DNA of 24,287 nt, taken from the IMG/VR virus record IMGVR_UViG_3300033571_007225, positions 1 to 24,287 of that record; one strand, given 5' to 3'. Positions 1-24,287 of this stretch are shown here, in pieces. How positions within the stretch are numbered: the stretch's first letter is position 1; each line of letters begins with the position of its first letter. This DNA comes from a virus. Both the position numbers and the translations under genes were made by a program. Under the pieces are notes generated by a model. That model saw only the letters and a list, made by a program, of their open reading frames with translations. It searched no databases and had not been told where the DNA came from.

Positions 1-762
1 CTTCATCTGAAGAAGAATCTTACCTTGCTGGTCATTGAGCTGATTGCCCATCTCGGTAAGAACCTTGAGAAGCTGCATCTCGTCACCCGGACTACGAGCG
101 CGAGCAAGCTTTGCATCGAGTTCGTTCTTATACTTTGTAAGCTCAAGCTGATATGCAATATCAAAGAGTTGTTTTGCGCCGGGATCAGCCTGAACTACCG
201 TCATGAAGTCAGGATCAATCGGAGTTCCTTTGCGAATATAATCATTGAGAGTAGTCTTGATGTTTGCTTCTCCAAGAGTAGGATACTTTTGAATAGCCTT
301 ATCAAGATTTGCCTCAATGCGCTTACGAGTCTTATCATCAGCACGAAGAGCTTCAAGTTGAAGCTTTCCAGACTCAAGATTCTGCTGAAAGAGTTGATCT
401 TCTCTCGTGAGTTGCTCTTCAGTCTTCGTGCCAACTCGCGTAGCAAGACGAATCTTTCGTTGCTGCGGAGTAAGACCCTTCAAGAAATCCTGTTCCTCTT
501 GTCTTGCAGCAAGCTCAGGACCAACTGGAAGGTTACGCAAAGGAGTCTGCTTTCTAAATCCGAGAGTCTGCTCCATAGCCATCCTAGCTTCTGGAGTCAT
601 GTTCTCAATCTGGCTGAGAAGCATAGGATTCTGTGCGAGCATATCCTGAAGACGCTTTTGAGCTACTGCATCTGGTTGGAGAACTTGAGGAAGCTGAGAT
701 GCGAAGCTCGTTGCACTTCGAGAGATCTCATCCCACCAACCGGGAAGATATGGAATGGTCAT
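1..762 (-). CDS. Coiled-coil, internal-virion-like protein (3' end outside window)
   Basis: The reading frame is open from the ATG at 762 to the window edge, giving 254 residues without a stop, so the C-terminus is missing. The protein starts MTIPYLPGWWDEIS and continues as a charged, Gln/Leu/Glu-rich, mostly helical chain with coiled-coil character at about residues 85-165 and 195-254. No signal peptide, membrane segment or catalytic motif is seen. A GGAGG ribosome site lies inside the last codons of the upstream Gln/Asn-rich gene, and only 3 bases separate the two genes, so they are co-translated. It follows nozzle-like, GNAT and Gln-rich genes in the order seen for T7 gp12-gp13-gp14, so it could correspond to an ejected internal core protein such as gp15 or gp16. 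That role is inferred from position only. Confidence 0.8.
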   Translation of the reverse strand, partial: MTIPYLPGWWDEISRSATSFASQLPQVLQPDAVAQKRLQDMLAQNPMLLSQIENMTPEARMAMEQTLGFRKQTPLRNLPVGPELAARQEEQDFLKGLTPQQRKIRLATRVGTKTEEQLTREDQLFQQNLESGKLQLEALRADDKTRKRIEANLDKAIQKYPTLGEANIKTTLNDYIRKGTPIDPDFMTVVQADPGAKQLFDIAYQLELTKYKNELDAKLARARSPGDEMQLLKVLTEMGNQLNDQQGKILLQMK

Positions 763-765
763 GTC

Positions 766-2538
766 TTATCCTCCAAATCCACTACGAAGAACTGGAAGGT
801 TGGGATTTCCAAGGCCAAAGTTTCCAAAAGATCCCGGCAACGCCTGACCACCAATCGGTATAGGAAGTTGTGCAGACTGTCCGCCACCACGTCCGAACAA
901 TCCGGCGAGTCCACGACCAATTTTACCAAACGTACCACCGCCACCCAAATATGCAGAGCCAAGCTGTAGGCCAGCATTTGCAAGTTGTCCAAATGCAGAA
1001 GGCTGCTGAATAACCTGAGCTTGCGGAGTACCAAGCGCGTTAGCTTGTTGGAAGCTACCGAACAACTGACCAAGCGCAGCAAGAGTATTCGCGTTACCAA
1101 TCTGATTCAGATTCAAGCCCTGCCCAGTCATATTAGCAAAAAAGTTATTCATAGCTTGCTGCTGATTTGCATTCAACTGATTAGTTCCGAGTCCAAACTG
1201 TGCTTGATTCTGTGCGTTACCAAGATTAAACTGGTTCCGCATTCCTGCGCGCTGAAGCTGATTCGCATTGTTATACTGTCCAGCTTGCAGATTCAGCCCA
1301 GCAGCACCAAGACCAAACTGATTTCCCATCTGCTGATTCTGCAACGCAGCATTCATCTGAGCTTGCGTCATGTTGTTAAGCTGTCCAGCATTAAACTGCG
1401 ACTGCTGTAAGCCCAGACCCATCTGACCAAGACCAGTTTGCAAAGTCTGTCCGCGCCCAGCGGTCGCTGCTTGCAAAAGATTTCCAAGATTCGCAGTGTT
1501 GAACTGATTAACATTCTGCGCACCCTGAAGTTGTCCTTGCATATTCGCAAGAGCAGTCTGCACATCTTGTCCACGACCGGCAAGACCTGTCTGTGCTTGA
1601 GCCTGACGCTCTGCAAGATCTTGCTGTTGCTGCTGTTGTACAGCTTGCTGTACGATTGCAGCTTGGCGAGGTGCAAGTTCGGCAGCAAGTTGTGCTTCAG
1701 CAAACTGCGCTCCGGTTCCCAAAGCCCCAGCACCTTCTGCTCCGAAGCGCGCGCGAAGATCTGCATTAGCAATATTCTGTGCGCGACGAACACCTTCAAG
1801 CTGTGCGGCCACCAAGGGATTTGAAGTATCAATCTGTGCAGCTTGCCCAAGCTGAACTCCAGGCTGCATCTGCGCAGCTTCAAATCCACGTTCAGCCTGC
1901 ATGCTTTGCCCATCCTGAATCAGATTAGCAAGCATGTCTTCAAACTGACCACCTGAAATTGGCGTAGTGACATCAAACTGGCTCGAAGCAGCAGGGTCTT
2001 GATACCGAGAAATATCAGCCATTCCAGTCTGGCCCTGTCCGAAGTTAGTCGGAAGGTTACTCAGAGTAGGATCAAAGAACGTCTGAGAAGTATAAGGATT
2101 AGCAAAATTTGTATTCAGTTGCTGTGGCTGAAAGTTCTGAAAGAAGTTCTGGAGTGCTCCGCCAGCACCAGAAATATCCTGAACATTTCCGCCAAGCATC
2201 CCTTGAAAAGCTTGCTGGAATCCTTGCTGTTGCTGGAAAGGCTGTTGTGCATTGCTTTGCGCCATATTCATGAATGGCGTAAGCGGACCTCCCGGAGCCC
2301 CAGAAGCACCAGCAGCTTGAACTTTCTGCCAATCATAAGGATTGACTCCAAACCCCTGTGATCCCTGAGGCTGTCCTGCACCAATAGCACCAGCACCACC
2401 AGCTTGGAGTTGCTGCCACTGCCCCGGATTCACACCCGGAGGAGCCTGTCCAAAAAGCTGTGAACCAAGAAACTGATTCCAACCTTGTGCAACAGGACTA
2501 GTTGGCGTTCCTCCTACCGTCTTAGTTTTCGCTCCCAT
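766..2538 (-). CDS. Gln/Asn-rich low-complexity virion-type protein
   Basis: A 590-residue protein dominated by Gln, Asn, Gly and Ala. The N-terminal 150 residues are Gly/Pro/Gln-rich. Residues about 200-330 look helical, with Ala, Gln and Glu and a run of six Gln. Residues about 330-500 are degenerate repeats built around Q-x-G-L-G, N-x-x-N-L-G-N and Q-F-N-L-G. The tail holds a Gly-rich hydrophobic stretch (LGSAYLGGGGTFGKIGRG and onward) that could insert in or lie on membranes. The ATG at 2538 overlaps the end of the GNAT gene by 17 bases and has AGAGG 8 bases upstream. Its place after a nozzle-like and a GNAT gene matches the T7 gp14 inner-core position, so an ejected virion protein is my best guess. 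No domain is recognised. Confidence 0.85.
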   Translation of the reverse strand: MGAKTKTVGGTPTSPVAQGWNQFLGSQLFGQAPPGVNPGQWQQLQAGGAGAIGAGQPQGSQGFGVNPYDWQKVQAAGASGAPGGPLTPFMNMAQSNAQQPFQQQQGFQQAFQGMLGGNVQDISGAGGALQNFFQNFQPQQLNTNFANPYTSQTFFDPTLSNLPTNFGQGQTGMADISRYQDPAASSQFDVTTPISGGQFEDMLANLIQDGQSMQAERGFEAAQMQPGVQLGQAAQIDTSNPLVAAQLEGVRRAQNIANADLRARFGAEGAGALGTGAQFAEAQLAAELAPRQAAIVQQAVQQQQQQDLAERQAQAQTGLAGRGQDVQTALANMQGQLQGAQNVNQFNTANLGNLLQAATAGRGQTLQTGLGQMGLGLQQSQFNAGQLNNMTQAQMNAALQNQQMGNQFGLGAAGLNLQAGQYNNANQLQRAGMRNQFNLGNAQNQAQFGLGTNQLNANQQQAMNNFFANMTGQGLNLNQIGNANTLAALGQLFGSFQQANALGTPQAQVIQQPSAFGQLANAGLQLGSAYLGGGGTFGKIGRGLAGLFGRGGGQSAQLPIPIGGQALPGSFGNFGLGNPNLPVLRSGFGG

Positions 2539-3073
2539 CTTTTAAATCCTCTGGAAGTATTCCGTATAGGTATGTATCGAACCAACGATCCTTCCACCAC
2601 GAAGCGTTACGCTTACGCCCCTCTACCTTGAATCCACAACGCTCAACAAACATACGAACTCGTAGACCAGCATAGGCTGGAACGTAAGCGTTAAGGCGAA
2701 CAAACTTATATTCATCGAATACTTTCTTCACCATAGCTCTGACGAGTGGCTCTCGTCCTTTATGTCTACGATCAAAGAAAGAATAATGTACTGTTGCTTC
2801 TGTGTCAGAAATTTCGTTGAGATGAAACATACCTTTGAAATCATCTATAATCCAGATTAGTCCAGTAGGCTCTGCATCGCCAGAAAGATTCTGTACGATA
2901 AAGTAAGAAGTAAAGTCTTCTATGTTATTCAGAGGCCTACCGAACAAAACAGGAAATTGCTTTGCTACTTCGTACAACCTTACGGTGTTTTCCCGAGTGA
3001 ACTTGAACTGCCAGACGGTGCGTTCGATGTCTCCTTCGGGTTCCTTGCAAGTAGTTTTCAGGGTTACGCTCAT
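2522..3073 (-). CDS. GNAT-fold acetyltransferase-like protein
   Basis: A 183-residue protein with the layout of a GCN5-related N-acetyltransferase. Residues about 70-100 give beta strands (GLIWIIDDFKGMFHLNE, ATVHYSFF). These are followed by the acetyl-CoA pyrophosphate-loop region DRRHKGRE (101-108) and the long helix PLVRAMVKKVFDEYK. The C-terminal part has the typical ERCGFKVEG (144-152) and a closing strand. The loop is only a loose fit to Q/R-x-x-G-x-G/A, so catalysis is uncertain. The start overlaps the stop of the nozzle-like gene as ATGA (3070-3073). Podoviruses of the T7 group carry a GNAT-like internal virion protein (gp13) at this position, and a structural or assembly role is as likely as enzymatic acetyl transfer. 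Confidence 0.8.
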   Translation of the reverse strand: MSVTLKTTCKEPEGDIERTVWQFKFTRENTVRLYEVAKQFPVLFGRPLNNIEDFTSYFIVQNLSGDAEPTGLIWIIDDFKGMFHLNEISDTEATVHYSFFDRRHKGREPLVRAMVKKVFDEYKFVRLNAYVPAYAGLRVRMFVERCGFKVEGRKRNASWWKDRWFDTYLYGILPEDLKDGSEN

Positions 3074-4695
3074 TGTGACTTGTCCTCGGGGGACACAGAG
3101 ATGTCTATCTTGTATTCAAGAAGCTTGAAGTCTCCAGTAGAAGAAGTGATTCTCCACTGATATTCATTAGCTCTTACAAGCTTCGTGAAATATTGACGAG
3201 TGCGGCCATCTACACCAGTAAAAGAAACTGTTCGATAGGTTGTCCAGTTTCCATTATTCTTCTTATATTGCACTGTCATGGCTCCGCTACGGAGAGGCTC
3301 AAAGAGAATCATGAGCCTTGCAATCATCTGATCTCCAGAAGGAAGCCTATATACTTTAGATGTCCAGTTGAATTCTTCAGAACCAGTATCGGCTTCTACC
3401 TCGTACTTCAGAACACCATCAGAGTATCCGATGTAGTTAACAGGAGGAGAAGCAGCAGTCACACCGATAGCATTGTAATCTGCAACAGCAGCAGTAAGCT
3501 GATCGTATGTTCCTGTTAATTGATCATAATTCAAGCGTCCGGGTCCACCATCAAGAGGATAGACTCCGTAAGCTTTCACTCGATCATCATATGACCAAGA
3601 ACCAGTATTGAAGTTAAAGAGAAAGATTCGAGAGTTCGTACTAGTTGTGCTTGGAATAGTTAGGTAGTATGTATTATCAACTGGATCGAAAGAACCCCAG
3701 ACAAGATCTCTATCAGTGATCGCATTAAAAAGAGTGTTCTTGATTGGGTCTCCAATGGGAGTTGGAGAAGCGCCTACTTCATAAGAGTATACTTGGTTTG
3801 TTCGATAGTCATACCAAACAATACCATTCCTCGTCTGAACTGCCGAGCTTGGCGTGTCGCAACCCACATAAGGGAACGCCGCTTGGAAAGCAAACGGATT
3901 GGAGGCAACAGGCCTCTTGGTCGCAGTCCACAAAGAACGTTCTCGTAGAATCAGCATCACCGACGCGAAGCCAAATAGCCCAGTGATGGGGTCCGCGTAA
4001 TCTGATTGGGCTTCCACAAGGGGTGTGTTGCCCGCTGATATATCTATCGCTGGGTCCCATTGTGTAAAATTGAAATCGCCAGACCACGCGATTAGTACAG
4101 GGTTTGCCGCTGAAACAGGAGAAGCAGCAGAAGTAACTCTATTAGCAGCTACGATACGATTGAAGAAAGCACAGATGTACTTATACTTTGTATTGATCGT
4201 AGTAGAGGCGCTCAGCGCTCCAAAGCTTGTTCCAAGATTGTTGATGATCTGAATCTTGTCGGCGCCATTATTAGTGAAGATAAAGTAATCAGTAGTAGCA
4301 TCAGCAGTCTGTACGAAACGAATACCATCCTTGGCTGTTCCGTTTAGTGTACCTGTGATGTTGGTATATACACCGGCTGAATACTTATCTACACGATCTT
4401 CTGAAAAGCGCAATGTGAGCGTGGTCCCGTCGAAACGATTCCACTGTGTGTACATCAAGACTGGCTTTGTATCAGGAGGAGTACCAGCTAGTACAGCTAC
4501 TCCAGATGCGCGTTGAGTAAAGTCAGCAGTAGTTCTACCGTTAGCCAGGATAGTAGCTTGGGATGCAGGAATATCAGCAGGATCTATATAAGAGTTCATG
4601 CCTCCCGTGATACGAGCCTCTGTAAGAGGTTGCTCGATGGGAGACTCGAATTGTTGTACGGGAAGCTTGTACTTAGTCACAAGACTTGTCTCCAT
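3070..4695 (-). CDS. Tail nozzle / DNA-stabilisation-like protein (P22 gp10 / T7 gp12 type)
   Basis: A 541-residue protein, almost all beta, with repeated blade-like segments: VAVLAGTPPDTKPVLMYTQW, KYICAFFNRIVAANRV, RNGIVWYDYRTNQVYSYEVG, DPVDNTYYLTIPS and RIFLFNFNTGSW. The end, about 445-535, is a beta-sandwich (LPSGDQMIARLMILFEPLRS, MTVQYKKNNGNWTTY). This is the look of the beta-propeller tail hub or nozzle proteins of short-tailed phages that seal the channel after packaging. I chose the ATG at 4695, which overlaps the upstream gene by 19 bases. A GTG at 4716 would add seven residues (MVLHAWE) and neither start has a clear ribosome site. The downstream GNAT gene overlaps it by ATGA. The family call rests on pattern and context, not a search. 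Confidence 0.65.
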   Translation of the reverse strand: METSLVTKYKLPVQQFESPIEQPLTEARITGGMNSYIDPADIPASQATILANGRTTADFTQRASGVAVLAGTPPDTKPVLMYTQWNRFDGTTLTLRFSEDRVDKYSAGVYTNITGTLNGTAKDGIRFVQTADATTDYFIFTNNGADKIQIINNLGTSFGALSASTTINTKYKYICAFFNRIVAANRVTSAASPVSAANPVLIAWSGDFNFTQWDPAIDISAGNTPLVEAQSDYADPITGLFGFASVMLILRERSLWTATKRPVASNPFAFQAAFPYVGCDTPSSAVQTRNGIVWYDYRTNQVYSYEVGASPTPIGDPIKNTLFNAITDRDLVWGSFDPVDNTYYLTIPSTTSTNSRIFLFNFNTGSWSYDDRVKAYGVYPLDGGPGRLNYDQLTGTYDQLTAAVADYNAIGVTAASPPVNYIGYSDGVLKYEVEADTGSEEFNWTSKVYRLPSGDQMIARLMILFEPLRSGAMTVQYKKNNGNWTTYRTVSFTGVDGRTRQYFTKLVRANEYQWRITSSTGDFKLLEYKIDISVSPEDKSQ

Positions 4696-5066
4696 TTCCC
4701 AAGCATGTAGCACCACTTATGTGCTGCACCGTTAGTGAGCTTTACATCTGAGGCTGAATGATTTACGATGTTTGCGTTATTAGCTACTTCAGTATAACCT
4801 TCACCAAGAAGAATAATCTCTTGTCCTTCTTGCCCATTTAAAAAGTTTGTCAAGACGGTCTTAGTAGTATTACTAAAGTGAAGCCTTGTAATATTCAAGA
4901 CGTTAGGAGTAAGCTCTCCAACTTCTACTTCTTCGATGGGCTGCTCAGGAAGTTCTGCAAAGACTACTGTCCCTTCAAACCGAACGGAGTCCGCTATCCG
5001 GAGTTGATCCCCGGTAGGCGTCGATAGATTTCTTCTCAACTCGGTTTGTTCTGAGAAGCCACCCAT
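4677..5066 (-). CDS. Small beta-rich tail-associated protein
   Basis: About 129 residues from the ATG at 5066. The convincing part is LRIADSVRFEGTVVFAELPE followed by ITRLHFSNTTKTVLTNFLNG, QEGQEIILLGEGYTEV, NNANIVNH and KWCYMLGKWRQVL. Strands alternating with short Gly/Asn turns and an aromatic end are common in small phage fibre- or tail-associated proteins. The frame is open to an ATG at 5159 (160 residues), which would overlap the lysozyme by 185 bases. The 5066 start, with AAAGGA about 13 bases upstream, still overlaps it by 92 bases. The reading frame differs from the lysozyme, so the 3' part of the lysozyme gene may be coding in two frames. The exact function is unknown. Confidence 0.6.
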   Translation of the reverse strand: MGGFSEQTELRRNLSTPTGDQLRIADSVRFEGTVVFAELPEQPIEEVEVGELTPNVLNITRLHFSNTTKTVLTNFLNGQEGQEIILLGEGYTEVANNANIVNHSASDVKLTNGAAHKWCYMLGKWRQVL

Positions 5067-5523
5067 TAAGGAACTTTCTATCCTTTGGACGCCGCTCTGC
5101 GAGACTTCTGTAGAAGCCCCTGCGAGACTCTGCATAGGCTTTGATAAGAGATTCGCCATTTTTCTCTGCTACTGCGGCTAGAGTCTTTGGACCGATAACG
5201 CCATCGTCTTGTACGCCAAGACAACGTTGCAACGTGATTGCTGCCCTTCGAATTCCTGCGTTGACTGCAAAGTCAAAGTGCATGATATTGATGCCTGTTG
5301 GCATCTGATCTGCGTTGCAATCTTTCCAGTATTTTTCGTAGATAGTTTCAGTTTCTGCGAGAGTCAGATATCGTACTGGACGACGAGCATGATTCATGCT
5401 GTCTCGAAAACGATCATAGTTTTCTTGCGTGACTCCGCGATTCGTAGCTCCGCCAGAGTCAGCCGGATCGTTAACGTAACCACCTTCTTCTCTTAAGATG
5501 AGAGGATAAACTGTACTAAACAT
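4975..5523 (-). CDS. GH108-type lysozyme / endolysin
   Basis: 182 residues from the ATG at 5523. The N-terminal half is a glycoside hydrolase family 108 lysozyme: LILREEGGYVNDPADSGG (8-25) holds the catalytic Glu (E13 by position) and the EGGYVNDP motif, followed by ATNRGVTQ. The C-terminal half, about 95-165, matches the associated peptidoglycan-binding domain (GVQDDGVIGPKTLAAV and FLNGWLLRTNRV). Length is normal for the family. An upstream TTG at 5529 would add two residues, but GAGGAT close to the ATG supports 5523. It follows a small membrane protein, giving a holin-lysozyme pair. There is no signal peptide, so release should depend on the holin. It cleaves the glycan strands of the cell wall at lysis. 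Confidence 0.92.
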   Translation of the reverse strand: MFSTVYPLILREEGGYVNDPADSGGATNRGVTQENYDRFRDSMNHARRPVRYLTLAETETIYEKYWKDCNADQMPTGINIMHFDFAVNAGIRRAAITLQRCLGVQDDGVIGPKTLAAVAEKNGESLIKAYAESRRGFYRSLAERRPKDRKFLNGWLLRTNRVEKKSIDAYRGSTPDSGLRSV

Positions 5524-5525
5524 AT

Positions 5526-5789
5526 TCAATCCTCATCGTCATCTGGAAGATCAATGCTCTCGCCATGACGAGCAGCTTGCTGAAGTGTAAGAAACTCTAC
5601 TCGCTTTTCGAGTCGTCGAAGACGGGACCGCATTCCATTCTTACCATCTACGCCTATGAGAACTGTACGAAGAGTTCGGAGTTCTTGCAGAGCAAGATGC
5701 AGAGTCTTAACAGTCCACAGGCCAAAAGGAATGACAGCTACTTCGATAACTGTTTTTAGTAATTCCCAAGTGGAAGTCTCTGTAGCCAT
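5526..5789 (-). CDS. Small membrane protein, holin candidate
   Basis: An 87-residue protein with one hydrophobic segment (about 11-33, VIEVAVIPFGLWTVKTL) followed by a basic coiled-coil-like region (RSRLRRLEKRVEFLTLQQAA) and an acidic end (DLPDDDED). The gene ends just before the lysozyme start; the GAGGAT near its stop serves as the lysozyme ribosome site, so the two are coupled. One membrane segment with a charged cytoplasmic tail next to an endolysin is the usual form of a class III-like holin or a spanin-like accessory protein. No sequence family is recognised. The role is inferred from topology and neighbour. Confidence 0.6.
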   Translation of the reverse strand: MATETSTWELLKTVIEVAVIPFGLWTVKTLHLALQELRTLRTVLIGVDGKNGMRSRLRRLEKRVEFLTLQQAARHGESIDLPDDDED

Positions 5790-5792
5790 GCG

Positions 5793-6473
5793 TCACCATG
5801 TAATGACAAGATATCCGTTTGCGCCTGAGCCTGCCGTATCGTCAACGCCGGTTGTTCTATTATAAGAACCTCCACCTCCAGCACCGAAGCCACTGGCAGA
5901 CATAGCAACTTGTGTTGCACTTCCAGTGGTATCACCGGGGCCAAAAGTTCCTGCTATTCCATAGAACGTACTGAAGGCTCCACCATTGCCGCCAGAAGTA
6001 AGTCCAGCAGAAGCTCCATTGTTTCCGTTTGCAAAATCTAGAACGGTCCAAAAAGGAGAAGCAAAGTAAGAACCTCCAGTTCCACCATTTCCAGGATAGA
6101 ACCCGTCTCCAATCTGTCCGTTAACTCCAGAATAAGCTACGGCACTATCAAAGAAAGAAGCTTGTGGATAAAGACCAGTATTTCCAGTTGGAGTAGTTGT
6201 ATAACCATTCTCTCCTTTACCTCCAAGAGGAACAGATATATTATAAATATCACCCGGAGTTACAGTAGCTTTAACTTTTAAAGCTCCTCCACTACCACCA
6301 CCTCCACCTCCATAAGAAGTAAATCCTATTCCTCCGCCGCCGCCTGCTCCAACCATAGTAACAATGATTGAAGTAACTCCGGCTGGGATAGTAAAGGTAG
6401 TAAAAAGGTTTGAGGTTGTAGTATTAATAAATACTTTAAATCTGTTCCCTTCAAAAGATCTGTTATACAGCAT
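5793..6473 (-). CDS. Glycine-rich tail fibre tip / adhesin-like protein
   Basis: 226 residues from the ATG at 6473. After about 40 residues of beta strand (TIPAGVTSIIVTMVGAGGGG) there are repeated Gly-rich blocks: GGGGGGSGGALKVKA, GNGGTGGS, NGNNGAS, TSGGNGGA and FGAGGGGSYNRTTG. The protein ends GSGANGYLVITW. This combination, an IPAGV-type start, glycine islands and a GYLVITW end, is typical of glycine-rich fibre tips, in which polyglycine helices carry variable loops that bind the host surface. It lies directly after a fibre-type gene whose stop it overlaps by 11 bases, so it is probably the distal part or a separate tip. A TTG at 6488 would add five residues and has no better ribosome site. 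Confidence 0.75.
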   Translation of the reverse strand: MLYNRSFEGNRFKVFINTTTSNLFTTFTIPAGVTSIIVTMVGAGGGGGIGFTSYGGGGGGSGGALKVKATVTPGDIYNISVPLGGKGENGYTTTPTGNTGLYPQASFFDSAVAYSGVNGQIGDGFYPGNGGTGGSYFASPFWTVLDFANGNNGASAGLTSGGNGGAFSTFYGIAGTFGPGDTTGSATQVAMSASGFGAGGGGSYNRTTGVDDTAGSGANGYLVITW

Positions 6474-7005
6474 TGACGCCCGTCGCAACAGCCGACGCCA
6501 CTAGGATGCCAGAAGTGTAAGCGGTGAGCGAAATAATAGTAAGAGTATTTGCTGCCGTACCGAGAGTAGGCGTACCAAAGTTAGTATTAAAAGAAATGCG
6601 AACAGCAGGAGCAGAAGTTGGGAAAGTGCAAGTGCGCCCACCAGTTGCATCCTGTACTAGATACAGAAGATATGTACGACCAGCAACAGTGTTAGAAAAA
6701 GCAAACGTGACGTTTCCAGTAAGAGTTACCTTCTGCTGGTCGCCATCATTCCAGTTAATAGTCTTGGAGGTGCCAGAGTTACCAGCATCATAGATTGGCG
6801 TACCAAGCTGTGAACCTTGGATAGTAACTGAAGGACCAATCTTCGTAGGACGGATGGGATCATCAACAGCCCAGTTTACACCAAAGACATCATTGAATCG
6901 CTCGTTGTATGCGAGCTTAATTGCGCGCATATCATCGTCAACGTTCGCCGTGTCAGTACCAGCAGGCTTTGATGTATTTACGCCATCGTTATAAATGTAA
7001 GGCAT
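6463..7005 (-). CDS. Tail fibre / virion appendage protein
   Basis: A 180-residue protein beginning MPYIYNDGVNTSKPAGTDTA followed by VDDDMRAIKLAYNERFNDVF. This N-terminal pattern is frequent in phage tail fibres, where it attaches the fibre to the tail. The rest is beta-rich (TINWNDGDQQKVTLTGNVTF, GRTYLLYLVQDATGGRTCTF, NTLTIISLTAYTSGILVASA), consistent with a trimeric fibre domain. Its ATG shares one base with the stop of the adaptor gene (TAATG), and its own end overlaps the Gly-rich tip gene. It probably links the tail hub to the glycine-rich tip. The assignment is from pattern and position. Confidence 0.7.
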   Translation of the reverse strand: MPYIYNDGVNTSKPAGTDTANVDDDMRAIKLAYNERFNDVFGVNWAVDDPIRPTKIGPSVTIQGSQLGTPIYDAGNSGTSKTINWNDGDQQKVTLTGNVTFAFSNTVAGRTYLLYLVQDATGGRTCTFPTSAPAVRISFNTNFGTPTLGTAANTLTIISLTAYTSGILVASAVATGVNAV

Positions 7006-7643
7006 TACGGATACCTCCGACGAACAACTCTAAGGCCGCTGTAGATGTGATCTTCTTGGTTCTTGGTCTCTTGTGTATCCAAGGTTTGCAAGAAGAGAGC
7101 TTGTTGATTCTGTGCTGCGGTGCCACGATTCCAGTCACCCCTAGCAAAAAAGCCCCGGCTAATGGCACCCCAAAGGATGACTTCATGCCATTCTTGAGGA
7201 GCATCAGGTCCAGAGGCTTGGATGTCTGCAAGTGTACGAAGATACTTTACTTCTACATCATACACGTCATCGGGGTTAGGCCATAGGATGAAGCTAGATC
7301 CTCTTATAGAATAATGAGTTGGTCTTTCTTCCAAAGAGGAATCCTTTAAATCGAACATATTCCAATCAGAGATGTTCGAAAGAGGTTCCCATGCATCCTC
7401 TCCTGCTTGCTGCAAGACAACTCGTTGTATTACATCAGAGTCAGTCGGAAGAGGATAAGTATCTGTTCCTGCTACAGTGACGAAAGAATATGTCGCGTCT
7501 CTTTCGTAGAATCGAAGTTGGGATGAAATAGTCCACCACGAGCGATTCAGCAAACGATCTGCGTCACTGTCTGGTAGATCTAGATCATCCATGCCAAGAT
7601 GAGTTCGAAGATCTTGGCGAAGAATCGCTAAGGACAAAGGCAT
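7005..7643 (-). CDS. Head-tail adaptor protein (gp4 / SU10-adaptor type)
   Basis: A 212-residue protein with the pattern of short-tail connector adaptors. It has an N-terminal helical part (LRQDLRTHLGM, ADRLLNRSWWTISSQLRFY), then TVAGTDTYPLPTDSDVIQRV, RPTHYSIRGSSFILWPNPDD and VYDVEVKYLRTLADI, then helices around PQEWHEVILWGAISRGFF. The set aGtdtYpLP, PthYsi.g..i.l.PnPd and YL is what I associate with phage adaptor proteins that sit under the portal. The gene overlaps its upstream neighbour by 16 bases and runs directly into the fibre gene. Length is usual for the family. Confidence 0.8.
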   Translation of the reverse strand: MPLSLAILRQDLRTHLGMDDLDLPDSDADRLLNRSWWTISSQLRFYERDATYSFVTVAGTDTYPLPTDSDVIQRVVLQQAGEDAWEPLSNISDWNMFDLKDSSLEERPTHYSIRGSSFILWPNPDDVYDVEVKYLRTLADIQASGPDAPQEWHEVILWGAISRGFFARGDWNRGTAAQNQQALFLQTLDTQETKNQEDHIYSGLRVVRRRYP

Positions 7644-7876
7644 GCGTACACCGTGATGGAAGATTCAGAGCCACGTTTGGTGCAGACGATTGAGACTTGA
7701 GATTTCTCAAGCAGCACTAATTCCTCGTGTAACCCTATAGTTTGGGTAGGAGTCTTAACACAAAGTTCAGAGTCAGTCTGGTCGGAAGTGAATTTCCAAC
7801 GACCCGAACGAAGAGTTACACGAGGAAAGCTAGTTTCCTCAGATGGGCGCGATGCTACAATTAGAGGGATGCGCAT
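7628..7876 (-). CDS. Small hypothetical protein in the neck region
   Basis: An 82-residue protein with a beta-rich composition (MRIPLIVASRP, RVTLRSGRWKFTS, LCVKTPTQTIGLHEELVLLE, SSITVYACLCP). It lies between the decoration-like and adaptor genes and overlaps the adaptor start by 16 bases in another frame. The ATG at 7876 has no clear ribosome site, so it may rely on translation arriving from the gene 9 bases upstream. It holds three Cys (CVK, CTK and a C-terminal CLCP adds one more), not arranged as a known zinc motif. A small neck or head-completion protein is possible, but I do not recognise it. Confidence 0.6.
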   Translation of the reverse strand: MRIPLIVASRPSEETSFPRVTLRSGRWKFTSDQTDSELCVKTPTQTIGLHEELVLLEKSQVSIVCTKRGSESSITVYACLCP

Positions 7877-7885
7877 GGTCTGAGA

Positions 7886-8365
7886 TTAGAATTGCTTGAT
7901 GAGAATCTTGACTTCGCCACCAGCAGAAGCTTGCGTAGAAAGAACTACGCCAAGGCGCTGGTCAGCAGTAGTGCCAGGAATGATACGGCCAGCAGTAGCA
8001 GCAGACGGCACTGCATTAAAGTTCGTACCAGCCGTGAAGCCAGAAGCACCAACGATACCACGCGCAACACCGGAGATCTGCACGAGAACCTTCTGTCCGC
8101 TCGTTGCAGCAGTGGTGCCAACAGGATCGTCAGTACGATCACCATTAGAATCACCACCGACAACGAATCCTACGAAGCCAACGTAGTTAGCTGCCGTAGC
8201 GGACTTGTCTACAATGCCGACACCGGCAAGGTACACCGCATCACCAACCAGAAGCGTAGTGCTCGAAGCAGTGAAGAGGTGTACGATGCCGCCGACAGCA
8301 TTGCTAGCATTCTCGTCAGAACTCCCACGGATGTTGACCCAAGAAAATCCAGTAGGAGTCTGCAT
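7886..8365 (-). CDS. Capsid decoration / head-stabilisation-like protein
   Basis: A 159-residue beta-rich protein with segments HLFTASSTTLLVGDAVYLAG, ANYVGFVGFVVGG, GQKVLVQISGVARGIVGASG and DQRLGVVLSTQASAGGEVKI. The order, defined value, valve-like 'VGF' strand and 'GQKVLVQISG' strand, resembles small beta-barrel head-decoration proteins encoded beside the major capsid gene. It follows the capsid gene by two bases with no clear ribosome site, which suggests coupled translation. It likely sits on the outer capsid surface. A second protein of similar build lies on the other side of the capsid gene. Confidence 0.65.
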   Translation of the reverse strand: MQTPTGFSWVNIRGSSDENASNAVGGIVHLFTASSTTLLVGDAVYLAGVGIVDKSATAANYVGFVGFVVGGDSNGDRTDDPVGTTAATSGQKVLVQISGVARGIVGASGFTAGTNFNAVPSAATAGRIIPGTTADQRLGVVLSTQASAGGEVKILIKQF

Positions 8366-8367
8366 GA

Positions 8368-9282
8368 TTACGCGCTCGGGTTAGTGCCGTACCAGCCACG
8401 CCAGTTGTAGAACCAGATAATCCAACGTCCACGAGCCTTCACCTTCGCAGCGTCAACCTCGTTGTCGTACCAATCCGTCATCGTGATAGCCTCACGATTC
8501 AGGAAGTGCGCGTCGTTGATCTCGCTGTCAACAATGAAGTAGTGGAACAGGTTCGTCATGTACGGATTGACGATAACCTTGGACGGCTTGAAGTTACGAC
8601 GAATCGGGTTGTCCTGATTGTTCGCCGTGAACGGCTCAAGGCTCGACTCAAGAATCTGGTACGCCTTGTTCACCTGACCCTGATCGTTAGCGATCATGAG
8701 GGTGTTCGGCATAACCATCATCGGATCACCATTCTCATTCTTGCACTTGCGCGAAAGATCCATAAGCGCAGTGAAGCCAGCAACGGAGAGCGAGACAGCC
8801 GTAGAAGGCATGTTCGCAACAGTGCTCGTGCTGTTGATGAGCGTGTGAGCAGTGTTGAGGAGGGAGAGATTGTCCATGCCCTTGAAGTTTGTGCCGCTGA
8901 AGGCATCGTTTACAAGAGCAACAGACGCATACTCCTTCGTATACATGGCAGCTTCAGCGAGCCACTTGGCACCCTGATTCAGCTTGCCATACTGATCGTC
9001 ATCAATCGCTTCCTTGGAGAGGAAGTAACCAGCCTTATAGGTCTTGTCCACAGCCATGACCTTGGGGCCAGACACAACTTCCTGATAAACAACCGGCTCC
9101 ATTTCACGCGACTGAATCAGACGATTCGGACCAACAAGAGTAGTCGCGGAAATTTCCGGCATGTCATGCGAGCCTTCCTTGAGGTACTGATTGTACGTCA
9201 AGGGGAACTTCTTGATCGTGTCCTGGAAATCCTTTCGCAGTCCCGGACGTGCAAGAAGGCGATGCTGTTGAATCATCGACAT
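8368..9282 (-). CDS. Major capsid protein, HK97 fold (Mu gpT-like pattern)
   Basis: A 304-residue protein with the expected features of an HK97-fold capsid subunit. A helical start (QDTIKKFPLTYNQYLKEG) precedes the P-domain region EAIDDDQYGKLNQGAKWLAE and a run YTKEYASVALVNDAFSG. Later segments are LLNTAHTLINSTS, PMMVMPNTLMIANDQGQVNK, RRNFKPSKVIVNPYMTNLFHY and an end KARGRWIIWFYNWRGWYGTNP. These are characteristic of the gpT-like capsid group. The ATG at 9282 has GGTGAG about 10 bases upstream. Flanking decoration-like genes and the upstream scaffold support the call. There is no sign of a fused prohead protease. Confidence 0.9.
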   Translation of the reverse strand: MSMIQQHRLLARPGLRKDFQDTIKKFPLTYNQYLKEGSHDMPEISATTLVGPNRLIQSREMEPVVYQEVVSGPKVMAVDKTYKAGYFLSKEAIDDDQYGKLNQGAKWLAEAAMYTKEYASVALVNDAFSGTNFKGMDNLSLLNTAHTLINSTSTVANMPSTAVSLSVAGFTALMDLSRKCKNENGDPMMVMPNTLMIANDQGQVNKAYQILESSLEPFTANNQDNPIRRNFKPSKVIVNPYMTNLFHYFIVDSEINDAHFLNREAITMTDWYDNEVDAAKVKARGRWIIWFYNWRGWYGTNPSA

Positions 9283-9303
9283 TGTTCTATCTCACCCTAT
9301 AGA

Positions 9304-9810
9304 TTAGAGAGCGGCAGCGGAAGCGTTACGGATCTTGAAGAGAACAACGCCCGTACCATAGAGCGTGTCATCAATACCCGTGACGACGACAGCAACGTTG
9401 GTGGTGTCGGAACGATTCACAGTCCAGTAACCATCCGACTGCTTGACAAGGCCGTAAGCAACGCCAATGTCAGTAGTGGCAGGAGCAACGATTGCCGACG
9501 TACCAGTGGAAATCTGACCGTAGAAGGTCGTGTTGCGATTCGCTGGGAAGATCGGAATGGTGTTGGCGCGGCCCGTCACAGTAGTCGGGGAGTCACCAGC
9601 ATCGAAACCGAAAGCGGACTGATTGACTGCACCAGCAATGCCAGCAAGACCAGTCGCTGCATCAGCAGCAGACGAAGCCTCGATAAGCGTACCGCTGGTA
9701 AACTTCATCGGAGCACCAATCTTCTGGGTTTGAGCCGCAGCAAGAGTATAGTGCTTCGTCGCCGGAGTCCCGCTGGTATCAGCGAATGCGGGACGAATCG
9801 GGAGAGCCAT
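9304..9810 (-). CDS. Head decoration-like structural protein
   Basis: A 168-residue beta-rich protein rich in Ala, Thr and Gly, starting MALPIRPAFADTSGTPATKH. Later strands include TTFYGQISTGTSAIVAPA, IGVAYGLVKQSDGYWTVN, NVAVVVTGIDDTLYGTGV and VLFKIRNASAAAL. It lies just upstream of the capsid gene with a good GAGGT ribosome site 8 bases before its ATG. Small beta proteins between scaffold and capsid genes are usually decoration or cement proteins. It and the 159-residue protein after the capsid gene may form the outer coat together. The family is not named with certainty. Confidence 0.65.
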   Translation of the reverse strand: MALPIRPAFADTSGTPATKHYTLAAAQTQKIGAPMKFTSGTLIEASSAADAATGLAGIAGAVNQSAFGFDAGDSPTTVTGRANTIPIFPANRNTTFYGQISTGTSAIVAPATTDIGVAYGLVKQSDGYWTVNRSDTTNVAVVVTGIDDTLYGTGVVLFKIRNASAAAL

Positions 9811-9816
9811 TTCTTT

Positions 9817-10296
9817 TTACCTCGGAATGTGAGCTTGTAGTTCTGCGCCTGAGATGCTTCGACCAACTGAACGATCAGATTCAACGCCAAGCCCAAGCTT
9901 TGCAGCGTAAGCCTTGTACTGTTCGTTTGCAGTATCTGAATTAATACCGCTCTGACGCTCGGCCATGATCTTAGCTTGTTCCTGCTGTGCATCATACTTC
10001 CACTTAGGTATAACCATAAACTTTACGTCACCAACAGTAGAACCATCGGGACGCTCATGCAGTTTGTTGTGCTCCTGAAGATACTCAGAACCATCAACAT
10101 AGCCCTTTGCTTGGGCGTGAAACTGAGAGAAGTCATCAACGCCAACCCATTCACCATGAAGATGATTTGGAAGTGGAACGTTGAGTCGATCATTTACGAA
10201 AGAACGATCAGCCGTTTCGAAAAGGCGACGCTTGTATTCAAGAATCTCCTTCTCAGTAGGCTGAACAGTCGGCGGCGGAACAGTATCCTTGCTCAT
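9817..10296 (-). CDS. Hypothetical protein between scaffold and head genes
   Basis: A 159-residue protein. The N-terminal 30 residues are Pro/Thr then charged helix (TEKEILEYKRRLFETADRSF). The middle has RLNVPLPNHLHGEWVGVDDF, typical of a small folded domain that names partner contacts, then KWKYDAQQEQAKIMAERQSG, a helix, and a Gly/Ser tail. No catalytic motif or membrane segment is seen. It overlaps the scaffold gene by ATGA (10293-10296) and precedes the decoration-like gene by six bases, so it is made with the head proteins. A head-assembly or minor head protein is possible; I do not recognise the family. Confidence 0.7.
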   Translation of the reverse strand: MSKDTVPPPTVQPTEKEILEYKRRLFETADRSFVNDRLNVPLPNHLHGEWVGVDDFSQFHAQAKGYVDGSEYLQEHNKLHERPDGSTVGDVKFMVIPKWKYDAQQEQAKIMAERQSGINSDTANEQYKAYAAKLGLGVESDRSVGRSISGAELQAHIPR

Positions 10297-11042
10297 ACAG
10301 AAATGCCCTCGTCGTTGTTCACAATAGCGAAGAAGGCATCAATGTCTGTTGCCTTGTTAGGATCATATCCAGCCTTACGCATTGCGGTGCGCTCCATTTC
10401 GGAAAGCTTCGGAGCATTACGAACTGGAGCAGGAGCACCGTTAACGCGAGAAGTGGGTGGTGCTTGACGCGGAGGAGCAGAATTCACTGGAGCCTGCTGA
10501 GGAGGATTGGCTGCGTTCATTGCAGTATAGTAACCAATCGTAGCAAATGCCTGCGTTGCGTAAGTGCTGGCATCGACGCTTGGAGCAGTCTGAAGCTGTC
10601 CACGAATGGTTGAAGAGAGAACGTCTCGGTACTGTGCGAGATGGGGGAATTGCTGAAAGAACTGAAGTTCAGCAGAATCCATCTGCTTCTGACGCTTGAA
10701 GTCACGAGAGATCTCACCAACATCACCCAAAGTTTCCTGAAGCTGCTTGCGGACGATACGTCCAATAGTCTCTACAGTTCCAAGCTTCTCAATATCCGCA
10801 TCAGAAACCGAGAGATCTTCCTTTGGCTGATACTGCTGCTGACGAAGCTGTTCAAGCTCTGCCTCGCGCATCTGGCGCTCCCGAACTGATTGAGCGTACA
10901 AGGCTCGCCAATCAAGTTCAGGTTGTACTGGGGGACTCTGCTCTGCAATCTGTGTCGAAGCAACAGAATCGTCAATATGTGCGCTCTGATCCGTTTCAGG
11001 TGTGGCTTGAACGTTTTGTTCAAGATTCTGCTCTGCGTCCAT
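10293..11042 (-). CDS. Capsid scaffolding protein
   Basis: 249 residues from the ATG at 11042. The start is acidic and Gln-rich (MDAEQNLEQNVQATPETDQS), followed by a long helix (RALYAQSVRERQMREAELEQ, LRQQQYQPKED) and a second helical part about 95-145 (IVRKQLQETLGDVGEISRDF, KRQKQMDSAELQFFQQFPHL). A Pro-rich linker (PPQQAPVNSAPPRQAPPT) leads to a basic C-terminal segment (LSEMERTAMRKAGYDPNK) likely to bind the capsid shell. This layout is standard for phage scaffolds. A TTG at 11057 would add five residues, but GAGG 9 bases before the ATG supports 11042. It sits between portal and head genes as expected. Confidence 0.85.
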   Translation of the reverse strand: MDAEQNLEQNVQATPETDQSAHIDDSVASTQIAEQSPPVQPELDWRALYAQSVRERQMREAELEQLRQQQYQPKEDLSVSDADIEKLGTVETIGRIVRKQLQETLGDVGEISRDFKRQKQMDSAELQFFQQFPHLAQYRDVLSSTIRGQLQTAPSVDASTYATQAFATIGYYTAMNAANPPQQAPVNSAPPRQAPPTSRVNGAPAPVRNAPKLSEMERTAMRKAGYDPNKATDIDAFFAIVNNDEGISV

Positions 11043-11092
11043 GTTGCTTTGCCTCAATTAAAGTTGCTTGCAGTTCTTCTAGGATATCCAAC

Positions 11093-12979
11093 TTACCCTG
11101 CAAGTGGTAAGCCGGCAATGGGAAGTCCGCTCTGCGCAGTGACGTTAGCTGCTTCGATTCGAGCGTTTGGAGCAACAACAGAAGTGATTCCGCCGCCGGG
11201 AGCTGCATTAACTCCTTGAGGTGCTGTTGGAGCTTGTCCGGGTAGGCTGGGAGGAATCGCGGGCGGTCGATAGGCATCAAAATTAAAGATCAACTTTTCA
11301 GGGTTAGGAATGTCGAAAGCACGAAGGATCTCAAGATTGATTTGATCGGAAGCTCGCATTGCAGCCTTAGCAACTTCTTGGACCATGTTAGGATCACCGA
11401 CTTGTTGAGCCAGTGCCATAATTTGAGTCCAGTATTGAGTCTGCATTCCTGCGAGTTGCGTGTAGGTATTACGATCAAGAACCTTGTTATTCTTTGCGCC
11501 AGCGAGTTGGATGTTGAATACTAACTTATTACGAAGCTCTTCGATGTTCTTCCTAAAGAAAATCTCTACGTCAATAGGATTAGGAAGATAACGGAAGACA
11601 TCACGCTGAGTTGGTCCATACTTAAAGATGGACATTGCTGCGCGATGTACGACACGATTCAAGAAGTCTTTTTTGTTGTTGTAAGTGTAGTCAAACTTAC
11701 GATTAGACTCTTGAACACGAGCGAGAGAATCGGAAGCAGTTCCTGGAGTTCCGATGTTTGGCATGCCGAGAGTCAATTCATTGACTCCGGTACGCTGCTG
11801 AGAGTAGATGACTACTTGGTTTTCGTTGTTGTATGCAGAGGCTTTGACATCGCCAATAAACATTGGCTGGATATCATCCATATCCTCTACAAACCACTTC
11901 TTGCCGGGAAAGATAGGTTCATCATCCTTAATCCAAGAAGCGTCCTTCTTAACTTTGAACATCGCCATGTTCGCAATAGTAGCATTGTCGAGACGTTGGC
12001 GGTGCTGTGCTGTAACTTCTTCTTGAAATTGATTGTTCTGCTTAGCAATACCGTATCCGTACCAACGGTATTCCATTGGGAAGTAGACGCCCTTCTCATA
12101 ATCACGCTCCTCAGCGTAAGTAAGAGAAAGAATTTGGCGAGAATTCTCATGGAAGATAACTTCGATTGAGGACTCTTCGCCGTTTCCATCTACGTCAAAA
12201 TCAAGAAGAATGCGAACAAGTTCTATCTCGGAAGGATAGATTGGTGTAGTGTTAGTAAGTTCTTCTGTGCTAGAGAGAACCTTATCGTCGATAGTTACAC
12301 CAATGTAGTATCCGTTGAGTTTCTCGTAAGCATCTGGAGCAAGCTGAGAAGCTGCGACCATCTGCTTAAGAGTGTACTCAGAGATAGAAAAACGATGTCC
12401 AACCCAAGGAGATTCATCTACTTCTTGAGCGTAGAAAGGCATGAAGAAATCTTTGATGTCGATTCCTTCAATAAAGGTTCCTTTTTGACGATAAACTGGA
12501 ACCTTAATCTCTTGCCCATTAGCATCGGTTACTACATGAGTCTTTACTTCACGATAACCAACAGTCATAACGGCTGTGCCGTTCTTGGTCATCTGAAGAA
12601 GAGGAGACTCAACCTTCTTTCGGAACTCTAGATTGTTAAGAAGTTCAGAATTAAAAAGCTTTTCTAGGCCTTGCTTTGCAGCTTGGTCAGTATCTTGTAC
12701 GTCGATGGTAACGAGTTCCTTGAGCCCGAAGAGTTGGCCCATGTCTCGTGCATGGACGGCTTCTACTGCAATGGCTGTAAGAGGAACGATGATAGAGGCA
12801 AAGCCGGTTACAGGAAGTTCTGGAGTGCTATGAATAGGTTCTGCCCAGAAATCCTCACCTTCTTTGACCCAACGATCCTCTAGCTTACCTCTTTCAGCAT
12901 GATGATTAACAAGTTCATCTGCGACGTAAGAAGTAAGAGAGGATAAAATCTCTGGATCTACATCAAGTTGTCGTGCCAT
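11093..12979 (-). CDS. Portal protein
   Basis: 628 residues from the ATG at 12979. The position between terminase-side genes and the scaffold, the length, and the sequence all fit a portal: N-terminal helix (EILSSLTSYVADELVNHHAE), wing region (TGFASIIVPLTAIAVEAVHA), clip/stem-like region, and conserved EEVTAQHRQRLDNATIANMA, TGVNELTLGMPNIGTPGTAS and NNKKDFLNRVVHRAAMSIFK. The C-terminal 50 residues are Pro/Ala-rich and may be a barrel or core-contacting tail. The ATG has no ribosome site, while a TTG at 13030 has AAGGA five bases upstream and would add 17 residues (MFVTFVASSNY...). I keep 12979 because the added residues look like read-through of the preceding frame. Confidence 0.9.
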   Translation of the reverse strand: MARQLDVDPEILSSLTSYVADELVNHHAERGKLEDRWVKEGEDFWAEPIHSTPELPVTGFASIIVPLTAIAVEAVHARDMGQLFGLKELVTIDVQDTDQAAKQGLEKLFNSELLNNLEFRKKVESPLLQMTKNGTAVMTVGYREVKTHVVTDANGQEIKVPVYRQKGTFIEGIDIKDFFMPFYAQEVDESPWVGHRFSISEYTLKQMVAASQLAPDAYEKLNGYYIGVTIDDKVLSSTEELTNTTPIYPSEIELVRILLDFDVDGNGEESSIEVIFHENSRQILSLTYAEERDYEKGVYFPMEYRWYGYGIAKQNNQFQEEVTAQHRQRLDNATIANMAMFKVKKDASWIKDDEPIFPGKKWFVEDMDDIQPMFIGDVKASAYNNENQVVIYSQQRTGVNELTLGMPNIGTPGTASDSLARVQESNRKFDYTYNNKKDFLNRVVHRAAMSIFKYGPTQRDVFRYLPNPIDVEIFFRKNIEELRNKLVFNIQLAGAKNNKVLDRNTYTQLAGMQTQYWTQIMALAQQVGDPNMVQEVAKAAMRASDQINLEILRAFDIPNPEKLIFNFDAYRPPAIPPSLPGQAPTAPQGVNAAPGGGITSVVAPNARIEAANVTAQSGLPIAGLPLAG

Positions 12980-13187
12980 TGGGCTGTGGGCCGAAGAGTA
13001 GTTCGAAGATGCTACGAAGGTCACGAACAAAGATATCCTTCTTTATGATCCAGATTTTGATTGTAGTAACCTTTGTATCAAGATTTGCTTCGTACCAACG
13101 CCAGAACATCTGTGATACGACATCTCGAAACCATTGTTGATCTTGAATTGCGTAGTATGATAGATCAACGTCTTGCAAGGCAGCCAT
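12963..13187 (-). CDS. Small hypothetical protein before portal
   Basis: 74 residues from the ATG at 13187, which has GAGGA 8 bases upstream; an upstream start at 13202 would lack that. The sequence is MAALQDVDLSYYAIQDQQWF, then RDVVSQMFWRWYEANLDTKV, and a hydrophobic beta part TTIKIWIIKKDIFVRDLRSI. It ends FGPQPNGTTT, overlapping the portal start by 17 bases. Trp and Tyr are frequent. It is the first gene after the GC-rich gap and is probably translated ahead of the portal. No family is recognised; a small head or portal-assembly factor is only a positional guess. Confidence 0.6.
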   Translation of the reverse strand: MAALQDVDLSYYAIQDQQWFRDVVSQMFWRWYEANLDTKVTTIKIWIIKKDIFVRDLRSIFELLFGPQPNGTTT

Positions 13188-13380
13188 CGCGCGCGTCCTC
13201 AAGTTACGGTGTGGGCGGCAGGGTCCGGTGAACCGCGCCGGTTCGGGAAGTGTTTCCGCGGGTTCCGTGTGTCTTCGGCAGGCATCCCGGCATTCCGCGG
13301 GGAGATCGGGGAGGGCACCTTCGCGTCCGCTCGCTTCGCTCGCGCAGACGCTACGGTGCAGCAGACATCACGGCATTCCT
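13188..13380. other. GC-rich gene-poor gap with repeats
   Basis: About 190 bases between the small basic protein and the gene before the portal. It is clearly richer in G and C than the neighbouring genes. It contains a perfect inverted repeat GAACCG-CGC-CGGTTC (13230-13244), a direct repeat CATCMCGGCATTCC (13282-13295 and 13367-13380), and a stretch GCGTC...GACGC (13322-13350) whose ends can pair around GCTCGC repeats. A 29-codon minus-strand ORF (MPGCLPKTHGTRGN...) is open in it, but I have no reason to call it a gene. No TTGACA/TATAAT pair is visible. It may be a transcription attenuator, a promoter of other type, or an insertion scar. Confidence 0.5.
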
Positions 13381-13536
13381 TTACTTCTTCTTCCGCGAGA
13401 CCGCTGCGTTGTCTATGAGATTCGGGTAGGGCCGGCCAGCCTTATTTGCACGAGCCTTTGCTGCCTTCTTCTGCGTGGCAGAAAGCTTCTTGCTTTTCTT
13501 CTTTGGATTCGGAGTATCCCAGAATGCTTTCGGCAT
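13381..13536 (-). CDS. Small lysine-rich phage protein (51 aa)
   Basis: A short basic protein of 51 residues: MPKAFWDTPNPKKKSKKLSA, then TQKKAAKARANKAGRPYP and NLIDNAAVSRKKK. The 'AKARA.KAGRPYPNLIDN' end is a pattern I associate with small conserved phage proteins near the terminase and portal. It is overlapped with the upstream gene as TAATG. The strong positive charge suggests binding to nucleic acid or to acidic surfaces inside the head. No fold is assigned. It was recovered by direct reading of the minus strand. Confidence 0.7.
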   Translation of the reverse strand: MPKAFWDTPNPKKKSKKLSATQKKAAKARANKAGRPYPNLIDNAAVSRKKK

Positions 13537-13796
13537 TACCACTTCACCTTGTCTGCCCAGTAGGCGGCGGAAAGTTTACCCTTCGCAATGTTCTTTGCGT
13601 GACGGGCCTTGAAAGATGCTTGACGCTTCGTTGGTTTCTTGTCTCCTGTTACACCTTGCTGCCCAAAGCGAATAGTCTTTACCGTGTCTCCAACCTTCGC
13701 AACGACAACGTGAGACTTCTTCGGATGATTCGGAGTGCGCTTCGGCTTATTGTATCCCGAGACTCCCGCTCGCGCAAGACGTGCGTCCTTCTTCAT
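13536..13796 (-). CDS. Small basic conserved phage protein (KDARLARAGVSG type)
   Basis: 86 residues from the ATG at 13796: MKKDARLARAGVSGYNKPKR, TPNHPKKSHVVVAKVGDTVK, TIRFGQQGVTGDKKPTKRQA, SFKARHAKNIAKGKLSAAYW, ADKVKW. The combination 'RFGQQGV...FKARHAKNI.KGK.SAAYWA..VKW' is a recognisable small phage protein of unknown function, often close to structural genes. An AAGGAG site six bases upstream supports this start over 13829, and the start overlaps the upstream stop as ATGA. Charge is strongly positive. It may bind DNA or RNA, or help assembly; function is not known. Confidence 0.85.
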   Translation of the reverse strand: MKKDARLARAGVSGYNKPKRTPNHPKKSHVVVAKVGDTVKTIRFGQQGVTGDKKPTKRQASFKARHAKNIAKGKLSAAYWADKVKW

Positions 13797-14422
13797 GGCA
13801 TGCTCCTTGGCTTTGTCGGCGGATTCCACTGTCTTCCACCCATCTCAATCTGCCCTCCCTTGAAGAATCCTTCCATACGAAGAATCGCATTCAAGAGAGC
13901 ATCCTTCTGCTGATCGTTCAGTTTACTGATGGGATTGTTTGTCCCCACGAGAGAAGTGACGAACTTCTGATAGTTCCTAGTGTCATTCTTATCTTGCGGA
14001 GGAGCGAAGGTTGAGATGGCCTTCGTCACACTCATGTTTCGATACTTCGAATCTGGTTGAAAGAGAAGTTCCCGAAGAGCGTTCATGCCAGCTTCTTGCG
14101 TAGGAAAGACGGCGAAGCCAGCAGATTCTCCTACTGAACCTCTCTTCTTTGCAAAGCTTCCTGCCTTGATATTTCCCGGATTGTTATTCCTCCAAGGCAA
14201 AGAACCTTCTGAGCGAAAAGTATTTCCGAAAGGGTCTTGTGCTATGTTGAAGCCTGCGCCTGAAGAGAGAATCTGAGAGATTTGTGGAAGCTGATTGAAG
14301 AGTTCATAACTCATTGCATTCGCACCAACTCCTTGTGGCGCGGGAGTCATCGTCATATCTCTTGGCGCAGGAGGCTGTGCAGCACCTAAGATTCTCTGAA
14401 GGAACTGTTCATAGGGATTCAT
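13793..14422 (-). CDS. NNPGNI-type muralytic / structural protein with shared N-terminal tag
   Basis: 209 residues. Residues 1-12 (MNPYEQFLQRIL) match the start of two other proteins in this module, followed by a Pro/Ala linker. Residues 75-156 hold LPWRNNNPGNIKAG, SVGESAGFAVFPTQEAGMNA and FAPPQDKNDTRNYQKFV. This is the NNPGNI pattern found in phage virion-associated or endolysin-like lytic transglycosylase/muramidase domains that act on peptidoglycan. The last 30 residues (ALLNAILRMEG and onward) are helical and then Gly-rich. The ATG overlaps the HNH stop as ATGA. With a second lysozyme elsewhere, this one is a candidate for wall penetration at entry. A catalytic residue is not assigned with certainty. 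Confidence 0.8.
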   Translation of the reverse strand: MNPYEQFLQRILGAAQPPAPRDMTMTPAPQGVGANAMSYELFNQLPQISQILSSGAGFNIAQDPFGNTFRSEGSLPWRNNNPGNIKAGSFAKKRGSVGESAGFAVFPTQEAGMNALRELLFQPDSKYRNMSVTKAISTFAPPQDKNDTRNYQKFVTSLVGTNNPISKLNDQQKDALLNAILRMEGFFKGGQIEMGGRQWNPPTKPRSMP

Positions 14423-14739
14423 TTCTTATGTTCCTTCCTGTGACAAGAGATGCATAGGAACTCTCCGTTATCTGGATCTACTGAGAGATCTGGATTGTCG
14501 TAGACTCGGACCTTGTGATGGACATGTCTCCCCTTCCTACCGCACATCCGAACACACATATAGTTTGCCCGGATGCGAACTTCTCTGAGGAAGCTCTGAT
14601 ACTCAGGAGTCTTGTAGAGAAGATTCCGAAGCCTGCTCCACTTCTTCAAGAATTCCTTGCGAGGAGCGAAGCAAGTCTTCAGTCTCTTCATTCTCTTGAT
14701 GAGCTTTGCTACGTCTGACTTAGGATCGAGGCTTGGCAA
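14419..14739 (-). CDS. HNH endonuclease
   Basis: A 106-residue protein with a complete HNH core at its C-terminus: zinc-binding C62-x3-C66 and C96-x2-C99, the HHKV histidine pair at 74-75, the Asn of DNGEF at 91, and final His at 100 and 104 (CHRKEHKK). The N-terminal part is basic and helical (AKLIKRMKRLKTCFAPRKEF). Such small HNH proteins close to terminase genes are often needed for genome packaging in cos/pac phages, cutting DNA together with the large subunit. The start given is a TTG at 14739, overlapping the holin-like gene by 20 bases; an ATG at 14691 would shorten it by 16 residues. Both keep the whole nuclease core. Confidence 0.85.
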   Translation of the reverse strand: MPSLDPKSDVAKLIKRMKRLKTCFAPRKEFLKKWSRLRNLLYKTPEYQSFLREVRIRANYMCVRMCGRKGRHVHHKVRVYDNPDLSVDPDNGEFLCISCHRKEHKK

Positions 14740-14941
14740 GAGAAGGCCCGACTGTAGTCAGAACTAGTCCAGCAACGACGAGTCCTCCGATGAGTGCAGG
14801 GCTATTTGACTCTGCGATGGAAGCACTGCAAGCAGACCAGACTTCGTGAGGAATGAATGCAATGATTAAGCCTGAAGCTGTGGAGAGAATTCCTGCGAGT
14901 GTAGTCTTACGGCTTTGTGCGGCTTCCTGAATTTTTTGCAT
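14720..14941 (-). CDS. Two-pass membrane protein, holin candidate
   Basis: 73 residues from the ATG at 14941. A basic start (MQKIQEAAQSRKT) is followed by two hydrophobic segments, about 15-31 (LAGILSTASGLIIAFIP) and 49-65 (ALIGGLVVAGLVLTTVG), with a short loop between them and a basic end (AKPRS). Two membrane segments in under 80 residues fit a class II holin. AGGAG is 10 bases before the start, and the gene overlaps the end of the ART-like gene by 35 bases. An upstream start at 14989 (MVWRCNHF...) would place extra basic residues first and overlap more. It is followed closely by the HNH and muralytic genes. Confidence 0.65.
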   Translation of the reverse strand: MQKIQEAAQSRKTTLAGILSTASGLIIAFIPHEVWSACSASIAESNSPALIGGLVVAGLVLTTVGPSLAKPRS

Positions 14942-16475
14942 TCTTCTTTTTCTCCTGTTCCTCTCGAAGTGATTGCATCGCCATACCAAAGGGAGCAGCA
15001 GCGAAGAGATCTGTGAAGCGAAGTCTGTTTGGATCTGTTACTACATAGTTATAGCTGGGATTTGTAAGAGGATTACCTGAAAGAATTGATTCAAAATCAT
15101 TTCTGGTAAGGTACTGATTTCCTACAATTCCCTTGTCCTTCAATGCTTCCATGACTTGCCAAGGCGTTGCAGAAGTAAAACTCGGCCTAGCTCCTGACCA
15201 TCCAGTGCCACGCTGCCCAGAAACAATCATTTCATTGGCGTTAGTAGCAGTTATATTTGGCGTTGGCAAAAAAGTTTCTTGCTGCCGAATTAATGCATCG
15301 CCAACTCTTTCACCTGGCAAAAGCACTCCGCTTTCGTTACTTCCTACCGGAAGCTCGTTCAGTGCAGCCGTGACACGCGCTGCGGCTGGTTGTTGAGCAA
15401 CGGGAATATTTAGATTAAAAAGCTCCTCTGGATTTGCGTAGAAGAATCCAGAATACGACGTGACGCGAGGTTCGTCTGGTTTAACAGAACTTGGACGCGC
15501 AAGCCTCTTTTGATATTTATTAATTTCATCATTTGTTGCTCTAAGATAAACAGTAAGATCTCGCCGATCAGACTTATCAAGATTTGGATTTTGGAGTTTT
15601 CTGTAAGTATCTAGATACTCTTCTTTTAATCGAGTTATAAGCTCTGATAAGCTTGCCTCATCTTCGTCTGTTCTTGCTCCAAGCCAAGCATCATATCTAC
15701 GTTCAAGATCAGTAATTCTAGATCTAAGCTTTCGATACTTTCCAAGACTTTCAAGATTATTATTTGCACTATAATCTCTATGTAAATCTAAAGCTTCTCT
15801 TCTTAAATCATTTACAAGTTCTTCTATTCTTGAAATAGGATTTCCAATAACCTTTCCACTTGAAAGTTTTATATCATCGCCTCTTGATGACTTCGCTAAA
15901 ACATTCCTATAATAATCTCGAACAGCAGGAAGCTCAGTAACGTATGCTGCGCCAGTTCCCTGCCAGTAATCTCCTACCCCAGCCCCTTGTCTTGAAGGAT
16001 CAAGAGTTGGAGCTTCGAAAATTCCACGAGAAGAGTGATAGATTCTCTTAGGAGTGATCTCCCCTTCAAGGGGATGTCTGAGATTACGAAAAGCGTTTAT
16101 GAGTTTTTCTTTGAGCTCTGCTTTTCTGCCTGCATATCCAGCAGAAGATTCTAGCCATGATGGAATCTTAAAGCCTTGTGACTCTATGCTTCCAACCATT
16201 CCACCAAAATCTAGTGCAAGATTGGTAAATTCATCGTCAGAAAGAGAAGAAATTCCTTTGTTAATAGCCTTATCCAATCCCTTTCTTTGCTCCGTTCCAG
16301 CCTGACGCAAGAAGTCTATTGCACCATTTGCAAGAGGATTCGCAACTCCTAGAGTTGCAATAGTAGCTATCGCATTGCGAATTCCCTGAGCATAGATGTT
16401 TTCTTCTTGCTTCTTAGTTGGTTTCTCTGGAGGCTTTGCGAAAAGTTTCTGTAACCATTCTTCGAAAGGATTCAT
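14907..16475 (-). CDS. ADP-ribosyltransferase-like protein with N-terminal tag and coiled-coil insert
   Basis: 522 residues. Residues 1-12 (MNPFEEWLQKLF) form the tag shared with two neighbours, followed by a Pro/Lys linker and a helical part to about 130. Residues 143-191 read KRIYHSSRGIFEAP, LDPSRQGAGVGDYWQGTGAA and YVTELPAVRDYYRNV. This is the 'YHgs...F...G.G...G.G.Yvte.p...YY' pattern of ART-fold toxins and of ART domains in phage polyvalent proteins. The matching C-terminal strand appears at 476-486 (NYVVTDPNRLR). Between them lies an insert of about 280 residues with strong coiled coil (215-325) and a Pro/Gly-rich part. NAD would be the substrate if active; the catalytic Glu is not identified. 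ATGA joins it to the zincin gene. Confidence 0.6.
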   Translation of the reverse strand: MNPFEEWLQKLFAKPPEKPTKKQEENIYAQGIRNAIATIATLGVANPLANGAIDFLRQAGTEQRKGLDKAINKGISSLSDDEFTNLALDFGGMVGSIESQGFKIPSWLESSAGYAGRKAELKEKLINAFRNLRHPLEGEITPKRIYHSSRGIFEAPTLDPSRQGAGVGDYWQGTGAAYVTELPAVRDYYRNVLAKSSRGDDIKLSSGKVIGNPISRIEELVNDLRREALDLHRDYSANNNLESLGKYRKLRSRITDLERRYDAWLGARTDEDEASLSELITRLKEEYLDTYRKLQNPNLDKSDRRDLTVYLRATNDEINKYQKRLARPSSVKPDEPRVTSYSGFFYANPEELFNLNIPVAQQPAAARVTAALNELPVGSNESGVLLPGERVGDALIRQQETFLPTPNITATNANEMIVSGQRGTGWSGARPSFTSATPWQVMEALKDKGIVGNQYLTRNDFESILSGNPLTNPSYNYVVTDPNRLRFTDLFAAAPFGMAMQSLREEQEKKKNAKNSGSRTKP

Positions 16476-17290
16476 TTCTTCTTCTCCTCGTTGAAGATCT
16501 TTCCGCGAAGTGGATGATTCTTGAACTGAGGATCTTTTAGAAGATCTCTTACAATCATGCCCATCCCAGGAGTATTTGCTTCTAGGTCTCCTGCAAACTT
16601 ACGATAGTCCATTTTAGGATCGGCTTTTGTTTCCTGCAAGAACTCCCAAGCATTAACAAAAGCTTGCGCAAAGGCTTCTTGAGGATTAATACGATAATAA
16701 GGATCTACTGTTGCGAAGGCTTTATAATCAGATGGAGTGTTAGCAGATATCTTTTTATAAAAGAGATTCTGCTCCCTTTTAAAATCTCTGGGGCGTACTT
16801 CAGAAAACATCTTCGATACTTCTGAATATCCGGGAAAAGCTCCTCCATGTGAATTTGCAAGATGCCCATATTCGTGAATCATCACTCTACGAGGATCAAA
16901 TACAAAACCAGCAGGAGATTGCCTATATCTAGCTAGAGACTCTTCTTCCTGTTGATCGTAGCCCATAAAAGGACCATAAGCTGCTGAATCTGTATTGAAT
17001 CCCATTCCTATTGGAAATCTAGCTTCTCTTCCGGGAGCATAATCAACGTATCCCATTGCAGCTTGGGGGCCTCTGTCTCTAACTGAAGGATTAGGTTGAA
17101 ACATTGGGCCTAATGCTTTTAGAGAATCTGCAAGCGGAGATGCTAGTCTCCTATCCCAAGCTTCTGGAGAAGATTCGACAGAAGTTACTGGTCCCCTTTT
17201 ATAACGAGGATAAGCGTTGGGAGCAGGAAGCTCAGACTCAGGAGTTTTTCTATTAAATAATACGCGCAAAAACTCTTCGAAAGGATTCAT
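16472..17290 (-). CDS. Zincin-like metallopeptidase with N-terminal tag
   Basis: 272 residues. The start MNPFEEFLRVLF is the shared N-terminal tag, followed by a Pro-rich linker. Residues 135-143 (RVMIHEYGH) give the HExxH zinc site: H139, E140 and H143. A second conserved piece, INPQEAFAQAFVNA (201-214), offers E205 as a third zinc ligand, as in gluzincin-like peptidases and the metallopeptidase domains of phage polyvalent proteins. The C-terminal 50 residues are helical and basic. The start overlaps the large terminase stop as ATGA, and its end overlaps the ART-like gene in the same way. A protein-cleaving role on virion or host proteins is likely; the target is unknown. Confidence 0.75.
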   Translation of the reverse strand: MNPFEEFLRVLFNRKTPESELPAPNAYPRYKRGPVTSVESSPEAWDRRLASPLADSLKALGPMFQPNPSVRDRGPQAAMGYVDYAPGREARFPIGMGFNTDSAAYGPFMGYDQQEEESLARYRQSPAGFVFDPRRVMIHEYGHLANSHGGAFPGYSEVSKMFSEVRPRDFKREQNLFYKKISANTPSDYKAFATVDPYYRINPQEAFAQAFVNAWEFLQETKADPKMDYRKFAGDLEANTPGMGMIVRDLLKDPQFKNHPLRGKIFNEEKKK

Positions 17291-18882
17291 CCGACCCTCG
17301 TGTATCCAGTGATGGGATTCCGCATCGCTAAGAATTTATCCTGTGCTTGCTTCCTTCGATGAATCGTACCTCTATCTACGGCTGCTCTCCAGAACTCAGG
17401 ACCATAAGCAAGAGCATCGAGGATGTGGTATGAACTTCCCAAACCAAACTGATTGTATTCTTCATGCAAGGCTTTCTGATCCTTATGAAAGTAGATCTGA
17501 GAAGCATTGAAGTATGGAACCAAGCCTAGTACACGAGCATCCTTCTGCTTCTGCCCTGTTTTCGCAGGGATAATGTTGAAGTAGAAGTTCCTATGTCTCA
17601 TCTCTGACTGAAGCCAGTGTCTGTAGAGACGAGAGAAGAGTACTTCTTCGATGACTACTGCGCGAAGTCCCCAACGCTCCACGGCGTTGAAGATGCGAGG
17701 AATCATCTTGTCTGGCGGGATTGGACCTCGGAAAGCATCCAATGTGAAGATGTTCGGCTTGTGTGAAACGTAGTCTGATCCCGTGATGATCCAGCCTGCA
17801 TCTCCTTCCACCGCAGGGTCGATGAAGAGGAGCTTGTCGAGTTCATCAACGTGACGCTTGACGCGCTCCGTGCCGGTGAAACCAACAAGAGTTTTCTTCC
17901 GATCATCCAACCACTCAAAGTGACGAATCCACGAAGGATCAAGATCACGAACTTCTCGAAAGTCTGGCGCATTGAGATAGTTGGAAGTCCAGATCTTCTG
18001 GTTCTTCTTGAGTTCTTCGAGAGACTCAAGAGTGAACATCTCTGGAAAGATAGGTTCGTACTGTTGTGTCTTCGGATTGAACTCAATGACTGAACGAATG
18101 TATCGAGGAAGCTTCTCTCCGAACTTGTCCATTGCATGAGCATAGACATCTTCGTGATCGTAGCGAGTTCCTACGAGATCAAAGCCATCCGTCTTCGGAG
18201 TGACGAGGAATGGCTGAAGTTCATCGAACCATTGCAGCGTCTTGGACCGAGCCGTTTGTGAGTCTCGTGCTTCAGGTCCATAGATGTCGTCGAGCTTAAG
18301 ACGATTATAGTGTCGTCCTTGTGCTTTCGTGCCGACACCCATCGTTTCGAATGTTGGTTCCTTCCATGTCGCTGTTCTGTTGAACTCTAGCTGAGATGTA
18401 TTGACTCGACGAGTTCTTGCTTCTGGAATGATATCCGGAAAGAGGAATCGTAGCGTATCACTGGAAAGAACCCAGTTCTGGATTTCTCGGAGGATGTTGG
18501 ATGCCATCGTATCCGTTTCGTGGATGATAGCAATGCGAACATTGGGTCCAAGATTTCTGGGATATGGACAGAGATTCAGATCATCTGGTAGAGCGATCTG
18601 AAGTCCATCCATAGCTGTTGCGTATGTAGTTTTGCGATGAGAGCGAGGAAGAAGGATGAGTCTGTTCTTCGACTTCTCGTGTTTCTTCAGCCAAGCAAAG
18701 AGATGTGCGAAGAGCGGATAGTCTGAACGAGATCCGTCTTCATCATTTGGAGGAAGAAGAACTCCCTGAGCTAAGAATAGTAAATCGGTTTTTGCCTTGA
18801 CTCTCAGTTCCAGAAACTCCTGATCCGAGAACTGCTCCCGTGCTTTGTCCGGCGGGAGGTGGAGATCCGAGATATTCGACAT
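17287..18882 (-). CDS. terL: Terminase large subunit
   Basis: 531 residues with the two domains of a packaging motor. The ATPase has a Walker A-like LLPRSHRKT (77-85, Lys 84), Walker B LKLDD (195-199) followed by IYGPEARDS, and a coupling-like DLVGTRYDHED (235-245). The RNase H-fold nuclease has LLFIDPAVEGD (351-361, D355), AVVIEEVLFSR (408-418, E412/E413) and YHILDALAYG (485-494, D489), which supply the metal-binding acids. It powers DNA entry through the portal and cuts the concatemer. No ATG lies between 18882 and residue 91, so the start is fixed despite a 140-base overlap with the small subunit gene. The C-terminal RKQAQDKFLA helix may contact the portal. Confidence 0.95.
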   Translation of the reverse strand: MSNISDLHLPPDKAREQFSDQEFLELRVKAKTDLLFLAQGVLLPPNDEDGSRSDYPLFAHLFAWLKKHEKSKNRLILLPRSHRKTTYATAMDGLQIALPDDLNLCPYPRNLGPNVRIAIIHETDTMASNILREIQNWVLSSDTLRFLFPDIIPEARTRRVNTSQLEFNRTATWKEPTFETMGVGTKAQGRHYNRLKLDDIYGPEARDSQTARSKTLQWFDELQPFLVTPKTDGFDLVGTRYDHEDVYAHAMDKFGEKLPRYIRSVIEFNPKTQQYEPIFPEMFTLESLEELKKNQKIWTSNYLNAPDFREVRDLDPSWIRHFEWLDDRKKTLVGFTGTERVKRHVDELDKLLFIDPAVEGDAGWIITGSDYVSHKPNIFTLDAFRGPIPPDKMIPRIFNAVERWGLRAVVIEEVLFSRLYRHWLQSEMRHRNFYFNIIPAKTGQKQKDARVLGLVPYFNASQIYFHKDQKALHEEYNQFGLGSSYHILDALAYGPEFWRAAVDRGTIHRRKQAQDKFLAMRNPITGYTRVG

Positions 18883-19399
18883 TTTCTGGAACTTCGAGGT
18901 TATTCAAGGATGGAGCAGAACGAAGCCTACTCAGAATATCTGGGGAGGCATTGACGATATTCTGTACGTTCTGCTGAATGGAGATGTTCTGTGAGGACTG
19001 CACAGGTGCAGGAGCTTCAAGACGATTGACTGTTTCAAGAGTCTTTCGTGTAGCATCCCAGAACGCAAAGGGAGACGAGGCCTTGAGTTCTTGGTTTGTT
19101 ACAAGCTCCTGCATCTGTGTGAGAGCAGCTTCTCGGATCGCAGATACCTTCTGAGAAGAACTCGCTACGATATCCTTAAGGGCTTGAGATTGCACCTTAC
19201 GGATAATCTCCGCAGCTTGTTCTGTGTTCAGAATGTTTCTGATATGTGAGTCTGTCTTCTGAAAGCGAACACGAAGTTCAGGGACAGACATACCAGAAGC
19301 GTGGAGGATAACTGCCTCCGTCATCCAAGGAGTCCATTCCTTTACGATGAAGGAGGCAAATCCACTGCGATTAATTACTCTTCCCGCTGCTCCAGCCAT
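18743..19399 (-). CDS. terS: Terminase small subunit (putative)
   Basis: 218 residues. An N-terminal helix-turn-helix-like part (about 20-60: EWTPWMTEAVILHASGMSVP, ELRVRFQKTDSHIRNILN) would bind the packaging site on DNA. A helical middle (EIIRKVQSQALKDIVASSSQ, EAALTQMQELVTNQELKASS) could form the oligomer ring. The last 70 residues are low in complexity, ending TILSSGSSSSSK. The gene directly precedes the large subunit, overlapping it by 140 bases in another frame. GAGGA is five bases before the ATG. The call rests on the HTH-like region, size and position. Confidence 0.75.
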   Translation of the reverse strand: MAGAAGRVINRSGFASFIVKEWTPWMTEAVILHASGMSVPELRVRFQKTDSHIRNILNTEQAAEIIRKVQSQALKDIVASSSQKVSAIREAALTQMQELVTNQELKASSPFAFWDATRKTLETVNRLEAPAPVQSSQNISIQQNVQNIVNASPDILSRLRSAPSLNNLEVPENVEYLGSPPPAGQSTGAVLGSGVSGTESQGKNRFTILSSGSSSSSK

Positions 19400-19407
19400 A
19401 GATTCCT

Positions 19408-19542
19408 CTACTGTGGTTTCTTCAATCGTGTACGCATCTTGGAAAGAAGACGCTTGTTATAGGTCATCTTCGCTTTTGGTACACGCTTCTTGGGTTTAGG
19501 CAAAGCGTAAGCGTTGCCAGGTTTCTTGGATTTGCCAGCCAT
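19408..19542 (-). CDS. Small basic hypothetical protein (44 aa)
   Basis: A 44-residue very basic protein: [44 protein letters not shown]. It was found by reading the minus strand directly. Its ATG overlaps the stop of the Zn-ribbon-like gene (TAATG), and it ends 8 bases before the small terminase start. About one third of residues are Lys or Arg, so it likely binds nucleic acid. No family is recognised. Its chained position between two other tiny genes and terS supports that it is expressed. Confidence 0.6.
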   Translation of the reverse strand: MAGKSKKPGNAYALPKPKKRVPKAKMTYNKRLLSKMRTRLKKPQ

Positions 19543-19676
19543 TAGTACTTCTTCGAAGAACTCTTAGCGGGCTTCTTCGTCATCATCTTGTACATGGGGC
19601 AATCCTTCGCCTTGCAGTTCTTCGCTTCGGCAGGAGTCTTGCCACACTTCGGGCACTTCTTCATAGCTGGACTCAT
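19542..19676 (-). CDS. Small Cys-rich, zinc-ribbon-like basic protein (44 aa)
   Basis: A 44-residue protein: [45 protein letters not shown]8-x2-C11 and C21-x4-C26 form a plausible zinc-binding knuckle, and the tail is Lys/Ser-rich. It is chained to its neighbours by ATGA (with the DUF6496-like gene) and TAATG (with the next gene). Such small zinc proteins may bind DNA or a protein partner during packaging or gene control. I do not recognise a named family. An inner ATG (residue 5) could also serve as the start. Confidence 0.65.
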
Positions 19677-19819
19677 TTCTTCTTCCCCTTTTTCTTTTTG
19701 GATTTACCAGCGACGGAGAGCGCGATGGCGATGGCTTGCTTCTGTGGCTTCCCAGCCTTCATCTCTTTTCGGATGTTTGCAGAGATAGTCTTCTGGGACT
19801 TGCCTTTCTTGAGAGGCAT
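19673..19819 (-). CDS. DUF6496-like small basic phage protein (48 aa)
   Basis: A 48-residue protein: [48 protein letters not shown]. The pattern 'kGkSqktIs.NIr.eM..[13 protein letters not shown].AgK' is the small family I know as DUF6496, common in tailed phages and of unknown role. GGAG lies six bases before the ATG, and the end overlaps the Zn-ribbon-like gene as ATGA. A helix followed by a lysine tail suggests nucleic-acid binding. The family name is from memory of the pattern. Confidence 0.8.
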
Positions 19820-19822
19820 GAG

Positions 19823-20035
19823 TTACTCCGATGCAGTTTCTTCCTGAACTTCGAGAACCCAGCCATCCTCTGTGCGCTGGAACTTGCACTGCTTCTTGAG
19901 TACATCAAGCTCCTCAAGAATAGGAGATAGACGCTCATTCGCAGCGCGATTGAGGATGATTTGCTGCTCTTCAACCCAGGCAACAACGAGGGAAACAAGA
20001 GCCTGCTGCGACTTAGAGAGAGTGATCGTCTGCAT
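19823..20035 (-). CDS. Small helical hypothetical protein (70 aa)
   Basis: A 70-residue protein with two amphipathic helices (about 5-55): TLSKSQQALVSLVVAWVEEQ, QIILNRAANERLSPILEELD, VLKKQCKFQ. The end is acidic (GWVLEVQEETASE). AAGGT lies 10 bases before the ATG, and the stop is inside the ribosome site of the DUF6496-like gene. No known motif is seen. A chaperone-like or small regulatory role in the late operon is possible, but there is no direct support. Confidence 0.65.
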   Translation of the reverse strand: MQTITLSKSQQALVSLVVAWVEEQQIILNRAANERLSPILEELDVLKKQCKFQRTEDGWVLEVQEETASE

Positions 20036-20058
20036 TTAGATAGTACCTTGTGTTGGGG

Positions 20059-20352
20059 TTATGGAATGTCCGGTGTGTCCGGAGCATCTGGAGCAGGAGT
20101 GTCATCTACTACTGGAGTTGGAGCAGTTGCAACAGAGACATCCGTTGCAGGAACTCCGAGCTTTGCAGCAACGGCAGCACAGAGTTGATCGTCTGTCCAA
20201 TCTGGAGCCAGATCGGCGGAGAGGAGGGAGACGGACGTGCCGACATAGGTTGTGCCGATGGACAGCACGGTCGTCTCAATGCTGCACTGACAGTCGGTCG
20301 TGCCCGACGTGTAGTTGATCACGGCGCTGCTAATGGTCACAGGGGTTGCCAT
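20059..20352 (-). CDS. Small Thr/Ala-rich beta protein after fibre gene
   Basis: A 97-residue protein. The first part is beta-rich and Cys-containing (TISSAVINYTSGTTDCQCSI, ETTVLSIGTTYVGTSVSLLS), then a helical part (WTDDQLCAAVAAKLGVPATD), then a Pro/Asp-rich acidic tail (PTPVVDDTPAPDAPDTPDIP). TGAGG lies before the ATG. The N-terminal half is encoded in GC-rich DNA like the fibre gene upstream. Its place after a fibre gene suggests a small appendage or fibre-assembly protein. No family is recognised. Confidence 0.65.
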   Translation of the reverse strand: MATPVTISSAVINYTSGTTDCQCSIETTVLSIGTTYVGTSVSLLSADLAPDWTDDQLCAAVAAKLGVPATDVSVATAPTPVVDDTPAPDAPDTPDIP

Positions 20353-20440
20353 ACGGAATGCCTCAGTTGGTTAAGGGGTCGGGTTCAGATTGTTGATGTC
20401 TTGAAAGTCCGTCATCGGCCACTGGCTCCACGAAACAAAG

Positions 20441-21424
20441 TTAGGCGTTGTAGTACGGAATCTTTACTTGCGTGGTCCCGACGTGCGCGATGATGTAGCC
20501 CAGCGGCGTCGCGGGCAGCGCCGATGCCCCACCCGCCGCGCCCACCGTCGTAGCGGTCGTGCTGCCAATCGTCGTGGTCGAGGCAGCGCCAGCCGAAGCC
20601 GCACTAGCACGCACCCAACCACCAACCGTGAGGTTGGAGCTGGCATCCAGCGTCATCGCTTGCGTGAACGAGATCGTGTTCCCCGCCGTGCCGCTGGCAG
20701 CGTTATACCAGCGGTGAATACCGGCGGTCTGTTCGTAGTTTGTCGCAGCGGCTGTTGTGCGGTAAATCCAGTTCGTTCCAGTATAAAAGGCGTTTTGGTT
20801 CATCCCTTGAAAGATGCTGCCGGACCAAACAGCACCGCCCGCATACTGCATTGCCGTGAACCCCGCACCCCACGCGCTCGGCGTGACGCCAAGCCCGAGA
20901 TTGCCGGCGCTATCAACCGTCAGCCGCCGATTCCCGTTGGTCCACATCTCAATCGGCGTGGCGCCATTGGCAACGATTGCCAGTCCGTTCGTGAAGCCCG
21001 AGCCGCTGTTCAGCACGGCGCGATTGGGCCAAACACTATTCGCCGCCGAATAGGCCCGCAGCTCTAGTGCCCCCACCAGACTGGCCGCCGCGACAAACCC
21101 ATACGCGGCGGTGCCCGTGTTGATGTTGCGGACGTACAAGCCGCGATTGGCATCCGCGTCCGCTTCCGCTTGGAGCGGCGAAATCGTTGGACTGGCAATC
21201 CCGATGCCGACCCGATTGTTCACTGTATCGACAAAGAACGTGTTGGTATTGACCGCGACGTTCCCACTCACCGTCAGACTGGTCAGCGTGCCGACGCTGG
21301 TTGCAGATGCAGCAACATTTGCGCCTGTAATCTTATAGTTCGCACCTGCCCTTGCAACAACAAACTCATCTGCTGCTTGTCCCAAGCTCCCATTGGAAAG
21401 TTGGGAGATCTTAAGATTTGGCAC
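20441..21424 (-). CDS. Tail or head fibre protein, mosaic
   Basis: 327 residues starting with GTG at 21424, fixed by AAAGGAG six bases upstream. The N-terminal 40 residues (MPNLKISQLSNGSLGQAADE, FVVARAGANYKITGANVAAS) look like an attachment segment. The rest has fibre repeats NRVGIGIASPT, GNLGLGVTPSAWG and NTISFTQAMTLDASSNLTVG, typical of trimeric beta fibres. The C-terminus GYIIAHVGTTQVKIPYYNA is a common fibre end. From about residue 40 the gene is much richer in GC than its own start. The likely role is host-surface binding. Whether it sits on head or tail cannot be decided here. Confidence 0.8.
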   Translation of the reverse strand: MPNLKISQLSNGSLGQAADEFVVARAGANYKITGANVAASATSVGTLTSLTVSGNVAVNTNTFFVDTVNNRVGIGIASPTISPLQAEADADANRGLYVRNINTGTAAYGFVAAASLVGALELRAYSAANSVWPNRAVLNSGSGFTNGLAIVANGATPIEMWTNGNRRLTVDSAGNLGLGVTPSAWGAGFTAMQYAGGAVWSGSIFQGMNQNAFYTGTNWIYRTTAAATNYEQTAGIHRWYNAASGTAGNTISFTQAMTLDASSNLTVGGWVRASAASAGAASTTTIGSTTATTVGAAGGASALPATPLGYIIAHVGTTQVKIPYYNA

Positions 21425-21461
21425 CCTATGCTCCTTTAAAAGAAGTATGCACTAATAGAAG

Positions 21462-21578
21462 CTACTGAGAGATTTCCGCAAGAAATGATCCAGTGCCATC
21501 CTCAAGAAGAAGCTCCGCCCCATCTTCTTGTACTAAAAGAATTTCTCCAGTAATATTGAAACTACTGGAGCTTTTCAT
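21462..21578 (-). CDS. Tiny structural-type ORF (38-49 aa)
   Basis: 38 residues from the ATG at 21578: MKSSSSFNITGEILLVQEDG, AELLLEDGTGSFLAEISQ. The repeat 'LLVQEDGAELLLEDGTGSFL' is often seen in tiny phage proteins next to fibre genes. An ATG at 21611 (MALILGAERRR...) gives 49 residues, but AAAGG six bases before 21578 supports the shorter form. The gene is acidic and beta-like. It lies between the 114-residue protein and the fibre gene. Function unknown. Confidence 0.5.
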   Translation of the reverse strand: MKSSSSFNITGEILLVQEDGAELLLEDGTGSFLAEISQ

Positions 21579-21612
21579 TCTTCGCCTTTCTGCTCCTAGT
21601 ATAAGAGCCATA

Positions 21613-21957
21613 CTACGCAACCCACTGCTTCGAAACGCGGAATGTGCGAGTCGCTGCTACGTTGCTTGCGGCCTTGATACGGAAATACTTAGAGCCAAGG
21701 ATGTTCGTGTATTGGATTGCACTTCCTGCTGCTGGAGCAACTACATTAGTAGAAGTGATGGGTTCAACAAGCGTTGCCCATGTTGATCCGTCCTGGGATA
21801 CCTCGATGGTAAATACAATGGCATCGAGCGTCGCAGGACTTTGAATGATGATAGCCGTCGCATCGGAGTATTCGTAAGGCCCAAAGATAGCCCGCGTTGC
21901 AGATTGTCCAGACGCGATGGACACATCGTGGATAGGGGCGTCGAAGGATTGGGACAT
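21613..21957 (-). CDS. Small beta-sandwich virion protein, first gene of late operon
   Basis: A 114-residue beta-rich protein: VSIASGQSATRAIFGPYEYS, ATAIIIQSPATLDAIVFTIE, VSQDGSTWATLV and GSKYFRIKAASNVAATRTFR. The layout 'isaGqs....gp...ailiqsPat.da..ftievS.DGstWa.l' is common in small phage head or tail appendage proteins with a discoidin-like sandwich. GAGGA is eight bases before the ATG. A strong leftward promoter ends about 40 bases upstream, so this is the first gene transcribed from it. A surface-binding or cement role is plausible. Confidence 0.7.
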   Translation of the reverse strand: MSQSFDAPIHDVSIASGQSATRAIFGPYEYSDATAIIIQSPATLDAIVFTIEVSQDGSTWATLVEPITSTNVVAPAAGSAIQYTNILGSKYFRIKAASNVAATRTFRVSKQWVA

Positions 21958-21998
21958 GGAGAGATCCTCGAAGAAATGGAATGGGGGATGTTCTAGGG

Positions 21999-22027
21999 AG
22001 CATACAACAAATGCAAGTATTTGTCAA
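21999..22027 (-). promoter_or_regulatory. Strong leftward sigma70-like promoter for the late operon
   Basis: On the minus strand, TTGACA (22027-22022) is followed after exactly 17 bases by TATGCT (22004-21999), then about 40 bases to the first late ATG. The -35 is perfect and the -10 matches 4 of 6 bases. All genes from 21957 to 1 run in this direction without another equally good match, so this may drive the late operon using host RNA polymerase. Confidence 0.75.
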
Positions 22028-22122
22028 GGTGTGTGTGCTTTTAGAATGTTTGAAGAGGACTTTTAAAAAATGGTGCAGAAATTTTTTGGGTTACTAAACT
22101 TATCATAGCACATGCTGTTTTG

Positions 22123-22138
22123 CCCCCTCCCCTCCCCC
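22123..22138 (-). other. Three tandem G-runs on the minus strand
   Basis: On the plus strand the sequence is five C, T, four C, T, five C, so the minus strand has runs of 5, 4 and 5 G separated by single A. A four-run quadruplex would need one of the 5-G runs to split, so this is only a possible structure. It lies 96 bases upstream of the late promoter, in the direction of leftward transcription coming from 22298. Confidence 0.45.
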
Positions 22139-22173
22139 TATGCTTGCACATCTGTTCGTTTCTGCGAATGTGG

Positions 22174-22231
22174 ATATACGCATACAAACATATACGCATA
22201 TGCGCATACATGCATGAAAGCATGCGCGCAT
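22174..22231. repeat. Alternating purine-pyrimidine tract with ATATACGCATA repeats
   Basis: ATATACGCATA occurs at 22174-22184 and 22190-22200 (period 16). From 22189 to 22216 all 28 bases alternate strictly between pyrimidine and purine. It includes the palindrome TATGCGCATA (22199-22208) and is followed by a small hairpin GCATG-AAAG-CATGC (22212-22225). Such DNA can adopt left-handed or cruciform forms, and can also be a protein-binding or unwinding site. Confidence 0.6.
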
Positions 22232-22252
22232 TCTGGAACAAGGAAAAGATAG

Positions 22253-22302
22253 ATACCTTAGTGCTAAGATAGTGTGATGCCACTAGCTTAGTACTAAGGT
22301 AT
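22253..22302. repeat. 22-bp inverted repeat made of two palindromic 12-mers
   Basis: Arms at 22253-22274 and 22281-22302 are complementary at 20 of 22 positions, with loop TGATGC. Each arm holds a palindrome of its own: CTTAGTGCTAAG (22257-22268, one mismatch) and CTTAGTACTAAG (22287-22298, perfect). The two centres are 30 bases apart, near three helical turns, which favours two dimers bound on the same face. The right palindrome touches the -10 box of the leftward promoter at 22298. No T-run follows on either side, so an operator is more likely than a terminator. Confidence 0.7.
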
Positions 22303-22326
22303 AACTTATTGATAATGAGTTATCAA
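22298..22326 (-). promoter_or_regulatory. Second leftward promoter, covered by operator-like palindromes
   Basis: On the minus strand, TTGATA (22326-22321) is followed after 17 bases by TATACC (22303-22298). These match 5 of 6 and 4 of 6 consensus bases. The first TGATAA palindrome covers the -35 and part of the spacer, and the CTTAGTACTAAG palindrome covers the region just after the -10. Transcription would start near 22291 and give a leader of more than 300 bases before the first late gene. Confidence 0.55.
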
Positions 22327-22365
22327 TATTATGTTTAGGTGGATGGGGGTGATAATGTATTATCA
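22310..22365. promoter_or_regulatory. Tandem operators TGATAA-N4-TTATCA
   Basis: Two 16-bp palindromes with identical half-sites and the same 4-base centre length: TGATAATGAGTTATCA (22310-22325) and TGATAATGTATTATCA (22350-22365). Their centres are 40 bases apart, close to four helical turns. The first overlaps the leftward -35 box. Such paired sites are typical for a dimeric repressor that binds cooperatively. The regulator is not identified in the window. Confidence 0.65.
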
Positions 22366-22537
22366 TTACCATTTATGTTTGGTTTTTGCAGATGGTCAAA
22401 CTTTTTTGCAGAATGCCAGTGTCACATTGTCGTGCACGCAAGTTTCATACCATAAGGTAGGTTGCGTAAGTTATTGCGCTGCAATGAGTTACACTATTGC
22501 AGAATATGGAAAATATTGTGGCATAGTTACTGCATTA

Positions 22538-22596
22538 GGTAGGGCCGTAGGGCCGTAGGGTGCTGTTTGACATATCGGGTAGGGTACGGGTAGGGG
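22538..22596 (+). repeat. GTAGGG repeats with a G-quadruplex motif
   Basis: Five GTAGGG units: at 22539, 22547 and 22555 as an 8-base tandem GTAGGGCC, then at 22579 and 22590. Seven GGG runs lie in 55 bases. The last four form GGGTAGGGTACGGGTAGGGG (22577-22596), which fits four runs of at least three G with loops of 2, 3 and 2. A TTGACA at 22567-22572 lies inside the array, but no -10-like sequence is found 16-18 bases after it, where the G-rich motif lies instead. It ends 50 bases before the rightward gene at 22647. Confidence 0.65.
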
Positions 22597-23032
22597 AGCC
22601 TTTTGCTGTCCACTTGTACACCTATACACTCTGACAGGAGCACAACATGAGCCGGAAGAATCGGAACAATCGCAAGAGCGCGCAACAGATTGTCGAATCG
22701 TTCACGCGCGAAGATATCGTCGCAACCATTGCGGAACGGAACCAGATTTCCGCGCACGTTCTTAAGATAACGCAAGTTATCGAAGCAATGAAAGCTGCCG
22801 GAATGTCTGACGATGCCATTCAAGTGGTGCGCGAGCAGGTTGCAGAAGGAACCATGAAGCGCATTGCATATCTTGAATATAAGGTGCGTCGTGTCGCAAT
22901 CGCACTCACACGTTCGCAAGGTTACAACCACTGGTGCAACATTGTGGAGAACAATCTAGATTTCATTCCAACCGTAGCAGATAAAACGAAAGTCACACTT
23001 TCCAATATGTAACAACCATACCCTACCCGATA
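22573..23032. repeat. 14-bp inverted repeat flanking the first rightward gene
   Basis: TATCGGGTAGGGTA (22573-22586) and its exact complement TACCCTACCCGATA (23019-23032) lie on either side of the 121-codon gene. The left copy is part of the GTAGGG array; the right one begins seven bases after the stop codon. In RNA the 5' leader and 3' end could pair. As DNA they could be two sites for one protein, perhaps the product of the enclosed gene. Confidence 0.6.
22647..23012 (+). CDS. Small basic protein, first rightward gene (121 aa)
   Basis: 121 residues with a strong AGGAG six bases before the ATG. The start is basic (MSRKNRNNRKSAQQ). It is followed by a helical part (VESFTREDIVATIAERNQIS, AHVLKITQVIEAMKAAGMSD, DAIQVVREQVAEG) and a basic segment (MKRIAYLEYKVRRVAIALTR). 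The end is SQGYNHWCNIVENNLDFIPT followed by VADKTKVTLSNM. The alternation of helices could include a helix-turn-helix, but I do not recognise one clearly. It is flanked by an inverted repeat and followed by a terminator, so it is probably a single-gene transcript. An early regulator or DNA-binding protein is a reasonable guess. Confidence 0.75.
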   Translation: MSRKNRNNRKSAQQIVESFTREDIVATIAERNQISAHVLKITQVIEAMKAAGMSDDAIQVVREQVAEGTMKRIAYLEYKVRRVAIALTRSQGYNHWCNIVENNLDFIPTVADKTKVTLSNM

Positions 23033-23041
23033 CGTTAGCAG

Positions 23042-23071
23042 AAAGCATGCATAGAAATATGCATGTTTTTT
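23042..23071 (+). terminator. Rho-independent terminator after the 121-aa gene
   Basis: CATGCATA (23046-23053), loop GAAA, TATGCATG (23058-23065), then six T. An A-run before the stem can extend pairing into the T-run. The stem is AT-rich and only 8 bp strict, so strength is moderate. It begins 30 bases after the stop codon. Confidence 0.7.
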
Positions 23072-23132
23072 GCATTCCATGAATGTTAAAGCATTTTTTA
23101 TCCTGCAATGGATAACATGGATTTTGTTATAT

Positions 23133-23177
23133 GTTGTAATACAACGACGAATAAAAGTTGTAATACAACGACGAATA
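23133..23177. repeat. Two direct repeats holding the palindrome GTTGTA-A-TACAAC
   Basis: A 21-base sequence is repeated exactly at 23133-23153 and 23157-23177 (period 24). Each copy begins with GTTGTAATACAAC, a perfect inverted repeat around one base, followed by GACGAATA. This is the usual form of a pair of repressor sites. They lie directly downstream of a possible leftward promoter (23209-23181), whose start point would fall in the right copy. Confidence 0.7.
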
Positions 23178-23180
23178 GAT

Positions 23181-23209
23181 TTTTTATTTTTTAAGAGCTA
23201 GGATGTCAA
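23181..23209 (-). promoter_or_regulatory. Possible leftward promoter at inverted-repeat end
   Basis: On the minus strand, TTGACA (23209-23204) is followed after 17 bases by TAAAAA (23186-23181), matching 6 of 6 and 4 of 6 consensus bases. Transcription would run into the GTTGTAATACAAC repeats and then antisense to the 121-codon gene. The -10 lies in an A/T run and could be chance. Confidence 0.35.
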
Positions 23210-23460
23210 GGGGTAGCGAGTTTCATTGATACTAAAAAAGTCTGGAAACTACCCCCCTCTTCTTCTCCTCTTAGGATCATCAACCTTAGATTCACCTAGT
23301 TCGACTCCCTTTCAGGTTTGAACCCTACCGTAAACCTAAGGATTCACTTCCCTTTAGGTAGGATTCACCTCCCCTATCAGAGAATCCACCAGATTCACCA
23401 GATTCATCTGTATATCCCGAAGCTTTTCTCCTTTTAGCAAACCTTCTACCCCTTGACATC
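23202..23460. repeat. 259-bp segment bounded by 15-bp inverted repeats
   Basis: GATGTCAAGGGGTAG (23202-23216) and its exact complement CTACCCCTTGACATC (23446-23460) bound a segment very poor in G on the plus strand. Inside are five variants of GATTCACC (about 23289, 23341, 23365, 23390, 23399) and short pairings such as ACCTAA/TTAGGT (23334-23363). Both ends carry TTGACA pointing outward. It could be a structured RNA with a closing stem, a small mobile or MITE-like element, or a bidirectional promoter unit. No target-site duplication was identified. Confidence 0.6.
23325..23459 (-). CDS. Doubtful basic 44-aa ORF inside the inverted-repeat segment
   Basis: The ATG at 23459 lies in the right inverted-repeat arm and has GAGGGG five bases upstream on the minus strand. 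The product reads MSRGRRFAKRRKASGYTDES, GESGGFSDRGGESYLKGSES, LGLR: a basic start followed by Gly/Glu/Ser repeats. The repeats come from the GATTCACC copies, so the coding look may be a by-product of repeated DNA. No promoter is evident for it, and it is opposite in direction to its neighbours. I list it for completeness only. Confidence 0.22.
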   Translation of the reverse strand: MSRGRRFAKRRKASGYTDESGESGGFSDRGGESYLKGSESLGLR

Positions 23461-23482
23461 TAACCCCTCACAAAACTATGAT
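23453..23482 (+). promoter_or_regulatory. Strong rightward sigma70-like promoter
   Basis: TTGACA (23453-23458), an 18-base spacer, and TATGAT (23477-23482): 6 of 6 and 5 of 6 consensus bases. The -35 is part of the right inverted-repeat arm. The -10 contains the apparent ATG of the 67-residue ORF, so the transcript should begin near 23489, after that ATG. It is well placed to drive the genes from 23678 onward. Confidence 0.7.
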
Positions 23483-23681
23483 AACCATACGATACAACCG
23501 CGACTGGCAAGATTTTCAAGTAATAGATCCGCAAGGTCACATTTCACACCACTACGATGATGTATGGAGTGCATGGCATACTGCTAAGTTTTTACAGGAA
23601 AAGTATCACGAGGAGATTCACGTTTCATCTTCCGCACGTTCCAAAGTTAACAAGTTTCTCAAGGAGAACAACGACGCATGA
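23478..23681 (+). CDS. Small hypothetical protein (67 aa), start uncertain
   Basis: 67 residues: MITIRYNRDWQDFQVIDPQG, HISHHYDDVWSAWHTAKFLQ, EKYHEEIHVSSSARSKVNKF, LKENNDA. A compact strand-helix pattern with many aromatic residues suggests a real small fold. The only ATG (23478) lies inside the -10 box of a strong promoter and has no ribosome site. The gene would therefore need a transcript from further upstream or an unusual start. No in-frame ATG, GTG or TTG is seen in the first 30 codons. Its end overlaps the next gene as ATGA. No family is recognised. Confidence 0.6.
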   Translation: MITIRYNRDWQDFQVIDPQGHISHHYDDVWSAWHTAKFLQEKYHEEIHVSSSARSKVNKFLKENNDA

Positions 23682-23863
23682 AATACAAACTAGAACTAGT
23701 TCGCATAAAAGACGTTATATCTGTCGAAACTGACAGTATGCAGACGTTATTTAGTTCTATGGACTTTTTAGACCTTCCAAACAATCCAGTAGAATATTGG
23801 ACTGTTTACGATGAAGAAGGTAAGATTATCGCGCACGATAAGAAAAACATCTACATCAAATAA
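23678..23863 (+). CDS. Small hypothetical protein (61 aa)
   Basis: 61 residues: MKYKLELVRIKDVISVETDS, MQTLFSSMDFLDLPNNPVEY, WTVYDEEGKIIAHDKKNIYI, K. The pattern of strand, helix and a 'WTVYDEEGKIIAHDKK' hairpin is typical of small early phage proteins that bind a partner. It overlaps the previous gene by ATGA and has AAGGAG 11 bases upstream. The same leader, AAGGAGAACAACGA, precedes the next gene. Function unknown. Confidence 0.7.
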   Translation: MKYKLELVRIKDVISVETDSMQTLFSSMDFLDLPNNPVEYWTVYDEEGKIIAHDKKNIYIK

Positions 23864-23874
23864 GGAGAACAACG

Positions 23875-24222
23875 ATGCGTAAAAACTGTAGAGAAGTTAT
23901 GCATGCGTGGAGTGTTTCAAAGCGTAAGCGCGCATGTGATTCAATCTGGACAGAAAACGGTACAGTCTATTCATATCGTACAGCAATCGCACAGCGCCGA
24001 TACGATTCCATCGTAGGAAAGTGGTTGTTTTTTATTAACATGACGAAGTATTCCACTACTACTACGATTCATCAGAATAGTATCTATGCTATGTTGCAGA
24101 GGCTTTATCCTGACGCTATCTTTATAGTATTCGATGATCTTCCACGTGGAGTGCAGGATCTCAAAGAACACTATCCCAGTAACAAGTATAACTATTACAC
24201 CGTACACAGGGAGGCAGCATGA
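23875..24222 (+). CDS. Hypothetical phage protein (115 aa), DUF8033-like pattern
   Basis: 115 residues. The middle part TVYSYRTAIAQRR, then WLFFINMTKYSTTTTIHQNS, resembles small phage proteins with 'sYrT.IA.......v.lN.tkYS.TTs.HQn.i', which I recall as DUF8033; the name is from memory. The end is FIVFDDLPRGVQDLKEHYPS. AAGGAG eight bases before the ATG gives a strong start. The end overlaps the next gene by ATGA. The role is unknown; it is probably an early protein. Confidence 0.7.
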   Translation: MRKNCREVMHAWSVSKRKRACDSIWTENGTVYSYRTAIAQRRYDSIVGKWLFFINMTKYSTTTTIHQNSIYAMLQRLYPDAIFIVFDDLPRGVQDLKEHYPSNKYNYYTVHREAA

Positions 24223-24287
24223 ACAGCAAAGAAGTAGATAATCTCAAAGAACAGATTCGTAGAAAAGAACTGCTCATTCAAGCTATC
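24219..24287 (+). CDS. Start of a further small rightward gene (cut by window)
   Basis: An ATG at 24219 overlaps the preceding stop as ATGA, with GGGAGG seven bases upstream. The first 23 residues are MNSKEVDNLKEQIRRKELLI followed by QAI, a charged amphipathic helix. The gene runs out of the window, so length and function are unknown. Confidence 0.65.
   Translation, partial: MNSKEVDNLKEQIRRKELLIQAI

What the first reader, a model, noticed from the sequence alone, without database searches (positions are those of the whole stretch)
23202..23460. 259-bp G-poor segment with 15-bp terminal inverted repeats and outward promoters
Exact GATGTCAAGGGGTAG/CTACCCCTTGACATC ends enclose GATTCACC-like repeats and small hairpins. 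Each end carries TTGACA facing outward, so it may be a divergent promoter unit. It could also be a structured non-coding RNA closed by the end stem, or a small mobile element. It does not fit any element I know.
Basis: partly seen in the sequence, partly recalled or inferred. Interest (0 to 1): 0.55.

Follow-up and report, generated by a model that had tools for sequence, protein, structure and literature searches.

The report
Phage stem-loop element, probably replication origin
A non-coding stretch near the start of the early genes of an uncultured bacterial virus can pair end to end, distant relatives keep the pairing while the letters change, and it is most likely a place where the virus starts copying its DNA, although an RNA role is not ruled out.

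Summary
The 15-bp exact inverted repeat at 23202-23216/23446-23460 is real. It is the core of a larger element (23187-23476) that two relatives, G1 (47 kb) and G2 (48 kb), carry at the same place. Their 63-nt left and 61-nt right blocks align to the window without gaps and pair in one register: 86 of 132 cells are Watson-Crick (20,000 column shuffles: mean 37, maximum 62), with 16 compensated double changes (maximum 15). Pairing is conserved more than sequence. The TTGACA hexamers are not conserved, so "outward promoters" fails; no serine or tyrosine recombinase was found, so inversion or mobility is unlikely.

Seven of 11 larger-genome relatives have a strong long-loop inverted repeat, and all seven lie on the early-gene side of the structural/early divergence. 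Several carry tandem repeats. Mismatches show no G-U preference on the early strand (33 G.T, 35 A.C), which speaks for DNA rather than RNA pairing. Best reading: a stem-loop, partly iteron-type replication origin, like that shown for plasmid pRN1 (about 0.4). Main rival: a structured RNA (about 0.3). Strand, transcription, function and host are unknown.

The parts
23187..23249 (+). left (5') block of the element: T-run, AAGAGCTAGGATGTCAAGGGGTAG arm, inner stem and TCTGGAA motif
   Evidence: aligns without gaps to G1 (L025 2096-2034 minus) and G2 (L027 3870-3808 minus)
23416..23476 (+). right (3') block: CCCGAAGC motif, inner stem, CTACCCCTTGACATC arm, TAACCCCTCACAAAAC
   Evidence: aligns without gaps to G1 (L025 1913-1853 minus) and G2 (L027 3684-3624 minus); pairs with the left block in one register
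23446..23460 (-). exact 15-nt right arm
23250..23415 (+). C-rich, G-poor interior (C 0.33, G 0.12) with CTACCCCCCTCTTCTTCTCC run, GATTCAC repeats and 7 GANTC sites
   Evidence: interior is 123 nt in G2 and 120 nt in G1, C 0.46 and 0.39
23128..23175 (+). two tandem 24-bp repeats (GTTGTAATACAACGACGAA core), iteron-like, directly left of the AT-rich stretch
   Evidence: D2, 92% alike; G2 has 18-20 bp x 3.2 at the same place
23181..23194 (+). AT-rich stretch between the repeats and the left arm
   Evidence: TTTTTAA kept in G1 and G2
22647..23012 (+). first early gene upstream of the element (121 aa, no Pfam or PHROG match); a 146-aa homologue lies at the same place in G1
   Evidence: (E 1.7e-18 in G1)
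22570..22589 (+). left arm of a second inverted repeat, around the first early gene
   Evidence: I3, 90%
23016..23035 (+). right arm of that second inverted repeat
   Evidence: the gene at that place has the best flanking inverted repeat of 56 ORFs in G1 and of 57 in G2
23046..23071 (+). intrinsic-terminator-like hairpin CATGCATAGAAATATGCATG followed by TTTTTT, between the first early gene and the element
   Evidence: read; one search listed the same stem for the - strand only

Best explanation
The segment is the visible core of a cis-acting, non-coding DNA element at 23187-23476, most likely an origin of phage DNA replication or its initiation site. Proposed working: an initiator (phage-encoded; the neighbouring first early gene is a candidate, by position only) binds the short direct repeats next to and inside the element, the adjoining T/A-rich stretch melts, the exposed single strand folds into the long imperfect hairpin, and the phage's own primase/helicase and PolA-type polymerase start synthesis there. 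SHOWN here: position, gap-free conserved pairing with compensatory changes in three genomes, long-loop inverted repeats on the early side of the divergence in further relatives, tandem repeats beside or inside several of them, and replication genes in G1. INFERRED: melting, hairpin formation in DNA, initiator, priming.
For: Pairing kept while sequence changes: 86/132 Watson-Crick cells and 16 double changes, column-shuffle maxima 62 and 15 in 20,000; 68% of 153 cells paired against 34-50% when slid by 1-3 columns. In 7 of 11 relatives (G1, G2 and 9 named records) the only inverted repeat scoring 40 or more is on the early side of the structural/early divergence, up to about 2.2 kb from it; in G1 that repeat is the one round the first early gene, not the element itself. 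No RNA-strand preference in the mismatches of 9 elements: 33 G.T against 35 A.C. Iteron-like tandem repeats: W 24 bp x 2, G2 18-20 bp x 3.2 and 10 bp x 4.6, L038 25 bp x 6. Gene, terminator-like hairpin, stem-loop order read by eye in W, G2, Desulfofustis phage, MW202489 and Mel-JY34. G1 carries a DUF3987 primase, split PolA, helicase, Sak4 and exonuclease. Precedent: pRN1's origin is a 100-nt stem-loop behind the replication gene and a putative terminator, not conserved in sequence but conserved in structure; a large stem-loop is noted behind the replication genes of phage BIP-1 (PMC4234260, passages and section 18 part 1 of 2).
Against: No function was tested. G1's pairing is weak alone (25 of 44; its element is not among the six best 44-nt arm pairs of that genome). 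GC-skew extremes do not mark the element except in G1 (maximum at 5647 inside it; the 6 others do not). The origin could instead be the C-run/alternating purine-pyrimidine region at the divergence (22050-22240). Long-loop repeats of this strength are about as dense in 70 other viral loci (7 in 582 kb) as in the 11 relatives (7 in 485 kb); only their position is special, and non-coding DNA concentrates there. PaMx41, Vibrio ABTNL-3 and EBPR podovirus 3 have none and Tiera only a weak one. A pRN1-type AEP-SF3 initiator was not seen among the proteins scanned.
Confidence: 0.4

Rival explanations
1. Structured non-coding RNA (or a long RNA hairpin in a transcript) closed by the conserved end helix, possibly presenting a C-rich loop to a protein such as Rho.
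For: Conserved helix with compensatory changes. Early-strand folding far better than dinucleotide shuffles in several relatives: Desulfofustis z -10.6, MW202489 -9.7, MW202554 -11.0, better there than the other strand. Interior C-rich and G-poor in W, G1, G2, as rut sites are described (PMC9160355, passages).
Against: No G.U excess in the arms (33 against 35; gap-free blocks of W/G1/G2: 6 G.T, 12 A.C). In W and G1 the opposite strand folds better. No consistent promoter or 3' terminator found for either strand by eye or. No Rfam match at gathering score and only two sub-threshold, off-target ones. The C-rich bias is reversed in L038 and Desulfofustis phage.
Confidence: 0.3
2. DNA operator or looping site: inverted arms are bound by a phage regulator controlling the early promoters, for example the TTGACA-18-TATGAT promoter at the right arm.
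For: The element lies between a terminator-like hairpin and the next early genes; a TTGACA-bearing promoter-like sequence follows in W and, by eye, in Mel-JY34 and MW202489. Outer arm sequence GGGGTTAGATGTC is partly shared by both arms.
Against: At positions 25/36 and 27/34 (columns 25/99 and 27/97) three different base pairs occur in three genomes: complementarity, not a binding sequence, is kept. TTGACA is not conserved in G1/G2.
Confidence: 0.15
3. Small mobile element (MITE-like) or invertible promoter segment.
For: Exact terminal inverted repeats, 259 bp, no ORF of 60 aa or more inside.
Against: Syntenic in three diverged phages in the same orientation; no second copy of the two-block profile in the held loci; 0 of 3 records with PF00239 or PF00589; arms only 57-75% complementary over 44 positions; the exact arm is single in each of 20 viral stretches that hold it.
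Confidence: 0.05
4. Chance repeats in a low-complexity intergenic region.
For: W alone: score 30 against 31 in a block-shuffled window.
Against: Gap-free homologues with compensatory changes in G1 and G2.
Confidence: 0.05

Closest known systems
Stem-loop replication origin of crenarchaeal plasmid pRN1 (and the stem-loop noted behind the replication genes of Bordetella phage BIP-1), PMC4234260
   Same: Gene, terminator-like hairpin, then a stem-loop whose structure is conserved but not its sequence; [quoted passage not shown]
   Different: Here the element is longer (about 190-400 nt), has a large loop in W/G1/G2, and lies behind the first early gene rather than a primase gene; no AEP-SF3 replication protein was identified; no function tested
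RSF1010 oriV with ssiA/ssiB single-strand initiation hairpins (PMC4434180 and PMC4234260, passages)
   Same: Iterons plus hairpin-forming single-strand sites used by a dedicated primase and helicase
   Different: ssi sites are 40 nt; homology to RepA/RepB'/RepC was not tested
GOLLD and ROOL structured RNAs (PMC12286853, search listing only; their link to phages is recalled)
   Same: Large non-coding structured elements of largely uncultured sources
   Different: No Rfam match here; the helix shows no G.U preference; much simpler architecture
Rho utilization (rut) sites (PMC9160355, passages)
   Same: C-rich, G-poor stretch on the early strand in W, G1, G2
   Different: Closed by a conserved helix; skew reversed in L038 and Desulfofustis phage

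Membership tests
Stem-loop replication origin (pRN1 type) | Stem-loop conserved in structure but not in sequence at a syntenic non-coding place | tested here: met
   W, G1, G2; looser, position only, in 5 further genomes:
Stem-loop replication origin (pRN1 type) | Directly behind the gene of an AEP primase/SF3 helicase replication protein | tested here: not met
   gene upstream is a 121-aa protein without Pfam/PHROG match; the G1 primase is DUF3987 and lies far away
Stem-loop replication origin (pRN1 type) | Needed for replication | not testable with these tools
   needs an experiment
Iteron-type replication origin | Several tandem iterons next to an AT-rich stretch | tested here: inconclusive
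   W 24 bp x 2, G2 18-20 bp x 3.2, L038 25 bp x 6; Tandem Repeats Finder was run on G2 and L038 only; by eye no clear array in G1, Mel-JY34 or MW202554
Structured non-coding RNA | Helix with compensatory changes | tested here: met
   (three sequences only)
Structured non-coding RNA | G.U pairs tolerated on one strand more than A.C | tested here: not met
   33 G.T against 35 A.C over 9 elements
Structured non-coding RNA | Transcript | not testable with these tools
   no RNA data
Known Rfam family | Score above gathering threshold | tested here: not met
Mobile element / invertible segment | Further copies or a recombinase | tested here: not met
Divergent sigma-70 promoter unit | TTGACA plus -10 facing outward at both ends, conserved | tested here: not met
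   only the right end in W; hexamers changed in G1 and G2

The most novel reading that the evidence does not exclude
A broad group of 40-48 kb podovirus-like phages carries, just behind the first early transcription unit, a class of element in which only base pairing and not sequence is selected: a stem-loop origin of replication for DUF3987-primase/PolA phages, or failing that a family of long hairpin RNAs, not described in the papers found here.
Probability: 0.35. Interest if true: 0.7.

Novelty: new variant of a known kind. Interest (0 to 1): 0.5.

Why it matters
How phages of this DUF3987/PolA group start DNA replication was not found described in the papers searched here. An element that keeps its fold but not its letters is invisible to ordinary sequence comparison; showing where it lies (between the first early gene's terminator and the next early genes) makes it findable in other phages and directly testable. 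If it is an RNA instead, it would be a new kind of phage RNA.

Tried and rejected
Exact-arm pattern in viral contigs: 20 stretches, one match each, no pairs, hence not relatives. Degenerate left-arm pattern in viral contigs: 52 stretches; of those long enough to judge, only the G1 and G2 contigs hold a relative. Terminase search in viral contigs: 6 loci, 5 again with the alignment; in genome contigs none of 83, so the host stays unknown. First early gene in viral contigs: one hit, L029, a chance N-terminal match. ORF 23478-23681: no relative. Helicase search: G1, G2 and L095, whose contig ends before the element. Rfam: nothing at gathering score. INPHARED blastn of the window: nothing; blastn of the MW202554, Desulfofustis and Mel-JY34 regions found only themselves.

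Strand: arm duplex and interior folding compared on both strands, unresolved. A 16S-anti-SD-like GGATTCACCTCC in the window is not shared by G1 (reading only); dropped. The GANTC cluster (7 in the interior) is peculiar to the window (0 in G1, 0 in G2). C-run TAYCCCC inside the element: on the early strand in W, G1, MW202489, Mel-JY34 and Tiera, on the other strand in Desulfofustis and also in MW202489; not in G2, L038, MW202554, vir526: chosen after looking, not used as proof. GC skew: extreme at the element only in G1 of 7. AlphaFold of the first early gene: mean pLDDT 64.9, helices only, not searched further. L040 is too diverged to place the element. Searches for a description in print gave none for this element; only open-licence PMC papers are covered, and only PMC4234260, PMC4434180, PMC9160355 and PMC7145576 were opened (passages; of PMC4234260 also section 18, part 1 of 2).

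Full report
WHAT WAS CHECKED. The window (W) is a 24,287-base virus record with terminase (17287-18882, -) and portal (11093-13030, -) genes on one strand and small early genes on the other. The exact 15-nt inverted repeat is present once. Around it the arms extend imperfectly to 37 nt, 76% complementary. Folding of the 259 nt is better than dinucleotide shuffles on both strands (z -4.23 and -5.64); without the arms it is not (z -1.30 and -1.56).

RELATIVES. The terminase led to six contigs. Two hold the same region: G1 (47,446 b, L025/L031-L033) and G2 (48,032 b, L027/L034-L036). In both, a non-coding stretch lies between the first early gene and the small early genes. The first early gene of G1 is homologous to that of the window (35% identity, E 1.7e-18); in G2 the gene there is not recognisably related (16%). 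The 115-aa gene downstream has relatives in both (36 and 43%).

CONSERVED PAIRING. The left block (23187-23249) and the right block (23416-23476) align to G1 and G2 without a gap, while the interior varies (166, 120 and 123 nt). In one register (left + right index = 61) 106 of 180 cells are Watson-Crick (59%); none of the other 34 registers listed exceeds 35%. Over 44 pairs: W 28, G2 33, G1 25. Against 20,000 shuffles of the right-hand columns, neither the 86 paired cells nor the 16 double changes was reached (maxima 62, 15). The independent pair counter, on 51 pairs, gives 68.0% of 153 cells paired, 12 pairs with a change on both sides and 19 further pair types (its shuffles reaching these: 10, 41 and 1 of 500), and 34-50% when slid. 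RNAalifold puts 35 pairs in the same helix, 10 with double changes, although its covariation term is slightly unfavourable (+2.32). With three sequences this is good but not massive evidence, and the control is milder than mine.

WIDER SCAN. A scan for inverted repeats with loops of roughly 100-1000 nt was run on 14 sequences. With a threshold of 40 and merging, 7 of 11 larger-genome relatives have exactly one: G1 (63, around the first early gene, not the element), G2 (44, the element), MW202489 (46), MW202554 (40), Mel-JY34 (41), Desulfofustis phage (44), vir526 (60); PaMx41, Vibrio ABTNL-3, Tiera and EBPR podovirus 3 have none. All seven lie on the early side of the structural/early divergence, up to about 2.2 kb from it (positions). 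The same scan finds 7 in 582 kb of 70 other viral loci, so the density is ordinary; the position is what is special. Random placement in 2.5 kb of 44 kb would give 7 of 7 with about 2e-9, but since such repeats sit in non-coding DNA a fairer chance per genome may be 0.3-0.5 (my guess), giving 0.0002-0.008. Sequences of these further elements were not aligned with each other; that they are one kind is inference.

RNA OR DNA. If an RNA strand were selected, G.U should exceed A.C among the mismatches. Over nine elements, in early orientation, there are 33 G.T and 35 A.C. In the gap-free blocks of the three close relatives: 6 and 12. Folding scores are divided: the early strand is clearly better in Desulfofustis (-10.6 against -7.0), MW202489 (-9.7 against -6.4), MW202554 (-11.0 against -7.6) and G2 (-4.2 against -3.0), about equal in Mel-JY34 (-5.4 against -5.3) and vir526 (-7.9 against -8.6), worse in W (-3.8 against -5.0) and G1 (0.0 against -1.7). 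I therefore lean to DNA pairing (both strands equal), without excluding RNA.

SURROUNDINGS. Two 24-bp direct repeats (23128-23175) and a T-rich stretch lie left of the element; G2 has an 18-20 bp array there and a 10-bp array inside; the more distant contig L038 has six 25-bp repeats between palindromes after its first early gene and a terminator-like hairpin. In W, G2, Desulfofustis phage, MW202489 and Mel-JY34 the order gene, terminator-like hairpin, element can be read by eye. The first early gene itself is flanked by a second inverted repeat: the best of 56 ORFs in G1 (62, next 25) and of 57 in G2 (43, next 22); W has it at 22570-22589/23016-23035 (score 30, within the range of its own shuffles, max 34; the gene was dropped from the W list because a longer ORF overlaps it); L038 has it too (one search found the outer palindrome, another the inner arms 3237-3269/4032-4058).

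INTERPRETATION. A non-coding element between a terminator-like hairpin and the next early genes, with structure kept and sequence free, short tandem repeats and a T/A-rich stretch, in phages that carry a DUF3987 primase, a split PolA polymerase, a helicase and Sak4 (G1), resembles replication origins more than anything else I could compare. The closest tested precedent is pRN1: a 100-nt stem-loop behind the replication gene and a putative terminator is required, restores replication when moved, and relatives keep the fold but not the sequence; the same paper notes a large stem-loop behind the replication genes of the 42.6-kb phage BIP-1 (PMC4234260, passages and section 18 part 1 of 2). RSF1010 combines iterons with single-strand hairpins for its primase (PMC4434180 passages; PMC4234260). 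Membership in the pRN1 type is not claimed: no AEP-SF3 protein was seen in what I tested and the gene upstream is different.

LIMITS. Three close sequences; no transcription or replication data; host unknown (an endolysin match suggests a bacterium); a competing candidate origin lies at 22050-22240, where a C-run and alternating purine-pyrimidine tract are shared by W, G1 and G2.

Noticed in passing
window 22050-22240: At the structural/early divergence W, G1 and G2 share GCAGAAATTT, a CCCCTCCCC-like run and a long alternating purine-pyrimidine tract (ATACGCATA..., GCGTATGCGTATATGCG), perhaps Z-DNA prone or another origin candidate.
   Followed up: partly
window 22570-22589 / 23016-23035: The first early gene has complementary 5' and 3' flanks; same in G1, G2 and L038 with different sequences.
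   Followed up: partly
window 22253-22302: Strong hairpin, arms 22 nt, 91% complementary with a 6-nt loop, upstream of the early genes.
   Followed up: no
L038 and L040: Several small early genes are preceded by a palindrome: CAAAAAACTTTTTTG in L038, GGGGGAAAAATTTTCCCCC in L040.
   Followed up: no
window 23250-23415: Seven GANTC sites in 166 bp, 0.47 expected in shuffles; none in the interiors of G1 and G2.
   Followed up: partly
L029 7642-9414: Reverse-transcriptase-like ORF with YADD and a downstream DNDSG stretch, looks like a retron or related RT on an unrelated phage contig (family name recalled, not tested).
   Followed up: no
G001 and G002 contig ends: Both contigs begin beside the same helicase gene and end beside the same small gene, suggesting true genome ends there.
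   Followed up: no
L103 (Polaromonas phage Tiera) 43590-44110: A tandem copy of about 72 bp with ATCCCCCCACACCCC lies in the junction gap, bounded by a weak inverted repeat.
   Followed up: no
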